From the NCBI GenBank assembly GCA_900696525.1, contig CAADGL010000009.1, positions 1 to 64,000 of the forward strand: a stretch of DNA of 64,000 nt. Reading direction: 5' to 3'. The notes below the pieces were generated by a model. It did no database searches. It was not told where the DNA came from and worked only from the letters and a program-made list of their open reading frames with translations. This document shows, in pieces, positions 1 to 64,000 of this stretch; position 1 is the stretch's first letter, and the number at the start of each line of letters is the position of its first letter. The stretch is from an uncultured Planctomycetota bacterium (GTDB lineage Bacteria; Planctomycetota; Phycisphaerae; UBA1845; Fen-1342). The translations under genes were made by a program, and so were the position numbers.

Positions 1-125
1 AGTGCCTCGCAGAAATGTGACGGTATCACGGATGGGTGGAGCGGGCATCTTGCCCGCTCGGGCGGGCTGGAAGCCCGCCCCACCCTGCATAGGGACAGGC
101 AGTTATTTGCGAGGCACTACACTAG
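1..125 (+). mobile_element. MITE-like element, copy 1 (left end cut by window)
   Basis: This is the same 132-bp element as at 59576-59707, in the opposite orientation; the first 7 bases fall outside the window. The two copies differ at two positions (11 and 15 here). The right terminal repeat GCGAGGCACTACACTAG is at 109-125. Inside are two adjacent perfect hairpins, GAGCGGGCA/TGCCCGCTC (about 39-59) and GGGCGGGCT/AGCCCGCCC (about 60-80). The element encodes no transposase, so it would need one in trans. It is open in the frame of the following pseudopilin gene, which creates a false N-terminal extension. Confidence 0.85.
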
Positions 126-184
126 CGACCCCGCCGGCCCGCCGCCGCGCACGCAGGCGGCGCCACCCGGATGGAGTATGCGCC

Positions 185-898
185 GTGTCCGCTCCGCCCG
201 CGAAACCCGCGACCCGCGCCATCCGCCCCGGCGGACGCGCGGGTTTCACCCTGATGGAGGTGCTGCTGGTCATCGCGCTGATCGCGCTGATCGCGGCGCT
301 GGCGTGGCCGGATTTCCGCGGGACGCTGTTGGGGGCGCAGCTCGACGAGTCCGCCGACCGCCTGCGCACCACGATCGCGATGGCCCGGGCCCAGGCCATG
401 ACCGAGGCCCGGCGTTATCGCCTGGTCTTCTTCGCCGACGGCACGGTGCGGCTCGACCGGCAGCGCGACCCGCTGCTGGCGCCGCACGAGTACCTGCGCG
501 TGCAGGAGGCCTGGACGGCGCAGGCCGTGCTGCTCGAGGGCGTGTGGGTCGCGGCGCTTCAGCCGCTGCCGCAGGGCCCGGCCCCGATCCTGGTGGAGGA
601 CGACGAGATCGAGTTCACGCAGTTCGACGAGGACCCGGCTCCGATCACGTCGTTCGATGTCCCGGTCGAGATCTACATCGAGCCGTCGGGCACCAGCGAC
701 TCGGCCCGCTGGGACCTCCGCGACACCAAGGGCCGCGGGCTGCGAATGACGCTGGACGGCCGGATCGGGCGCGTCGTCACCGAGCCGCTCGACCCGGTCG
801 ACCCGAGCCAGAGCGAGCGTCCGCCGCGGATGGCGGCGGCGGACAAGGACGCGGGCCTGGCCGATCCGAACAGCCGATTGGAGGAACGAATCCGATGA
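185..898 (+). CDS. gspH: Type II secretion minor pseudopilin, GspH/FimT-like
   Basis: The 237-residue product begins with a short basic leader followed by the type IV prepilin signature GFTLMEVLLVIALIAL. The glycine before Phe is the expected prepilin peptidase cut, and Glu+5 and the hydrophobic helix are present. The C-terminal part is a soluble pseudopilin domain. I chose the GTG at 185 because it is the only usable start between the mobile element (ending at 125) and the prepilin motif; the frame stays open back into the element, which is not credible coding sequence. GspH-type pseudopilins form part of the tip of the periplasmic pseudopilus. The stop overlaps the next start (ATGA at 895-898), so the genes are translationally coupled. 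The H assignment rests on gene order and the prepilin motif. Confidence 0.82.
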   Translation: MSAPPAKPATRAIRPGGRAGFTLMEVLLVIALIALIAALAWPDFRGTLLGAQLDESADRLRTTIAMARAQAMTEARRYRLVFFADGTVRLDRQRDPLLAPHEYLRVQEAWTAQAVLLEGVWVAALQPLPQGPAPILVEDDEIEFTQFDEDPAPITSFDVPVEIYIEPSGTSDSARWDLRDTKGRGLRMTLDGRIGRVVTEPLDPVDPSQSERPPRMAAADKDAGLADPNSRLEERIR

Positions 899-1872
899 AA
901 CGCCGCGCCGCGCTGCTGCTGGAGGTCGTCGTGGCTCTGACGATCATGGTGATGGCGCTGGGACTGCTGGCCGGCCAGCTCATCAACAGCATCCGCGCGA
1001 CGTCCGAGGCCGAAGTCGAGACCCGCGCCGCGCAGCTCACCGACCGGATGCTGTCGCTGCTCGAGCTGGACCCGAACGTGGCCGGCTCGCTGCTCGACAC
1101 GCTGGAGGCCGACGGCGACTTCGGCGAGGAGAACCCCGGCTGGTTCTGGCGCGTCGCGGTCTTGCCGCTGGAAGACGTGCCGGGGCTCGGCCAGGTGCGG
1201 CTGGACGTGCTGTTGCAGCGTAATCCGGACAAGCTCGATGACGTGGAAACGGCGGACGTGGTGCGCACCGTCGTCATGCTGAAGGCCGCGCCCGGGCGCA
1301 TCGACCTGGCCAGCGACTTCGGCGTCGATCCGAACCGGCTCGAAGAGCTCTCCGGCCAGATTCCGATTCCCGGGATCGACCTCAAGAACCTCGACCCGCA
1401 GGCGCTGGTCTCGATGACCCCCGAACAGTTGATGGAGCTGCTGCCGATGCTGCTGGCGATTCTCCAGCAGGTCGCGCCCGGAATGGCGGGGCAGCTCGGT
1501 GGACTCGGCGGCGGTCAGATTCCGAGCCCGGAGGATGTCGGCGGCCTGATCGGCGGCGGCGGCTTGCCCGGGATGCCGGGCTTGCCCGGCGGGGTCGGGC
1601 CGCCTGGCGGCATGCCTCCCGGGGCCTTTCCGCCCGGCATGGGGCAGCGCCCGGGTGGTGGTCCTGGACAGGGCGGCGGTGCAGGCGCCGGCGCCGGAGC
1701 GAGACGGGGCGGCGCGGGGCGTGATGGCGCGGGGGCCGATCTCGGAGGTTTCGGCGGAGGCGGCGGCCGGCAGCGGATCGGCGACCTGGATCGCAATCGC
1801 GGACCGCGGCGCGGCGGCGGCGGGGGAGGCGGGGGCGGCGCACCGCGTGGCGGCGGGGGAGGCGGGTCGTGA
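895..1872 (+). CDS. gspI: Type II secretion minor pseudopilin, GspI-like, with Gly-rich tail
   Basis: A 325-residue product with an N-terminal prepilin helix (LLLEVVVALTIMVMALGLLA), including the conserved Glu. GspI is a minor pseudopilin that nucleates the pseudopilus tip with J and K. A GGAGG ribosome site lies just upstream of the ATG at 895. Typical GspI proteins are about 120-130 residues. Here the conserved part is followed by a long low-complexity region, from roughly residue 195 to the end, rich in Gly, Pro and Met and finishing in runs of glycine. The tail is probably disordered. The gene overlaps its neighbours on both sides (ATGA and GTGA). Identification is by motif and position between the H- and J-like genes. 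Confidence 0.8.
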   Translation: MKRRAALLLEVVVALTIMVMALGLLAGQLINSIRATSEAEVETRAAQLTDRMLSLLELDPNVAGSLLDTLEADGDFGEENPGWFWRVAVLPLEDVPGLGQVRLDVLLQRNPDKLDDVETADVVRTVVMLKAAPGRIDLASDFGVDPNRLEELSGQIPIPGIDLKNLDPQALVSMTPEQLMELLPMLLAILQQVAPGMAGQLGGLGGGQIPSPEDVGGLIGGGGLPGMPGLPGGVGPPGGMPPGAFPPGMGQRPGGGPGQGGGAGAGAGARRGGAGRDGAGADLGGFGGGGGRQRIGDLDRNRGPRRGGGGGGGGGAPRGGGGGGS

Positions 1873-2696
1873 GCGGGGGTCGTGTAAAGCGCGGGATGAC
1901 GCTGGTGGAGCTGCTGATCGCAATCGCGTTGATCGCGATGCTGATGGCGGCGTTGACCGGCTTCTACTGGCAGGCGGGGCAGGTGCGATCGCAGACGTCG
2001 CAGCGCGTCGCACGGACGCAGATCGCGCGCAACGTGCTGACGCGAATCGCGGAGGAGCTGCGGAACTGCGTAGGCTTCGACCAGGTCGGGTTTCCCGTGG
2101 AGCAGCGGCTCGTGGGCGACCGGCGCTCGATCACCTTCCTGACGACGCAACTGCCGGGCCAGCACCAGTACGAATTCCTGCGCGAGTCCGAGCAGCCTCC
2201 CGCCGCCCAGCACGACCTGACGCTCGTCTCGTACCGGCTTTGGGTCGATGACCGGCAGCGTGACGACAAGGGCGACCCGCTCGTGGGCGGGATCATCCGC
2301 ACGGAGAAGAAGACGCTGAACCAGTTCCTGGTCGAGGAGGACGACCCGCTCCAGCAGCGCAACGACCTGTGGTCGAGCGAGCTCGGCTACCTCGAGTTCC
2401 GCTACTTCGACGGATACGAGTGGGACACGAAGTGGGAGGTCACGCAGGGCAACTCGCTGCCCCAGCTCGTCATGGTCACGGTCGGCTTCGGAAAACTGAG
2501 CATGGACGAGTACGAAGACGTCGACCTCCAGGAATTCCCGATCGAAGACTACCCGCTCGGCCCGGGGCTCGAATTCGCCGACCGTCACAGCATCATCGTC
2601 AGGCTGCCGGCGGCGGACAAATTCTTCGGTAGCCGGGTGCAGCGCGTCGGCCAGCAGATGAGCGAGCAGCTCGGCGTGGGAGGCCAGGGGTTCTGA
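1869..2696 (+). CDS. gspJ: Type II secretion minor pseudopilin, GspJ-like
   Basis: A 275-residue product starting at a GTG that overlaps the preceding stop. The prepilin motif GMTLVELLIAIALIAMLMAA sits at about residues 9-28 with the Gly cut site and Glu+5. The soluble domain after it has the size expected for GspJ, which forms the I-J-K tip complex. It is preceded by a GspI-like gene and followed by a GspK-like gene with a TGATG overlap, as in canonical gsp operons. Confidence 0.82.
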   Translation: MSGGRVKRGMTLVELLIAIALIAMLMAALTGFYWQAGQVRSQTSQRVARTQIARNVLTRIAEELRNCVGFDQVGFPVEQRLVGDRRSITFLTTQLPGQHQYEFLRESEQPPAAQHDLTLVSYRLWVDDRQRDDKGDPLVGGIIRTEKKTLNQFLVEEDDPLQQRNDLWSSELGYLEFRYFDGYEWDTKWEVTQGNSLPQLVMVTVGFGKLSMDEYEDVDLQEFPIEDYPLGPGLEFADRHSIIVRLPAADKFFGSRVQRVGQQMSEQLGVGGQGF

Positions 2697-4441
2697 TGCG
2701 GGCAGGGCGACCCGGCAGCGGCGGATCGGACGGGCGCCGGGCGGCGCACGGCGTGGCCGCGCGCCGCGGGCTCGTGCTCGCGGTGGTGCTGGTGATCATC
2801 AGCCTGCTGGCGCTGACGCTGGCGAGCTTCGTCTTCTTCGTGCAGGCCGAGCGCGCCGGGACGAACGCCTACGCCCTCGACCAGCAGGCCCGGCTGACAG
2901 CGGATTCCGGCTTCGAGGAACTGGTGGCGATCCTGCGGACCGAGCGGCACAACGCCGCCGTCTGGTTCAACAACCCCGAGCGTTTCCGGCATGCGCTGGT
3001 CTGGGCCGAGAGCTACGACCGCCAGTCGGACCCGGTGCGCAGGATGGGCTCGCGCAAGGAGCTGCTGGCCGAGGCGAATCCCGTGCCCGCGTGGCGCTAC
3101 AGTGTCGTCGCCGCGCAGTGGGACGGGCCGCGCGACACCATCCGCTACGGCATCACGCCCGAGTCGGCGCTGCTGAATCTGAACGTCGCCAGCGAGGACC
3201 AGATCAGGCGGCTGCTGACGCCGCTGCTGCTCGACCTCGGCGTGGAGAACGCCGAAGACCTGGTGAATTCGCTGCTGGACTGGCGCGACGGCGACGACCA
3301 GGCCCGCCCGGGCGGCGCGGAGAACGAGTACTACAACGCGCTCAGCCCGCCGTACAAATGCAAGTCCGCGCCATTCGACAGCGTCGAGGAGCTGCTGCTG
3401 GTGAAGGGCTTCTCGGCCGCGATCCTGTATGGCGAAGACGTCAACCGCAACGGCATCCTCGACCTCAACGAGGACGACGCGGACGGCAGCTTCCCCTACT
3501 ACGACAACGCCGACGGCATCCTGAACTACGGCATCGCGCCATTCCTGACCGTCCACAGCCGGGAGTGGGACCAGGCGCTCGACAACAAGCCGCGCATCAA
3601 CCTCAACGCCGACGCCGGCGTCGTCGCGGCGCAGATCGCCGAGCAGTTCCAGGCCGGTGAGCTCTCCGACGCGACCATCGCCTTCATCAACGGCCTCAAG
3701 CAGCAGGAGTTCAACTTCGGCCAGCTCCGCAGCCCCGCGGACCTCTACGTCGCCGAGGAAGTGCTCGGCGGCCCCGGGCAGTCGGCGCAGAGCCAGGACG
3801 GCCCGCCGAGCTCGTCGGGCCCGCCGCGCCGTCCCGGACGACGCACGTTCGACGATGGCGAGAGCGCGCCGCCGCCGGAGAGCATTCCCGGGCTGAGCTC
3901 GCCCCTGGGCGCGCCGTCGGCGGCGGCCGGCGAGGATGACGATGGCGGCGGCGGCGGGCCGATTCCGCCGGCGCTGCAAGGCAGCCCGGTGACGCTCGAG
4001 GAGCTGCCGTACCTGATGGACCGGTTCAGCGTGCGGCGCTCGCAGCAGGCGACGGCGCCGCTGGTCGGCCTGATCAACATCAACGCCGCCCCGCAGCGCG
4101 TTCTGGAGCTGGTCCCGGGGATGACGCCAGACGCGGCGGCGGCGATCGTGGCGAAGCGGCGGGAGCTGGACGCGGAGGCGCTGCGGACGACGGCGTGGCC
4201 GCTGACGAGCGGGGCCGTGGACGTTCAGACGTACAAGGCGATTGCGCGGTCGATCACGACGAAGTCGCAGCAGTTCCGGGTGGAGATCGTGAGCTACGCG
4301 GATCATCTGAAGATCATGCGGCGTTATGAGTGGGTGATCGAGATGGTAGGGCAGCTGCCGCAGGTGAAATACCGGCGCGACCTGAGCGGGCTGGGGCCGG
4401 CGTGGCCGGTGGACGACGACACGCTGGTCGTGGTGCGCTGA
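2696..4441 (+). CDS. gspK: Type II secretion tip protein, GspK-like
   Basis: A 581-residue product with a basic start and one hydrophobic helix (LVLAVVLVIISLLALTLASF, about residues 25-44). As usual in GspK, the helix lacks the conserved Glu+5. The large periplasmic region follows. A helix-hairpin-helix-like segment (about residues 460-482, INAAPQRVLELVPGMTPD...) matches the SAM-like fold of GspK. A Pro/Ser/Gly-rich linker at about 365-425 looks like an insertion. GspK caps the pseudopilus with I and J. The start overlaps the gspJ stop (TGATG). Confidence 0.8.
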   Translation: MRAGRPGSGGSDGRRAAHGVAARRGLVLAVVLVIISLLALTLASFVFFVQAERAGTNAYALDQQARLTADSGFEELVAILRTERHNAAVWFNNPERFRHALVWAESYDRQSDPVRRMGSRKELLAEANPVPAWRYSVVAAQWDGPRDTIRYGITPESALLNLNVASEDQIRRLLTPLLLDLGVENAEDLVNSLLDWRDGDDQARPGGAENEYYNALSPPYKCKSAPFDSVEELLLVKGFSAAILYGEDVNRNGILDLNEDDADGSFPYYDNADGILNYGIAPFLTVHSREWDQALDNKPRINLNADAGVVAAQIAEQFQAGELSDATIAFINGLKQQEFNFGQLRSPADLYVAEEVLGGPGQSAQSQDGPPSSSGPPRRPGRRTFDDGESAPPPESIPGLSSPLGAPSAAAGEDDDGGGGGPIPPALQGSPVTLEELPYLMDRFSVRRSQQATAPLVGLININAAPQRVLELVPGMTPDAAAAIVAKRRELDAEALRTTAWPLTSGAVDVQTYKAIARSITTKSQQFRVEIVSYADHLKIMRRYEWVIEMVGQLPQVKYRRDLSGLGPAWPVDDDTLVVVR

Positions 4442-4510
4442 GGGCGTCCGGCGTGCTGATATGGCGGTGAAGTCTCGCGGGGGCGTCCGGGTTACGGGAT
4501 GAGGTGACGC

Positions 4511-6145
4511 TTGGCTTCGTGGGGTCTGTCGAGAAAAGTGCTGTGTCTCGATTGGGACAAGCGCAGTCTGCGCGCGCTCGTGGCCAGGGTCGGCGGCGGC
4601 CGGCTGAAGGTGGAAGACGCGCACTCGTTCCGCATCCCGGTCGGGACGGACGTCGACGACCCGGCGTCGTTCGGGCCGTACATCGCGCGCTGCCTGGCTG
4701 ACAAGGGGCTCGGGCGCGGCGCGCGCGTCACGCTGGACGTCCCGCGCGACCGGGCCGTCATCAACCGCCTCACGCTGCCGCCGACGCCGCTGAACGAGCT
4801 GCCGGCGGCGGTGCGATTCCAGGCGATGAAGGAGCTGCCGTTCCCGCTGGACGAGGCGGAGGTGGACTACGTCGTGCTGGAGCGCGGGGCGGGCAGCACG
4901 GCGACCGGCGTGCTGCTGGCGGGCGTGCGCAACGACGTGCTGGAGCGGCTGAAGGCGACGTGCCGCGCAGCGGGGCTGACGCTGGCGCGGGTCGGGCTGC
5001 GGCCGTATGCGAACCTGCTGGTGATCAAGAGCCAGCCGGCGCTTGCGGCCAGGCACGTGCTGTTCGTCGACGTCGGCGCGACCATGACCGAGATCAACGT
5101 GTTCCGCGCCGGCGTGCTGGCGTTCTCGCGGTCGGCGGGCGTGTCGGTGCCGTTCGTCGGGGGCGAGCTGGCCAGCGACGACAGCCGCGTCTCGTCGAAG
5201 GCCGAGCTGACGGCGCAGGAGCGCTCCGAGCAGCTCACCGCCACCGCCCTCGACGAGCTGATGGTCGAGATCACCCGCACGATCCAGGGCTATCGCGGCA
5301 TCGAGCCCAGCAGCCAGATCGACACGATCGTCATCGCCGGCGGCACGGGAATCGAGCCGGTGCTGGCGCCGGCGGTCGAGCAGCGCTTCGGCCTGCCGAC
5401 CGAGCTGTTCGACGCCTCGGGGCTCGGCCTGCCGCCTTCGGAGAAGGTGAAGCTGCGCTCGTTCACCGCGGTGCTGGGGTTGGCGTGCAGCCTCAGCCGC
5501 GACGGCCGGCTGGAGCTCGACTTCCTCAATCCCAAGCGGCCTGTGCCGAAGGGCCAGTCGCTGAAACGCCGGCTGCGCCTGGGCGGGCTGGCGGCCGCGG
5601 TGCTGCTGCTGGCGGCGGCGGCGTGGGTGTTCAGCGAGTTCAGGCGGCTGGACAGGCAGATCGCGGCGTTGGAGAAGGAGGCCGGGGCGCGCGACGGGTC
5701 GCTGACGCGGGTCGTTGGCGAGATCGTCGACCTGGACATCAAGGGCGCCGAGGCCGAGCGCTGGATGGACGAAGCGGCCGCCGTGGTCTGGCTCGATCAC
5801 CTGCTGACGCTGACCGACGCCGCCGTGGACCCGGGCAAGCGCATGCTCGTGGGCGACCTGGAGTTCAACGCCAAGACGGCGACGCTGCGGATGAAGGTTT
5901 CGGCGGCGTCGCTGGACATCGTGAGCATGTTCGTGCAGCAGCTCAACAACACGGAGATTGACGGCAAGCCGCTCTACCGTGCCGGGGCAGGCATCTGGCA
6001 GGATGAGAAGGCGGCGATCGAAGGCGGGTTCAAGGGCCGCGTCGACGTAACCGTGCAACTGCTCGGGCTGGCGGAGTTCCGCGACCCCGCGCGGCAGAAG
6101 GCGATCGAGCTGAAGCACAAGCAAATGCGCCAGATCGGCGCCTGA
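4511..6145 (+). CDS. GspL/PilM-like inner-membrane assembly protein (PilM-PilN fusion architecture)
   Basis: A 544-residue product. Residues 1-345 form an actin-like PilM/GspL cytoplasmic domain with a phosphate-loop-like VDVGATMTEINVF and an adenosine-site-like IVIAGGTGIEP. A single transmembrane helix follows (about residues 357-376), then a short coiled coil and a PilN-like periplasmic domain. This is the architecture of GspL, which links the secretion ATPase to the pseudopilus platform. The start is a TTG preceded by GAGGTGA; no better start precedes the conserved LCLDWDKRS segment. It lies 69 nt after gspK and 41 nt before the GspM/PilO-like gene, in one transcription unit. Confidence 0.78.
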   Translation: MASWGLSRKVLCLDWDKRSLRALVARVGGGRLKVEDAHSFRIPVGTDVDDPASFGPYIARCLADKGLGRGARVTLDVPRDRAVINRLTLPPTPLNELPAAVRFQAMKELPFPLDEAEVDYVVLERGAGSTATGVLLAGVRNDVLERLKATCRAAGLTLARVGLRPYANLLVIKSQPALAARHVLFVDVGATMTEINVFRAGVLAFSRSAGVSVPFVGGELASDDSRVSSKAELTAQERSEQLTATALDELMVEITRTIQGYRGIEPSSQIDTIVIAGGTGIEPVLAPAVEQRFGLPTELFDASGLGLPPSEKVKLRSFTAVLGLACSLSRDGRLELDFLNPKRPVPKGQSLKRRLRLGGLAAAVLLLAAAAWVFSEFRRLDRQIAALEKEAGARDGSLTRVVGEIVDLDIKGAEAERWMDEAAAVVWLDHLLTLTDAAVDPGKRMLVGDLEFNAKTATLRMKVSAASLDIVSMFVQQLNNTEIDGKPLYRAGAGIWQDEKAAIEGGFKGRVDVTVQLLGLAEFRDPARQKAIELKHKQMRQIGA

Positions 6146-6186
6146 CGGGGGCGGCCGCGCGGACGCGGCCCGGAGAACGAGCACCC

Positions 6187-7407
6187 ATGACGCAACGCGA
6201 ACGGTTCCTGTCGATCCTGATGGCGGCGGCGTTTGTCATCGTCGGCGGGTACACCGCGATTTCCACGCAGATCATCCGCCCGATGCAGGAGCGCCACACG
6301 CGCATCGACCGGCTGACGAAGGTGCGCGACGACCTGCTGCGGCAGGCGCGGCACCTGCAGACGGCCCGCGCCAACTGGCAGGAGCGCACCGGCCGGACGC
6401 TCAGCGCCGACTGGCGCGAGGCGCAGCGCGTCTTCTACGACGACCTGCACGCGCTCGGCCGGGCCGCCGGCCTCACCGACCTGCGCCTGAATCCGCGCCA
6501 GCCGCGAGTCGAGCGCAAGGGCGACCGTGTCGATTTCTCGGAGTTGACGGTCGCCATCGACGCCCGCGGCACGCTCGCCCAGCTTACGGATTTCCTCCAG
6601 CGCTTCTACCGCCGACCCTACTATGCGCGCATCGATTCGCTCCGCCTCATACCCGCGCCCGAGCACCTTCAGCAGGCCCAGCCCCGTCCCGCCGCCTCTC
6701 GCACGCCGCCGCGCAACAACCGGCGGCCCGGCGAGCGGGCGCCGGCCTCCGGGGGAGGAGGCGCGAGCCCCGCGCGCAGCGCGGACGATTCGGACCTCGT
6801 GCTGACGGTGACGCTGGAGCTGACGACGCTCGTGCTGCCGCAGGTGGCGACGGCGCCGTCGAAGCCTCTTGATCCGAACGTGCTGCACGACGAGCAGGCG
6901 CTGGCCCTGGCCGACCCTGGCCGGCTGGCCAGCACGCCGGCAGACTACGACCGCATCCCCGAGGTCAACATCTTCAAGCTGTATCGCGAGCCGCCGCCGG
7001 TGGTCGTCACGCCGGATCCGCCGCCGCCGGTCGCCCGGGCGCCGGATACGCCGAAGCCGCCGCCGGGGCCGCCGCCGATACCGTGGGGCGAATTCGTGCT
7101 CATCGGGACGCGCTCGCTGGACGGTGAAGCGGTGGTGGATGTCCGCGACCCGCGCGCCGCGTCGGGGCCGGCGACGCCGTACGTGCTGAACGCGGAGATT
7201 CACGACGGGACGATCGTGCTGATCCATCCGATCGGGATGGTGGTGCGGGTGTGGAACGCAGACGGCAGCGGGACGGACTGGGTGTACAAGCTGGGGAAGC
7301 CGTTCAGCGCGCGGGAAGTGCTCGATCCGGAGCTTCACCCGGAACTGTACCACGAGGTGCAGATCGCGCTCGCCCCGCCCGCCCCGCCGCCGACGGTCGA
7401 CCGGTGA
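6187..7407 (+). CDS. GspM/PilO-like assembly protein with Pro-rich linker and C-terminal beta domain
   Basis: A 406-residue product with one N-terminal transmembrane segment (about residues 10-28), a coiled coil and a PilO-like ferredoxin-fold domain to about residue 160. A disordered Arg/Pro/Gly-rich stretch follows (about 160-200). A second Pro-rich linker (about 270-300) leads to a small C-terminal beta-rich domain that resembles the PilP/GspC homology region in position and size. PilO/GspM proteins pair with the GspL/PilN partner encoded just upstream. Fusion with a GspC/PilP-like part is an inference. The secretin, ATPase, platform and major pseudopilin genes are not in the window. Confidence 0.65.
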   Translation: MTQRERFLSILMAAAFVIVGGYTAISTQIIRPMQERHTRIDRLTKVRDDLLRQARHLQTARANWQERTGRTLSADWREAQRVFYDDLHALGRAAGLTDLRLNPRQPRVERKGDRVDFSELTVAIDARGTLAQLTDFLQRFYRRPYYARIDSLRLIPAPEHLQQAQPRPAASRTPPRNNRRPGERAPASGGGGASPARSADDSDLVLTVTLELTTLVLPQVATAPSKPLDPNVLHDEQALALADPGRLASTPADYDRIPEVNIFKLYREPPPVVVTPDPPPPVARAPDTPKPPPGPPPIPWGEFVLIGTRSLDGEAVVDVRDPRAASGPATPYVLNAEIHDGTIVLIHPIGMVVRVWNADGSGTDWVYKLGKPFSAREVLDPELHPELYHEVQIALAPPAPPPTVDR

Positions 7408-7470
7408 AGCCGCGGGTCAGCCGCGGCGAGGCGAAGCGAGGCATCCATCTTCGGACCGCAGGCCGGCCGG

Positions 7471-9819
7471 TCAGGGCTGCGGTTGCAGCCTGGCGCGCCA
7501 CTCGGCGGCGGCGTCCGGCCGGTCCCAATCCTCGTAGAGCGTGACGATGCGGCGCGCGGCGCGCTGCGTTCGCTCATGCTCGGCGCCGAGCTGCTGGCGC
7601 AGGATCTGGTAGCCTTCGAGCAGGTGCGGCTCCGCCTCGTCGAAGCGCCGCATCTCGCGCAGCAGCTCGCCGAAGCCGCTGCGGTAGAGGCCGATCAGCC
7701 AATGACCCGTCGGCAGATGCTGGATGCCGAGATTGACGCACTCTGAGAAGAGACGCTCGGACTCGGGGTATCGCCCGAGCTCGCGCAGCAGGTCGGCGTA
7801 GTTGTAGATGCCGGTGATGGTGTTGGGGTGGCGGTCGCCGATGGCGGCGCGGTGCCGCTCCATGTTCAGGCGCATGAGCCGCTCGCCCTCGTCGACGTGG
7901 CCGGCGCGCTTGGTGACGTTGGCCAGGTTGTTGAGCGCGGTCAGTGTGTACGGGTGCTCCGCGCCGTGCAGGGCCAGGCGCTGCTCGTAGGTGTGGCGCA
8001 TCAGCGGCTCGGCCTCGTCATATCGCCCGAGCGAGAAGAGCAGCGCGCCGTAGTTCGTCATCACCGTCAGCCGCAGCGGGTCGTCGGCGGGCAGCGCCTG
8101 CGCGGCGAGCGTGCCGGCGGCGCGCAGCAGGCTCTCGGCCTCGACCTTGTCGCCCTTGGCCAGCAGCACCTGGGCGGTCGCCGAGTAGCCCTGGACGAGC
8201 ACCGCGGGGCTCGGGTTGTCGAGCAGTTCGAGGTGCGCCAGCGATTGCCGCGCCTGCTCCAGGGCCGCGTCGAGTTTTCCCAGCGAGTAGTAGGTGTCCG
8301 AAAGCCGCTGGCGCACGCTGGCCGCGACCTCCGGCTCGCCCGCCAGCTTCTCGCCGACGCGCTGCGCGGCGATGTCGAGCGCCTCGGCCACGGTCATGTC
8401 GTGCCGGCCGATGTAGGGCGAGCCGGCGGAGAAGATGTCCTCGAGAAAGCCGCCGACCGCGTTCGCGATGCGCGCCTCGCGTTCGGCCTTGATGCGGGCG
8501 GCGGCTTCGGCCTGGCGGGCGGCCTCGGCCGCGCCGCGGGCCTCGTCCGCGACGGCCCGGGCGTTCTCGGCGTCGGTCTGACCGCGCCGGGCCTGGTCGC
8601 GCTGCCGCGCCAGCTCGACGGCCAGCGACGACGTCACGATCACGCCCGCGACCAGCAGCACGAAGATGGCCGCCGCGCTGGCGACCAGGGCCGTGTGCCG
8701 GCGGGCGAGCTTGCGAAGCTGGTAGACGGCGCTGGCCGGCCGCGCCAGGATGGGCTCGTCGCGCAGGTAGCGCTCGATGTCCTCGGCCATCGCCGCCGCC
8801 GAGGAGTAGCGCCGTCGGCGGTCTTTTTCCAGCGACTTGAGCACGATGGTCTCGATGTCGCCGCGCAGGTGTGGGCGGCCGGCGGCGAGCGGGGCGGGCG
8901 CGTCTTCGCGGATGATGCGCAGCGCCTCGGGGACGGGCCGGCGGCCGAGATCGTGCGGCATTCGCCCGCTGAGCAGCTCGTGGGCGATGACGCCGAGCGC
9001 GTAGACGTCGCAGCGGATGTCGATCTCCTCGGGGTCGCCGGACGTCTGCTCCGGGCTCATGTAGGGAAGCGTGCCGAGGAGCTCGCCGACGCCGGTGTGC
9101 ATGGTCGCGGTCTGGACGTCGGCGTCGCTGGCGCGGGCGACGCCGAAGTCCAGGATCTTGGGCTGCCGGTCCTGGGTGACGAGGATGTTGGCGGGCTTGA
9201 GGTCGCGATGGATGACGCCCTTCTGGTGGGCGTGGTGCACGGCGTGGCAGACCTGGGCCAGCAGGTCGAGGCGGGCGCGAACGCCGAGACCGTTGCGCTC
9301 GGCGTATTCGGCGAGCGGCTGGCCCTCGATGTACTCCATGGCGAAGTAGGGCTGAGGGCCGGCGCCGGCGTCGGCCGCGCCGGCCTCGTAAATCTGCGCG
9401 ATGCCGGGGTGCTGCAAGCGCGCCAGCACGTGGGCCTCGTAAGTGAAGCGGCTGAGACGCGAGGGCGTCGTCGTTCCGGGGCGCAGCACCTTCAGCGCCA
9501 CGCTGCGGCGCGGATTGTCCTGCTCCGCGAGGTAGACCACGCCCATTCCGCCTTCGCCGAGGCGGCGCAGCACGCGATAGCGCCCGATGACCGCGGGAAT
9601 CGGCGCGTCTTCGTGCGCCAGGGCCCCGGCCAGGTCCGCTACGGGTGTTTCGAGGAAGCCGGTGTTGTCGGAATCCTGGCCGAGGAGGCGGACGGCGGCG
9701 GCGCGCAGCTCCGAGTCGCCGGCGCACATGCGGTCGAGGCAGCGTTCGCGCTCGGCGCCGGCCAGCTCGCAGGCGGCGCGGAAGACCTCGCGCAGGCGCT
9801 GGTGCCGCTCGCTCTTCAT
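7471..9819 (-). CDS. Membrane Ser/Thr protein kinase with C-terminal TPR sensor
   Basis: A 782-residue PknB-type kinase. The catalytic domain is at about 80-352, with Gly loop GEGGMG (88-93), Lys110, HRDLKPAN (204-211), DFG (224-226) and MSPEQ before the APE-like helix. A transmembrane helix (about 377-400) is followed by a coiled coil and tetratricopeptide repeats (about 460-760). A helical segment of about 70 residues precedes the kinase; a similar one starts the kinase at 17511-20219. The start codon overlaps the stop of the ECF sigma factor gene (ATGA at 9816-9819), so the pair is translationally coupled. Planctomycete ECF sigma factors are often paired with such kinases, which are thought to control them. 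Substrate and signal are unknown. Confidence 0.9.
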   Translation of the reverse strand: MKSERHQRLREVFRAACELAGAERERCLDRMCAGDSELRAAAVRLLGQDSDNTGFLETPVADLAGALAHEDAPIPAVIGRYRVLRRLGEGGMGVVYLAEQDNPRRSVALKVLRPGTTTPSRLSRFTYEAHVLARLQHPGIAQIYEAGAADAGAGPQPYFAMEYIEGQPLAEYAERNGLGVRARLDLLAQVCHAVHHAHQKGVIHRDLKPANILVTQDRQPKILDFGVARASDADVQTATMHTGVGELLGTLPYMSPEQTSGDPEEIDIRCDVYALGVIAHELLSGRMPHDLGRRPVPEALRIIREDAPAPLAAGRPHLRGDIETIVLKSLEKDRRRRYSSAAAMAEDIERYLRDEPILARPASAVYQLRKLARRHTALVASAAAIFVLLVAGVIVTSSLAVELARQRDQARRGQTDAENARAVADEARGAAEAARQAEAAARIKAEREARIANAVGGFLEDIFSAGSPYIGRHDMTVAEALDIAAQRVGEKLAGEPEVAASVRQRLSDTYYSLGKLDAALEQARQSLAHLELLDNPSPAVLVQGYSATAQVLLAKGDKVEAESLLRAAGTLAAQALPADDPLRLTVMTNYGALLFSLGRYDEAEPLMRHTYEQRLALHGAEHPYTLTALNNLANVTKRAGHVDEGERLMRLNMERHRAAIGDRHPNTITGIYNYADLLRELGRYPESERLFSECVNLGIQHLPTGHWLIGLYRSGFGELLREMRRFDEAEPHLLEGYQILRQQLGAEHERTQRAARRIVTLYEDWDRPDAAAEWRARLQPQP

Positions 9820-10400
9820 GATGGGTCATTGCGTGTGAGCTGGGCGCGCAGCCACGCCTTGGCGAAGCGCCAGTCGTCCTTCACGGTGCGCGGCGAGACG
9901 CCCAGCGCCTGCGCGGTTTCTTCCACGTCCAACCCGGCGAAGAAGCGCAGTTCGACCACACGCGCCTGGCGCTCGTCGCAGCGCTCCAGCTCGTCCATGG
10001 CCTCGTCCAGAGCCAGCAGGTCGAGCGGCTCGTACCCAGGCTCGCCCCGCTCCACGCCGTCCATCAGCGTCAGCCGCGCCGCGCCCCCGCCGCGCTTGTC
10101 CGCGTTGCGCCCCCGGGCGTGGTCGACAAGAATGCGCCGCAGCATGCGCGCCGCGACGGCGAAAAAGTGCACCCGCCCTTCCCAGCGCGTGTCGCTCTGG
10201 CTCACAAGACGCAGGTAGGCCTCGTGAACCAGCGCCGTGGCCTGAAGCGTGTGCCCCGGCCGCTCCGCCGCCAGCAGGCCGCGGGCGACATTGCGCAGCT
10301 CCTCGTAGACCAGCGGCATGAGCCTTGCGGCGGCGGAATCGTCGCCCTGGCGAGCCAGCTCCAGCAGTTGCGTCACCTGTCCTTGCACGACGTGGCTCAT
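9816..10400 (-). CDS. ECF RNA polymerase sigma factor (planctomycete kinase-linked type)
   Basis: A 194-residue sigma factor. Region 2 (about 10-85) includes LVHEAYLRLV and the segment VHFFAVAARMLRRILVDHAR. Region 4 (about 130-190) has a helix-turn-helix (VEETAQALGVSPRTVKDDW). This matches the large planctomycete/acidobacterial sigma-70 subfamily that sits next to Ser/Thr kinases. The ATG at 10400 is chosen because upstream sequence lacks sigma similarity and no other plausible start lies close by. A perfect TATAAT lies about 100 nt upstream. No anti-sigma gene is adjacent; the coupled kinase gene downstream takes that place. Confidence 0.9.
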   Translation of the reverse strand: MSHVVQGQVTQLLELARQGDDSAAARLMPLVYEELRNVARGLLAAERPGHTLQATALVHEAYLRLVSQSDTRWEGRVHFFAVAARMLRRILVDHARGRNADKRGGGAARLTLMDGVERGEPGYEPLDLLALDEAMDELERCDERQARVVELRFFAGLDVEETAQALGVSPRTVKDDWRFAKAWLRAQLTRNDPS

Positions 10401-10499
10401 CTCCGAGAACCCCGGCAGATTCCGACCGTCCGGATTGCCCCTGTTGCGACCGTTCTTCGCGATCCAAGACGGATGCCGAATGCCGCTTCGGCCCACGCC

Positions 10500-10505
10500 A
10501 TTATA
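10500..10505 (-). promoter_or_regulatory. -10 box for the sigma factor/kinase operon
   Basis: The minus strand reads TATAAT here, a perfect -10 hexamer in otherwise GC-rich DNA. The region 16-18 nt upstream (around CAGTGG) is a poor -35. Transcription would start near 10493 and give a 5' leader of about 90 nt. A factor other than the housekeeping sigma, or an activator, could compensate for the weak -35. Confidence 0.5.
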
Positions 10506-10545
10506 GCGATCCGACCGCTGGGCCACTGCGACAGGAGAACCCCAC

Positions 10546-12189
10546 ATGCCAGCCGAGCTTTGCCGAACGCGCGCACGGGAATTGCGGGCATCGTCCCGGT
10601 TCCTCCCGCTGAGCCTGGTCCTGACGTCGCTTCTTCTCGTGCCCGCGCCGACGCCCGCGGCGCCGCCGCTGGGGCCGCAGCCTGAAGCGCCGCCGCGGCA
10701 CCCGGAGGCGGTCGTCACGAGCGACCGGCCGACGTACGCGCCGGGCGACGTGGCGACCGTGACGGTGACGCTCACGGGGCCGGTGCCGAGCCAGGGGGTC
10801 ATGCAGTTGGTGCTGGCGGCGGATTCCGACGCGGCTGAGCCGCCCATCCTGTGGATGGAGACGCTGACGCTGCCGGACGAACCGGTCGACGACACCTACG
10901 TGTTCCACGTGCCGCTGCCCGACGTCGGTGCGTACTTCGCCGGCGTGCTGGTGCTGAACGCGTTCGGGCGCGTAGTCGAGACGGGCGGCGTCGATCTGTA
11001 CGTCAATCCGCAACTGCCGTGGGTTCCGGACGACGTGCTGACGTACCAGGCGATCCTGGTAGACGCGGCGCTGATCCGGGCCCAGGCGGACTTCGCGGCC
11101 TGGAGCGGCGAGCCGGTGGAGCTGGTGTTCGGGCCGACGAGCTTCAACGTGCGGTTGCAGCACAACGGCGAGCTGCTTGAGCTCTTCGAGAAGCCCGACC
11201 TGCTGCCCGACCTGGCGCTCTATCGTGGCACGCTCGCGGGGCAGCCGGATTCGAGCGTGCGGCTGACGATCGTCGGCGGCGACGTGTACGCGTTCGTCGA
11301 GCCGAGCGACACGCTCAACGACGGGTTCGACGCGTTCTTCGTCGAGCCGTCGCGGCGCTTCGACGAGAATCGCCCGCCGATCGAGCACATCGGCTACTTC
11401 GGCCGTCACGTTGCGGTGCCGCCGCTGGGTGACGACGCTCACGGCGGCCCCGAGGACGGTCCGAGCCCGGCGCCGCCGGAGCTGTTCGGTGCGGGGGACT
11501 GGGGCGGGGTCGAACCGGGCGGCAAGGTGAAGCCGCAGGGGTTCTGGTGTCCGTGGCTGCTGGTGCGCTGCTACTTCGACACGCCGCCGAGCGCGGCGCG
11601 TTCGACGGCGATCTTCGCGTACATCAACTACATGGACGATCGCTTCAGCAAGTACGCGGGGGCGCGGGTGTTCATGGGGGCATGGACGCAGATCAACACG
11701 AACGACTACCCGGACGTTTCGCATCCGAACGACTGGTTCGGGCTGCTGGGGCGATTCCGCAGCGATTTTCCGCTGTTCGACCAGTGGATCGAAGTGCTGT
11801 TCACGGATAACCCGGGCAACATCAACTACTCGGTGTACCTGGGGTTCGCGGGGCTTGACCGCGGCCAGTTCGCGGGCGCGCAGCAGGCGTACGCGTGGGT
11901 GCGCAACAAGCACAACATCAGCACGTTCGTTGTGCGGACGACGACGATGCACGAGCTGTCGCACGTGCTGGGCGCCAGCGACACGGCCAGCGGCCATCGC
12001 AACAACCACCTGTACAAGAAGTGCAAGTGCAAGGTGCTGTGGTGGTGCCTGAAGTGGCAGAAGTACTACTCGGTGATGCGGTCGAGCGTCGACCCGTTCA
12101 TCGTCCACAAGTGGCACGACGCCGACAAGAACACGCTGCGGGCCACGATCCAGGGCACACCCGGGCAGTTCGGCTGGCCGTGTCCGTGA
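10546..12189 (+). CDS. Secreted metzincin-type zinc metalloprotease
   Basis: A 547-residue product with an Arg-rich start and a signal peptide (hydrophobic core about residues 19-36, then AAP). The zinc site HELSHVLGASD (469-479) fits HExxHxxGxxD, with Asp479 as a likely third ligand in place of the usual His. A candidate Met-turn, SVM with Met511, lies 42 residues later, a normal metzincin distance. Residues 50-350 are beta-rich and not recognised. The C-terminus is Cys-rich near KKCKCK and has no dockerin-like repeat, unlike most secreted proteins here. AGGAG stands 10 nt before the ATG. It is transcribed divergently from the sigma/kinase pair and ends in a strong hairpin terminator. Substrate unknown. 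Confidence 0.72.
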   Translation: MPAELCRTRARELRASSRFLPLSLVLTSLLLVPAPTPAAPPLGPQPEAPPRHPEAVVTSDRPTYAPGDVATVTVTLTGPVPSQGVMQLVLAADSDAAEPPILWMETLTLPDEPVDDTYVFHVPLPDVGAYFAGVLVLNAFGRVVETGGVDLYVNPQLPWVPDDVLTYQAILVDAALIRAQADFAAWSGEPVELVFGPTSFNVRLQHNGELLELFEKPDLLPDLALYRGTLAGQPDSSVRLTIVGGDVYAFVEPSDTLNDGFDAFFVEPSRRFDENRPPIEHIGYFGRHVAVPPLGDDAHGGPEDGPSPAPPELFGAGDWGGVEPGGKVKPQGFWCPWLLVRCYFDTPPSAARSTAIFAYINYMDDRFSKYAGARVFMGAWTQINTNDYPDVSHPNDWFGLLGRFRSDFPLFDQWIEVLFTDNPGNINYSVYLGFAGLDRGQFAGAQQAYAWVRNKHNISTFVVRTTTMHELSHVLGASDTASGHRNNHLYKKCKCKVLWWCLKWQKYYSVMRSSVDPFIVHKWHDADKNTLRATIQGTPGQFGWPCP

Positions 12190-12195
12190 GGTTGC

Positions 12196-12251
12196 GGGCC
12201 GGTCGAGGGGCGGGTTTCGCGAGTGCGCCTTGCCCCTCGGCCGGCCCTTTT
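12196..12251 (+). terminator. Rho-independent terminator after the metalloprotease gene
   Basis: A 16-bp stem (GGGCCGGTCGAGGGGC with GCCCCTCGGCCGGCCC, one G-U pair) encloses a loop of about 20 nt and is followed directly by TTTT. It starts 6 nt after the stop codon and separates the protease gene from the next gene on the same strand. Confidence 0.85.
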
Positions 12252-12328
12252 CCGCTTCTGATTACGAGCCGATCGTTCGTGCGGCGGACCTGCTGGCGTC
12301 GCAGGACCGCATGCTAAGGAGACATCCG

Positions 12329-14494
12329 ATGTGCGCGCTTGCATGTGCCCGCGTTCGAACCGTGCTGCTGCTGAGTCTCGGGCTGGCGCTCGCCGCCGGT
12401 CCGGCCCTGGCCACCGACTTCAAGTTCCAGAAGCCGACCGCCAAGGGGAAGATCAAGCTCGGCTTCAAGTCCCTGACGGAGAAATGCGAGTTCATCGAGG
12501 TCGACATCGCCGCTGACGACACCGCCGAGAAGAAGGCCGAGAAGATCAAGAACAAGATCAACAGCCAGTGCGGCACGATCTTCACCGCCACCGTCAGCGG
12601 CGCAACGGTCACGGTCAAGAACGACGTCCACCCCAACCAGAAGGTGTTCATCCACGTCAAGAGCGACGACACGGGTGAGAAGGACCAGATCAAGAAGGAC
12701 AACGAGGGCGGCTGGTTCTCGTCCGGCACCTGGTACGAGCCCAACGGCACCTCGACCGGCAGGTCGCGCAACACCATCGACCAGGGCTACATCAGCATCG
12801 GCACCTCGCGTCACGTCGCGAACGTCCCCACCGGTGAGGGCCAGACCGTCAAGGAGCTGCTCTCGCTCGCGCTGGCCGAGCTGAACGCCGCCGGCGTGAC
12901 CGGGACGGAGCTGGTCGATCTCGGCGGCGGCGCGGCCGCGCTGATCCTGCACCCGACCGCCGAGGACGAGTTCGTCGAGTGGGGCGTCGACGACCTGGGT
13001 CTGGACATCGAGTTTCTCGACCTGCCGCCGGTCGTGAAGCTCGACCTGCTGGCGCGCGACATCACGTACAGCTACAACGACGGCGTCGTCGAAGCGCTGG
13101 TGAGCGCCTCGGCCCGGGTCGGGACGTTCGACCTGCCCCCCGTGCTGATGGTGCCGTACGAGGTGCGCGTCAACGGCCTCGTCGTTCAGACCGGCGAGGT
13201 TCCCTTCGGGCCCGTGCCGACGTTCGGCGTCGATTGCTACATTTCCAGCCCGTCGGCCTGCAACGGCGGTTGCCCGTTCGGACTGGATTGCGTGTGGGTG
13301 GACCTGCCGCCGCGGGACAAGAGCGGTGGCATCGACTACTGCGCGTGCGACATCCTGGGCGGGCTGGGGTTCAGCGTTCCGGCCAATCCGGGCGACGAGG
13401 TCAGCGTCGTGCTCGATCCGTACAACTTCTTCGAGGAAGACGAGGAGGACAACAACGAGGTCAGCCTGACGCTGCCCCGACGGCTCGACTTGCAGGCCAA
13501 CGCGCTCAATATCACCTCGATCGACGGAGGCGTCGTCAGCGGAATGGCGAACGTCGCGGCGCTCATCGGCAGCGAGCAGTACGCGCCCGGCGTAGACCTG
13601 TTCTGGGAAATCCGCGTGAACGGCGTGCCCCACGTCGTGGGCGTGGAGATCGCGCAGGTCGCCCCCGGCTTCACCTGCTATGTTCAGTCTCCGCCGAACT
13701 GCGTCGGCTCGTGTCCGCCGGGCGCGCATAGCTGCGTGCACGCCGAGTGGCCAACGGACTGGTGCGCGTGCTACATTGACTTCTGGCTGGTGTGGTCGGC
13801 CCCCGCCGGTCCGGGTGACACGATCGAGCTGGTCGTCGACGGCCCGGGGCTGCATGCCGAGGACCGCGAAGACAACAACGTGCTGACGGCGGTGATTCCC
13901 GGCGGCGTGCCGGGAGATCGCTGCGACGATCCGCTGATCGTGGGCCCGGGTGATACGCCGTTCAGCAACACGGGCGCCACCACCGACGGCCCGCCGGAGC
14001 CCTGCGGGTTCCTGGGCGACCCGGCGCTGAACACGGATTCGGACATCTGGCTCGTGCACGTGGCCGAATGCTCCGGTCCGCTGACGGTCTCGCTCATGCC
14101 GGCGGGGTTCGAGCAATTGCTCGCCGTGTATCACTTCACATGCCCGCTCAATGGCGGCCCGCTGCTTGCGTGCGAAGCTGCGCCGATCGGCGGCGGCGTC
14201 GCCACCACGCTGCCCGCCGTCGCCGGCGAGTCCTACGTGATCCGCATCGGCGGCCGGCAAGGCCAGCAGGGGACCGGGATTCTGACGATCGAGTGTGCCG
14301 CCACGCCGCCGTGCCCCGGTGACATCAACGGCGACGGCGTCGTTGGCCAGCCCGATCTCGGAATCCTGCTCGGCGCCTTCGGCACGTGCGCGGGACACCC
14401 GGCGTATGTCGCGGCGGCCGACCTGAACCAGGACGGCTGCATCGGCCAACCGGACCTGGGTGTGTTGCTGTCGAGCTGGGGAGAGTGCCCGTAG
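12329..14494 (+). CDS. Secreted multidomain CARDB-like protein with dockerin-like C-terminus
   Basis: A 721-residue product with a signal peptide (about residues 1-26, ending in ALA). An unidentified N-terminal domain reaches about 235. Two CARDB-like beta domains follow (about 236-383 and 384-525), each starting with a KLDL/RLDL strand, holding a Cys-rich loop and ending in EDxEDNNE-type acidic turns. A PPC-like beta domain occupies about 530-655. The end (663-721) carries paired EF-hand repeats of the form GDINGDGVVGQPDLGILL. An in-frame ATG at 12311 exists, but the one at 12329 has AAGGAG at 7 nt spacing and gives a clean signal peptide. Probably a surface or extracellular structural or adhesive protein; no catalytic motif seen. 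Confidence 0.7.
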   Translation: MCALACARVRTVLLLSLGLALAAGPALATDFKFQKPTAKGKIKLGFKSLTEKCEFIEVDIAADDTAEKKAEKIKNKINSQCGTIFTATVSGATVTVKNDVHPNQKVFIHVKSDDTGEKDQIKKDNEGGWFSSGTWYEPNGTSTGRSRNTIDQGYISIGTSRHVANVPTGEGQTVKELLSLALAELNAAGVTGTELVDLGGGAAALILHPTAEDEFVEWGVDDLGLDIEFLDLPPVVKLDLLARDITYSYNDGVVEALVSASARVGTFDLPPVLMVPYEVRVNGLVVQTGEVPFGPVPTFGVDCYISSPSACNGGCPFGLDCVWVDLPPRDKSGGIDYCACDILGGLGFSVPANPGDEVSVVLDPYNFFEEDEEDNNEVSLTLPRRLDLQANALNITSIDGGVVSGMANVAALIGSEQYAPGVDLFWEIRVNGVPHVVGVEIAQVAPGFTCYVQSPPNCVGSCPPGAHSCVHAEWPTDWCACYIDFWLVWSAPAGPGDTIELVVDGPGLHAEDREDNNVLTAVIPGGVPGDRCDDPLIVGPGDTPFSNTGATTDGPPEPCGFLGDPALNTDSDIWLVHVAECSGPLTVSLMPAGFEQLLAVYHFTCPLNGGPLLACEAAPIGGGVATTLPAVAGESYVIRIGGRQGQQGTGILTIECAATPPCPGDINGDGVVGQPDLGILLGAFGTCAGHPAYVAAADLNQDGCIGQPDLGVLLSSWGECP

Positions 14495-14522
14495 GCGGCA
14501 GGCAACGCAGGCGGATGCACAA

Positions 14523-14559
14523 GCGGCAGCGGCGGCGCTTCGCGCGTCGCCGCTGCCGC
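14523..14559. terminator. Hairpin between convergent genes
   Basis: GCGGCAGCGGCG and CGCCGCTGCCGC form a 12-bp stem around a 13-nt loop between the 3' ends of two converging genes (14494 and 14637). There is no T-run on either side, so its role as a bidirectional terminator is plausible but not certain. Confidence 0.45.
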
Positions 14560-14636
14560 CCGGCTAAGCCGCAGTCAGAAGGCCCTGCTGAGCGTGATGG
14601 CCGGGCTGGGTCGGTTGCCTCGTCGCTCGGCCTCGA

Positions 14637-16706
14637 TCACGGCGCGGAAAGGACTTCGTCGGCGTCCGGTTCAGCACCGGCGCCAGCCGCCGCGCCCGGC
14701 GGCGCCTGGTTGATGATGACGTAGTTCACCCAGAACTCCTCCGTGGGCGGGATGCAGCCGCACGGCGTGACAACGCCCATGCGCGACACGCGCAGCATGC
14801 AAAAGCCCGGGGCCTTGCTGTGAACCTGAACGTACCACGAAGTGCACGGCGGCGGCGGCGTAAGGGTCTCGACCGTCGCCTGAATGACGCTGCCCATCTC
14901 CGGAGGGCATCCGCCCGGGATGATCAGCGGGTTGGCCAGCGGGATGTCCGTGTACCAGCCGATGATGTGGTTGTGCGGGTTCGGGTCGAATCCGCACGAG
15001 CCGTTGATGCACGATTCGATCGGACTCCACGCCGGCGGACCGCAGGCCACTCCCGCCGGCCGGACCGGACCGCTGACGCGGATCGCACCATTGGAGATCT
15101 CGAGGGCGGCGGCGTTCGGCATACCCGGACCCATCACGCCGTTGCCCTGGCCGACCACGCCCGCCGCGGAGTCGAGGGTTGAGATGTTCTGGCCGCGCAC
15201 GCCGTAGGTCTGAACCGGCGTCGGATTGTTGGCGAGCCCGTACAGGCCCGCTGCGAACGGCCCGCCGGAGTTGGTCTGGCCCTGGAGCCCGTAGGTCCGG
15301 AATGGACCCGCGCTGACGGCAAGTCCGACGCCGCCGCGGACGACGTCGAGCCCACCGAAGTTGATCGCGCGCATGCCGTAGTTCGCGCCGGCCGGCGCCA
15401 GGTTCGTCGCATCGGCGCGCACTCCGGCGGCGCCGGCCGTTCCGGACGCGGTCTGTCCGTACACGCCGTTCGTCAGGCCAGTGAGGCCGGTGGCGGTGGC
15501 CAGCAGGGCGCTGACGCCGCCCATGATGGAGTCGGTAGCGGCTTCGACGGCGGGCACGGTGCTGGCGGCGTTCGTGATCTGGAACAAGCCGGCGCGGCCG
15601 GTAGAGACGGTGGTCGCCTGAATGACGTTGCTGGCGTTGCCGGCGACCGGGATATCGGCTTGCACGGCGGGGCCGGTGCCGAAGTTGCGCGCCCGGACCG
15701 CAGCGCCGGCGCCGAGGGTCTGCGCTCGCAGCACGTCGCTGCCGTTCGCGCCGTTGGGGATGCTGGCGAAGATCGCCGAGCCCGTGCCGTTGTTCCATGC
15801 AAACAGCGCGTCGCCCGCGCCGGCGGTCACGGCTTCGATGGCGTCGCTGGCGTTAGCGGCGACGGCGATCCGCGCCAGCAGGGCCCGCCCGCCGACGGAC
15901 TCCAGCACGGCGCCGTCGCCGGTTCCGCTGACGAGCGCGGAAATGCCCGGGCCGGTAGACGCGCCGTTGCTTTGCGTGACGAGCATCGCGGCCGCGGCCC
16001 CGGCGCCGGTGCGCTCCACCTGGATCGCGTTGCCGGCGCCGTCCGTTTGGCCGCGCAGCGCCACGCCGGCGCCCGTATTGATGACTTCCCAGGCGGGCAG
16101 CGCACTGGCGACGCTGCCGGAGAACGGCAGCGCGATCATATATGGCAGGATGCCGGCGGGGGCCACGGCCAGCGTTACGTCGCCCGAATCACCGCCGCCG
16201 GAGAGTCCGGCGCCGGCGAAGACGGCGGTGATGTCGCCGCCGACGTCGTCCTCGCCGTCTGCAAAGCCCTCGGGCACGTCGATCAGGCCGCTCCATGGAA
16301 CGCGCAGCGCATAGAGGGCATAGGGGGTGGGTGCCAGCGGCTGCCGCGGCGAAAGCACGGTGTAGGCGCCGCCGGCGCAGTCGCCTGATGCCCCACCGGC
16401 CCGCACGCCGACCTCGACCCAGCGTGCGTCGCCATCGAAGGCCGCGGCGCCGAAATCGACCGGCAGCGTGACGAGCCCGTCTACGACGGTGACGTTGTCG
16501 TGACAGATGGTGCTGCCGACCTGCATTCCGCCGGTGGCGGCATCCCAGAGCGAGAACTGGAGGTCGTACTCGCCGTTGGCGGGGCTGTTGGCATCGCGCA
16601 GGCGGGCCTGGTAAATGAACGCTGGGGGCACGGGGGGAAACGCGAGCACGAGGGGCACGAGTCCTCCGAGGATGAGTGCGAGCACGGCACGGCAAGCGAG
16701 GTTCAT
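14637..16706 (-). CDS. Secreted repeat protein, tail-fibre-like beta architecture
   Basis: A 689-residue product with a signal peptide (about residues 1-22). Residues 24-135 match a domain common at the N-terminus of large bacterial surface proteins (FIYQARLRDANSPANGEYDL to RQPLAPTPYALYAL). The middle (about 190-560) has many degenerate repeats with alternating Gly/Ala/Val, such as TGAGDALFAWNNGTGSAIF, which suggests a beta-helix or phage-tail-like stalk. The last 100 residues contain Cys and Pro and could be a head domain. The ATG at 16706 has AGAGGAG upstream; longer reading upstream is not supported. It is divergent from the sigma factor at 16885. I do not recognise a specific function. 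Confidence 0.65.
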   Translation of the reverse strand: MNLACRAVLALILGGLVPLVLAFPPVPPAFIYQARLRDANSPANGEYDLQFSLWDAATGGMQVGSTICHDNVTVVDGLVTLPVDFGAAAFDGDARWVEVGVRAGGASGDCAGGAYTVLSPRQPLAPTPYALYALRVPWSGLIDVPEGFADGEDDVGGDITAVFAGAGLSGGGDSGDVTLAVAPAGILPYMIALPFSGSVASALPAWEVINTGAGVALRGQTDGAGNAIQVERTGAGAAAAMLVTQSNGASTGPGISALVSGTGDGAVLESVGGRALLARIAVAANASDAIEAVTAGAGDALFAWNNGTGSAIFASIPNGANGSDVLRAQTLGAGAAVRARNFGTGPAVQADIPVAGNASNVIQATTVSTGRAGLFQITNAASTVPAVEAATDSIMGGVSALLATATGLTGLTNGVYGQTASGTAGAAGVRADATNLAPAGANYGMRAINFGGLDVVRGGVGLAVSAGPFRTYGLQGQTNSGGPFAAGLYGLANNPTPVQTYGVRGQNISTLDSAAGVVGQGNGVMGPGMPNAAALEISNGAIRVSGPVRPAGVACGPPAWSPIESCINGSCGFDPNPHNHIIGWYTDIPLANPLIIPGGCPPEMGSVIQATVETLTPPPPCTSWYVQVHSKAPGFCMLRVSRMGVVTPCGCIPPTEEFWVNYVIINQAPPGAAAGAGAEPDADEVLSAP

Positions 16707-16884
16707 GATCAAGCTCCTCTGGCAGGTGGTTTCGGAAAACCGGGGCACACAGTGGTCCCCGCCATGAACGCGAGAACCGGATGTGCGGACCACATTCGGC
16801 AGCGCGGCTTGAATTCTGCCAGCCGCCCTGCGAGAATGCCGGTTCTTATCTGGCGTCACGTCATGGGCCAGTGGCGGGTGCTGC

Positions 16885-17469
16885 GTGTCCGAGAGGGCGC
16901 TCCAGAACACAGAACTGCTGCGCGAGGTGGCGCGCGGGAGCCAGTCGGCAGCGGGCCAGCTCTACCCGCTCGTCTATGAGCAGTTGCACGGCCTGGCGGA
17001 GTCCCTGCTCAGGCACGAGCGCCGCGATCTTACGATCGGCGCGACCGTGCTCGTTCACGAGGCTTTTGTGCGGCTGGTCGAGCAATCGCGCGCCAACTGG
17101 CAGGACCGCTCGCACTTCTGCGCCGTGGCCGCTCAGGCGATGCGCCGCATCCTTATCGACCACGTGCGTGGGCGGCGCGCGGCCAAGCGTGGCGGCGCAT
17201 GGCGGCGCGTGACGCTGGAGGAGGCGGTCGAGACCCTGGCCCATGAGCAGCTTGACCTCATCGACCTCGACGAGGCCCTCACCCGGCTGGCAGAGGTCGA
17301 TCCGCGCGAGGCGCGCGTCGTCGAGCTGCGATTCTTCGGCGGTCTGAGCAATGTGGAAGTGGCCGAGGTCTTACGCGTATCCGTAAGGACGGTGGAGGAC
17401 GACTGGCGCATGGCCCGCGCCTGGCTGAGGCGCGAATTGACGCGTGCCGCCGGCGCCGACTCACACTGA
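16885..17469 (+). CDS. ECF RNA polymerase sigma factor (planctomycete kinase-linked type), second copy
   Basis: A 194-residue sigma factor clearly paralogous to that at 9816-10400. Shared features are LVHEAFVRLVEQ, HFCAVAAQAMRRILIDHVRG and the region 4 helix-turn-helix NVEVAEVLRVSVRTVEDDWR. The start is a GTG at 16885; no in-frame ATG gives a better fit. It is followed after 41 nt by a TPR kinase, the same order as the first pair. The gene lies divergent to the secreted repeat protein, with a 178-bp shared upstream region. Confidence 0.9.
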   Translation: MSERALQNTELLREVARGSQSAAGQLYPLVYEQLHGLAESLLRHERRDLTIGATVLVHEAFVRLVEQSRANWQDRSHFCAVAAQAMRRILIDHVRGRRAAKRGGAWRRVTLEEAVETLAHEQLDLIDLDEALTRLAEVDPREARVVELRFFGGLSNVEVAEVLRVSVRTVEDDWRMARAWLRRELTRAAGADSH

Positions 17470-17510
17470 GCAGACGTTTCATTCAGACCGAGTGATCCGG
17501 GGCGGTCGCC

Positions 17511-20219
17511 GTGACGCCATCATGGTCGCACGCGCAGATCAAGCGAATCTTCCTCGGGGCCTGCGCGCTGCCGACGGAGCAGCGCGAGACCTTCCTGCTG
17601 CGGGAATGCGGCCAGGACAAGTCTCTGCTGTACGAAGTCCGGTCTTTCCTGGAGCACGACCAGGTCCTCGGGGACAGCTCCGGCGCCTCGGAGCTGCTGG
17701 AGACTCCAAGTGGCCCACTCGCCCCCGCTGCCGCCTCGCCCGGGCCGCCCGGATCGCGCAGAACCCCGTCGGCGCTGCTCCCCAGCCGCATCGGGAGCTA
17801 CCGAATACTCGGCCTGCTCGGCGAGGGCGGCATGGCGACGGTGTATCGCGCCGAGCAGGACAAGCCCCGCCGCAGCGTAGCCCTGAAAGTGCTGAAGCTG
17901 AGCTTCGCGTCGCCGGTCGGCCTGAGCCGCTTCGAGCTCGAGGCCGAGCTGCTGGGCCGGCTGCGTCATCCGTGCATTGCGCAGGTCTACGAGGCCGCGA
18001 CCGCGCCGACGCCCGCCGGGCCGCAGCCCTACTTCGCGATGGAGCTGGTCGACGGCCCCTCACTGACCGACTTCGCAAGGGAGCGGCATCTGACGACGCG
18101 CGAGCGCGTCGCGCTGCTGGCGATGGTCTGCGACGCCGTGCATCACGCGCACCAGCAAGGCGTCATCCACCGTGACCTCAAGCCCAGCAACATCCTGGTG
18201 GTGGAAGCTGCGGAGGCCGAGCAGGCGGGAACGGCACTAGCAGCGCCGCAATCCCACGTCCCTTCCTCGGTGTTGCCGCGCGCTGCGGCGCAGCCGAAAG
18301 TCCTCGACTTCGGCGTGGCACGCGCCGTGTCGGCTAACGGACAAGCCGCCTCGGTCCACACCAGCGCCGGTCAGATCATCGGCACCGTGCCCTACATGAG
18401 CCCGGAGCAGGTCGCCGGCGACCCGGCCGAGCTCGACATCCGGTCCGACGTGCACGCGCTGGGCGTCATCGGCTACGAGCTGCTGACGGGACGGATGCCG
18501 TACGAGCTCGATGGGCTCAGCCTCACCGAGGCCCTGGACGTCATACGCCAGCGGCCGCCGATACTGCCGCGGCGCATCGTCCCGGGCTTGCGCGGCGACC
18601 TCGAGATGATCCTGCTCAAAGCGCTGGAGAAGCCCAAGGCCAGACGCTACGCAGCGGCTTCCGAGCTGGCGGCCGACTTGCGCCGCCACCTGAACAGCGA
18701 GCCGGTCTCGGCGCGGCCGCCGCGGGTGACCTACCTGGCGGCGCGGTTCGCCCAGCGCCACAAGGCGCTGGTCGCGGGGCTGGCCGCGACGCTGCTGGCA
18801 TTGTTGCTGGGCGGGGTGTTGACGAATTGGCAGGCACGGGTCGCCTTGCAGGAGCGCGACCGGGCCGTGCGCGAGTCGGAAAAGGCTCACGAGGTGCAGC
18901 GCTTTCTTGAGCGGATATTCCGCGCCGTCGATCTCGACCGCAAGAACCCGGACATTCGCGTGCGCGACGTGCTGGCGGCGGCGCTGGAGGAGCTGCGCCA
19001 CGGTTCGCCAGCCGACCCCGACGTTCGCGCGGCGCTGTTTCAGGCCATCGGCCGGGCCTATCTCGACCTGGGGCTGGATGCCGACGCCCGCGAGGCGTTT
19101 GAGCAGGCGGTCGAGCTGCGGCGCGGTCTGCCGGCTGACCGGTCGCTGGAGCTGGCGGACAGCCTGCTGCACCTGGCGCTGGCCGCGGGCTTGGAACCGG
19201 GGCAGCGCGCTCGGGCGGTCGCCTGGTGCGAAGAGGCGCTGGCGATTCGCACGGCGAGACTGGGCGAAACCCATGCGCTCGTGGTTAGCGCGCGGCGCTA
19301 CCGGGCGCAGCTCCTGTGGATGCAGGGCGATCACGCCCGCACGTGGAGCGCCATCGTCGACTTGGCCGCGCCGCTGCTGACCGAGATCGAGCCCGCGGAC
19401 TATCCGCCCCTGCGCGAACCCCTGGAGCGGGCGCGCGAGCTGGCCCTTCAGAGCGATCGCGAGAGCCTCGGCACGTTCCTCTGGTCCTACCGCGTTCAGG
19501 TCTCTCAAGCCCTCCGCCGCGCCTGGACGGAGGGCCGCCAGGAAGCGGCGGTCGAGCTGGTGCTCGCCCACTGCGCGCCCCTGCTCGACAGGGCGCCGGT
19601 TCGTCCCATGGTCCCGTTGATGCTCTGCACCGCCGCCGGCTGGCTCCAGGGCGAGGGCGACGGTCCGGACGTGATCGAGCCGGTGCTGCGAGCGGCGGAG
19701 CGCATCGGGCGGGACATGTACGGTGAAGAGAGCTTCTGGGCCGCGGATGCGCGGGCCCGGTTGGGGCACGTCGCCTTCGAGCGCGGCGACCTGGATGGGG
19801 CCGAGCAGCAGTGGCGCGGCGCGATCGAGATGTTCCGGCGCGTCGCCGCGGAGGATCACCCGGCGATTGCGACGGCCCAGGCCTACCTGGGCGACGTGCT
19901 GGTGGCGCGCGGAGACTGGCCCGCCGCCGAGGTGCAGTATCGCGACGCGCTGGCGCGCTTCGAGCGCGCCGAGGCGCTGGCGGAGGCAGGGGTGGCGGTG
20001 GCGCGCAGCGGCCTGGCGGACGCGTTGGTTTCAGCCGGACAGTTCGCCGATGCGGAGGCCGTGCTGCTGGAGTGTTTCGAGCGGTTGCGCAAGACACCCG
20101 GGCTTCGCCATCCCGCTACGAAACGCACGATGGCGCGATTGGAGCGCCTGTACCGGCTCTGGGGCAAGCCCGATCAGGCGGACCTCTACCAGGACACCGC
20201 TCTGATGGAGGGCGAGTGA
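17511..20219 (+). CDS. Membrane Ser/Thr protein kinase with long TPR C-terminus
   Basis: A 902-residue kinase, start GTG. A helical N-terminal segment of about 50 residues and a Pro-rich linker lead to the kinase domain (about 95-392). The domain has GEGGMA in the Gly loop (about 104-109), Lys126 in VALK, HRDLKPSN (220-227) and DFG (266-268). Between the catalytic loop and DFG there is an insertion of about 30 residues, rich in Ala, Glu and Pro, absent from the other kinase here. A transmembrane helix spans about 418-440. The extracytoplasmic part (to 902) is TPR-like, with recognisable repeats near the end. It probably works with the sigma factor encoded just upstream. Confidence 0.88.
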   Translation: MTPSWSHAQIKRIFLGACALPTEQRETFLLRECGQDKSLLYEVRSFLEHDQVLGDSSGASELLETPSGPLAPAAASPGPPGSRRTPSALLPSRIGSYRILGLLGEGGMATVYRAEQDKPRRSVALKVLKLSFASPVGLSRFELEAELLGRLRHPCIAQVYEAATAPTPAGPQPYFAMELVDGPSLTDFARERHLTTRERVALLAMVCDAVHHAHQQGVIHRDLKPSNILVVEAAEAEQAGTALAAPQSHVPSSVLPRAAAQPKVLDFGVARAVSANGQAASVHTSAGQIIGTVPYMSPEQVAGDPAELDIRSDVHALGVIGYELLTGRMPYELDGLSLTEALDVIRQRPPILPRRIVPGLRGDLEMILLKALEKPKARRYAAASELAADLRRHLNSEPVSARPPRVTYLAARFAQRHKALVAGLAATLLALLLGGVLTNWQARVALQERDRAVRESEKAHEVQRFLERIFRAVDLDRKNPDIRVRDVLAAALEELRHGSPADPDVRAALFQAIGRAYLDLGLDADAREAFEQAVELRRGLPADRSLELADSLLHLALAAGLEPGQRARAVAWCEEALAIRTARLGETHALVVSARRYRAQLLWMQGDHARTWSAIVDLAAPLLTEIEPADYPPLREPLERARELALQSDRESLGTFLWSYRVQVSQALRRAWTEGRQEAAVELVLAHCAPLLDRAPVRPMVPLMLCTAAGWLQGEGDGPDVIEPVLRAAERIGRDMYGEESFWAADARARLGHVAFERGDLDGAEQQWRGAIEMFRRVAAEDHPAIATAQAYLGDVLVARGDWPAAEVQYRDALARFERAEALAEAGVAVARSGLADALVSAGQFADAEAVLLECFERLRKTPGLRHPATKRTMARLERLYRLWGKPDQADLYQDTALMEGE

Positions 20220-20233
20220 GGCGCGGACGACCG

Positions 20234-23200
20234 TCACCGCGCGGCTGACGCCGGCATTGCCTGCGCCGAGCGCGTGGCGGCGGTGCGCGGCTGCGGATGC
20301 GCCAGGCTGTAGGCCGCGGGCACCAGGACGAGCGTCACAAGCGTCGAGAAGGTCAGCCCGCCGACGACGGCGCGCGCCAGCGGCGCCTGGGCTTCGGCGC
20401 CTTCGCCGATGCCCAGCGCCAGCGGCAGGAGGCCGAAGACGGTGGTGAGCGTCGTCATGAGGATGGGCCGCAGGCGCCGGCGGCCGGCCTCGATCACCGC
20501 GGCGGCGCTGCCCATGCCCGAGGCGCGCAGGCGGCCGGCCTGGTCCACGAGCAGGATGGCGTTGTTGACGACGATGCCGCCGAGCATGATGCAGCCGATG
20601 TAGGACTGGATATTGAGCGTGGTGGCGGTCATGAACAGGACGACGACGACGCCGACGGCGGCGGTGGGGACGGAGAGCATGACGACGAGCGGATCGCGCA
20701 GCGACTCGTACTGGATGGCGAGCACCATGTAGACGAGCACGACGGCCAGGCACAGGGCGACGAAGAGCTCGCGAAAGGCCCGCTGCTGCTGCTCGTAGGC
20801 GCCGGTGAGCGTGAAATCGTAGCCGAGCGGCCGCGGGATGTTCTGGAGGGCGGCCTGCACGTCGGCGGCGACGGAGCCCAGGTCGCGTCCGGAGATGTTG
20901 ACCGAGAGGGTGGCGATGCGCTGCTGGTCCTTGCGCTCGATGACCAGCGGTCCGCGGCCGCTCTGGACCGTGACGAGGTTGCGCAGCGCGACGTCTTCGC
21001 CGTGATCGCTGCGGACAGTGATGTCGAGGATGTCCTCGAGCGGGATCTGCCGCGCGTTCTTCAGCCGCACGAGGATGCGGTGCGCCGCGCCGGCCTCGCG
21101 ATAGTCGCCGGCCCGCGTCCCACCGAGCGCCGTCTCGAGCGTCTGCGCGATGCGCCGCACCGATACGCCCAGGTCGGCGGCGCGCGTGCGGTCGATGCGC
21201 ACCAGCTCCTGCGGCACGCCCGCCTCGCGGCTCATGCGCACGTCGGTGACGCCCGGGACGGCGGCAATCGCCTCGCGGGCCCGGGCGGCCAGCGCGTCGA
21301 GCGTCGCCAGGTCGAAGCCGCGCACGTCGATCGACAGGGCCGTGTCGCCGCCGCCGAGCAGCCGGTCGAGCAGCCGCTGGCCCTGCGGGGCGCGGGTGCG
21401 GATCTCCATGCCGGGGATTCGGCCGGTCAGCCGGCGGCGCAGGTCGTCGGCGATCTCGACGTTGGAGCGCGAGCGCTGCGCCGCGGGGACGAGGGACATC
21501 TGGATTTCGCCGGCGGCGGCGTCGTTGGGGTTGTAGCGCGAGGCGCCGATGCTGACGACGGCGCTCTGCATCTCGGGGACGGCGGGGTAGACGAGGTCCT
21601 CCATGAGGCGCGTCTGGCGGTCGATGAGGGCGAGCTGCGTGCCGACGGCCATCTCGCCGGTGACGCGCACCTCGCCTTCGTCGCTGGGCGGGAGGAACTC
21701 GGTGCCGATGCGCGGGGCGAGGAGCAGGCTGCCGACGGTCAGCGCCGCGGCCAGCAGGATGGTGAAGGCCCGGGCCCGCAGGGCGTCGCGCAGCACGCCG
21801 CCGTAGAGCGACTCGATGCCCTGCTGGGCCCGCAGGGCAACGGAGAAGAGCGGGCGGGTGATTCGCGAGGCGCCGCCGGGCGCAGCGCCGAGCAGCCTTG
21901 AGGCCAGCATGGGCACGATGGTCAACGCCACGGCGAGCGACACGACCAGCGAGAACGCAACGACCACCGCGAGCTGCTGAAACAGCAGCCCCGACACGCC
22001 GGCGACGAACGCCAGCGGCAGGAAAATCACCAGCGTCGTGATCGTGCTGGCGATGATCGCCGAGGCGACCTCCGACGCCCCGCGCACCGCCGCCGCCTGG
22101 CGGTCTTCGCCCTCTTCATGCCGGCGGCGGTAGATGTTCTCGAGCACGACGATCGAGTTATCGACCATCATCCCGACGCCCAGCGCCAGTCCGCCGAGCG
22201 TCATGAGGTTGAGCGTGTACCCGGCGAAGAATATGAGCGCGAAGGTGGCGACGACCGAGACGGGGATCGCCAGGGCGATGATGAGCGTGCTGCGGACGTT
22301 CCGCAGGAACAGCAGCAGCACCAGGATCGCCAGCCCGCCGCCGTAGAGCACCGAGTTCCCGACGTTGCGGATGGCGCGCTCGATGTACTCGCCCTGGTTG
22401 ATGACCGGGATGATCCACACCTGCGGCAGCTCGCGGTTGACCCGCTCGGCCTCGGCCAGCACGCGGCGGGCCACGTCGGCGGTGTTCGCGTCCGACTGTT
22501 TGCGCACCGCGAGCCGGACGCCCCGCTGCCCGTCGATGCGGATGATCCGCGTCTGGTCCCGGTGCGTGTCGACGACCTCGGCGATGTCCGACAGACGCAC
22601 CAGGCCGCGCTCGCGCGACGCCACGACCGTCGCCGCGAGCTGGTCGACGCTGTCGAACTCGCCGGGGGTCCGCACGGTGACCTCGAGCTGGCCGCGGTCG
22701 ATCTGGCCGGCGGGCAGGTTGATGTTGGCGGCGCGCAAGGCCTCGATCACCGCGTCGAGGGGCAACGCCAGCGCCTTGATCCGCGGCAGGTCGAGCTCGA
22801 TGCGGATCTCGCGCACGAACTCGCCCCAGATCTCGACCGCCGCCACTCCCGGCAGCCGCTCGAAGCGGTAGAGCACCTGGTCTTCGAGCAGCCGGGTGAA
22901 CTCGACCGGCTCGAGCGGGCTCGCGGCGCCCAGCAGAACGATCGGGGCGTTGGAGATGTCGAACTTCTGAAGCTCCGGACGCGGCATGTCCTCCGGCAGG
23001 TCGCCGACGACGCGGTCCAGCCGCTCGCGCACGTCGTTGGCGGCGGCATCGAGATTCGTGCCCCAGACGAAGCGGACGCGAACGTTGCTGATCCCCTCGC
23101 CGGAGGTGGAGCTCAGCTCCTCGACGCCCGAGACGAGCGAGACCGAGCCTTCGATGGGCTCGGTCACCAGGCGCTCCATTTCCTCCGGGCTGGCGTTCTC

Positions 23201-23353
23201 GAAGCCGCTGCGGATCGTCAGCGTGGGCAGCGAGATATCCGGCAGCAGATCGATCGGCAGCCGCGTGAGCGACACGCCCCCGATCACCACGACGATCATC
23301 GTGAACATCGTGGTCGCGATCGGGTGTCGCACGCTCAACTGCGGGAGATTCAT
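20234..23353 (-). CDS. RND efflux transporter permease (AcrB/HAE1-like)
   Basis: A 1039-residue product of normal RND length. It starts [20 protein letters not shown] with transmembrane helix 1, then a periplasmic porter domain. The second helix bundle carries the conserved [20 protein letters not shown] motif with its Asp. A second periplasmic domain and the final bundle ([20 protein letters not shown]) follow. The transporter uses the proton gradient to expel compounds through a tripartite complex. The ATG at 23353 overlaps the stop of the adaptor gene (ATGA at 23350-23353). No outer-membrane factor gene is adjacent. The substrate cannot be read from the sequence. It converges on the kinase gene with 14 nt between stops. 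Confidence 0.93.
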
Positions 23354-24558
23354 GGGCGGGCGCCCTCCGCCGGGGGCGCGGCCGGCGACGCGAAGCCGGA
23401 GCGCACGGAGACGCGCGAGTTGTCGCTCAGGAGCTGCTGCCCCAGCACGACCACGCGGCCTTCGAGGCCCTCTCCGGCGACCTGGGCCAGCCCGCCCTCG
23501 ATGACGCCGATCTCGACCGGCACAAGCCGGACGCGCTGGCCGTCCTGAGCGACGACGAAGACGACGTCGCGCCCGTCGCGGCGCGTCAGCGCCGCCAGCG
23601 GCACGGCCGCCGGCGCGTCGACCTCGCGCAGCGTGACACGGACGCGCGCGAACATGCCCGGCTTGAGCAGCCCGTGCGGGTTCGGCACGCGCAGCTCGAC
23701 CCGTGCCTGGCGCGACGCCTCGCGGAAGCTCGGCGACAGCCGCACGACCGCGGCCTCGAAGTCGCGGCCCGGCGCGGCGTCGACGCGCAGCGTCGCCGGC
23801 TGCCCGATGCTGAGACGTCCGTAGTCGCGCTCGGTGATGAACACCACCGCCGTCAGCGGATCGAGCGCGACGACGGCGACGACCGGGTCGCCGACCGCGA
23901 CCGTGTTGCCGGCGTCCTGAAAACGCTCGCTCACGACGCAGCGGCTCTCGCCGCCCTCCCATTCGGCACGGACGGTGGCGTAGCCGAGGCGGATGCGCGA
24001 GAGCTCAAGCGCGGCGTCGGCCTGGCGGACGCGGGCGTCGGCCAGCGCGACGGCGGCCTCGGCGGATTCGAGGTTGGCGCGGACCTCGTCGTACTCGACC
24101 GGCGCCGAGACGCCGCGGCGCTGCAAGTCCTCGATGCGGTCGAAGTCGGTCTGGATTCGGCGGAGCTCGGTCTGGGCGCGGGCGCGTTCGGCGGCGCGCA
24201 CCGCGAGCTCCGCCTCGGCTTGGGCGACGGCCTGGACGTACTCGGCGTCGTCGATCTGGGCGATGACGTGGCCGCGATCGACCACGTCGCCCAGATCGAC
24301 GGCGACGCGCCTCAGCAGGCCGCTGACCTTGGCGGCGACGACGAAACGCGTGTTGGCTTCCAGCGTTCCGGTCAGCTCGCGCACGTCGCGCAGCGTGGCG
24401 GGACGGATATCGGCGATCTCTACCGCAACCGGCACCGGGTCGCCGGGGCCGCCGCCGCGACCCGCGAGCCCGGCGCTGTTCAAGGCCCGCCAGGTCACGA
24501 GACCCGTGCCGCCGGCCAGGAGCAGGAGCACCAGCAATGTCCCGGCGTGCGTGCGCAT
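23350..24558 (-). CDS. RND efflux periplasmic adaptor (membrane fusion protein, HlyD family)
   Basis: A 402-residue product with an N-terminal membrane anchor (about residues 7-26), a lipoyl/barrel-sandwich half-motif ([19 protein letters not shown]), an alpha-hairpin coiled coil (about 110-175), the second lipoyl half and a beta-barrel plus membrane-proximal domain. It connects the inner-membrane RND pump to an outer-membrane channel. It is co-transcribed with and translationally coupled to the permease. A -10-like TAGACT lies only 7 nt before the ATG, so the mRNA may be leaderless. Confidence 0.9.
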
Positions 24559-24623
24559 GCCGTCGAGTCTATCGCTTCGCGCGCGGCCCGTCTGCCCCTT
24601 GTGCCGTGGCGCCCGCCCGTGCG

Positions 24624-24652
24624 TTGCGGGGCGTGGCGCCGGTACCTATACT
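24624..24652 (+). promoter_or_regulatory. Sigma-70-like promoter for the FmdB-like gene
   Basis: TTGCGG (24624-24629) and TATACT (24647-24652) are 17 bp apart, in the gap between the divergent adaptor and zinc-ribbon genes. The predicted start of transcription is near 24659, 36 nt before the TTG start codon. Confidence 0.65.
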
Positions 24653-24694
24653 CAGTTGATTCGAAGACGCCTGGGCCCTTCCTGGAGGACTGGC

Positions 24695-24925
24695 TTGCCG
24701 ATCTACGAGTACGCCTGCACGCGCTGCCAGGCGCAGTTCGAGGAACTCGTCCGCACGGCGGCGGACGAGCGCGAGCTGGCCTGTCCGAAATGCGGCTCAA
24801 GACAGGTGAACCGGCGGCCAAGCGTGTTCAGCCCCCGGGCGCAGGCGCCGGTTTCGCTGCCGCGCGGCGGGGGCGGCTGCGGGCGCTGCGGCGATCCGGC
24901 CGGGCCGTGCGGGCTGCAAGGGTGA
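24695..24925 (+). CDS. FmdB-family zinc-ribbon protein
   Basis: A 76-residue product starting at TTG, with a GGAGG-like site about 8 nt upstream. It begins PIYEYACTRCQAQFEELV, the hallmark of the FmdB family, and has two CxxC pairs (CTRC and CPKC) that form a zinc ribbon. The C-terminus adds a Gly-rich segment with three more Cys (CGRCGDPAGPC), which could bind a second metal. FmdB proteins are widespread putative regulators of uncertain function. It lies 28 nt before the next gene, with which it probably shares a transcript. Confidence 0.85.
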   Translation: MPIYEYACTRCQAQFEELVRTAADERELACPKCGSRQVNRRPSVFSPRAQAPVSLPRGGGGCGRCGDPAGPCGLQG

Positions 24926-24953
24926 GGCGCGGCGACGCCAAGGAGGGTGCTGA

Positions 24954-25406
24954 TTGACGCGCAGAGACAACGCGGAGGCTCGAACGCTGACGGCCGGTGT
25001 GCTGGCCTGGATTCTGCCGGGCGCGGGGCACTTCTGGCTTGGCCTGCGCGGGCTTGGAATCGTCTACTTCGTGGCGATTACCCTGCCGTTCCTGACCGGC
25101 GCGGCGCTCGGCGGCGTGAAGACCACGGTGAACCCGCGCGCCAACGTCTGGCTTTTTCTGGCGGAGATGGGCGTCGGCGGATACACGACCGTGGGCTTCC
25201 TCGTCAGCCAGGCGCTGCCGGACCGGCCGGAGTACATCTGCTATTACCCCGGCGCCGACGTGGCGCAGATCTACCTCGCCGTCGCCGGGCTGCTTAATGT
25301 CCTGGCGATTCTCGACGCGCTGTCGCGGGCGCAGACCGGCGGACTGCCGGTGAATCACCACGAGCTCAGGCCCGGCGCCACGCCGCCGAAGGAGGCGGGC
25401 GGATGA
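24954..25406 (+). CDS. Conserved multi-pass membrane protein (DUF6677-like)
   Basis: A 150-residue product starting at TTG with AGGAGG upstream. Three or four hydrophobic segments are visible (about 12-28, 34-52, 62-80 and 102-118). The opening GVLAWILPGAGHFWLGLRGL resembles the TM2-like/DUF6677 membrane proteins common in planctomycetes. Function unknown. The stop overlaps the next start (ATGA at 25403-25406). Confidence 0.7.
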   Translation: MTRRDNAEARTLTAGVLAWILPGAGHFWLGLRGLGIVYFVAITLPFLTGAALGGVKTTVNPRANVWLFLAEMGVGGYTTVGFLVSQALPDRPEYICYYPGADVAQIYLAVAGLLNVLAILDALSRAQTGGLPVNHHELRPGATPPKEAGG

Positions 25407-25684
25407 GCGGCCTGGGGCTGCTGATCGCGACGGTTTCGGCGCCGGTTGCGGACCTGCTCGGCTCGCTGTTCGTCGTTCCGATCGACCTGCCTTCGTGGCT
25501 GCGGCTGTGGATGTTCCTGCCGCTAGCCGCGTGCATCGCCGTGGTGTACCGGGCGACGCGGGCGCGCAGCGTGGCGGAGATGCCGCGCGCCACGGTGCTG
25601 ACGTTCGTCAACATCGTGCTGGGCATGGTGGCGATCGCGGTGGCGGCCTACGGGGTGCACGCGCTCGTCCTGTGGCTGTCGTGA
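25403..25684 (+). CDS. Small membrane protein, function unknown
   Basis: A 93-residue product with three hydrophobic stretches (about 4-24, 33-48 and 65-90), the first and last well defined. It is translationally coupled to the preceding membrane protein gene. Its 3' end overlaps the converging heme oxygenase gene by 37 nt. I do not recognise a family. Confidence 0.65.
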   Translation: MSGLGLLIATVSAPVADLLGSLFVVPIDLPSWLRLWMFLPLAACIAVVYRATRARSVAEMPRATVLTFVNIVLGMVAIAVAAYGVHALVLWLS

Positions 25685-26400
25685 TGCACGGGACAGCCCC
25701 GCCCCGCGGCCGGGCCTGAGCCGGTGGAGCGGCCCGCAAGCACGTCGTCGCCGATCGCCGAAACGGCGGCGAACATCTCGGTCGCCGACGCGGTCATCAG
25801 CGATTGCTCCTGCTCCTGCCAGGGAAGCGCCGACATCGCCTCGCGGAACGCGCGCCACTTGTCGCGCTGCGCCGCGCCATGCGGATCGAAGTAGCGCAGG
25901 CCCGGCCCCTCGGCCGTCAGCCCGTACGCCGGTGCGATGCGTCTCGCGATGAACCGCCCGCCGTTCTTGCTCCCTTCGAGCACGTAGTGATAGCCCAGCA
26001 GCGCGAGCGGCGTCTCGCGTGCGGCGTGCTCGATCCGCGCCCGCAGGGCCGCGGTCGCCGGCGCGGGGGGCACCTGGTCCGCGTCGACGCCGAAATGCGC
26101 CAGGTCGGTGCGCAAGTTCGGCTCCTGGAACTGCTCGTCGCTGATGACGACGGCAAGCTCCGGCCTTCGGGCGACCAGTTCTCGCAGAGAGCGTTCGAGC
26201 GCGCGATGGACGTGCAGCAACTGGCCCAGGTAGGCGATGTATTGTCCGCGCGGCAGGGCGCCGGAAGCCAGCGCGGCCTGAAACGGGTGAGCCTCCGCGG
26301 CGGCATGCGCCGATTGCGTGGCAGCCCGGAGGCGCTCCATCACGTCGCTTGCGGGCGTTGCGTCACTCGCGATCACGTTGCTTCCGGTCGTCGCGTTCAT
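25648..26400 (-). CDS. Biliverdin-producing heme oxygenase (HemO/HO-1 family)
   Basis: A 250-residue all-helical protein. Residues 20-45 (LRAATQSAHAAAEAHPF) carry the likely proximal heme ligand, His32. GYHYVLEGSKNGG (136-148) is the distal-helix glycine motif of bacterial heme oxygenases. The enzyme opens heme to biliverdin, CO and ferrous iron in the cytoplasm, for iron supply or pigment synthesis. The C-terminal tail (about 220-250) is extra and contains CPVHH, a Cys-Pro heme-regulatory-like motif. The gene follows a 39-residue membrane protein gene after 40 nt, behind a strong promoter. Confidence 0.83.
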   Translation of the reverse strand: MNATTGSNVIASDATPASDVMERLRAATQSAHAAAEAHPFQAALASGALPRGQYIAYLGQLLHVHRALERSLRELVARRPELAVVISDEQFQEPNLRTDLAHFGVDADQVPPAPATAALRARIEHAARETPLALLGYHYVLEGSKNGGRFIARRIAPAYGLTAEGPGLRYFDPHGAAQRDKWRAFREAMSALPWQEQEQSLMTASATEMFAAVSAIGDDVLAGRSTGSGPAAGRGCPVHHDSHRTSACTP

Positions 26401-26440
26401 GCGCGTTTGCTCCTGTTCGTTGGTTCGTTGCAGGGCCGGG

Positions 26441-26560
26441 CTACGACGGCCTGCAATCCGCCCAGATCAATAGGACCAGCGGGGCCAGCAGCCACAGCAG
26501 GCCCTTGAAGAAGAAGAAAAGGAACCCGGCCAGCCCGATCCGCCGCAGCCACGTCGTCAT
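26441..26560 (-). CDS. 39-residue single-pass membrane protein
   Basis: The ATG at 26560 has GAAGGG 8 nt upstream. The product starts MTTWLRRIGLAGFLFFFFKG and continues with a second hydrophobic stretch to LIWADC. It has one or two short hydrophobic segments and a basic N-terminus, so the start probably faces the cytoplasm. The frame is open further upstream, but the promoter elements lie there. Very short proteins with this RRIGLAGFLFF...KGLLWL pattern recur in bacterial genomes, from memory. It is the first gene behind the heme oxygenase promoter. Confidence 0.6.
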   Translation of the reverse strand: MTTWLRRIGLAGFLFFFFKGLLWLLAPLVLLIWADCRPS

Positions 26561-26590
26561 GGGATGCCCTTCAAACCGTTGAACGGCGGG

Positions 26591-26643
26591 AGCATATCGA
26601 GCAGATGCCATGTGTGTCAAGCGATTGATTGACAATTAAATCA
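26591..26643 (-). promoter_or_regulatory. Promoter and possible operator for the small protein/heme oxygenase operon
   Basis: On the minus strand, TTGACA (26615-26620) and TATGCT (26591-26596) are 18 bp apart, a good sigma-70-like promoter. Transcription would start near 26584, about 24 nt before the ATG at 26560. Just upstream, at 26626-26643, is the 18-bp AT-rich inverted repeat TGATT-N8-AATCA, a striking AT island in this genome. It could bind an iron- or oxygen-responsive regulator; the protein cannot be named. Confidence 0.7.
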
Positions 26644-26770
26644 TCCGGATTCCTCGGCCGCCGCCTGGCGGCACGCGGTACAATTCAGCGCTGGAGTCGA
26701 CGCTCACGCCCTTCAATTCGGCTCGATCGCGGGCCTCGCACCCCGCGGGTCGAGGCCAGGAGCGACAACC

Positions 26771-28972
26771 ATGCACGCCGCAGGCCTGCTGATCGGAATC
26801 GCCCACGTTCTCTTCGTCTCAGATGTGCCGCCGCAATTCGAGCCTGGCTGCGGCCACGCCAAGTGTGCGGCGACGCATCCGTGGGCGCTGCCGCCGGGGG
26901 TCGGCGAGCCGGCGGGGGTGGACGAAACGGACGTGCTGCATCACCACCTGGACCTGTCGATCTACCCGACGGCAGAGTCGCTGGCGGGTTCGAACCGGAT
27001 GACGATCCGCAGCCTGGCGGACGGGCTGTCGAGCTTCACGTTCTGGCTGAGCGACACGTTCAGCATCTCGGCCGTGCGGCGGGACGGCGTCGACGCGGCG
27101 TTCGAGCGGCTGGACAGCCGGAGGGTGCGGGTGACGCTCGAACCGCCGGTGGGGATCGACGAAACGTTCGAGCTGTACGTGGAGTACGCCGGGATTCCGC
27201 AGGCGGAGGGCTTCGGCTCGATCCGGTTTCACACGCGCAACAGCGGGGCGCGGACGGTGTGGACGCTGAGCGAGACGGACTTCGCCTATACGTGGTGGCC
27301 GAACAAGGGCGCGGGGAACCTGGACAAGACCACCGCCGACCTGTGGTTCACGGTGCCCGACACGATGGTTGTGGCGTCGAACGGCCTGCTCCAGGGCGTG
27401 GATGACGTCAGCGGCGGGCAGAAGCGCTACCGGTGGAAGACGACCTACCCGACGGCAACGTACCTGTACTCGTTCGTGGCGACGAACTTCGAGCAGTTCG
27501 GGACGACGTGGAACTACGGCGACGTCAGCATGCCGCTGGAGTTCTTCATCTATCCGGAGAGCAACAACTCCGCGAACCGCGATGCCTGGCTCCAGAACGC
27601 GTCGATGCTCACCGTTTTCAGCGACCGGTTCGGCGTGTACCCGTTCGCGGACGAGAAGTACGGGATGGCGCAGTTCAGTTGGGGCGGTGGGATGGAGCAC
27701 CAGACGATCACCAGCCAGGGCGGGTTCTGGGAGAGCGTCACGGCCCATGAGCTGGCTCACCAGTGGTGGGGCGACATGATCACTTGCGCCTTCTGGAACG
27801 ATATCTGGCTCAACGAGGGCTTCGCGACCTATGGCGAGGCGATCTGGTACGAGAATCGCTCCGGCAGCCCGGACGAGGCGGCGCTGCACGATCACATGGC
27901 CGCGCGCCGCCCCGGAACCTTCAACGGCAGCGTCTACGTCTACGACCCGTCCGACCTCAACGCGATCTTCAACAGCGACATGGTCTATCGCAAGGGCGCC
28001 TGGGTGCTGCACATGCTGCGGCACGTCGTCGGCGACGAGGCCTTCTTCGACATTCTCGCGGCCTACCGCGAGGCCTACGCCTTCGGCGCCGCCACCACCG
28101 CCGACTTCCAGCTCGTCGCCGAACAGACGGTGGGGCAGGACCTCGACTGGTACTTCGAGCCCTGGGTCTACGGCATCGGCGCGCCGAACTATCGCTACGC
28201 CTGGCGGCAGAGCGTCGTGGCGGGACGCAACTTCGTGGAGCTGTACGTCCGGCAGGTGCAGAACCCCAGTTGGCCCGTCTTCACCATGCCGATCGACATC
28301 CGCACGACGACCGCGGGTGTGCCGACCACGCACGTCGTCTGGAACGACGCCGCGGCCGAGCACCTGCTGTTCGAGACCAGCGGCCCGGTGAGCGCGCTGG
28401 CCTTCGACCCGAACAACTGGATTCTGCACAACCCGACGCAGACCATTGCCTTCGTCGAGGGGCCGCCGAAGATCGTCGAGATTTCGCCCCCGCCGGCCGG
28501 CGAAGTCACCGGGCAGCAGGCGGCGACCGTGAGCATCGTGTTTCACAAGGCTGTCGCGGCCCAGGCGGGCGACTTCAGCATCAGCGGCGGCGTCTTCGGC
28601 GACGTCGCATTCGAGTTTGCCTACGACGGCGCGTCGCAGAAGGCGACGCTGACCGCGGGCGAGCCGCTGCGGCCCGACGTGTACACGATCTCCGTGCTCG
28701 ACAGCGTGAAAGACGTCGCCGCCGGCCTGGCGCTCGATGGCGAGCTGCTGGCCGCCGGTCTGCCCAGCGGCGACGGCCTCCCGGGCGGGGCCGCCGTGTG
28801 GCAGATCGTCGTCGGGCCGCCGGGCGACCTGAGCGGCGACGGCTACGTCGACCAGACCGACCTGGGAATCCTGCTGAGCGCGTACGGGTTGAGCGCCGGC
28901 GGTGACCTGGACGGCGACGGGATCACTGGGCAGAGCGACCTCGGGATCCTGTTGGCGCACTACGGGCTGTGA
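26771..28972 (+). CDS. Secreted M1-family aminopeptidase with dockerin-like C-terminus
   Basis: A 733-residue product with a short signal peptide. The M1 beta domain (about 55-245) is followed by the catalytic domain, with GGMEH (306-310, equivalent to GAMEN) and HELAHQWWGD with zinc ligands His326, His330 and Glu349. M1 enzymes remove N-terminal residues from peptides. After about residue 560 comes an Ig-like beta domain (about 575-675). The last 50 residues are paired EF-hand repeats (GDLSGDGYVDQTDLGILL and [18 protein letters not shown]). The combination suggests an extracellular or surface-held peptidase. Confidence 0.87.
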   Translation: MHAAGLLIGIAHVLFVSDVPPQFEPGCGHAKCAATHPWALPPGVGEPAGVDETDVLHHHLDLSIYPTAESLAGSNRMTIRSLADGLSSFTFWLSDTFSISAVRRDGVDAAFERLDSRRVRVTLEPPVGIDETFELYVEYAGIPQAEGFGSIRFHTRNSGARTVWTLSETDFAYTWWPNKGAGNLDKTTADLWFTVPDTMVVASNGLLQGVDDVSGGQKRYRWKTTYPTATYLYSFVATNFEQFGTTWNYGDVSMPLEFFIYPESNNSANRDAWLQNASMLTVFSDRFGVYPFADEKYGMAQFSWGGGMEHQTITSQGGFWESVTAHELAHQWWGDMITCAFWNDIWLNEGFATYGEAIWYENRSGSPDEAALHDHMAARRPGTFNGSVYVYDPSDLNAIFNSDMVYRKGAWVLHMLRHVVGDEAFFDILAAYREAYAFGAATTADFQLVAEQTVGQDLDWYFEPWVYGIGAPNYRYAWRQSVVAGRNFVELYVRQVQNPSWPVFTMPIDIRTTTAGVPTTHVVWNDAAAEHLLFETSGPVSALAFDPNNWILHNPTQTIAFVEGPPKIVEISPPPAGEVTGQQAATVSIVFHKAVAAQAGDFSISGGVFGDVAFEFAYDGASQKATLTAGEPLRPDVYTISVLDSVKDVAAGLALDGELLAAGLPSGDGLPGGAAVWQIVVGPPGDLSGDGYVDQTDLGILLSAYGLSAGGDLDGDGITGQSDLGILLAHYGL

Positions 28973-29004
28973 GCGGGTTCAGGGATAGCCTCATGTGCCT
29001 TGAG

Positions 29005-29029
29005 GCCGGGGCGGGGACAGCCCGGCTTT
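29005..29029 (+). terminator. Hairpin after the aminopeptidase gene
   Basis: GCCGGG and CCCGGC form a 6-bp stem around a 10-nt loop, followed by TTT, 32 nt after the stop codon. It is short but GC-only. A similar palindrome lies at 42352-42373. Confidence 0.4.
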
Positions 29030-29148
29030 GACGTAGTGCTTGCCTCGTCACCGGCGCCGGGAATCCGAGCCCGGCTTCTTCCGTCCTAATGATGCTTCAT
29101 GCAAGAGATCGCGTACCAACATGTCCGCTGCGCCTTTATACTGCCCCC

Positions 29149-29415
29149 GTGGCCCTCGACCAGAAACGCCGCCGGGAGCTCGTCGCCGCCGGACACGCGC
29201 TGCGGGCGACGATCAGCGTGTCGGCGGAGGGGGTGTCGGAGGGCCTGGTCGCGCACGTTCGCGAGGCGCTGGCCCACCACGAGCTGGTGAAGGTGCGCGT
29301 TCAGACTGAAGACCGCGCGGATTGCGACCGCATCGCGGCGGAGCTTGCCAGGGCGCTGGGCTGCGAGCTGGTGCAGCGCGTGGGGCGCGTCGCCCTGCTG
29401 CACCGGGCGGACTGA
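29149..29415 (+). CDS. yhbY: CRM-domain RNA-binding protein YhbY
   Basis: An 88-residue product, start GTG at 29149. It matches the CRS1-YhbY domain: KRRRELVAAGHALRATISV, then VREALAHHELVKVRVQ, and a C-terminal helix-strand ending VGRVALLHR. YhbY binds the pre-50S ribosome and 23S rRNA precursor. The conserved GxxG loop is present only in altered form (SAEGVSEGL), which is noteworthy. A TATACT box ends 6 nt before the start codon, so the transcript may be leaderless. Confidence 0.8.
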   Translation: MALDQKRRRELVAAGHALRATISVSAEGVSEGLVAHVREALAHHELVKVRVQTEDRADCDRIAAELARALGCELVQRVGRVALLHRAD

Positions 29416-29447
29416 CGCGCGCATTCCGCCACGGGAGAAGTTCGCCG

Positions 29448-30758
29448 ATGCGTTGCGTTCGACCCGCGCTGGCCGCCGGCGTGCTGCTGGCGATGGTTGG
29501 GGTAGTCGGGTGTCCGCCGCGGATGGTTGATCCGGAAGCGGTTGAGATCGAGCTGCGCCGCGTGGCCGAAGGACTGGTTGCGCCGCTGGCGCTGGCCGAG
29601 CTGCCGGATGGGTCGGCGCGAGTGCTGATCGCGCAGCAGCACGGCGTCGTGGTGCTCGCCGGGCCGACAGCCGGCGACCCGGTGCGCGTCGTCCTGGACC
29701 TTCGGGACCGGCTGACGCCGCTCAACGCCGTGTTCGACGAGCGCGGATTGCTTGGGCTGGCGTTGCATCCGCGGTTCTCAGACAACGGACGGTTGTTCGT
29801 TTACTACACCGCGCCGCCGGGGGACGATCTTCCCGCGGGCAGCAACTGCGAGGCGCGCGTCTCCGAGTTCCGCATCGTCGGCGACCTGCCCAGCGCCGAC
29901 CCGGCCGGCGAGCGCATCATCCTGCGCATCGCCCAGCCGCAGGCCAACCACAATGGCGGGCAGCTCACGTTCGGGCAAGACAACTACCTGTACATCTCAA
30001 CCGGCGACGGCGGCGGCGCCGGCGACGACGGCCCGGGCCACACGCCGGGCCTGGGGAACGCGCAGGATCGCTCGACGTTGCTCGGAAAAATCCTGCGGAT
30101 CGACGTCGATGGGGCCGCGCCATACGCGATTCCGGCGGATAACCCGTTCGCCGGCGAGGCGGGTGCGCGGGCAGAGATCTGGGCGTACGGCTTCCGTAAC
30201 CCGTGGCGCTTCTCGTTCGACATGGGCCCGACGGGCCAGGTCCGGTTGTTCGCGGGCGATGTCGGCCAGTCTTTGCGCGAGGAAGTGAACCTGGTGGAGC
30301 GCGGCGGAAACTACGGGTGGCGCGTGCGCGAGGGCACGTTGTGCTTCGACCCGGCCAGCCCGGCTACGCCGCCCGCGGAATGCCCCGCCGCGGGGGCCGA
30401 CGGCGAGCCGCTGATCGATCCGATCATCGAGTATGACCATCGCGTGGGGATCTCGGTGATCGGCGGCTTCGTGTATCGCGGGGCGGACGCGCCGGCGCTG
30501 CGCCGCACGTACATTTTCGGCGATTACAGTACGGGCTTCGCCGTCGCGGACGGGCGGCTCTTCGCGGCCCGGCAGGACGAATCCGGCGCGTGGCGCTACT
30601 CGGAGCTGGCGGTGGCCGGGCGCGAGGGCGGGCGGCTGGGCGAGTACCTGCTGGCGTTCGGACGCGATTCGCGGGGTGAAGTGTACATCCTGACGCAGGC
30701 TGTCAGCGGTCCGGCCGGCGCCACAGGATCGGTTTACAGGATCGTGGGCGCGGAGTGA
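29448..30758 (+). CDS. PQQ-dependent sugar dehydrogenase-like lipoprotein
   Basis: A 436-residue product with a lipoprotein signal peptide (lipobox VVGC, Cys about residue 22). It is a six-bladed glucose/sorbosone dehydrogenase-type beta-propeller. Recognisable parts are RGLLGLALHPRFSDNGRLFV, NHNGGQLTFGQDNYLYIS with the expected catalytic-site His, GDGGGAGD, and YGFRNPWRFSFD. Such enzymes oxidise sugars with PQQ and pass electrons to an acceptor. The ATG at 29448 has GGGAGAAG upstream. It is followed after 3 nt by a cytochrome c lipoprotein gene, a plausible electron acceptor. PQQ binding is not proven. Confidence 0.83.
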   Translation: MRCVRPALAAGVLLAMVGVVGCPPRMVDPEAVEIELRRVAEGLVAPLALAELPDGSARVLIAQQHGVVVLAGPTAGDPVRVVLDLRDRLTPLNAVFDERGLLGLALHPRFSDNGRLFVYYTAPPGDDLPAGSNCEARVSEFRIVGDLPSADPAGERIILRIAQPQANHNGGQLTFGQDNYLYISTGDGGGAGDDGPGHTPGLGNAQDRSTLLGKILRIDVDGAAPYAIPADNPFAGEAGARAEIWAYGFRNPWRFSFDMGPTGQVRLFAGDVGQSLREEVNLVERGGNYGWRVREGTLCFDPASPATPPAECPAAGADGEPLIDPIIEYDHRVGISVIGGFVYRGADAPALRRTYIFGDYSTGFAVADGRLFAARQDESGAWRYSELAVAGREGGRLGEYLLAFGRDSRGEVYILTQAVSGPAGATGSVYRIVGAE

Positions 30759-30761
30759 TCC

Positions 30762-31214
30762 ATGCGAAAGACACGCGGCGCCGTGCGGCGCCTTCTGGCG
30801 GCGGGGTTGTTCGTCGGGTGCGGGCTCGCCGCGACGGGCTGCCCGAACACCAGCCCCGACCCGAACGACCCGAACGGCGGCGCGGGGGCCGTATCGTTCG
30901 CGGCGGACATCGTGCCGATCCTGACGGCGCACTGCGCCGGTTGCCACAGCCCCGGGGGCTTCGCGTTCACCTTCATCACGATGGACCTGCGCGCCGCCAA
31001 CGCCTATCAGAACCTCGTCGGCGTCGCCAGCGTGCAAGCGAGCGGACGCGTGCGCATCGTGCCGGGGGACGCGACGGCCAGCTACCTGATCGAGAAGGTG
31101 ACGCAGGACCAGCCGCAGGTCGGCGCGCGCATGCCGCTCAACCGCGACCCGCTCTCCGAAGCTGAGATCGCGCTGCTGCGCGACTGGATCGACGCCGGCG
31201 CGCCGAACAACTGA
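30762..31214 (+). CDS. Planctomycete-type cytochrome c lipoprotein
   Basis: A 150-residue product with a lipobox (AATGC, Cys about 27), an Asp/Asn/Pro-rich linker and one CxxCH heme site (CAGCH) in the context ADIVPILTAHCAGCHSPGG. The end, MPLNRDPLSEAEIALLRDWI, supplies a candidate Met ligand and the final helix. This fits the PSCyt1-type domain of planctomycete surface proteins. It starts 3 nt after the sugar dehydrogenase-like gene, so the two are co-transcribed and may act as donor and acceptor at the envelope. Confidence 0.88.
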   Translation: MRKTRGAVRRLLAAGLFVGCGLAATGCPNTSPDPNDPNGGAGAVSFAADIVPILTAHCAGCHSPGGFAFTFITMDLRAANAYQNLVGVASVQASGRVRIVPGDATASYLIEKVTQDQPQVGARMPLNRDPLSEAEIALLRDWIDAGAPNN

Positions 31215-31237
31215 CGCGAAACTCGAGGCCCGCGCGC

Positions 31238-32020
31238 ATGAGCCCGCCGACTTCGAATGACGAAGTCACCGCACGCTTCTCGGACCGCGTGGGCGATTAC
31301 GTGCGCTGCCGCCCCGGCTATCCGCCGGAAGTCATCGCGTGCCTGGTCGAGCGGCATGGCCTGCGCCCGGAGCAGACGGTGGCGGACGTGGGCTCAGGAA
31401 CCGGCATCTGGACGGAGTGCCTGCTGCGACGCGGTCACCGCGTCTATGCCGTCGAGCCGAACGCGCCGATGCGCGCCGCCGCCGAGCGCCGCCTGGGGTC
31501 CGACGCGCGTTTCGTCAGCATCGCGGGCACGGCCGAGGCCACGACCCTGCCGGATGCGAGCGTCGACTGGGTGACGGCGGCGCAGGCGTTTCACTGGTTC
31601 GACCCGCCGCGCTGCCGCGCCGAGTTCCGCCGCATCCTGAGCAGCCCGGCGGGGCTCGTGGTGCTGATCTGGAACAACCGGCGCGAGGACACGCCGTTCC
31701 TGGCGGCGTATGAGCAGCTCCTGCAAGCGCACGGCACGGACTACGCGGCCGTGAAGCACGAGCGCGTCGAGAAGGACGGCAGCCTCGAGCGGCTGTTCGG
31801 CGGCTCGCACTACGCGCGGCACGTCTTCGCAAACGCCCAGGAGTTAGACTACGCGGGCCTCGAGGGGCGGACGCTCTCGGCCTCGTACACCCCGCGCGAG
31901 GGCGACCCGCGGCGGGCGGCGCTGCTGGCCGCGCTGCGGCGGGTGTTCGACGAGCACGAGCAGGCCGGGCGCGTGCGGGTGCTGTACGAGGCGCGCGTCT
32001 ATGTCGGGCCGCTGCGCTGA
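31238..32020 (+). CDS. Class I SAM-dependent methyltransferase
   Basis: A 260-residue product with the UbiE/Methyltransf_11-like fold. Motif I is VADVGSGTGIWTECLLRRG (about 49-67), the acidic end of strand 2 is VYAVEPN, and motif IV/post-I resembles AQAFHWFDP, typical of a family of uncharacterised methyltransferases. Substrate unknown. It lies 23 nt after the cytochrome gene with a GAGG site. Confidence 0.85.
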   Translation: MSPPTSNDEVTARFSDRVGDYVRCRPGYPPEVIACLVERHGLRPEQTVADVGSGTGIWTECLLRRGHRVYAVEPNAPMRAAAERRLGSDARFVSIAGTAEATTLPDASVDWVTAAQAFHWFDPPRCRAEFRRILSSPAGLVVLIWNNRREDTPFLAAYEQLLQAHGTDYAAVKHERVEKDGSLERLFGGSHYARHVFANAQELDYAGLEGRTLSASYTPREGDPRRAALLAALRRVFDEHEQAGRVRVLYEARVYVGPLR

Positions 32021-32064
32021 TCGCCCGCGGCCGACGACGGCGCTCGGGCGTGGCGAAAGGCGAG

Positions 32065-32093
32065 TTGTTCAGATAGCGGCGATGTCGTATAGT
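32065..32093 (+). promoter_or_regulatory. Promoter for the multiheme cytochrome operon
   Basis: TTGTTC (32065-32070) and TATAGT (32088-32093) are 17 bp apart. The predicted start of transcription (about 32100) is only about 5 nt before the ATG at 32105, which has no ribosome site. The mRNA may be leaderless. Confidence 0.65.
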
Positions 32094-32104
32094 CGCGCCC
32101 GTTC

Positions 32105-32794
32105 ATGGTCAGCACGCTGAACACGATTCCTACGCCTCGCTCGCCGGCGGCGGTCCGTCATGCGCTGCTCCTCCTGAGCGCCACGCTGCTGCTGAGCGGC
32201 GTCATCTGGCAGGCCGAGCCGCCGCGCGAAGCGCCCGCGGCGCCGCCGACGGCCGTCGCCGACACCGCGGCGATCGAGCGCCGCGCCGGGGGCATCGTCG
32301 GGAGCAAGCACGACTTCACGCAAGGCGGCGCGGCGGTGCGCGACCTGTGCCTCCCGTGTCACACGCCGCATATCACGGCGTCGGAGGCGCCGCTGCTGAC
32401 GCAGCGCGCCAGCGGGCGGATGCGGCCGCGCGGCTACGGCGCGATGGGCATCGAGCTCGACGCCGCCTCGCTGCTATGTCTTAGCTGTCACGACGGCGTG
32501 ATCGCGACGGACGTGTTTACCGGCCCGCACGCGATGAGCTGGGCGGAGCGCAGCGGCGGTGGAGCCGCTCCGGGGGCGAGCCGCCTGACGAGCCATCCGG
32601 TCGGCATCGAGTATCCGAGCGGCGCCCCCCGATACGCGTCGGCGACGACAGTGAACGCCGCCGGCCTGAAGCTTCCGAACGGGCGGATCCAGTGCACGAC
32701 GTGTCACGATCCTCACAACACGCACAACCACGCCGGGATGCTGACGATCTCCAATGCGCGCAGCCGCCTGTGCCTGACGTGCCACCGGCTGTGA
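32105..32794 (+). CDS. Tetraheme cytochrome c, secreted
   Basis: A 229-residue product with an N-terminal signal/anchor helix (about residues 18-36). It has four CxxCH heme sites (CLPCH, CLSCH, CTTCH, CLTCH) with nearby His for axial ligation. They lie in the pattern of doubled CxxCH domains, with ITASEAPLL-type spacers and a SHPVGIEYP segment. It is probably periplasmic and passes electrons to the octaheme protein downstream, whose start overlaps its stop (GTGA at 32791-32794). Confidence 0.85.
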   Translation: MVSTLNTIPTPRSPAAVRHALLLLSATLLLSGVIWQAEPPREAPAAPPTAVADTAAIERRAGGIVGSKHDFTQGGAAVRDLCLPCHTPHITASEAPLLTQRASGRMRPRGYGAMGIELDAASLLCLSCHDGVIATDVFTGPHAMSWAERSGGGAAPGASRLTSHPVGIEYPSGAPRYASATTVNAAGLKLPNGRIQCTTCHDPHNTHNHAGMLTISNARSRLCLTCHRL

Positions 32795-34710
32795 AGCCGC
32801 GCGGCGTCCGGTGCGGCAGGGCGCGGCGACGCGGGACCGCGCTGCGTCTCGGCCTGGCGGGCGCTTGCGCGGCGTCGGCCATCGCCGCCGCCTGGGGCTG
32901 CAACCGCGCCGAGCCGGCCGTCGATCGCCGCGTGCGCGTGGCCGACGTGCCTGGCGGGCAGCCGGTCGTGAATCTCGGGAACCTGCGCCTGACGCCGCCG
33001 CCTTCGCGCTTCGAGGTGCAACTGGCGGAGTTCCTGTTCGGCGCGGCGCCCGCGGCGGGTCCGGGCCTCATCAAACCCGTCGATCTCATCGCCGACGCGG
33101 CGGGCGTGCGCGTCAGTGACGGCGGCCACGCGGGCGTGCTGGCGCTCGGCAGCGCCGGCGATTATCTGCGCGGCGTGACGCTGCAACCCCCGCCCACCGC
33201 CCCGGCCGGGCTGCACCGCGCCCCGGACGGCGACCTGCTCGTCGCGGACGTCGGCGCCGCATGCGTCTGGCGATACGCCGGCGACGGGCGCCTCCGGCTG
33301 CGATACGCGCCACCGGCGGACGTGCCGTTCAAACCCGCGGGCATCGCGTGCGTCGCGGAAGAGGTGTGGGTGTCGAATTCCGCGGCGCACCGAATCGAGG
33401 TCTTCGCCGCCGGCGGCGTGTGGCGCAGGGCCATCGGGCGCCGCGGCCGCGGGCCGGCGGAATTCAGCGTGCCGCTCGGAATAACCCGCGACGCCGCCGG
33501 GAATGTGCTGGTCGTGGACATGTTCAACCGGCGCGTGCAGGTGCTCGACGCCGACGGCCGCTGGGTGCGGGATATCGGCGGTCCGGGCGAGCAGCCCGGT
33601 CGCTTTGCCCGGCCGAAGGCCGTCGCCGTCGGGCCGGACGGCGTCGTGTTCGTCAGCGACGCGGCCTCGCAATGCGTTCACGCCTTCGACGAGCGCGGCC
33701 GCGTGCTGCTGGCGTTTGGCGGGGCGGCAGACGGCGAGGACGCCTTGGCCATGCCCGCGGGCCTGGCGGTCATGCCGGGGCGCGTGAGCACGAACCGTGC
33801 ACCGCCGGAGTCCTTCTCGGCCGGCTATGCCGTCCTCGTCGTCGAGCAGATGGCGCGCCCCGGCGTGCGGGTGTTCGCGTGGCGCGGCGTGCCGGAGGCT
33901 CTGCCCGCGTCGCCCGCGTGGCTGGTGCCGCGCGGGAAGAAGCCCGCGACCGTCGACAGCCCGCACTGGCGTGCCGACGGCTGCCGCCAGTGCCACGCGG
34001 TGGACACGGCGGGGGGCCTCGCGCCGATCGCCGCGGACCGCGTCGATGCGCTCTGCGTGTCATGCCACGACGGCGTCCGCGCCTCGGCGGAGTCTCACCC
34101 CGTCGGCTGGCCCGCCGAAGGACCGCGCACACGCGCCGTCGCCGGCTGGCCGCTGGTCGAGGGACGCATCGGCTGCCTGACCTGCCACGACATGCGCGGG
34201 CATTGCAGCGAACCGGCGCGACGGCCGGCGGAGAACCCCGGGTTGCTGCGCGGCTACGACGCCGCGGCGCCTCTGGATTTCTGCACGCGCTGCCATGTCG
34301 CGGAGCAATGGCGCATCAATCCGCACGCCGGCGATCCCGTTGTCGGCCAGCGGCGCGACGCGCTGTGCGGCGCCTGTCACGACGCCACGCCCGAGCTGCG
34401 AGACGGACAGCGGCGTGGGGGCGGGGGGCTGCGGCAGGAGACAACGGCGTTGTGCCTGAACTGCCACGCGATGCACGCCGACCCTGCGCCGCATGGGCAC
34501 CTGGGTGTCGCCACGGACGCGCTTCGGAGTCGTGATCTGCTGCCGCTGGAAGACGGGCGCATCACCTGCGCGACGTGCCACAACCCGCACGCGCCGGGCG
34601 TCTTTCCCGATGGGACGCCGCTGGAGGCGCGCGCCGCGGCGGAGGCGGACGCGGCGGTGGGCCTGCGGCTCGATTACGCGGATCTCTGCCGCGACTGCCA
34701 CCCGAAGTGA
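32791..34710 (+). CDS. NHL beta-propeller/octaheme cytochrome c fusion lipoprotein
   Basis: A 639-residue product, start GTG overlapping the preceding stop. The N-terminus has an Arg-rich start and a hydrophobic segment ending AAAWGC, a plausible lipobox. Residues about 75-370 form NHL-type propeller blades (for example GNVLVVDMFNRRVQVLDADG and PAGIACVAEEVWVSNSAAHR). The C-terminal third carries eight CxxCH sites (CRQCH, CVSCH, CLTCH, CTRCH, CGACH, CLNCH, CATCH, CRDCH), two of them with NPH or DG contexts of multiheme cytochromes. Fusion of an NHL propeller to an octaheme domain suggests an electron carrier or reductase with a docking platform, at the outside of the cell. Partner unknown. Confidence 0.82.
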   Translation: MKPRGVRCGRARRRGTALRLGLAGACAASAIAAAWGCNRAEPAVDRRVRVADVPGGQPVVNLGNLRLTPPPSRFEVQLAEFLFGAAPAAGPGLIKPVDLIADAAGVRVSDGGHAGVLALGSAGDYLRGVTLQPPPTAPAGLHRAPDGDLLVADVGAACVWRYAGDGRLRLRYAPPADVPFKPAGIACVAEEVWVSNSAAHRIEVFAAGGVWRRAIGRRGRGPAEFSVPLGITRDAAGNVLVVDMFNRRVQVLDADGRWVRDIGGPGEQPGRFARPKAVAVGPDGVVFVSDAASQCVHAFDERGRVLLAFGGAADGEDALAMPAGLAVMPGRVSTNRAPPESFSAGYAVLVVEQMARPGVRVFAWRGVPEALPASPAWLVPRGKKPATVDSPHWRADGCRQCHAVDTAGGLAPIAADRVDALCVSCHDGVRASAESHPVGWPAEGPRTRAVAGWPLVEGRIGCLTCHDMRGHCSEPARRPAENPGLLRGYDAAAPLDFCTRCHVAEQWRINPHAGDPVVGQRRDALCGACHDATPELRDGQRRGGGGLRQETTALCLNCHAMHADPAPHGHLGVATDALRSRDLLPLEDGRITCATCHNPHAPGVFPDGTPLEARAAAEADAAVGLRLDYADLCRDCHPK

Positions 34711-34714
34711 GCGT

Positions 34715-35572
34715 TCACCACTCGCGCCAGTCGGGCACGTAGTACGGGTCGTTGGTGCGGCCGATGGAGCCGATGCGGAAGAGCGGCGAGGTGATGCGGC
34801 CGTTGCCGGGCCCGAGCGAGCGCACGTGGCCGTCGACGAAGGTCGCGTTGGCGCGCCACTCGTGGCGGAAGGAGGTCGTGGGCGATTCGTTCTCGCTCCA
34901 GCCGCCGAAGCCCTGGTAGAGCATGGGCGGATCGAGCAGGGCGCAGTTCTTGAGCCAGCCGCCCCAGTCGAGCATGGTGTCGCTGAAGGCCAGGACGCGC
35001 GACGGCGCCGAGACCGTCTCCATCGTGCGCCAGGGGCGTTTGCCGATCAGGTCGGCCCAGCCGGGCGTGTGCTTCGGCGAGAGGTAGTAGCCGTTGTAGC
35101 CGTAGGTGCTGGTCAGCGTCTTGGACTGCCCCTGCATGATCTCGAAGGTTCCCGGTGGTTGCACGGGGCACTCGTAGACGCTGGCGTGCCGCAGGTCGCT
35201 GGCGATGTAGGGCCAGGTGAGGCCGCGCGTCACGTCGACGCCCGCCGGCTCGTCGCGGCCCCACCAGTAGGTGACGTGCGGCGAGTCGGGCGTGGTCTGC
35301 CAGTAGGCCAGCGGAATGGCGCGCCCGCGATGGTCCGCCGCGTACTGGTGCAGCGCCAGTCCGAACTGGCGGAGATTGGTGGCACACTTCGTGCGCAGGG
35401 CCTGCTGACGGGCGCGGGCCAGACCGGGCAGCAGCATGGCCAGCAGCAGGGCGATGATCGCGACGACGACCAGCAGTTCGACCATGGTGAACGCGGCCCG
35501 GAGCGTGCGCTGGGTGCGCCGCCGCAAAGCCGCCGGAATGCGTGCCTGGTTGTCGTCGCCGTCTACGGACAC
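34715..35572 (-). CDS. Prepilin-like protein with H-X9-DG motif (DUF1559-related)
   Basis: A 285-residue product. After a basic leader of about 26 residues comes the prepilin motif [20 protein letters not shown], in which Ala rather than Gly precedes Phe. The C-terminal domain carries [19 protein letters not shown] and, near the end, [13 protein letters not shown]. This is the H-X9-DG motif of the large planctomycete family of pseudopilin-like proteins. The start is GTG at 35572, overlapping the 3' end of the beta-propeller gene by 10 nt. It is the third gene behind the cobalamin riboswitch. It converges on the octaheme cytochrome gene with 4 nt between stops. Confidence 0.8.
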
Positions 35573-37107
35573 GCCTTCCCCCAAGCCGCCAGCAGGATTC
35601 CGAGATCGGACTGGTTCACCGAGCCGTCGCAGTTCAGGTCGAACAGGTCGTCGCACGGGCTGCCGCCCTGGATCGTCCCGTAGCACGAGAGCAGCAGCCC
35701 CAGGTCCCCCTGGCCGACCGATCCATCGCCGTCCAGGTCGGCCAGGCACGCGCCCGTCGTCTCGAACGCCACCACCCCCGCCTCGCCGATCGAGTACAGC
35801 CAGCCGCAGTTGATCGCCGGCGAGCCGCCCGAGCCCTCATGGGCCGCGAGGACGAAGTTCGGGTCGGACGGCGTCCGTCTGAGATCGAGGATGCGCAGCT
35901 CCTCGTACGGCCCGAGCACGGGCGCCGTGTCCGGGACGCCCACATACAGCCGCTGCCGCGCCAGCGCGGGCTGGTAAGTCCAGCCGCCGACGAGCAGCGA
36001 CCCGCCGCTGTCCGCGTATGTATCCCAAAGCGGCTGGGCCGAACCGCCGAGGTCCTTGAAAGCCTGCACGCGGCTGGCGGACCCGAAGCCATCGATTCCC
36101 GCGGGAAGATAAATGCAGCCGTCGGCGGCGGCAACGGGGCAGGCGGTTGAGCGCTCGCAGGCGACGGTCCAGACGACGTGGCCGTCCGCGGTGCGCACCT
36201 TGAAGAGCCGGCTGTTGTTGCCCGTGCCCTGGAAGTCGTAGGTTGCAGCGTAGACGTGCTCGCTCGTCAGCGTTACGCCTCCGAAAAAGCCGTCGTCGCC
36301 CTCGACGGAGCGCGACCAGACGAGCTCGCCCGAGAGGGCGTCAAAGGCCCGCAGCACGCCGGGATAGAGGAACTGGTCCGGCGGGAAGAAAACGGCGTCG
36401 TAGCTGCCGACGTAGACGCGGCCATTGGCGTACGCGGGTGTCGCGCCCGAGGACGAGCCGAGCGGGCGGCTCCAGACGACGTCGCCCGGCTGGTACGGGT
36501 TGTGCCCGGCGTGAAACGCGTCGACGTTGACGGCGTGGAGCTGGCCGCCGGCGCCCGCACCGGTGAAGTCGCTGATGAAGGCGCGGTTGGCGGGCTGCCC
36601 CCCGACGGTGAGGTCCGAGGTGACCAGCGGGGAGGCATTGACGACGCGTTTGGGGAGCGTGGTCTGCCACAGCACGTCGCCGTCGTCGACCGCCAGGGCG
36701 TACAACGTGAAGCCCGAGGCGTACAGCACGGCGTCGTTGCGCTCGTCGATGGCCGGGCTGGAGCGGCTGTCGAGCTGGTCGCGCTCGATTTCGGTCCGCC
36801 AGAGGCGCTGGCCCGTGTGCGCGTCGAGCGCGATGGCGAGGTTGGCGACGTGGACGTTGTCGACAATGCGGCGTGCGCAGACGAACACGCGGCCGCCGGA
36901 TGTCACGGGGCTGCTTCGGAACACGAGGCGCTCGTCGCTCTCTGGAAGGGCGGTCCAGGCGGGCGGCGCGAGGGCGCGTGGGCCATGCACGCCGAGGCTG
37001 GAGCGCGCGGGGTCGGCGGCGAAGTGGGACCACTGGCCCGCGAGAGCCAATGGTCCCACACTCGCGGTCAACCACAGTGTCGCCGTGAATACAGCACGTG
37101 ATGACAT
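35563..37107 (-). CDS. Secreted PQQ-like beta-propeller protein with dockerin-like C-terminus
   Basis: A 514-residue product with a signal peptide (about residues 1-23, ending ALAG). Residues 30-450 are repeated PQQ/YVTN-like propeller blades, such as [35 protein letters not shown] and [19 protein letters not shown]. No catalytic residue stands out, so a binding rather than enzymatic role is likely. The last 60 residues carry two EF-hand repeats ([18 protein letters not shown] and [18 protein letters not shown]). The start is 6 nt after the stop of the PEP-CTERM gene, so it belongs to the riboswitch transcript. A propeller in a B12-controlled operon recalls BtuG of Bacteroides; that link is inference. 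Confidence 0.8.
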
Positions 37108-37113
37108 GCTATT

Positions 37114-38025
37114 TCACCGCGTGTCGGCGACGACGGACCGGCGAGCGGCCAGGGGCCGCCGCGCGGGTCCGTCGCCGGGTTGCCGACCACTTTTCCCCGC
37201 GTTCCTCCGGAGAGCGATGGAAAGGCCGAAGAGCGCGAGCGACGCGCCGCACGCCGGCTCCGGCACGACGGCGAAGGCGTCGATCTCGGGCGCATTCTGG
37301 ACGTCGGACGCGACGTCGATGCGGACGTAGTAGGCGGCGGCAAGGCCGCTAGGGGCGATGTCGATCGGCAGGCCGCCGCCCGAGCCGTCGTAGATCGCCT
37401 TTACTTCGGCGTAGTCCTTGCCCAGAAAATCGAGAAAAGTCAGCGCCGGGTTCAGCGGCTTGAGGAAGTCGCTCGGGAGGTTGCCGGGCACGTCGGAATA
37501 GGGCGTATCAAGGTCGAGATAGCCCTGCGCCGGCCAGACGCCATCGCCGAAGCCCGAGGCCACCTCGAAGAATGTCACGCCGTCGGCGCTGACCGACACG
37601 GTGAACGGGCCTTCGGAGAACAGGCCGGCGACGATGCCGTTGGGATAGTCGTCGTCGATGAACGAGCCGTTGCCGAACACGATCAGGTCGACGCCGTAGA
37701 GATGCGACGGATCATTGGTGATCGGCTCGTCAAAACGCACGGTGACGTGGCCGCCGGCGCCGATGCTCAGGATCTCGTCACTGCCGAACGCGGTGTTGAA
37801 GGGCGTGACCGCGCTGGCGTACTTGCCGCCGAAGTCTGCTTCTCCGGTGAAGCGCTCCGGTGAGCCGAGTGCCGTGAGCGGATTCGTGTAACCGAACAGC
37901 GGGTTGCTGCCCGGGACGTACGAGATCACCTCGTCGGCCCACGGATTTCCTCCGCCGGCCAGCGCCGCCGCGCCGCCGAGACTGAGCCCGAAGGCGAATC
38001 CACGAACACTGTAGGACCAGCGCAT
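37114..38025 (-). CDS. PEP-CTERM surface protein under cobalamin riboswitch control
   Basis: A 303-residue product; the ATG at 38025 has GGAGGAGG upstream. A signal peptide (about 1-23) precedes a beta-rich domain opening DEVISYVPGSNPLFGYTN, then ALGSPERFTGE, SIGAGGHVTVRFDEPI and GVDLIVFGNGSF. I recall similar domains in PEP-CTERM proteins of planctomycetes and verrucomicrobia. The sorting signal VVPEPACG (PEP at 255-257), a hydrophobic helix and an Arg pair follow, so an exosortase should process it. Unusually, about 27 residues follow the Arg pair, where most family members end. First gene of a three-gene unit behind the riboswitch. Confidence 0.82.
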   Translation of the reverse strand: MRWSYSVRGFAFGLSLGGAAALAGGGNPWADEVISYVPGSNPLFGYTNPLTALGSPERFTGEADFGGKYASAVTPFNTAFGSDEILSIGAGGHVTVRFDEPITNDPSHLYGVDLIVFGNGSFIDDDYPNGIVAGLFSEGPFTVSVSADGVTFFEVASGFGDGVWPAQGYLDLDTPYSDVPGNLPSDFLKPLNPALTFLDFLGKDYAEVKAIYDGSGGGLPIDIAPSGLAAAYYVRIDVASDVQNAPEIDAFAVVPEPACGASLALFGLSIALRRNAGKSGRQPGDGPARRPLAARRSVVADTR

Positions 38026-38238
38026 GCCATCCTCCTCCAAGGGTGGTTGTGCGGGCGCGAAGCGCGACCGCAGTCGCCAGCCGGAAGAGGCTGCAAACGT
38101 GCCGGTGTGCAGCGGCGATCCTGGGCTTGACGCAGAACGGGCCGACGCAGAGAAGCCTGCGGCTTGTCGGCTCGAAAAGCGGCGGATGCGACCTGACATA
38201 CCGGTTCGCCTCTCCCACGAAGGCAACCGAAGCAAGGC

Positions 38239-38460
38239 GGTCGATCTGGCAGGTCTTCTGACTCCCGGGCGTCGCCTGGGCGCTCGGCCGACGTGTCGGC
38301 GGAGAACCAAGGCACCTACTCGCCGCGCCTTCTCGGCCAAAGTGGCCAATGACTGAACTGCGTGCGGCTTTCGTTCCCGGTCACAGCGGCGGGGCCGTTC
38401 CGGATTCTCACCGGATTCCCTATTCTCTCGCCCGCAACGAGCAGGCGAACACCAGTGACC
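38239..38460 (-). promoter_or_regulatory. Cobalamin (B12) riboswitch
   Basis: Read on the minus strand this is a complete cobalamin aptamer. Its ends pair as P1 (GGTC and CTGG at 38452-38460 with CCAG and GACC at 38239-38249). The core has GGGAATCCGGTGAGAATCC then GGAACGGCCCCGCCGCTGTG (about 38366-38421), the CCACTTTGGCCGAGAAGGC arm (about 38325-38344), and the B12-box end GGGAGTCAGAAGACCTGCC (38248-38266). The RNA would start only about 6 nt before the aptamer. Bound cobalamin normally represses downstream expression. The 213 nt between aptamer and start codon contain no obvious T-run terminator, so control of translation or Rho-type termination is possible. Confidence 0.96.
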
Positions 38461-38472
38461 AATGCGAAAGAC

Positions 38473-38502
38473 ACAATAGCCAAGGCGGGGTGGGCAAGTC
38501 AA
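38473..38502 (-). promoter_or_regulatory. Promoter of the riboswitch operon
   Basis: Minus strand TTGACT (38497-38502) and TATTGT (38473-38478) are 18 bp apart. The predicted start near 38466 agrees closely with the 5' end of the riboswitch. The rest of the 38503-38725 gap shows no other convincing element; it also serves as upstream region for the divergent DUF1800 gene. Confidence 0.75.
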
Positions 38503-38725
38503 GCGCAAAATATTGTACTGGCGCGCTTCGCGGGCACGTCGCCACAACTTGCGATCATTCAACGACCTGCGCCCGCTCGACACCGGTTCTGTGACGCGGC
38601 GCGGGCCCGGGCGCCCCAACGCAATACACCGCCGCTCTCGTCGTTAGTCCCTTCAGGTTGCTTCGGGCTTTCGACAGAGCCGCGCACGTCCCAGCAGTTG
38701 CATCGCGGAAATGCGAGGTGAAGAA

Positions 38726-40249
<1,524 letters not shown>

Positions 40250-40296
40250 CGCGCGCGGCGCGGCCCGCCGTGCTTGGCTATCGCTGAGAGGGAACC

Positions 40297-41604
40297 ATGA
40301 GCAACTACGACTGTCACGCCTGCCGCGAGTACAACAGCCTCTCGCGCCGGCAGTTCATCGGTGCGGCCAGCGGGGCGGCATTCGCGGCGCTGACCGCGCC
40401 AGCCTGGCTGCCGCGCGTCGCTTACGCCCGGCAGGACTGCTCGGGCCGCGACGTGATCATCTCGATCTACCTGCGCGGCGGGGCGGACGGACTGAGCATG
40501 GTCGTGCCCTTCGCGGACCCGGCGTACTACGCGGCGCGGCCGGCGCTGGCGATTCCGCATCCGGACAGCGGCGACCCGAACGCGGCGATCGCGCTCGACG
40601 AGTTCTTCGGCTTCGCGCCGGCCATGGCGCCGCTGGTCGAGGCGTATCGCGCCGGGCATCTGCTCGTCGTGCACGCCACCGGCATGGTGAATGCGACGCG
40701 CTCGCACTTCGACGCCCAGCGCTTCATGGAAGTCGGCAAGGCCGCCGACCCCACGCTTTACACCGGCTGGCTCGGCCGGCACCTGGCGAGCGTGCCGCCG
40801 CTCCGACCGGACGCGATCCTGCGCGGCGTCGGGATCAACACGGGCTTGCAGCGGACGCTGGTAGGCGGGCCGGAGACGCTGCCGATCCCGAACCTGGACC
40901 AGTTCGGGCTCACGGGCAATGCGCAGACGCTCGCGGCCCGGCGGCAGGCGATCAGCGACATGTACGCGATGACGCACGACCCGCTGCGCGCCGCCGGCGA
41001 GACCACGCTCCTGACCATTGACCTGCTGAACCAGATCGACTTCGCCGGCTACCAGCCCAAGGGCGGCGCGGTCTACCCGGCGGGCGCGTTCGGCCTGGCG
41101 CTGAAGTCGACGGCGGCGCTGCTGAAGGCGCAGGTCGGGGTTGAGGCGGTGGCGATCGACCTGGGGGGCTGGGACCATCATAACAGCGAGGGCCCGATCT
41201 CGGGCGCGATGGCCGACCTGATGACGCAGTTGTCGCAGGGACTCGCGGCGATCCACGCCGACCTCTTCTCGCGCAGCGGCGCCGGAACCCCCAACGTGAC
41301 CGTCGTCGTTACGACCGAGTTCGGCCGACGGGTCGATGAAAACGGCAGCGGCGGGACCGACCACGGCTACGGCGGCGCGATGCTGGTCCTCGGCGGCAAC
41401 GTCGCCGGCGGCCGCGTCCTGGCGCAGTGGCCCGGCCTGGCGCCGGACCAGCTCTTCGAGCAGCGCGACCTGATGGTCACAATCGACTACCGGCACGTCC
41501 TGGCGGAGATCGTGCAGTACCGGCTGGGCAACGCGAACCTCGACTATGTCTTCCCCGATTTCACGCCGAATTTCCGCGGCGTGGTGTGTCCCTCGACGGC
41601 CTGA
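40297..41604 (+). CDS. DUF1501 family protein, Tat-exported
   Basis: A 435-residue product with a twin-arginine signal (LSRRQFIGAASGAAFAAL). The DUF1501 domain, of the sulfatase/alkaline phosphatase-like fold, is marked by IYLRGGADGLSMVVPFADP, GGWDHHNSEGP and VVTTEFGRRVDENGSGGTDH. The conserved DHH and final D-H residues are probable metal ligands. AGAGGGA precedes the ATG. It forms the usual operon with the DUF1800 gene. Function unknown; it may be a surface hydrolase or assembly partner. Confidence 0.9.
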   Translation: MSNYDCHACREYNSLSRRQFIGAASGAAFAALTAPAWLPRVAYARQDCSGRDVIISIYLRGGADGLSMVVPFADPAYYAARPALAIPHPDSGDPNAAIALDEFFGFAPAMAPLVEAYRAGHLLVVHATGMVNATRSHFDAQRFMEVGKAADPTLYTGWLGRHLASVPPLRPDAILRGVGINTGLQRTLVGGPETLPIPNLDQFGLTGNAQTLAARRQAISDMYAMTHDPLRAAGETTLLTIDLLNQIDFAGYQPKGGAVYPAGAFGLALKSTAALLKAQVGVEAVAIDLGGWDHHNSEGPISGAMADLMTQLSQGLAAIHADLFSRSGAGTPNVTVVVTTEFGRRVDENGSGGTDHGYGGAMLVLGGNVAGGRVLAQWPGLAPDQLFEQRDLMVTIDYRHVLAEIVQYRLGNANLDYVFPDFTPNFRGVVCPSTA

Positions 41605-41628
41605 GAGGCCGGCCGCGCGGCCCAGCGG

Positions 41629-42306
41629 TCACCCGCCTGCGGCGCTTGCGCGCCCGCCGCTCCAGTAGACGCGCAGCATGCGCGGCACGCCGTCGCCGGC
41701 CACGTCTTCGAAACGAACCTCGAGCGTGCCGTCGCTGCTGGGGCCGAAGCGCCCGGTCGCTTCCGCGGGCAGCGCGGGGCCCAGCGGCGCGCGGACTTCG
41801 AAATGCAGGTGCGGCGCGGCGGAATAGCCCGTGCTTCCCGAGAGCCCGATCATGTCGCGGGCTTCGACCGGCTGGCCCACCGCGACCAGCACGCCGCCCG
41901 GGTCGAGATGGGCATAGATCGCGCGTGAGCCGTCGGCGTGCGTGATCTCGACGCGGTTGGCGAAACCGCAGCAGGCGCAGTCGGAGTCCCACACGCAGCT
42001 ACAGTCCGGGCAGTCGTCGCGGACGGCGGAGACGATGCCGCGGCGCGCGGCGAGGATCGGCGTGCCGCGCGGCATCTGGAAGTCCAGGGCGTAGCTCTGC
42101 TCGTGGCTGAACGGTCCGAAGTGTCCCTGCAAGACGATGCTGGCGCGGCCCGTCTCGTAGGGCAGGTAGTAGAGGTCGGTGGCGTCGGCCGGCGCCGGAT
42201 CGGCCGGATTGTTGACCGCCGCGGGCGGCGTACAGCAAATGAGCAGCGCGGCAAGCAGCGCTGCCGGGACGAGATCGGGACGCGAGGGCCGGCGCGCAAC
42301 GCGCAT
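41629..42306 (-). CDS. M23 family metallopeptidase (LytM-like), secreted
   Basis: A 225-residue product with a signal peptide that may be a lipoprotein type (LLICC, Cys about 24-25). The LytM core has HEQSYALDF (HxxxD zinc motif) and HLHFEV (HxH motif), with NRVEITHADGSRAIYAHL between. Four or more Cys around DDCPDCSCVWDSDCACCGF form an unusual Cys-rich insertion near the active site. M23 enzymes cut peptide crosslinks in peptidoglycan. It converges on the DUF1501 gene with 24 nt between stops. Confidence 0.86.
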   Translation of the reverse strand: MRVARRPSRPDLVPAALLAALLICCTPPAAVNNPADPAPADATDLYYLPYETGRASIVLQGHFGPFSHEQSYALDFQMPRGTPILAARRGIVSAVRDDCPDCSCVWDSDCACCGFANRVEITHADGSRAIYAHLDPGGVLVAVGQPVEARDMIGLSGSTGYSAAPHLHFEVRAPLGPALPAEATGRFGPSSDGTLEVRFEDVAGDGVPRMLRVYWSGGRASAAGG

Positions 42307-42351
42307 GCGGTTCTCCTGGCGCCTGCGTGGGCGCGGTGGAGGTTGTGAAGG

Positions 42352-42373
42352 GCCGGGCTGGCGACAGCCCGGC
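42352..42373 (-). terminator. Palindromic hairpin after the subtilase gene
   Basis: GCCGGGCTG and CAGCCCGGC form a perfect 9-bp stem with a 4-nt loop, 22 nt after the subtilase stop codon on the minus strand. There is no T-run. It may stabilise the transcript end or be one of the short dispersed palindromes of this genome. Confidence 0.45.
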
Positions 42374-42395
42374 GCTGACGCGTGGCCCGGTCATG

Positions 42396-45300
42396 TTACG
42401 GGCAGTTCGGCCCCTGGTTGAAGTTGCTCAGCAGGATGCCGAGGTCGGCCTGGTCGGTGTCGCCGTCGCCGTCGGCGTCGCCCGCGCAGCCGCCGCCGGC
42501 GCAGCCGAAGTCGCTCAGCAGGATGCCGAGGTCCGACTGGTTGACGCAGCCGTCGCCGTTCAGGTCGCCCGGCACGGCTTCGCACGAGTCGATGATGCCG
42601 TTGCCGTTCTGGTCGAGCGCCGGGTTGCTGTAGATGTCCACGTGGTCGGCCAGGCCGTTCTCGTTGCAGTCGACGTACGGGCGGAACCACTCCAGCACGC
42701 GCTGCATGACCGCCGCCCGCGCCGCCGGCGTCGGGATGGCCTCCAGCGGGAACGCCATGAAGACGGTGCGGTACTGCGGCCGGTCGGAGTAGACGGCGGC
42801 GGTGCCCTGGTTTCCGGTGAAGGCGATCACGCCGTTGGCGTTGGGCGTGATGCGGTCGCTCCAGTTGGTGAACGGGTAGCTGAGGCTGTAGGGCCCGAGA
42901 CCGGCGAAGAGGTTGTTGCCGGTGACGGAGGTCTGCGAGATGTCGTTCGTCACGCTGGAGACGCCGAGGTAGCCGGTCATGAAGGTGGTGAGCCCGCGGT
43001 CGTAGTGGTAGTCCTGGCTGACGATCAGCAGGTTCTTGCCGGTGTTCAGGAACGATGCCAGCGCCGCTTCGCCCGCGGCGCCCGGCCCGCACGTCCCGCC
43101 GAACTCGTCGCCGGTGAACCAGACGACGATCGAGTAGGGGCTGAGCTGCGCGGCATTCGGCTCGTTGTCGGTGTTGTTGGTGTCCCAGAGGTCGTAGTCG
43201 AGCGTCAGCGTGCCGAGGGCGGCGGTGTAGTACGAGCGCACGTCGGGGCTGTTGTCGTCGTCGTCCACGAGCAGGATCGCCGGGATGAAGCGCGTCTCGA
43301 ACTGGAAGACGGGCGACCAGGCGCCGATGCCGCAGGGGTTGACCGCGCGCACCCGCCAGTAATGAACCTGGCCGATGGCCAGGTCGGACTGCGGCGTGTA
43401 GCTCGTGCCGGTCAGACCCGGCTCGTTGATCGCCAGGTTGGTGAAACCGGCGTCCTTCGCGACCTGGAGGTCGTACGTCGCGGCCTGCTCCGCAGCCGAC
43501 CAGGTGAATTGCGGCCGCAGCGACAGCCCGGTTGCGCCGTTCGCCGGCGATTGGAGCGCGACCGCTGCCGGCGCCGCGTTGTATACGCTGACCGTGACGC
43601 TGGCGTTGCGCTCGATGCCTGCGGCGACGCCAGTGATGTTGATCGTATAATCGCCGGGAGGCGTGGCAAAGCTGGTGACGGACAGGACGCTCTGGCCCGG
43701 CGGGACGACGGGGTTGACGCTGTAGTAGGCCGAGGCGCCGGGCGGCACATCGTTGATGGTGAGGAAGACGGGCTCCTGGAAGTCCATGATCTGTCCGACG
43801 TTCAGCGTGAACTCGGCGTAGCCCGGGGTGCAGATGCTGTCGAGGGTGTGATCGAAGGTCATGGTGAAGCTTGGCTCGAGCGCCGCGTTGTAGCAGACGA
43901 TGGCGAAGTCCTGGTCCGTCCCGTCGCCGAAGTTGGGTACGCCGTCGGAGTTGATGTTGGCGGCGACGACGCGCACCGTGTATGAGCCGTTGGCGGTCGG
44001 GCCGATGAAGACGCCCTCGGTGTTGTTGCGGTTGTCCGCAGTCCCGCCGGTGATCGAGTACCCGTTTGGGCCGAAGACATTGCCGCGATAGACGTTGGGG
44101 CCGTCCTCGACGATCAGGTCGAGGTCGTTGTTCCAGGCCGGCGTGCTGCCGCCGAGGCCATGGCCGTGCGCGTCGGTCCAGACGAGCATGATCCTGAGCG
44201 GCTTGGTGGGGTCGGCGGCGGCGATGGTCTGGACCCACTGCTCACCGGTGTTGTTGAGCACGACGGGGGCGTCGAAGTAGCGGACGGAGACGCCGGGGTT
44301 GATCACCGCGTCGACGTCGAGGCGCCCCCAGCCCTGCTTGCTGTCGAAGGGGTGTCCGAGCACGCCGCCGTCGGCGTCGAGCCTTCCGGCCAGGTCGTGG
44401 GCCGTGGGCAGGAAAGCGGCTTTGACCAGCGCGGGGCTCGGGTCCTCGACGTAGTCGGGCAGTTGGCGGTAATGCTCGATGAACAGCGCGACGGCGCCGC
44501 TGACGTGCGGCGAGGCCATGCTCGTCCCGCAGAGCGTGTCCCAGCCCGAAGCGCCGTACGAAGAATCGACCTCGCAGCCCGGCGCGACCATGTGCGGGAT
44601 CTTGCGCCCGTCGAGGCACGGCCCGTGGGCCGTGTTCGACGACAAGTCGTTGATCGCCAGTATCTGCGAGCCGTTGTTGTTCTGCATCTTCGTCGAGCCG
44701 ATCGTGAAGATGTTCTTGCCCTCGTCGGGCGTGCCCTGTGTGCTCGTGCCGCCGTTGCCGTTCATGATCGACAGCACGAACGAAAGCGGCTGGTTGCCGG
44801 GGGCGTCCGGGTCGGCGTCGCGCACGCCGATATCAACCTGCATCGTGTCGTTGTCATAGCCCTTGGGCGTCCCGGAAGGGCCCCAGCTATTGCCCGAGAG
44901 GCTGGCGCCGTTGCGCTGCGACTCGGTCATGAGCCTGAGCATGCCGCCGGGCTCCGTGTACATCGGCGAATAGCGCTGCTCGACGAGCTTGGCGCCGGGG
45001 GCCATGCCCAGGCCGCGCAGGAACCCGCCGTTGGCCATCTGCCCCGAGCCGCCGTGCGCCGCCATGATGCCGGCCGTGTGCGTGCCATGGCCGCTGCCGC
45101 TGCCGCCACAGCTTTGGCCGTTGCACGGGGCGAACTGTCCGACGAGGTCGGGGTGGCTGTCGTAGATGCCGCCGTCAACGTTGGCGATCAGCACGCCCGC
45201 GCCGGAGAGGCCGATGCCGGCGAGGTAGTCCATGTATCCCGGGAATGCCAGGTTGTTGCCGTCGACGTTGTTCACGCACACCTGGTTGCTCATCTCGCCA

Positions 45301-46088
45301 CGCAGACCGCCGTCCGTCGGCTGGATCTGCACCGAGTAGACGCCGGGCGTCGCGGCGACCAGCGGGAGCAGCCCGCCGTCGACGAGGGCGGCGGCGACCT
45401 CGAAACGGTCGTTGAGCACCCGGCGCGCCCCGACCTGTGCACCGAGGGCGTTGAGGGCGGCGACGACCGCGTCTGCGCCGGCGGCGCGGACGATGAGGAT
45501 GCGCACGTCCTGAACGCCGGCGGACCCGCGGTAGTGCGGCAGCAGCCGATACCCGGGCGCGAAGTCGCCGCTCCAGCGGACGGTCTCGTCCGCGGCGACG
45601 ACCTGGAGCGCGTCGCGCGGGCCCCAGACGATGTAGGTGAACGGATGAACGTATTGGACGATGCGCAGGCCTCCGCCCTCGAGCCGATCGAGCCACTCTG
45701 GTTGGGTCGGGCCGCGGAACTGCACGAGCCGCAGGTCGGGGCCGTCGATGCACGCGTATGAGAGCTCGCGCGGGGGCGCCGGCACGCCGGCCAGCGGGTC
45801 GAATCGCTGCTCGCCGAGCGTCAGCACGTAGGGATCAGTCACGATCTGCACGTCGGCGCCGACCGCCGCCAGGCGCGCGGCCTCGTCGGCCGACACCTCG
45901 ATCCAGCGGAATGCACCGTAGTCGAGTTCGAGCGTGGGGCTGACCAGGCCGCCGGCCAGCGGCGCCTCGGCTTGCCACACACGAACAAGCACGCGCGGCG
46001 CGTCGGCCGCGGATTGCGCCTGCGCCACCGTCCCACAGACAAGCGAAAGGCTAATTGCCATCGAGATCAAAGGCGTGATGGTCTTCAT
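42396..46088 (-). CDS. Large secreted subtilase (S8) with fibronectin-like and dockerin-like domains
   Basis: A 1230-residue product with a signal peptide (about 1-25, AQAQ). The pro-region and inhibitor-like segments reach about 285. The S8 catalytic domain has Asp305 (IANVDGG), His334 (GHGTHTAG) and Ser523 (GTSMASPHVSG); an Asn in SGNSWGPSG serves the oxyanion hole. Then follow a P-domain-like beta region, a fibronectin type III-like domain (about 885-980) and an unassigned domain with GGTCGPG (about 1010-1140). Next come Asn/Asp-rich repeats (VDCNENGLADHVDIY) and two EF-hand repeats ([36 protein letters not shown]). Likely an extracellular protease held at the cell surface. The frame extends upstream, but the ATG at 46088 gives the signal peptide. 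Confidence 0.88.
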   Translation of the reverse strand: MKTITPLISMAISLSLVCGTVAQAQSAADAPRVLVRVWQAEAPLAGGLVSPTLELDYGAFRWIEVSADEAARLAAVGADVQIVTDPYVLTLGEQRFDPLAGVPAPPRELSYACIDGPDLRLVQFRGPTQPEWLDRLEGGGLRIVQYVHPFTYIVWGPRDALQVVAADETVRWSGDFAPGYRLLPHYRGSAGVQDVRILIVRAAGADAVVAALNALGAQVGARRVLNDRFEVAAALVDGGLLPLVAATPGVYSVQIQPTDGGLRGEMSNQVCVNNVDGNNLAFPGYMDYLAGIGLSGAGVLIANVDGGIYDSHPDLVGQFAPCNGQSCGGSGSGHGTHTAGIMAAHGGSGQMANGGFLRGLGMAPGAKLVEQRYSPMYTEPGGMLRLMTESQRNGASLSGNSWGPSGTPKGYDNDTMQVDIGVRDADPDAPGNQPLSFVLSIMNGNGGTSTQGTPDEGKNIFTIGSTKMQNNNGSQILAINDLSSNTAHGPCLDGRKIPHMVAPGCEVDSSYGASGWDTLCGTSMASPHVSGAVALFIEHYRQLPDYVEDPSPALVKAAFLPTAHDLAGRLDADGGVLGHPFDSKQGWGRLDVDAVINPGVSVRYFDAPVVLNNTGEQWVQTIAAADPTKPLRIMLVWTDAHGHGLGGSTPAWNNDLDLIVEDGPNVYRGNVFGPNGYSITGGTADNRNNTEGVFIGPTANGSYTVRVVAANINSDGVPNFGDGTDQDFAIVCYNAALEPSFTMTFDHTLDSICTPGYAEFTLNVGQIMDFQEPVFLTINDVPPGASAYYSVNPVVPPGQSVLSVTSFATPPGDYTINITGVAAGIERNASVTVSVYNAAPAAVALQSPANGATGLSLRPQFTWSAAEQAATYDLQVAKDAGFTNLAINEPGLTGTSYTPQSDLAIGQVHYWRVRAVNPCGIGAWSPVFQFETRFIPAILLVDDDDNSPDVRSYYTAALGTLTLDYDLWDTNNTDNEPNAAQLSPYSIVVWFTGDEFGGTCGPGAAGEAALASFLNTGKNLLIVSQDYHYDRGLTTFMTGYLGVSSVTNDISQTSVTGNNLFAGLGPYSLSYPFTNWSDRITPNANGVIAFTGNQGTAAVYSDRPQYRTVFMAFPLEAIPTPAARAAVMQRVLEWFRPYVDCNENGLADHVDIYSNPALDQNGNGIIDSCEAVPGDLNGDGCVNQSDLGILLSDFGCAGGGCAGDADGDGDTDQADLGILLSNFNQGPNCP

Positions 46089-46493
46089 GGGTCTGGTGCT
46101 CCACCGGCGGGAGGTCGTGAGGTCCCGCCGAGAATCCGTGGCATCGCAGAACGAACCGCTCTTTTGAATTGCCGGCGGGCCGTGCGGCGTGACCCTTGCG
46201 GGCGTGCGCCGAAGGCGAGCCGCGCGCGACGATGCTCCAAGAGCCACCGTAGCACGCGCCAGAATACAAGTAAACCCGAAAATGCCAGGCGGCCACTGGT
46301 CCCATAATAATAAATCCGCGCGATCGTCGCTGGGCGCGTGCGGCGGTTCGCGGCACAATATCGGTCTGCCGCAGGCGGGGCGTCGCCTGGGGACGAGCGC
46401 GTCGGCGTGCCGGGCGATTCGAGCAAGCGATTTCGCGTGTCACGGGCGTGCAAGGACCGGTCGTCCCGCCGGTTCCTAACAGAGGGGATTCCC
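46089..46493. other. Divergent intergenic region
   Basis: 405 bp between the divergently transcribed subtilase and repeat-protein genes. The central part (about 46260-46320) is AT-rich for this genome (AATACAAGTAAACCC and CATAATAATAAATCC) and probably holds the promoters of both genes. I could not define convincing -35/-10 pairs. No gene or RNA family was recognised. Confidence 0.5.
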
Positions 46494-47726
46494 ATGAGGC
46501 CCACAGTCCTGGCTGTCGCTGCGCTACTGATTATCACCGCGCCGGGATCCGCCCGCGGACAGGGAGCCTGGCAGATCGCGACCGTCGATTCCAACGGGGA
46601 TGTCGGCGCCTGGTGCAGCCTGGCGTTTCTGAACACCGGGCATCCGGCGATCAGCTACGTCGAGCGATTGCCGGGTAACCAGGCCAGCCTCAAGTTCGCC
46701 TGGTACGACGGCCAATCGTGGCAGCGCCACTTCGTGGATGCCGGCGGGAACGTGGGGCAGTATTGCAGCCTGAAGGTGCGGCCGAACGGCCGTCCGGTGA
46801 TCGCGTACTACGACCTCACGAATACGGCGCTGAAATGCGCGGAGTTCGACGGGCAATCCTGGGACGTTGTCACGGTTGATGACGATGGCGCCGTCGGAAC
46901 GTGGTGCAGCCTGGGAATCCTCGGATCGCCGTTCGACGGCCAGCCGGGCATCAGCTATTACGACAGTGACGGCAAGCGGCTGAAGTTCGCCTGGCGCGAC
47001 GGCGCCGTGTGGAAGAACACCGTGGTCGAGTCCGGCAACGTCGGCGAGTACACCAGCCTCGTCATCCTGCCGTCGGGCCGGCCCGCCATCACCTACGTCC
47101 GCGGCACTGACAAGTCGCTGCGCTATGCCGAGTTCATCGGATTCGCCTGGATCATCACGCCCGTCGTCTCTGGCGACGTGACCTGGACTCACGCCGCCGT
47201 GCTGCCATCGGGCTATCCGGCCGTGGTGTATTCCGACCTGCTGGGCGACGACGTGCGCTACGCCGCGTTCGACGGCCAGTCGTGGCAGGCGACGACGGCC
47301 TTCACCGGCCGGGCGTCGCTGGGCAAGAACGGCCTGGCCATCCTGCCGACCGGTGCGCCCGCGATCGCGTTTCGCAACCGCAACACGGCGGAGCTGACAT
47401 ACGCGACACCGGGCGGCGCCGTCTGGGAGCCGGTGGTCGTTGACACCGTGGGTGCACAGCCATCGTATGTGAGCCTGGTGACTTCACCCGGTGGACAGCC
47501 GGCGATCGCGTACTACGTCGAGGGCAGCAAGGACCTGAAGTTCGCGATCCGCAAGCTCTGCGCCGACCTCAACGGCGATGGCGCCGTCTCACAGGTCGAC
47601 CTGGGCATCCTGCTGGCGTGGTACGGCGTCGGCCCGGGCGGGGACATCGACGGCGACGGCGATACCGGCCAGGCCGACCTGGGCATCCTGCTGGCGCAGC
47701 TCGGGACGAACTGCCTGTCGGATTGA
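46494..47726 (+). CDS. Secreted beta-repeat protein with dockerin-like C-terminus
   Basis: A 410-residue product; the ATG at 46494 has AGAGGGGA upstream. A signal peptide (about 1-23) is followed by six or seven blades of about 45-50 residues. Each has the pattern SLA.L.TGHPAISY...LKFAWYDGQSW, which suggests a beta-propeller. The last 52 residues are two EF-hand repeats (DLNGDGAVSQVDLGILLA and DIDGDGDTGQADLGILLA). No enzymatic motif is visible; a binding or adhesion role is likely. Confidence 0.7.
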   Translation: MRPTVLAVAALLIITAPGSARGQGAWQIATVDSNGDVGAWCSLAFLNTGHPAISYVERLPGNQASLKFAWYDGQSWQRHFVDAGGNVGQYCSLKVRPNGRPVIAYYDLTNTALKCAEFDGQSWDVVTVDDDGAVGTWCSLGILGSPFDGQPGISYYDSDGKRLKFAWRDGAVWKNTVVESGNVGEYTSLVILPSGRPAITYVRGTDKSLRYAEFIGFAWIITPVVSGDVTWTHAAVLPSGYPAVVYSDLLGDDVRYAAFDGQSWQATTAFTGRASLGKNGLAILPTGAPAIAFRNRNTAELTYATPGGAVWEPVVVDTVGAQPSYVSLVTSPGGQPAIAYYVEGSKDLKFAIRKLCADLNGDGAVSQVDLGILLAWYGVGPGGDIDGDGDTGQADLGILLAQLGTNCLSD

Positions 47727-47780
47727 GCCGGCTTTCGCGGCGGCGCAGGCGTCCGGCGCGGCCGGTGCCGGGGCGCGCCG

Positions 47781-50066
47781 TCAGCGTCCGCCGCGGTCGC
47801 CGCCATCGCCGGCGTCCTGCGGGTCGTTGTTGCCTCCCGGCGGCATGGGCAGCTCAGCCGGGATCGTCTCATCGCTGGCGTACTCGTAGAACTCGCGGTA
47901 CTGGCGGCGGAAGTAGCCGCCGGCGCGGGCCTGTACGCCGTTGAGGACGGCGCCGAAGATTCGCGCGCCGACGCGTTCGAACTGTTCGCGGGTGCGTTTG
48001 ACGGCGCCCTTCGAGTTCTGGACGGCACGGGTGACGATGATGACGCCGTCGACCAGCGTCGACATGACGATGCCGTCGCTGATGAGCAGCGCGGGCGGTC
48101 CGTCGATGATGACGCGGTCGTAGCGCGTGCGGGCCTCGGCGAGCAGCTCGCGCATGAAGGTGGAGCCGAGCAGCTCGGCCGGTGAGGGCGGCATCGGCCC
48201 GCTGGAGAGCACGTCGATATTGGCCAGGTCGGAGTTCGTCACATAATCGGCCAGCTTGCCCTGTCCGATCAGGATGTTGCTGAGCCCTTCGCGGCGCGTG
48301 TTCGGAAACGCGTCGCGAATCGCCGGCCGGCGGAAGTTGCAGTCGATCAGCAGCACGCGCTGGTTGCTCTGCGCGAGCGTGACGGCCAGGTTGATGGCGA
48401 CGGCGGTCTTGCCGTCGCCGGGGCCGGGGCTGGTGATGAGGATGACGCGCTGCGCCTCGGCGGGGCCGCTGAAGAGCAGGTTGGTGCGCACCTGGCGGAA
48501 GGCCTCGGCGACGAGCGAGTGCGGCGCCTTGCGCGTGGCGAGCTCGATCGAGTCGATGTCGGCCTCTTCGTCGTCGATCAGCGGGATGTTGCCGAGCACC
48601 GAGAGCTGCCCGTGGCGGGCGACGTCGATGGGCGTGCGAATGGCCTTGTCGGTGAACTCGCGCAGGAACGCGAGTCCGACGGCGGCCACCAGCGACACCA
48701 CGAAGCCGCCGCCGAGGTAGACGAAGTAGTCGGGGCGCGAGGGCTTGTTGGCGCGATCGGCGCGCTGCACGACGGAGAGCCGGCGTTCGCGCGACTTGTC
48801 CTGGACGGCGTGCTCGGCCTCGGAGGCCCGTTTCTGAAGCTGTTCGAGGTCCTTGAGGAGCACGCCCTCGTCGTCCTTCATCTGCTCGTAGCGCTGCACG
48901 TTGCGCGACATGGCCCGCTGCCGCGCCTGCTCTTCCTGCAGGCGGTCCTGAAGCCTCACCAGCACGCCGCGGGTCTGGGCCAGGTCCTGACGCGTGGCCT
49001 CGATCTGGCGCTCGCGGATGTCGGTGATGAGCTCCTCGCGCTTCATGATCTCCTTCTGGTACCAGCCCTGCCGCGAGAGCATCAGCGTCTTCATGTCGCG
49101 GTGCTTCGCGCCGAGGCGCTCGCGGTTGACCATGATGCTCACGTCCAGGGCCTCGACCTGCGAGCGGTAGTAGCGCAGGATCGGGTCCGACTCGATCAGG
49201 ATGCGCATCTCGGGCGTGATGGGCAGCTCGTTGACCGGCACGTCGCGGATGGATTCGAGCAACTGCTGGAGGGCCGCGGCCTGCACCTCGACCTGCGTGA
49301 TCTGGGCCTGCAAGCCCAGCACCAGCCCGCCCATCGCCTCGCGCTCCTCCGCGCCCGGGACGGCGGTCTGCTCGCGGAAGCGGTACATCTCGTCGCGCTT
49401 CTCGTTCAGCTTCCGCTGCCGCTCGGCCAGCGTGTTCTTCAGGCTCTCCGCCCGCAGGTAGAGCTCGTCCTTGGCCTGCGTGACGTAGCGCGCCAGGTAC
49501 TGATCGACGACCGCGTTCACAATGTCGCGCGTCTCCGTCGGGTCGCGCGTCGCCAGGCTCACGCGGATCAGGTACGTGTCCGGAATCGGCGTGCTGCCCA
49601 GCAGCCGCCGCAGGTCCGTCATGCACTTCGGAATGTTGCCGCCGTACCAGTTGTAGAACGCCGTCTTCTTGATCTCGGGCTGCTCGAGCACCTTCTGGAG
49701 CAGCACGGGCTGCGTGAGCTTGCGCGACTCGGTCTGGAGCGCCAGACGCATCTGCTCCGGCATGACGTCGCCGGACGGCTCGATGTCGAGCACGTTCTTT
49801 CGCGGCGGCTCGAGCTCGAGGATCGCTTCGCTCGTCCACAGCGGCGCCCAGTTGGCGATGGCGAACGTCGCGCCGACGACCAGCGTATAGAAAACGAAGA
49901 ACAGCACGACGATCATCAGCCGGCGCTGCTTCAGGATGCGCAGCACGTCCGCCATGCCGACCGAGGGCGCCTCGGCGCCGCCGGACTGCTGGTACCAGAC
50001 GGCCTGCTGGTTCAGGTCATAGGGCTGCGCCGTCGTCATCTGCGTCGTGGGCTGCACCGAACTCAT
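47781..50066 (-). CDS. Wzc-like exopolysaccharide chain-length/tyrosine autokinase
   Basis: A 761-residue product. The Wzz-like N-terminal part has transmembrane helix 1 (about 51-71), a long coiled-coil region (200-430) and helix 2 (about 448-468). The BY-kinase domain has Walker A SPGPGDGKT (546-554), Walker A' LLIDCNFRRP (572-581) and Walker B VIIDGPP (652-658). A tyrosine cluster YFRRQYREFYEY (718-729) is the likely autophosphorylation site. Such proteins control polymerisation and export of surface polysaccharide with a Wza-like channel. The ATG at 50066 has GAGGTG upstream; a GTG at 50093 is a weaker alternative. Last gene of the minus-strand operon. Confidence 0.9.
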   Translation of the reverse strand: MSSVQPTTQMTTAQPYDLNQQAVWYQQSGGAEAPSVGMADVLRILKQRRLMIVVLFFVFYTLVVGATFAIANWAPLWTSEAILELEPPRKNVLDIEPSGDVMPEQMRLALQTESRKLTQPVLLQKVLEQPEIKKTAFYNWYGGNIPKCMTDLRRLLGSTPIPDTYLIRVSLATRDPTETRDIVNAVVDQYLARYVTQAKDELYLRAESLKNTLAERQRKLNEKRDEMYRFREQTAVPGAEEREAMGGLVLGLQAQITQVEVQAAALQQLLESIRDVPVNELPITPEMRILIESDPILRYYRSQVEALDVSIMVNRERLGAKHRDMKTLMLSRQGWYQKEIMKREELITDIRERQIEATRQDLAQTRGVLVRLQDRLQEEQARQRAMSRNVQRYEQMKDDEGVLLKDLEQLQKRASEAEHAVQDKSRERRLSVVQRADRANKPSRPDYFVYLGGGFVVSLVAAVGLAFLREFTDKAIRTPIDVARHGQLSVLGNIPLIDDEEADIDSIELATRKAPHSLVAEAFRQVRTNLLFSGPAEAQRVILITSPGPGDGKTAVAINLAVTLAQSNQRVLLIDCNFRRPAIRDAFPNTRREGLSNILIGQGKLADYVTNSDLANIDVLSSGPMPPSPAELLGSTFMRELLAEARTRYDRVIIDGPPALLISDGIVMSTLVDGVIIVTRAVQNSKGAVKRTREQFERVGARIFGAVLNGVQARAGGYFRRQYREFYEYASDETIPAELPMPPGGNNDPQDAGDGGDRGGR

Positions 50067-50127
50067 CGCACACCTCGCATCAAGCTCGTTCACGCCGCGC
50101 CCCTACAGGCGCCGGCCCGCGCCGCGC

Positions 50128-53100
50128 CTACAGGCCGCGCAGCGCTGCTTCGATCTTCTCCAGGTAGGCCCGGTTGCCGGTCCGCTGGGCCTGGTCGCGC
50201 GCCTGCTCCAGCAGGCGCCGGCCGTCCGGCGCCCGTCCGAGCTTCAGGTAAAGCTGGCCCAGGTGCAGCCGGGCCGGGACGTTGGACGGGTCCAGCCGCA
50301 AGGCCTCCAGCAGGATCGACTCGGCGGCGGTCAGCTTGTCCGCCAGCGTGTACACGTAGCCGATCGTGTCGAAGGCGTTGGCCAGAACCTCGGCCGGCGC
50401 GCCCATGCGGACGGTTCCCTCGTCAAGCACCGCCCGCAGGCGCTCCGCGTAGGGCAAGGCCTCGGCGGGACGCCCCAGGTCGTCGGCCAGCTTGTAGGCC
50501 AGGTTGTTGAGCGCCTCGACATGGTTCTGGTTGAATTCCAGGATGCGTTTCAGGTCCTCGACCGCGTCCTCGTTGCGGCCGTCGAGCTCACGCGCCCGGG
50601 CGCGCACCTGGTACGCCGAGAGCTGGAGCAGCGAGCCGGCCGGGGCGCGCGAGATCACGTTCTCCGCCAACCCAACGCCCTTGGCGCGCTGCGCGCTGTC
50701 CTCGATCAGGAACGTGGCCGCCGCCACCTGGAGCATCGCGTGCCCCGGCTTGTCTTCCGACTGGGACAAGGCGCGATCAAAGAGGCTGGCGGCGTCGGAC
50801 AGGGGCAGCAGCCGGCCGGCGGCGACGGCGACGGTCGACAGGTCGGCGGGGCCCGACTGCACCGCGACGGCCAGGCCGGCCTCCAACTGCTCCATGGCCT
50901 TGGCGTGCTGGTTGAGCTGGACATAGCAGTCGGCGGCGAGGGCCCGCATGCGCGGGGTGACCGTCTGCGGATTGAGCTTCTCGAAATAGCTGGCGCCCTC
51001 CGCGGCGCGCTTCCCGCGGGTGAGGGCTTCGAGCATGTGCGTGAGGATGACGGTGTTGAGCCGGCCCTGCTGCTCGTACTTCTGCATGGCCTCGCCGAGC
51101 GGGCGCACGGCGGCGGAGTATTCGCCGCCCTCCATCAGCAGCACGCCGAGCTGGTGCGACCAGACCGGGTTGGCGGGGTCGCGCGTGGCGCGCTGCGTGA
51201 AGTACTCCTGGGCCTTGTTGATCTGTCCGTGCGAGCGATAGAAGGTGATGAGCCGCGACAGGGCGGTCCCCGTGTCGGGTGACAGGTCGATCAGCTCCTT
51301 GAGCTCCGCTTCCGCCAGGGCGACGTTGCCCGCCAGGTCGTAGGCGTCGATCAGCGCGACGCGGTGGCTATCGCCGAAGGCCTGCGCGCTGAGCTGCTTG
51401 GCGCGGCGCAGATCCTCGATGGCGCCGGCCAGGAACTGCTTCTGCCCGTGGCCGCGCGCCAGGTTCAGCGACGCCACCCCGCGCAGGTACAACGCCATCG
51501 CCAGGTCCGGCGATTTCTGGAGCACGCGCGTCACCAGCTCGCGCGCCTCCGTCAGCGCCGCCTGCCGCTCGTCGGGCCCGGGCTGCGGCATCGACATCTG
51601 CAACTGCGCCTGCCCGATGAACCCGCGCGGATCCTCCGGGTTCTCGGCGCTGAACTGCCGCAGCGCGTCGGCCGCCTTGCCGAACTGCTTGGTCCGCAGG
51701 TAGCCGTCAAACAGGCTGAGCCGCAACATGCCGACGGCCTGCGGGTCGGTCGCGACCGACAGCGCCCTCTCAATAATGGCCGGCAGCAGGTCGTACTCCT
51801 CCCTCCGGCTGTAGAAGCGAACCAGCTCCATGCTCGTGGCCGTGCGGGCGAGCTTCGCCTGGGCCGGGTCGGACACGGCCTGGGCCAGTTCGTCGGCCCG
51901 CTGAAGCTCCGCCGCCGCCGCCTCGTGATCTCCCAGGCGCTCCAGGAAGCGCCCCAGCAGCAGCCAGCCGTTGATTTGGTCGAGTCCCTCGCGCGATTCG
52001 AGTCCACGGCGAAGGAACGCCTGGCCCGCGGCGAGCTGGTCCGTTTCGGCGAAGAACTGCGCCGCCGCCTGGTTCAGCGCCGCGTGTCCCGGCTCGATCT
52101 CCGCCGCCGCGGCGAAGGTCTCCGCCGCGCGTTCGGCGGCGGCGGCCCGGTCGGCGCGCTCGAGGCGCGCGTCGGTGGCGATCTTGGCGTAGAGCTCGCC
52201 GAGACGGATAAGGTTGGCGATGTCCCGCGGGTTCTGCTGGCGGAACTGCTCGCGCTTGGCGATGCCGGCCCGCGGGTCGCGCTCTTCCTCGAGCAACTGC
52301 ATGTTCTGCTTGATGAACGGGTCGTCGGGCCGGAGGCCGGCGGCGCGCTCGAGGTAGGCGATGCCCTCGCGGCGCCGGCCGAGCTGTTCGTGCAGGGCGA
52401 AGAGCAGGCGATTGGCCTGGAAGTCCTTCGGGTCGTACTCGACGGCCTTCAGCAGCGCCGTCAGGGCCTCCTCGGCGCGCTGGGGCTTGAAGCTCAGCAG
52501 CGTCTGCGCGATCCAGACCTGGAGCTCGGAGTTGCCCGGCAGCGTCCGCTGGGCGGCGTAGAACTCGGCCAGCGCGCCCTCCGGGTCGCCCTTGGTCAGC
52601 TTCAGCTTGCCGCGATAGGTCGCCCCGCCAGCGTGATCGACGTTCAGCCGCGCCAGCTTGACCGTGTACTCCTCGGCCCGGGCCAGCTCGCCGCGGCGCA
52701 TGTTGAGCGTGAACTGCTGAAGCAGGATGAACGGATCATCGGGGCGGGCCTTTTCGAGATCATCGAGGTACTTCGCGGCCTGCACGTCGTCGCCGCGGGC
52801 CGCGTAGAACGTGAAATACTCTGCCGCACGCGTCACCGGGTCCGAGTTCGCGGCAATGACCTCCTTCATGCGCTCGTCGCGCTCCGCGGGCGTGGCGGCC
52901 GTGAGCGAAGCGAGGTACAGGTCGATCTGCCGGCGCAGGCGCTCATCGGTCGCGCTCGCGCGCAGCGCCTTGAGCTTGGATTCGGCGACCGCGTTGCGGC
53001 CGGCGTCGGACATGATCGAGACGTAGAGGCCGATCGCCTCGAAGCTGTCCGGGTGGGCTTCGAGGACCTTGTCGAGCAGTTCCTCGGCCTTGGCCCACTC

Positions 53101-54846
53101 AGAGGAGGCGGCGGCCTGGCGGGCGCTGAACATGAGCCAGGCGGTGTCGGTGGTGGCGATGTCGCCCAGCTCGCTTTCGGCCTCTGCGGCGCGGCCGAGC
53201 TTGACCAGCGCCGCGCCGCGGAGCCGCTTGAGTCCGACGTGGTCCGGGAAACGCTGCCGGGCCAGGTCCGCCATGTTCAGAGCGCCCTGGTAGTCGTCGA
53301 GGCGCAGCAGGATCTCGATGGCGTTGGTCCACAGCAGGATCGGAACGGCCAGGCCTTCGGATTCGAAGGCGCTGATGGCGCGTCGGGTGTAGGTCAGGGC
53401 GAGTCCGTCCTCGCCGGCCTGGCGATAGAGGTGGGCCAGGCGGGTCTGGATCATTCGCTGGTAGTGCTGCGGAATGCCCGGCTCGTTGCGGATGCGCTCG
53501 TCGGCGCGTTCGAAGGCCGTGATGGCTTCGACGCGCTTGTTCTCGCAGAGGGCCAGCTCGCCCTCCATGATGGCGGTGAGGAAGACGTTCGCGTACTGGG
53601 TGTTGGCGCGCTCGACGCAGCGGCGGGCCTGGGCGAGGGCCGCGTCACGCTGCTTGGCGTTGGTGGCCCGGACGAAGAGGTTCACCGCCAGGTCGAAGCC
53701 CTCAGAGAGCATGAGGACGCGCTTGGCGGTGCGGTCGGCCAGCATCACGCGCAGCGACTTGGCGCCGACCGTCCTGTCGAGGCCCTCGTCGATCAGCTCG
53801 AAGGCACGTTGGTAGCGGGCCAGGTCGTCGTCGGTGAGCTGCTCGCTCCCGACGCGAGCCACTTCCAGGCGGGCGGCCGTCGCGTAGGCGTCGTACAGGA
53901 GCGGGTCGAGCTCCAGCGCGCGGCGCGCGTGCTGCTCACCAAGCGCCTGGTTGCTCTCGATCCGGGCGGCGTCACGCTGGTCGGCCGGCTTCTCCCGCTC
54001 CGACAGCACGAGCCGCCAGCATACGTCGGCGAGCTTCTGGTGCAGGCGCGCGTCCTGCTCGTTGTCGCGGATCCGCCCCGCGAGGAAGTCCCGCGCCGTA
54101 TCGGCACGCTGCAACTGGAGCTGGAGGCGCGCGATCTCCTCGACCAGGTCGAACGCGGTCGGATGCCGCGCCAGCGCCGCCGTCAGCACGGCGATCGCCT
54201 CGTCGCCGATCTTCGCCAGTTGCTCGGGATAGCTCGCATCACGCGGCAGCGCGCTGGATTTCTCGATGATGCGCCGGGCGTTCAGGATCGCCACGTGCGG
54301 GTTCGTCGGCTCGAGCGATATCGCGCGCTGGAGCGCCTCCTCCGCGAGCTCCGGGTTGCGCTTGTCCAGGTTCGCGAACACCGGCAGCGCCTTGGCCCGC
54401 GCCACCAACCCGAGAATGTTGTTCGGATCCAGCGCGAGCAACGCCGCTGACCGATCGCGCAGGTCGGCCGCCACCGGGTAGTTGTACGCCTCGATCTCCA
54501 GCAACAGGCGGATCGACGCCTCGTACAACGCCGGCTCGTCCGACAGCGCGGTCTGCGCCTCGTTCAGCATTCCGATCGCTCGCGGGATATCGCCCAGGGA
54601 GAACCAGCAGCGCGACGCCTCGATCGCCGAATCCGCCTGCCGGCTCGCCGTCCAGGCTCGCCAATAGAGGTCCGCCGCCCGCTTCTGGTTCCCGGCTTGT
54701 TCCGCGGCCTGGGCGCGGGCGACGTAGACGGCGGGGTCGCGCTTGGCGGCCTGCATGGTGGCCATCGCGACGACGCCGACGGACAGCACCATGCCGGCAA
54801 CGGTCAGACCGACGATGAGATTCTTATTGGACCTTCGTTTCGCCAT
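50128..54846 (-). CDS. Giant membrane-anchored TPR protein of the exosortase/EPS locus
   Basis: A 1572-residue product with one N-terminal membrane helix (about 11-30) and then tetratricopeptide repeats over nearly the whole length (for example RAAELYWRAWTASRQ-like and AEELLDKVLEAHPDSFEAIG). TPR proteins (PrsT-like) occur with many exosortase/EPS clusters but are usually about 900 residues. The gene starts 3 nt after the EpsI-like stop and ends 61 nt before the Wzc-like gene. A scaffold role in polysaccharide export or protein sorting is likely. Confidence 0.8.
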   Translation of the reverse strand: MAKRRSNKNLIVGLTVAGMVLSVGVVAMATMQAAKRDPAVYVARAQAAEQAGNQKRAADLYWRAWTASRQADSAIEASRCWFSLGDIPRAIGMLNEAQTALSDEPALYEASIRLLLEIEAYNYPVAADLRDRSAALLALDPNNILGLVARAKALPVFANLDKRNPELAEEALQRAISLEPTNPHVAILNARRIIEKSSALPRDASYPEQLAKIGDEAIAVLTAALARHPTAFDLVEEIARLQLQLQRADTARDFLAGRIRDNEQDARLHQKLADVCWRLVLSEREKPADQRDAARIESNQALGEQHARRALELDPLLYDAYATAARLEVARVGSEQLTDDDLARYQRAFELIDEGLDRTVGAKSLRVMLADRTAKRVLMLSEGFDLAVNLFVRATNAKQRDAALAQARRCVERANTQYANVFLTAIMEGELALCENKRVEAITAFERADERIRNEPGIPQHYQRMIQTRLAHLYRQAGEDGLALTYTRRAISAFESEGLAVPILLWTNAIEILLRLDDYQGALNMADLARQRFPDHVGLKRLRGAALVKLGRAAEAESELGDIATTDTAWLMFSARQAAASSEWAKAEELLDKVLEAHPDSFEAIGLYVSIMSDAGRNAVAESKLKALRASATDERLRRQIDLYLASLTAATPAERDERMKEVIAANSDPVTRAAEYFTFYAARGDDVQAAKYLDDLEKARPDDPFILLQQFTLNMRRGELARAEEYTVKLARLNVDHAGGATYRGKLKLTKGDPEGALAEFYAAQRTLPGNSELQVWIAQTLLSFKPQRAEEALTALLKAVEYDPKDFQANRLLFALHEQLGRRREGIAYLERAAGLRPDDPFIKQNMQLLEEERDPRAGIAKREQFRQQNPRDIANLIRLGELYAKIATDARLERADRAAAAERAAETFAAAAEIEPGHAALNQAAAQFFAETDQLAAGQAFLRRGLESREGLDQINGWLLLGRFLERLGDHEAAAAELQRADELAQAVSDPAQAKLARTATSMELVRFYSRREEYDLLPAIIERALSVATDPQAVGMLRLSLFDGYLRTKQFGKAADALRQFSAENPEDPRGFIGQAQLQMSMPQPGPDERQAALTEARELVTRVLQKSPDLAMALYLRGVASLNLARGHGQKQFLAGAIEDLRRAKQLSAQAFGDSHRVALIDAYDLAGNVALAEAELKELIDLSPDTGTALSRLITFYRSHGQINKAQEYFTQRATRDPANPVWSHQLGVLLMEGGEYSAAVRPLGEAMQKYEQQGRLNTVILTHMLEALTRGKRAAEGASYFEKLNPQTVTPRMRALAADCYVQLNQHAKAMEQLEAGLAVAVQSGPADLSTVAVAAGRLLPLSDAASLFDRALSQSEDKPGHAMLQVAAATFLIEDSAQRAKGVGLAENVISRAPAGSLLQLSAYQVRARARELDGRNEDAVEDLKRILEFNQNHVEALNNLAYKLADDLGRPAEALPYAERLRAVLDEGTVRMGAPAEVLANAFDTIGYVYTLADKLTAAESILLEALRLDPSNVPARLHLGQLYLKLGRAPDGRRLLEQARDQAQRTGNRAYLEKIEAALRGL

Positions 54847-54849
54847 GGC

Positions 54850-55752
54850 TTAGTTCCCCTTGGGCGTCGTGGCTCCGGATGCACGATCGGCCTGGCCGGA
54901 CCGATGCCCGGAGGTCCAGGTCGCCCAATCCTGAAAATGATCTTCGCGCAAGGCGGTCAGCAGCCGGCGCAGGAGCGGAGCGGCGGCATTGAGCGTGCCC
55001 TGGCGGTCGGCGAGGGTGCGTTGCGACTCGTCAGAGAACCAAAGCTCGACCTTGGCATAGTACGCGTACCGGTCAAAGAGGTTCATGTGGGCGCGGCGGA
55101 CCTCGGTGCGGGTGGTGCGGTACTGGCCGTTGACTACGAAGAAATAAATCATGGTAAGGCGTCGCCCGGGGTTCTCCCGCAAGCCGGCGACGTCGCGCTG
55201 AGCCGGCGGCCCGAACTCCTGAACGCGAATGGGAAGGCGATCGTCTGGCGCGCCGACGCCGGGAACGGTCACGGACTCGGTCGTATCGGCGATGAGCTGA
55301 TACCCGGAAGCGCGCAGGCACTCTTCGGGCACGTGGGGCACCTGGTCGGGTTTGCCCGTGAAGTAGGTGACGAAGATGTTGGCCACGCGGGCCGCGTCTC
55401 GGGCGTCGCGCTGCCGGTCGATCAGCCGCCAGTTCACGTACTCCTCGGTCCCGAGCGGATCGAGCTGCTCGGCGGAAAGCGGCGGCTCCTGGACCGGGTG
55501 GAAGTCGTACAGCGGGCGGAAGCGGTTGATATCCAGTTGGAAGAGCGGCTTCCTGAGCGGCACGGCCTGCTTGCGGAAGTGCACACCGGCCCACGTCGCC
55601 AGAACCTGAAGCGAGAGCGCCGCCGCGCCCATGACCACCAGTGTGACCACGTAGCGCGCGCTGACGGGCGAGCGCGGGCGGCGCGCGGCGGCGTCGGACG
55701 CCGCCGATGAGGCGCGCCGGGCGTTGGTCGAGATGGTGGCCGATTCGGTCAT
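54850..55752 (-). CDS. EpsI/DUF3485-like exosortase-associated protein
   Basis: A 300-residue product with one N-terminal transmembrane segment (about 33-53). The periplasmic domain includes NIFVTYFTGKPDQVPHVPEECLRASGY, matching the EpsI domain, in which a Cys-containing PEVC-like motif is conserved; here it reads PEEC. The second half (MIYFFVVNGQYRTTRTEVR) fits the same domain. EpsI proteins often follow, or are fused to, exosortases, as here with 21 nt between the genes. The exact role in exosortase systems is not settled. Confidence 0.82.
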   Translation of the reverse strand: MTESATISTNARRASSAASDAAARRPRSPVSARYVVTLVVMGAAALSLQVLATWAGVHFRKQAVPLRKPLFQLDINRFRPLYDFHPVQEPPLSAEQLDPLGTEEYVNWRLIDRQRDARDAARVANIFVTYFTGKPDQVPHVPEECLRASGYQLIADTTESVTVPGVGAPDDRLPIRVQEFGPPAQRDVAGLRENPGRRLTMIYFFVVNGQYRTTRTEVRRAHMNLFDRYAYYAKVELWFSDESQRTLADRQGTLNAAAPLLRRLLTALREDHFQDWATWTSGHRSGQADRASGATTPKGN

Positions 55753-55773
55753 GTGCTGTTTCGTGAGCGCGGA

Positions 55774-56691
55774 CTACTGCCGCGCCGGTTCGGGCTCGTC
55801 GTCCTCTTCGGTCGGGGTGGCGTGCGAGAGCAGCCAGCCCAGCGCGTTGAACATCAGGAACGCCAGCGCCAGCGATGCCAGTCCGAGCAGCGTGTGGTAG
55901 TTCCCCTTGGCGTAGACGGGATCGACGTACACGTGCAGGATGCAGGTCGTGGTGACGCGGACGAAGTTGGCGAAGATCGCGATCGGAATGCACGAGGCGA
56001 TCATGACGACCCGCTGCCACCAGGGCCGCTCCGACAGGAACGCGACCGCCACCCCCAGCGCGCAGAGCGTGATGGTGCTGCGCATGCCGGCGCACGCGTC
56101 CGCCACCTCCAGCTTGCCGCGCGCCCCGGCGTGGATGTACTCGATCGTCGAGCCCAGGCGCTCGATCTGGAGCCCGGTCAGCCGCAGCACCACCGTCGCC
56201 GCGTTGGCCGCGAACTGCCGCAGCGGGTCGGTCAGGCCGAAGTACACCCCGTGCGGCAGCGGCACGGCGAAGAACAGGTAGAGCCAGGGCACCCAGACGC
56301 GCTGGACGACGGGCAGGCCGCAGAGGTAGATGACGATCCCGAGCAGGCACAGGAGCATGCCCACGGACTGGAAGTAGCCGATGCGGAGCGCCCAGAGATT
56401 CAGCCAGTAGAAGGCGAGCGAGGCGACCATGACCGCCAGGCCGACCCACGTGAAGCGGATCGGGCAGGCCCGGATGCGGTCCCAGTGCGTGTAGACGAAA
56501 TAGGCGCTGAAGGCCGGGATGATCCAGCCGTGGCCCCAGTCCGCCGGCTGGTTCCACCACACGTACGCGAGAAGGTAGATCGTGTTGGAGAAGGTGAGCA
56601 GGAACAGCGCGGCGATGACGGCGGCCTTGATCTGCGCGGCGCCGTTGAACTCGATCCGCCAGGCGGGCGCCGGTAGAACAGCGTCAGACAT
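55774..56691 (-). CDS. Exosortase (XrtX-type transpeptidase)
   Basis: A 305-residue protein with about eight transmembrane helices. The catalytic triad of the exosortase/archaeosortase family is present: Cys200 in ADACAGMRS, Arg245 in ANFVRV and His266 in NYHTLLG. Exosortases recognise C-terminal PEP-type signals, cut them and attach the protein to a surface anchor. The only clear PEP-CTERM protein in the window (37114-38025) is a candidate substrate. Subfamily not assigned. It lies between the Wza-like and EpsI-like genes, 20 nt from each. Confidence 0.92.
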   Translation of the reverse strand: MSDAVLPAPAWRIEFNGAAQIKAAVIAALFLLTFSNTIYLLAYVWWNQPADWGHGWIIPAFSAYFVYTHWDRIRACPIRFTWVGLAVMVASLAFYWLNLWALRIGYFQSVGMLLCLLGIVIYLCGLPVVQRVWVPWLYLFFAVPLPHGVYFGLTDPLRQFAANAATVVLRLTGLQIERLGSTIEYIHAGARGKLEVADACAGMRSTITLCALGVAVAFLSERPWWQRVVMIASCIPIAIFANFVRVTTTCILHVYVDPVYAKGNYHTLLGLASLALAFLMFNALGWLLSHATPTEEDDEPEPARQ

Positions 56692-56711
56692 GGCGTGATC
56701 TCCCTGGCCCG

Positions 56712-58286
56712 CTAGAACGGCAACCCGCGGCTGGCGCGGCGCGACTGCTGCGCGATCTCCGGGTTCAGGCGCTGACTGTAGGCGTCCTTGTCGGCGAAGT
56801 TGCGGTCGTAGACGAACCCGAAGCCGTACGTGAAGCGGAACGAGTTGCGGATGACGAACAGGAACGGCGCCAGAATGTGCGTCCCGACGTTTACAAGGTC
56901 GTCGTCCTGAAGCTCCACGTCCTCGTCGAGCCCCGCAAATACCCGATCCATGTTGACCGGGATCGTGATCTGCTTGTCGGTGCCACGCTCGCGACGGATC
57001 ACCTCCACCCGCGACGGCCAGGCCAGCGGCGTAAAGCCGGCGCCGATCGCGCCCAGCGCCTGCTTCATCGTGATCGGACGCCCGCCGAAGCCGTACACCC
57101 CCGGCCGGTTCACCTCCCCCATCAGGTAGAACACCCCCGTGTCGAACGGAGCCCGGATCGTGTCCCGGTCGCGGATCACGATGTTCATCCGCGGGTCCCC
57201 CGATTGCAGCGCGTCGGCGTCGATCTCGATCACCCGCTGCGTCAGCTCATACTCCGGCAGGCTGTCCCAATCGAAGGGGCGATCCACGTCCGGAACGCCG
57301 CGCGGCGCTGCCGCCTCAGCCCGCGTTGCGGGCGCGTCGGGCCGGACCTCGATCGTCTGACCGGTCGCCGGATCGAAGATGAGCCGCGGTCCGGCGGGCG
57401 CCGGCTGGGGCAGAGGCGGCAGGTCGTCGGCACCTGAACGGCTGCGCGGAGAGGCGGCCTCCTGCAAGGCAGCCGCGCCATCGTCGCGCGCGGGCTGCGA
57501 GTCCTGCGATAGGCCCGCCTCGCGGAAGCCGGCATCGCTGAAGACAACGCTGTCCGGCAGCTCCGGCGGCGGGATCACAAGCTCGTCGCGCGGGGCCGCC
57601 GGCCGCGCCGGGGGCTCGACGGGGCGGCGGGTTCCGGGCGCTGCGTCGAGCCGACGGATCACGCGGATCTTCTTGGCGTTGGGCCCCAGGCCGCGCGCCA
57701 GGCCGATGGCGTCGAGCAGGCGGAAGTCGTTCTGCGGGATGCCGTACGAGCCGGGGCCGAGGACATCGCCGAGAATCGAAAAGTAACGATTGCGCTTCAC
57801 CTGCGCGAGCACGATGACGACCGGGTCGGGCACGAGGTCGGCGTCGCGCAGACGCGCGACGATCTCCTGTTCAAGCTCCGACTCGGTCATGCCGGTGACG
57901 TAGACCTGGCCCAGGCGCGGGATTCGCAGGTAGCCGTTCTCGTTAACCTCCTGCTGGATGGCGTAGGGCCGCCCCTGGTCGATCAGGTCGTCGATGCTCA
58001 TGCCGATCGTGTCGCCGGGGCCGATGCGGTACTCGACGCTCTCGGGGATGAGGTCCTGGGGCGTGGGCTCGGTGGCGTTGGCGTAGCCGATGGGCACCTC
58101 GCGCGGCGTCAGGATGCGGCGGATGCCGCTCTCCTGGATGCCGTCGGGGAATTTCCCGACGGCGGTAGGGTCCAGAAAGCTCTGGGGAGGGACCATGGCG
58201 CACGCGGCGCAAAGCCCGACGGTTACGGCGCCGGCTGCGGCCAGGAGCGCCGACATCCGCCAAGTTAGCCCAGGTCGTTCGGCCAT
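56712..58286 (-). CDS. Wza-like polysaccharide export lipoprotein
   Basis: A 524-residue product (from the ATG at 58286) with a lipoprotein signal (lipobox LCAAC, Cys29). The polysaccharide export domain (about 65-150) contains VEYRIGPGDTIGMSIDD and NENGYLRIPRLGQVYVTGMT. SLBB domains follow (for example YLMGEVNRPGVYGFGGRPIT). Between them is a long low-complexity Pro/Ala insert (about 225-340), unusual for the family. The frame is also open to ATGs at 58337 and 58340, and their GAGG site is no worse, so the start is uncertain. It is the first gene of the exopolysaccharide/exosortase operon. Confidence 0.85.
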   Translation of the reverse strand: MAERPGLTWRMSALLAAAGAVTVGLCAACAMVPPQSFLDPTAVGKFPDGIQESGIRRILTPREVPIGYANATEPTPQDLIPESVEYRIGPGDTIGMSIDDLIDQGRPYAIQQEVNENGYLRIPRLGQVYVTGMTESELEQEIVARLRDADLVPDPVVIVLAQVKRNRYFSILGDVLGPGSYGIPQNDFRLLDAIGLARGLGPNAKKIRVIRRLDAAPGTRRPVEPPARPAAPRDELVIPPPELPDSVVFSDAGFREAGLSQDSQPARDDGAAALQEAASPRSRSGADDLPPLPQPAPAGPRLIFDPATGQTIEVRPDAPATRAEAAAPRGVPDVDRPFDWDSLPEYELTQRVIEIDADALQSGDPRMNIVIRDRDTIRAPFDTGVFYLMGEVNRPGVYGFGGRPITMKQALGAIGAGFTPLAWPSRVEVIRRERGTDKQITIPVNMDRVFAGLDEDVELQDDDLVNVGTHILAPFLFVIRNSFRFTYGFGFVYDRNFADKDAYSQRLNPEIAQQSRRASRGLPF

Positions 58287-58519
58287 GTCCTGCCGTTTCA
58301 GAAACGGGTGTTCACGCGACGCAAACAAAGACGCCATCATCCTCAGAAATCAAGCGGTTCCATGCCTTTATGCCGGCGGGGGCCGTGCTCGCCGTTGGCC
58401 CGCGAACCGTCTGCAAACCCCCCGCGCGGCATCTGAGGAACCGCGCCCGGCGAGCCCCACCTCGCGGGAAACCCCCCGCGCACCACAGCCCGGCCTCTCC
58501 GGCAGCCAAAAGAACGTAG
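58287..58519 (-). other. Long structured leader of the EPS/exosortase operon
   Basis: About 225 nt of untranslated RNA are predicted between the promoter at 58520-58549 and the Wza-like start. The leader is GC-rich. It has two direct copies of CGCGGGGGGTTT (58415-58426 and 58469-58480, minus strand), one of which folds as CGCGGG-GGGTTT-CCCGCG. Other possible stems are present. I do not recognise a known riboswitch class; it lacks the conserved cores of cyclic-di-GMP aptamers. A regulatory RNA is possible. Confidence 0.4.
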
Positions 58520-58549
58520 TTTGTACCGGGCCCCGACAACACGTGTCAA
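58520..58549 (-). promoter_or_regulatory. Promoter of the EPS/exosortase operon
   Basis: Minus strand TTGACA (58544-58549, perfect -35) and TACAAA (58520-58525) are 18 bp apart. Predicted start about 58513. The rest of the gap up to 58883 (about 330 bp) holds no recognised gene; it is GC-rich and presumably includes the promoter of the divergent acyltransferase gene. Confidence 0.7.
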
Positions 58550-58883
58550 ACTCCGCTCCCAGCGCCCGGCGGTCGGTCCTGCTACGCCGGCGGCGGATCG
58601 ACGGTTCGCAAGCGGCCGCCCCGGGCCGCCGATTCCTCAGACGTTATCGGCTTCGAGCCCGCGAGGACTTTGCCCAACCGCGGCCGGGCCCGCGCCCCGG
58701 CGGCTGGCGCGGGAGTGGATTGGGGAACCAAGGGGCCGCCGGGCCGAAACCGGTTGCGGCAAAGGCGCAGCTTGCGCCGTAACCGATAGGTCCACTGTGC
58801 CCCGCAACACCGGCCAACACGAACCGACGTTCAACCGCAGCCGCGGAATCGCCGCGGCGCCGGCCGCCACCAGCGGAGCGGGC

Positions 58884-59579
58884 ATGAGCGCGCTCTCGTC
58901 GCGCGTGCTGATCCTGGGCGCCGGCGGGCACGGGCGCGTCGTGCTCGACATCTTGCAACAGAGTGGCCACAGCGACGTCGCCGGTTTTCTTGACAACAAC
59001 GTCGAGATCCACGGGAGACGGATCGACGGGGTGCCCGTGCTGGGCGGGATCGCCGACGTGGCGCGCCTCGCGGCGGAGCACGACGCGCGGTCGATCGTGA
59101 TCGCGATCGGGGACAACGGCGTGCGGCGCGGTCTGGCGCGGAGCATCCGCCGCCTCGGGCTCGAGCTGGTGAACGCGATTCATCCGTCGGCGACGATCGC
59201 GGCCAGCGCCACCCTGGGGCGAAACGTCGTGGCCGCCGCGGGCGTGGTGGTCTGCGCCCACTGTCAGATCGGCGACTCGGTGATCCTGAACACGGGTTGC
59301 ATCGTCGATCACCAGACGATGGTCGGCGAAGGGGCCCACATCTGCCCGGGCGTGCGTGTCGCGGGGCGCGTGAAGATCGAATCCGGCGCATTTCTGGGGA
59401 TCGGCAGCACGGTCATTCCGAAGGTAATCATCGGGTGCGAGGCGGTCGTCGGCGCCGGAGCGGTGGTCATCGGCGACGTCGACGCGATGTCGACCGTCGT
59501 GGGTGTTCCGGCGCGGGCGGTGAAGCGCACGGACATGGACGAGGACGTCGCGGCGCTGATTCTGCCGGGGCGTGCCTAG
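58884..59579 (+). CDS. PglD/NeuD-like sugar O/N-acyltransferase
   Basis: A 231-residue product. The N-terminal Rossmann-like domain (RVLILGAGGHGRVVLDILQ, about 7-25) binds the nucleotide-sugar. The left-handed beta-helix of hexapeptide repeats (about 115-210, for example IGDSVILNTGCIVDH and GAFLGIGSTVIPKVIIG) holds the acetyl-CoA site. The NTGCIVDHQ segment places a catalytic-type His in the expected position. PglD/NeuD enzymes acetylate sugar precursors of glycans, which fits the neighbouring EPS operon. The ATG at 58884 follows GGAGCGGG; the frame is open upstream without similarity. The stop codon TAG lies inside the terminal repeat of the mobile element at 59576. Confidence 0.87.
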   Translation: MSALSSRVLILGAGGHGRVVLDILQQSGHSDVAGFLDNNVEIHGRRIDGVPVLGGIADVARLAAEHDARSIVIAIGDNGVRRGLARSIRRLGLELVNAIHPSATIAASATLGRNVVAAAGVVVCAHCQIGDSVILNTGCIVDHQTMVGEGAHICPGVRVAGRVKIESGAFLGIGSTVIPKVIIGCEAVVGAGAVVIGDVDAMSTVVGVPARAVKRTDMDEDVAALILPGRA

Positions 59580-59707
59580 TGTAGTGCCTCGCAAATAACT
59601 GCCTGTCCCTATGCAGGGTGGGGCGGGCTTCCAGCCCGCCCGAGCGGGCAAGATGCCCGCTCCACCCATCCGTGATACCGTCACGTTTCGGCGAGGCACT
59701 ACACTAG
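59576..59707 (-). mobile_element. MITE-like element, copy 2 (complete, 132 bp)
   Basis: A non-coding element with perfect 17-bp terminal inverted repeats, CTAGTGTAGTGCCTCGC (59576-59592) and its complement (59691-59707). Two internal 9-bp-stem hairpins match those of copy 1, to which it is inverted. It differs from copy 1 at two positions over the shared 125 bp. The outer CTAG on both sides could be a 4-bp target duplication, with the repeat proper beginning TGTAGTG. No transposase is encoded in the window. Confidence 0.9.
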
Positions 59708-59842
59708 CAGCCCGCTGAAGAACACCCCGGCCGCTCGCGAGAACGCTGATCTCGCCGGTCATTCCGACAGGCTGATAGCCTCAGCACAGCGGCCTCACGC
59801 TTCTACGCGAACCAACGCTGCAAATCCTGCGGCGGCAATTGA

Positions 59843-61255
59843 CTACCGCGGGCGGATGTTCGTGTCACCGGCGTAGCCCGTCAGGAAGAGCAGCTGGCTC
59901 TGGGTAATGACGGGGATCGACATCCCGCGGGCGCGCTCGATCACCTGGTCAAAGGCCTCCGCCGCCAGCTTCTGCTGCTCGATCTGCACCTGGACGTGGG
60001 GGGAGATCGACTGGCCGGGCGGCACGCGGGGCACGAGCGGCGCCACGCCGACGACGACGTACTCGACCGTGCCGTCGAGCTCGTCGACGACCTGGCCGCC
60101 CCAGTCGCGGATGATGGCGGCGATGCGCTCGCGGTCGTTCTGATCGACTTCACCGTCGTAGTTCAGGTCGAACGAGCCGCGGACGAGGAAGCGCGGCCGA
60201 TGACGCCGGTCGAACGCGATGTTGGCGACGAGGTCGCCCTCCACGATGGGCTGGCCGACCGTCTCGCGCATCACCAGGCACTCGGACATGTTCTCTTCGA
60301 CCGTCACGACTTCCAGCGAGGCCTTTCCACGCACGCTCTCGCGCGCCTCCGGCCCCGGGGCGTAGACCTCGAACGTGATGCCGGGCTTGAGATTGTCGCG
60401 GCGGCCGATGTCGATGTAGACCACCTTGCTGCCGGGAACGGCGCGAACGATGCGGCCGTCGGCCTTGCGCAGGATCCCGTTCGGATCCAGCGCCCCGCCC
60501 CGCAGCGACTGGACCTGCTGCTGCATGTCGAGCAGATCGCGCCGCAGCCGGCCGAACAGAATCTCGTTCTCGCGCCGCTCGACCGCGATCTGCGCCTTCT
60601 CCGCGTTCCACTCGCGCGCCTGCGTCTCCGACGAAGACTGGAATTCCTGCAACTGGCGGTCCTTGGCCTCCAGCGCCGACGTCTTCTCCTGGTCGACCCG
60701 CGCCAACTCCTCCCCGAGCTGTCCGACGGACGCCTTGAACTCATCGGCCGTCTCCTGCAAGCCGGCCGTGAGCGCGTCGCGCTCAGCCTGGAGCGCGGCG
60801 ATCTGCTCCTGTAGCGCGCTTTGCTGGCCTTTCAGCTCGAGCAGGGCGGCGTCCAGACTGCCAACGGCGGCCAGCAGGCTGCGCGTGCTGGCGAGCTGCG
60901 GGTGATGCTGTGCCACCTGGCCGAGCAGGCGCCGCGCCTCCGCCTGGATCGCCGGCCGAACCGCCGCGCGATTGCCGGTCACCAGGTCGGCCACGTCTTC
61001 GAAGTCCGAGTTCATGACGGCGAAGGCGGTGGAGCCGCGGGCCGCCGCTTCGTCGCTGTAATAGGCCGGCGCTGCGCCCATGGCCTTCAGCCGGTCGGCG
61101 AGGCGGCGGGCCTCCTCCTGCGCGCCTTGCAGGTTGGTCAGCGCGAAGATGAACGCACCCAGCGCCAGGACGGCGACGACGACGAACGCGATCATTCCGT
61201 AAAGCAGCCCGCTGCCGCCACCCCCGCCCCGAACCACTGCCGGTCGCCCCGCCAT
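59843..61255 (-). CDS. Membrane coiled-coil protein with FlgT-C-like and BRCT-like domains
   Basis: A 470-residue product; the ATG at 61255 has AAGGAG 7 nt upstream. One N-terminal transmembrane helix (about 17-40) leads to a long coiled coil (about 120-265). A small beta domain follows (about 275-350) with VVYIDIGRRDNLKPGITFEVY and VEGDLVAN, similar to the C-terminal domain of FlgT-like proteins. The last part (about 355-465) resembles a BRCT domain: FLVRGSFDLN, RERIAAIIRDWGGQVVDEL, VEYVVVG, IPVITQSQLLFLTGY. Its first loop holds an EF-hand-like DLNYDGEVDQND. Function unknown. Confidence 0.62.
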   Translation of the reverse strand: MAGRPAVVRGGGGGSGLLYGMIAFVVVAVLALGAFIFALTNLQGAQEEARRLADRLKAMGAAPAYYSDEAAARGSTAFAVMNSDFEDVADLVTGNRAAVRPAIQAEARRLLGQVAQHHPQLASTRSLLAAVGSLDAALLELKGQQSALQEQIAALQAERDALTAGLQETADEFKASVGQLGEELARVDQEKTSALEAKDRQLQEFQSSSETQAREWNAEKAQIAVERRENEILFGRLRRDLLDMQQQVQSLRGGALDPNGILRKADGRIVRAVPGSKVVYIDIGRRDNLKPGITFEVYAPGPEARESVRGKASLEVVTVEENMSECLVMRETVGQPIVEGDLVANIAFDRRHRPRFLVRGSFDLNYDGEVDQNDRERIAAIIRDWGGQVVDELDGTVEYVVVGVAPLVPRVPPGQSISPHVQVQIEQQKLAAEAFDQVIERARGMSIPVITQSQLLFLTGYAGDTNIRPR

Positions 61256-61383
61256 GCCAAAGCTCCTTGTCCGGTGAACCCGCCATGCTGCGTCGCCGCG
61301 CGACCAGGCCCCAGCGCCGGCGACGCCCATGAGTCCAAGACCCGCAGTATTGCCCCGAGGCGACACCTTGTCAAAAGGACCTC

Positions 61384-61520
61384 GCCAGGCGGTACTGGTG
61401 CAGTTTCAGCCGAGCCGCGCTCGTGAGGAAGCCTTGCGCCAGCAGACGTCCGCGTTTCAACCGCTTCCCTCACGGGCGCGGCTCGGCTCAGAGCGCAATC
61501 CGTACCAGTGCCCGCCAGGC
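61384..61520. repeat. Imperfect palindromic element, about 137 bp
   Basis: The left arm (61384-61432) and right arm (61463-61520) are inverted. The best-matched core is AGCCGAGCCGCGCTCGTGAGG on the left and the complement of CCTCACGGGCGCGGCTCGGCT on the right, and the outer GGCGGTACTGGTGC ends also pair. It lies in the 400-bp gap (61256-61655) between divergent genes. The gap otherwise shows only a possible TAAGAT -10 box near 61622 for alaS. Probably a REP/MITE-type element; a single copy is visible here. Confidence 0.6.
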
Positions 61521-61655
61521 CAGCGAACCCCCGGCGGCCCTGCGGCGCCGGGGTGGAATGGCCGCCGACCGCCCCCGGCGCGCTGGGCGGCGGCCCTCGC
61601 GCCAGACGCGCCGAAACGACGTAAGATCGTGCTTTTGGTCCCGCAGAGGTGCCCG

Positions 61656-64000
61656 ATGGCTCGTACCGCCGCCGATATCCGCCGAGAGTTCCTCGAGTTC
61701 TTCCGCGCCAGGCAGCATGCGCTTGTGCCGCCGTCGCCGGTGGTGCCCCACGACGACCCGACGCTGCTGTTCACCAACGCCGGCATGAACCAGTTCAAGC
61801 CGCTGTTTCTCGGCGCGGCCGATCGCAGCAGCGCGTTCGGCCGGCTGCGGCGGGCCGCCAACAGCCAGCCGTGCATCCGCGCCGGTGGCAAGCACAACGA
61901 CCTCGACGACGTGGGCCACGACACCTATCACCACACGTTCTTCGAGATGCTCGGCAACTGGTCCTTCGGCGATTACTTCAAGGACGAGGCGATCGCCTGG
62001 GCCTGGGAGCTGATCACGCAGGTCTGGAAGCTGGATCCCGATCGCCTGCACGCGACGTACTTCGCCGGCGACCAGGCGGAGAACCTGCCGCCGGACGACG
62101 AAGCCCGCGACCTGTGGCGGCGCTTTCTGCCGCCGGAGCGCATCCACCCCGGTAGCAAGAAGGACAACTTCTGGGAGATGGGCGACACGGGCCCGTGCGG
62201 CCCGTGCAGCGAGATGCACATCGACCTGACGCCGGACAAGAGCGGCGGCAAGCTCGTGAACGCGGGCGACGAGCGGGTGATCGAGTTCTGGAACCTGGTG
62301 TTCATCCAGTTCAACCGCGGCCCGGACGGCAAGCTGACGCCGCTGCCGGCCAAGCACGTCGACACGGGCATGGGATTCGAGCGCATCACGCGGCTGATTC
62401 AGGGCAAGCGCAGCAACTACGACATCGACGTGTTCACGCCGATATTCGACGCCATTCAGCGCGTGAGCGGGGCGGCGCCGTACGGCGGATTGATGGAAGC
62501 TGGGACCGGTGGCCCAGGCTGTGGCACAGGCGTCTCGCCTGTGTCGGGTGGCACAGGCGTCTCGCCTGTGACACGTTCCACGGGCGTCTCGCCCGTGGCG
62601 CACAGCGACATCATGCGCGACACCGCCTACCGCGTGATCGCCGACCACATCCGCACGCTGACATTCGCGATCGCCGACGGCGCGGTCCCCGACAAGGAAG
62701 GCCGCGGCTACGTCCTGCGGCGGATCCTGCGGCGGGCGGTGCGGTATGGCTGGCAGCATCTGGACCTGCACAAGCCGTTCCTGTGCGAGCTGGTGGACAC
62801 GGTGGTCGCGACGATGGGCGAGGCGTTTCCGAAGCTGCGCGAGAACCCGAGGCGCATCGTCGAGCTGATCCGCGACGAGGAGACGTCGTTCGAGCGCACG
62901 CTCGCGCGCGGCCTGGCGCTTTTCGAGGAAGCGGCCGAGCGCGCCCGCCGGCACCACAACGAGATTCACGGCGAAGACGCCTTCAGGCTGCACGACACGT
63001 TCGGTTTTCCGATCGATTTGACGCAGATCATGGCGGACGAGAAGGGTCTGCACGTCGATATCGGCGAGTACGAGCGGCTGATGGAGGAGGCGCGTGACCG
63101 GGCGCGCGGATCAAAACGAAACCTGGATGATGCATTCGATCGGGAAACATACGAGAAACTTGCGCAGGGTGAGCCTACGGACGACTCGCCGAAGTACGTG
63201 GAGCCGTTCGAGTGCCAGGCTCTCGTAATACAGGTCGGCGGCCCGGTATCCCACTCGGCGGGGGCGACAATCTCCTTCATGACGAATCGCACCGCGTTTT
63301 ATGCTGAGCAGGGCGGTCAGGTCGGAGATACGGGCTGGGTTGAAGGCGAGGGCGGCCTGCGGATCGAGGTCACGGGCGTCTCCCGCCATGGGGACTACGT
63401 CTTTCACCATGGCCAGGTGATTGGCGGCGAGGAGCCTCTCGGGAAGCAGGTTCGCATGCGCGTCAATCGGGCACGGCGCATGCGAATCATGCAGAACCAC
63501 ACCGCAACGCACGTTCTCAACTGGGCCCTGCGCGAAGTCCTCGGCGAGCATATCCAGCAGAAGGGCTCGCTGGTCGATCCCGAGAAGACGCGCTTCGATT
63601 TCTCGCACACGAAAGCAATGACGCCGGAGGAGATTGAGCGTATCGAGCGCCTGTGCCTGGAGCAGATCCGCCAGGCGCTGGACGTTCACACCAACAACAA
63701 CGAGCCCGTCTCGCAGCAGCAAGCGCTGGCGATCAACGGCCTGCGGGCCGTCTTCGGCGAGAAATACCCCGACCTCGTCCGCGTCGTCTCCATCGGCAAG
63801 CCCGTCGCCGACCTGCTCGCCAACCCGGATAGCCCCGAGTGGCGCAGGTACTCCATCGAGTTCTGCGGCGGCACGCACGTCAGGAACACCAGCGAGATCG
63901 GCGACTTCGTCCTCGTCGCCGAAGAGGCCGTCGCCAAGGGCGTCCGCCGGCTCGTCGGACTGAGCGGCGAGGCGGCCGCGGCGGCGCGGCGGCGCGGCCG
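61656..64000 (+). CDS. alaS: Alanyl-tRNA synthetase, partial (3' end beyond window)
   Basis: The frame is open from the ATG at 61656 to the window end, 781 residues of an expected 870-900. Class II aminoacylation motifs are present near the start (FFRARQHALVPPSPVVPHDD, FTNAGMNQFKPLFLG, HHTFFEMLGNWSFGDYFK). The editing domain has HTATH (in MQNHTATHVLNWAL), and CGGTHV supplies the other zinc ligands. The enzyme charges tRNA-Ala and clears mischarged Ser and Gly. Residues about 280-315 are an insertion encoded by short palindromic repeats, between GAAPYGG and HSDIMRDTAYRVIADHIRT. The frame is kept and no stop arises. Confidence 0.95.
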   Translation, partial: MARTAADIRREFLEFFRARQHALVPPSPVVPHDDPTLLFTNAGMNQFKPLFLGAADRSSAFGRLRRAANSQPCIRAGGKHNDLDDVGHDTYHHTFFEMLGNWSFGDYFKDEAIAWAWELITQVWKLDPDRLHATYFAGDQAENLPPDDEARDLWRRFLPPERIHPGSKKDNFWEMGDTGPCGPCSEMHIDLTPDKSGGKLVNAGDERVIEFWNLVFIQFNRGPDGKLTPLPAKHVDTGMGFERITRLIQGKRSNYDIDVFTPIFDAIQRVSGAAPYGGLMEAGTGGPGCGTGVSPVSGGTGVSPVTRSTGVSPVAHSDIMRDTAYRVIADHIRTLTFAIADGAVPDKEGRGYVLRRILRRAVRYGWQHLDLHKPFLCELVDTVVATMGEAFPKLRENPRRIVELIRDEETSFERTLARGLALFEEAAERARRHHNEIHGEDAFRLHDTFGFPIDLTQIMADEKGLHVDIGEYERLMEEARDRARGSKRNLDDAFDRETYEKLAQGEPTDDSPKYVEPFECQALVIQVGGPVSHSAGATISFMTNRTAFYAEQGGQVGDTGWVEGEGGLRIEVTGVSRHGDYVFHHGQVIGGEEPLGKQVRMRVNRARRMRIMQNHTATHVLNWALREVLGEHIQQKGSLVDPEKTRFDFSHTKAMTPEEIERIERLCLEQIRQALDVHTNNNEPVSQQQALAINGLRAVFGEKYPDLVRVVSIGKPVADLLANPDSPEWRRYSIEFCGGTHVRNTSEIGDFVLVAEEAVAKGVRRLVGLSGEAAAAARRRG
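62521..62598 (+). repeat. Three short palindromic repeats inside alaS
   Basis: Two units contain GGCACAGGCGTCTCGCCTGTG (62523-62543 and 62550-62570); the third is the variant CCACGGGCGTCTCGCCCGTGG (62578-62598). Each folds as a hairpin of 8-9 bp with a TCT loop. In the alaS frame they encode the repeated peptide TGVSPV. The unit structure resembles the hairpins inside the MITE-like element. Confidence 0.85.

Follow-up and report, generated by a model that had tools for sequence, protein, structure and literature searches.

Why should a cobalamin riboswitch stand in front of genes for surface proteins? We addressed this question at a locus of an uncultured Planctomycetota bacterium, using a 64,000-nucleotide stretch of contig CAADGL010000009.1 (assembly GCA_900696525.1; hereafter, the window). 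A preliminary description of the letters had proposed a cobalamin or corrinoid capture system, with a propeller as the binder and a protein anchored by exosortase. We consider it likely that the locus is a cobalamin-repressed operon for cobamide capture, in which gene 1 encodes a BtuH-type binder, gene 2 a BtuG-like or scaffold propeller, and gene 3 a protein in the slot of BtuB.

A full-length riboswitch precedes three packed genes

A covariance-model search of the window gave a strong match to the cobalamin riboswitch aptamer (RF00174) at 38231..38469 on the minus strand, covering model positions 1–189 of 189 with 106 bits (E 1.6e-25) against a gathering score of 31.5. This full-length match bears out the aptamer claimed in the preliminary description. 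RF00174 was the sole Rfam family above its gathering score in the window, and this aptamer was the single one of its family detected across the 3.6-Mb genome, which is 93% complete. The promoter claimed earlier was also recovered: a sigma-70-like site, recognised by consensus match only (TTGACT-18-TATTGT, 9 of 12 consensus matches), lies directly upstream of the aptamer at 38473..38502 on the minus strand, and one such site was found, against an average of 0.0 among 50 shuffled sequences. The leader from the aptamer to gene 1 (38026..38230, minus strand) carries the GGAGGAGG ribosome-binding site adjoining the ATG. No terminator-like site was detected in 37950–38720, and the leader folds no more strongly than shuffled sequences (z 0.26). 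We infer that control in the leader is exerted at translation, not at termination.

The riboswitch is followed on the minus strand by genes 1, 2 and 3, spaced as first described, with a gap of 6 nt between genes 1 and 2 and an overlap of 10 nt between genes 2 and 3. A survey for this trio behind cobalamin riboswitches found it again in eight other genomes, one of them titled Ca. Hydrogenedentota, whose record holds the riboswitch, a propeller-like gene, a gene-1 relative and a prepilin. Operons of the same type also carry DUF4465/BtuJ-family and BtuF-like genes. The core of the capture idea is thus supported by the aptamer, the recurrence of the trio, the BtuH homology described below, and these DUF4465/BtuJ and BtuF-like genes; its propeller binder and exosortase anchor gained no support.

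Gene 1 encodes a probable BtuH-type binder

Gene 1 (P0003, 303 aa) occupies 37114..38025 on the minus strand. Searched on its own against Pfam, NCBIfam and PDB, P0003 had no match at E ≤ 1; its relationship to BtuH was revealed by the family profile only. Profile A1, from an alignment of 24 gene-1 family sequences that excludes the fragment L106, matched the H domain of BtuG1 (PDB 8BLW, residues 392–659) at E 5.3e-16, the next match being unrelated (E 0.18), and the matched region is homologous to the BtuH2 structure 7BIZ. Consistently, family member L063 matched 8BLW (E 3e-14) and 7BIZ (E 3e-11) by itself, and PKD domains precede its BtuH-type domain, as in BtuH2. These comparisons show homology between the gene-1 family and the BtuH domain, which binds B12 and corresponds to about 37261–37959 in the window. 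An assignment of gene 1 to DUF4465/BtuJ was dropped, as PF14717 did not match and none of the 24 family members matched any Pfam family at E ≤ 0.1.

The asparagine equivalent to Asn399 of BtuH2, which contacts the B12 phosphate (PMC8941943), is conserved in 23 of the 24 family members, including the window protein. In contrast, none of the BtuH2 residues that touch ribose or corrin substituents (Q333, H476, Y510, W511 and W577; PMC8941943) is identical in the window protein, the alignment being loose in these loops; Y510 is aligned with Phe. Two structure predictions, one of them a two-sequence AlphaFold2 model of gene 1, reached mean pLDDT values of only 39 (gene 1) and 37, both too low for use in a fold search.

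By eye, gene 1 starts with a signal peptide and ends with VPEP, a hydrophobic stretch, RR and 29 further residues. The PEP-CTERM protein of the preliminary description therefore stands as a motif seen by eye, but searches with PEP-CTERM models gave no match at E ≤ 1, and the exosortase anchoring drawn from the motif is backed by no model. We conclude that gene 1 probably encodes a secreted, surface-anchored binder of the BtuH type.

Like the H domains of BtuH2 and BtuG1 in Bacteroides thetaiotaomicron (7BIZ and 8BLW), that of gene 1 has a cobalamin riboswitch in front of it. BtuG1 fuses its propeller to the H domain (PMC10404256, PMC8941943), and genes 1 and 2 are likewise neighbours in the window. 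Differences, besides the corrin contacts, are the PEP-CTERM-like tail and the lack of a lipoprotein signal in the window protein, both judged by eye, and no BtuB partner was found for the window operon.

The propeller shows no sequence link to BtuG

Gene 2 (P0001, 514 aa; 35563..37107, minus strand) encodes a PQQ/BamB-like protein, secreted as judged by eye. The PQQ_2 model scored 76.8 bits against a cut-off of 27.6, confirming the beta-propeller first described; the tail is dockerin-like, with a score under the cut-off (19.5 versus 22.9 bits). The best match of the gene-2 family profile A6 was to BamB structures (E 1.1e-14), and BtuG was not among the 37 distinct PDB sequences matched at E ≤ 0.01. 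Searching PDB with propeller alignment A5 placed designed and WD40-type propellers first; BtuG was absent from the best 60 of 260 matches, and Escherichia coli YncE appeared among those listed at E 0.0045. The window propeller thus resembles Bacteroides BtuG in being a beta-propeller in a B12-riboswitch operon (PMC10404256) but differs in matching BamB/PQQ structures, in an operon without a TonB receptor and a genome without a detected plug domain. Sequence comparison therefore makes gene 1, rather than the propeller favoured earlier, the better-supported candidate binder.

PEP-CTERM-like and dockerin-like parts are common in surface assembly. Their presence in the operon proteins would also suit a riboswitch that governs surface genes with another role at low B12, such as adhesion to B12-producing neighbours, and the lack of conservation of the BtuH2 corrin contacts in gene 1, whose cobamide binding is putative, points the same way. 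We regard such a role as improbable, because the gene-1 family is homologous to a proven B12-binding domain and the operons co-occur with DUF4465 and BtuF-like genes.

Recurrence of the gene-1 family behind riboswitches

Of 294 genomes sampled from the phylum, 16 contained a relative of gene 1 in a single-sequence search. RF00174 lay nearby upstream in 15 of these, and in the 16th (G111) both were at contig ends. A scan of viral contigs returned no gene-1 relative.

We then compared 104 riboswitch loci, a non-random set; because related genomes are not independent, Fisher values for it serve as description only. Sixteen were included for gene 1 (the window, L003 and 14 others), five (L155–L159) were of the same class, and 83 (L066–L148) were chosen among the matches listed to span many of the families defined by the tool, f31 being sampled more heavily; weak riboswitches are under-represented among these 83. 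Two G111 loci, L057 and L065, were dropped from the count because neither stretch has a riboswitch, and alignment A3 excludes the second L051 hit and L086.

The gene-1 family stood behind the riboswitch in 25 of the 104 loci (16 selected for having gene 1, nine not). These loci span several families as defined by the tool, plus one record of Ca. Hydrogenedentota. Such recurrence strongly disfavours the idea that the riboswitch was left from an ancestral B12 gene and drives unrelated genes after a chance rearrangement, an account to which we give almost no credence. DUF4465 genes, which match structures of BtuJ, were present in 6 of the 104 loci; BtuJ/DUF4465 proteins are described as B12 binders (PMC12751083, PMC13398666). 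None was found in the window operon, and gene 1 is not a DUF4465 protein. Four loci (L066, L068, L086 and L159) combine DUF4465, a BtuH-type domain and a pseudopilin. We rejected a reading of the 718-aa frame of L159 as a BtuH–DUF4465 fusion, since the frame contains, as judged by eye, a PEP-CTERM-like end in its interior and a further stretch resembling a signal peptide, and may therefore be two genes. Other neighbour genes in relatives' loci are BtuF/BtuC-like, diphthamide-synthase-like and DUF6580.

A pseudopilin in the operon position of a TonB receptor

Gene 3 (P0002, 285 aa; 34715..35572, minus strand) belongs to the H-X9-DG/DUF1559 pseudopilins. Both N_methyl (22.4 bits, cut-off 21.2) and DUF1559 (34.5, cut-off 23.3) matched, and the literal H-X9-DG motif is present, in agreement with the prepilin-like protein first described; the HX9DG model itself, at 15.8 bits, fell below its cut-off of 19. 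Five full-length relatives, 45–48% identical, lie behind riboswitches of other genomes. The window genome holds 30 weaker paralogues, in 6 of 32 pseudopilin genomes another paralogue is closer to P0002 than the riboswitch-linked one, and no relative was found on plasmids. The function of the DUF1559/H-X9-DG family is described as unknown; P. limnophila carries 68 paralogues, of which two are essential (PMC10632474), and members of the family have been listed as solute-binding proteins (PMC4807772). The gene-3 subfamily differs from other such pseudopilins in being tied to B12 riboswitches.

A pseudopilin was found behind 33 of the 104 riboswitches; gene 3, on which the preliminary description had not built, is thus commoner in this set than gene 1. 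A TonB receptor stood behind 27, and no locus combined it with a pseudopilin or with the gene-1 family. Neither pseudopilin nor receptor was seen in 44 loci, seven of which span less than 3 kb of DNA. Compared with BtuB–BtuFCD import, the riboswitch is shared, neighbours are partly shared in relatives, and the pseudopilin takes the operon position of the TonB receptor.

The pseudopilin might instead be an export or assembly escort for secreted binders, in the manner of type II secretion, with B12 entering through an unrelated porin. This explanation, to which we give somewhat less than an even chance, is favoured by the 22 of 33 pseudopilin loci that also carry a gene of a putative secreted binder family, and the many paralogues in the window genome could mean one escort per cargo. 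Against it, 11 of the 33 loci (ten from f31, and L116) have none of the six binder families looked for, although other kinds of binder could be missed by this scoring, and 8 of the 11 carry a BtuF-like gene. In all 11, the pseudopilin is the first recognised gene after the riboswitch; at L116, for example, it is followed by a BtuF-like gene, an ABC ATPase and a FecCD permease. None of the three riboswitches in genome G105, also of f31, is followed by a pseudopilin.

B12 use and possible routes of import

The window genome encodes B12-dependent enzymes, with MetH and the C-terminal domain of methylmalonyl-CoA mutase above cut-off. No Plug domain of TonB receptors was found in this 93% complete genome; such domains, whatever the substrate of their receptors, are present in 13 of the 32 pseudopilin genomes. 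Its single good FecCD gene adjoins multihaem cytochrome genes and no ABC ATPase was seen next to it, so we assigned no inner-membrane importer.

These observations suggest that the riboswitch operon represents an unstudied mode of catching B12, and perhaps of importing it. In the capture operon that we favour, cobalamin sensed by the riboswitch would turn the operon off, the secreted gene 1 protein would bind cobamide, and the secreted propeller would play a BtuG-like or scaffold part, the proteins cooperating at the cell surface. Gene 3 would fill the slot held by BtuB in relatives with TonB-dependent B12 import, and the pseudopilin may aid cobamide passage over the outer membrane. Competence pseudopili work through a secretin-like pore for DNA. 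By analogy, BtuH-type, DUF4465 or propeller binders could hand cobamides to the pseudopilin, which would move them across the outer membrane via a secretin-like pore in place of BtuB; we put forward this TonB-independent import as a speculative and rather unlikely extension.

The BtuH survey took in gut species, among which its text names Bacteroidetes and three Firmicutes (PMC8941943), and BtuH-type B12 capture would now extend to environmental bacteria. The DUF1559 pseudopilins form a large and uncharacterised family, and the operons place one branch of it in a functional context. They also raise the testable question of how B12 is taken up by bacteria that have B12-dependent enzymes and no detected TonB receptors. 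TonB-independent import, if true, would represent a new principle in the uptake of vitamins and, in the literature searched, the first function of a DUF1559 protein. P. limnophila is reported to depend strictly on added B12 (PMC12639061), and its essential-gene screen, with the two essential DUF1559 paralogues, has been published (PMC10632474); these existing data might therefore partly decide the role of the pseudopilin. PEP-CTERM genes have been linked with riboswitches for c-di-GMP, in a paper that names the cobalamin riboswitch as well (PMC12530212).

A riboswitch-led operon for putatively secreted proteins

The preliminary description had read a promoter and a complete cobalamin aptamer upstream of three tightly packed genes. 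Indeed, the RF00174 model matched at 38469..38231 on the minus strand with 106 bits over 189/189 positions, and a sigma-70-like site lies directly 5' of the aptamer. This was the only RF00174 copy found in the genome (3.6 Mb, 93% complete), whose gene content points to a planctomycete. First behind the riboswitch is gene 1 (303 aa), followed by gene 2 (514 aa, a PQQ-type propeller with a dockerin-like tail) and gene 3 (285 aa, a prepilin-like DUF1559 protein), spaced as claimed before, with 6 nt between genes 1 and 2 and a 10-nt overlap between genes 2 and 3. Because the leader folded no better than shuffled sequences and no terminator-like site separates the aptamer from gene 1, we infer that translation is controlled at the GGAGGAGG site. 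At its end, the operon faces a convergent long ORF (32692-34710, plus strand); the stops of this ORF and of gene 3 are 4 bases apart. By eye, the ORF shows NHL-like repeats along with several CxxCH motifs.

Relationships of the two putative binders

No Pfam family matched any of 24 gene-1 family members at E<=0.1. A profile of these members matched residues 392-659 of PDB 8BLW chain B (E 5.3e-16), a region homologous to BtuH2 in 7BIZ. PMC10404256 identifies this chain as B. theta BtuG1 and the matched region as its BtuH domain; PMC12751083, where the protein is named BtuGH, states that both of its domains bind cobalamin separately. As a single query, the relative in locus L063 matched 8BLW (E 3e-14) and 7BIZ (E 3e-11), and PKD domains precede its BtuH-type domain, likewise in BtuH2. 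Judged by sequence, the gene-1 family is a BtuH relative. Asn399 of BtuH2, a phosphate contact according to PMC8941943, which also names Q333, H476, Y510, W511 and W577, corresponds to Asn in 23/24 members, the window protein included. None of the other five residues is kept in the window protein; therefore its ligand, if a cobamide, is probably held somewhat differently than in BtuH2.

The gene-2 family profile matched BamB and quinoprotein structures, with no BtuG among its structure matches or those of the single protein. Gene 2 may work like BtuG; its membership of BtuG is not supported by these comparisons. The capture system suggested earlier is partly supported, with gene 1, through its BtuH homology, a better-supported binder than the propeller. 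A second propeller family, with dockerins in several members, was present behind 11/104 riboswitches (L084, L110, L111, L118, L123, L126, L139, L146, L108, L147 and L003), accompanied by a pseudopilin in one locus (L003) and by a TonB receptor in none.

Recurrence behind cobalamin riboswitches

A single-sequence search detected gene-1 relatives in 16/294 sampled genomes of the phylum, the window genome counted; in 15 of them RF00174 precedes the gene at a short distance and in the same orientation. In the 16th, G111, the riboswitch and the gene-1 relative sit at the ends of two contigs; a second, weak match there has no riboswitch. Elsewhere, a scan of genome contigs gave one relative, in a record titled Candidatus Hydrogenedentota, with the order riboswitch (93 bits), propeller-like gene, gene-1 relative and DUF1559-type prepilin. 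The propeller-like genes of this record and of locus L062 have no Pfam propeller match and are so labeled because the profile of their shared family (A5) matches propeller structures.

A search with the gene-1 family profile (A1) found the family in 43/294 genomes. When the DNA behind 104 riboswitches was compared, a member was present in 25 loci, 20 of which also carry the pseudopilin. Twenty-four of the 43 genomes are represented among these 25 loci; the other 19 comprise G111, G073, where by coordinates the gene lies ~620 bases behind a riboswitch, and 17 outside the comparison. Of the five loci lacking a pseudopilin, the DNA ends at or just past the gene in L106, L108 and L147, whereas it continues in L063 and L145. 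The trio, whose recurrence had been proposed as a check, does recur behind B12 riboswitches: nine were found, window included, with a PQQ-type propeller in the window and L051-L055 and the other propeller type in L003, L062 and L064.

Pseudopilins and TonB-dependent receptors occupy separate loci

An H-X9-DG pseudopilin lies within 4.5 kb behind 33/104 riboswitches and a TonB-dependent receptor behind 27/104; the two never occur together (0/104), nor does the receptor with the gene-1 family (0/104). Among the 83 loci picked from the riboswitch listing, the counts were 15, 26 and 0 for both (Fisher p 0.002, the loci being neither random nor independent). Genome family f4 holds both types, the receptor in G220 and the pseudopilin in G077 and G198. 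Against a clean pseudopilin-or-TonB rule count the 44/104 loci with neither and genome G105 (family f31), none of whose three riboswitches has a pseudopilin and two of which have DUF4465.

Neighboring genes overlap between the two types. L157 reads riboswitch, TonB receptor, diphthamide-synthase-like gene and DUF6580; L075 reads riboswitch, pseudopilin, CxxC protein, diphthamide-synthase-like gene, DUF6580 and BtuF-like gene; and L116 reads riboswitch, pseudopilin, short gene, BtuF-like gene, ABC ATPase and FecCD permease. With gene 3 as query, the riboswitch-linked copy ranked top of its own genome in 24/32 genomes (~1 expected by chance, with 11-77 matches per genome), was not first in 6/32 and was not shown in 2/32. 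In a quick tree that included 22 of the 30 paralogues in the window genome plus one further paralogue, the riboswitch-linked label needs 2 changes, compared with 18.1 on average after shuffling; the linked group encloses two paralogues.

Matches over cut-off show that the window genome encodes both MetH methionine synthase and a methylmalonyl-CoA mutase C-terminal domain. A search of it for TonB-receptor Plug domains gave none, with 93% completeness leaving room for a missed gene; 216/294 sampled genomes have one. By hand count, 19/32 genomes with a riboswitch-linked pseudopilin are Plug-free versus 59/262 others (Fisher p 3e-5, with kinship ignored and many of the 262 unchecked for the pseudopilin); the remaining 13/32 have Plug domains. 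The genome has one strong FecCD permease gene (L227, 8381-9355), which adjoins multihaem cytochrome genes and has no adjoining ABC ATPase that could be seen.

A model for cobamide capture

We propose that scarcity of cobalamin would let the operon be expressed, that the BtuH-type binder and the propeller would be exported to the cell surface and bind cobamide there, and that the pseudopilin would perform the step that falls to BtuB in other operons. Capture by the operon is quite probable, and likelier than a role of the pseudopilin in outer-membrane passage. Such a putative role, in whatever form, has nearly an even chance, and the specific form of a pseudopilus moving B12 through a pore is unlikely. 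Alternatively, the pseudopilin could escort secreted binders during export or assembly, a serious possibility if somewhat short of even; this fits the 22/33 pseudopilin loci with a putative binder family but fits less well the 11/33 without a recognised binder, eight of which contain a BtuF-like gene. Crossing aided by the pseudopilin would possibly be a new import principle within this operon type.

Operons that pair a B12 riboswitch with surface binders have precedents in Bacteroides. Literature searches found no paper linking BtuH with planctomycetes (Mucisphaera being one), and none joining any two of cobalamin riboswitch, planctomycetes and H-X9-DG. Two listed papers do bring together pseudopilin, cobalamin and riboswitch. 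As far as the papers listed show, two things are new: a BtuH-type branch among these bacteria, and the association of a DUF1559 pseudopilin with B12 riboswitches. DUF4465 binders beyond the gut, one from Mucisphaera, are already described in PMC13398666.

Further genes behind the riboswitches

Ten family f31 operons start with the pseudopilin (L074, L075, L077, L085, L090-L093, L097 and L098), followed by a CxxC protein in 8/10, and variously carry a diphthamide-synthase-like (PF01902) gene, DUF6580 (behind 8/104 riboswitches overall) and a BtuF-like gene. A short secreted protein family, a candidate further B12 binder, is found behind 8/104 riboswitches (L056, L058-L061, L138, L156 and L158). 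Several members have PEP-CTERM ends, and two scanned members gave no Pfam match except PEP-CTERM, below its cut-off. In L159, a 718-aa ORF behind the riboswitch joins BtuH-type and DUF4465 domains, with an inner PEP-CTERM-like end and a signal-peptide-like stretch; it may be a true fusion or two adjacent genes read as one. Downstream of the pseudopilin in L052 lies a small BFD-like [2Fe-2S] gene (6314-6604), with like genes, by eye, in L050, L051, L053, L054 and L159; the single gene scanned has a Pfam match below cut-off. Genes resembling MetE, the B12-independent methionine synthase, by eye, lie within 4.5 kb behind cobalamin riboswitches in L069, L089, L096 and L142.
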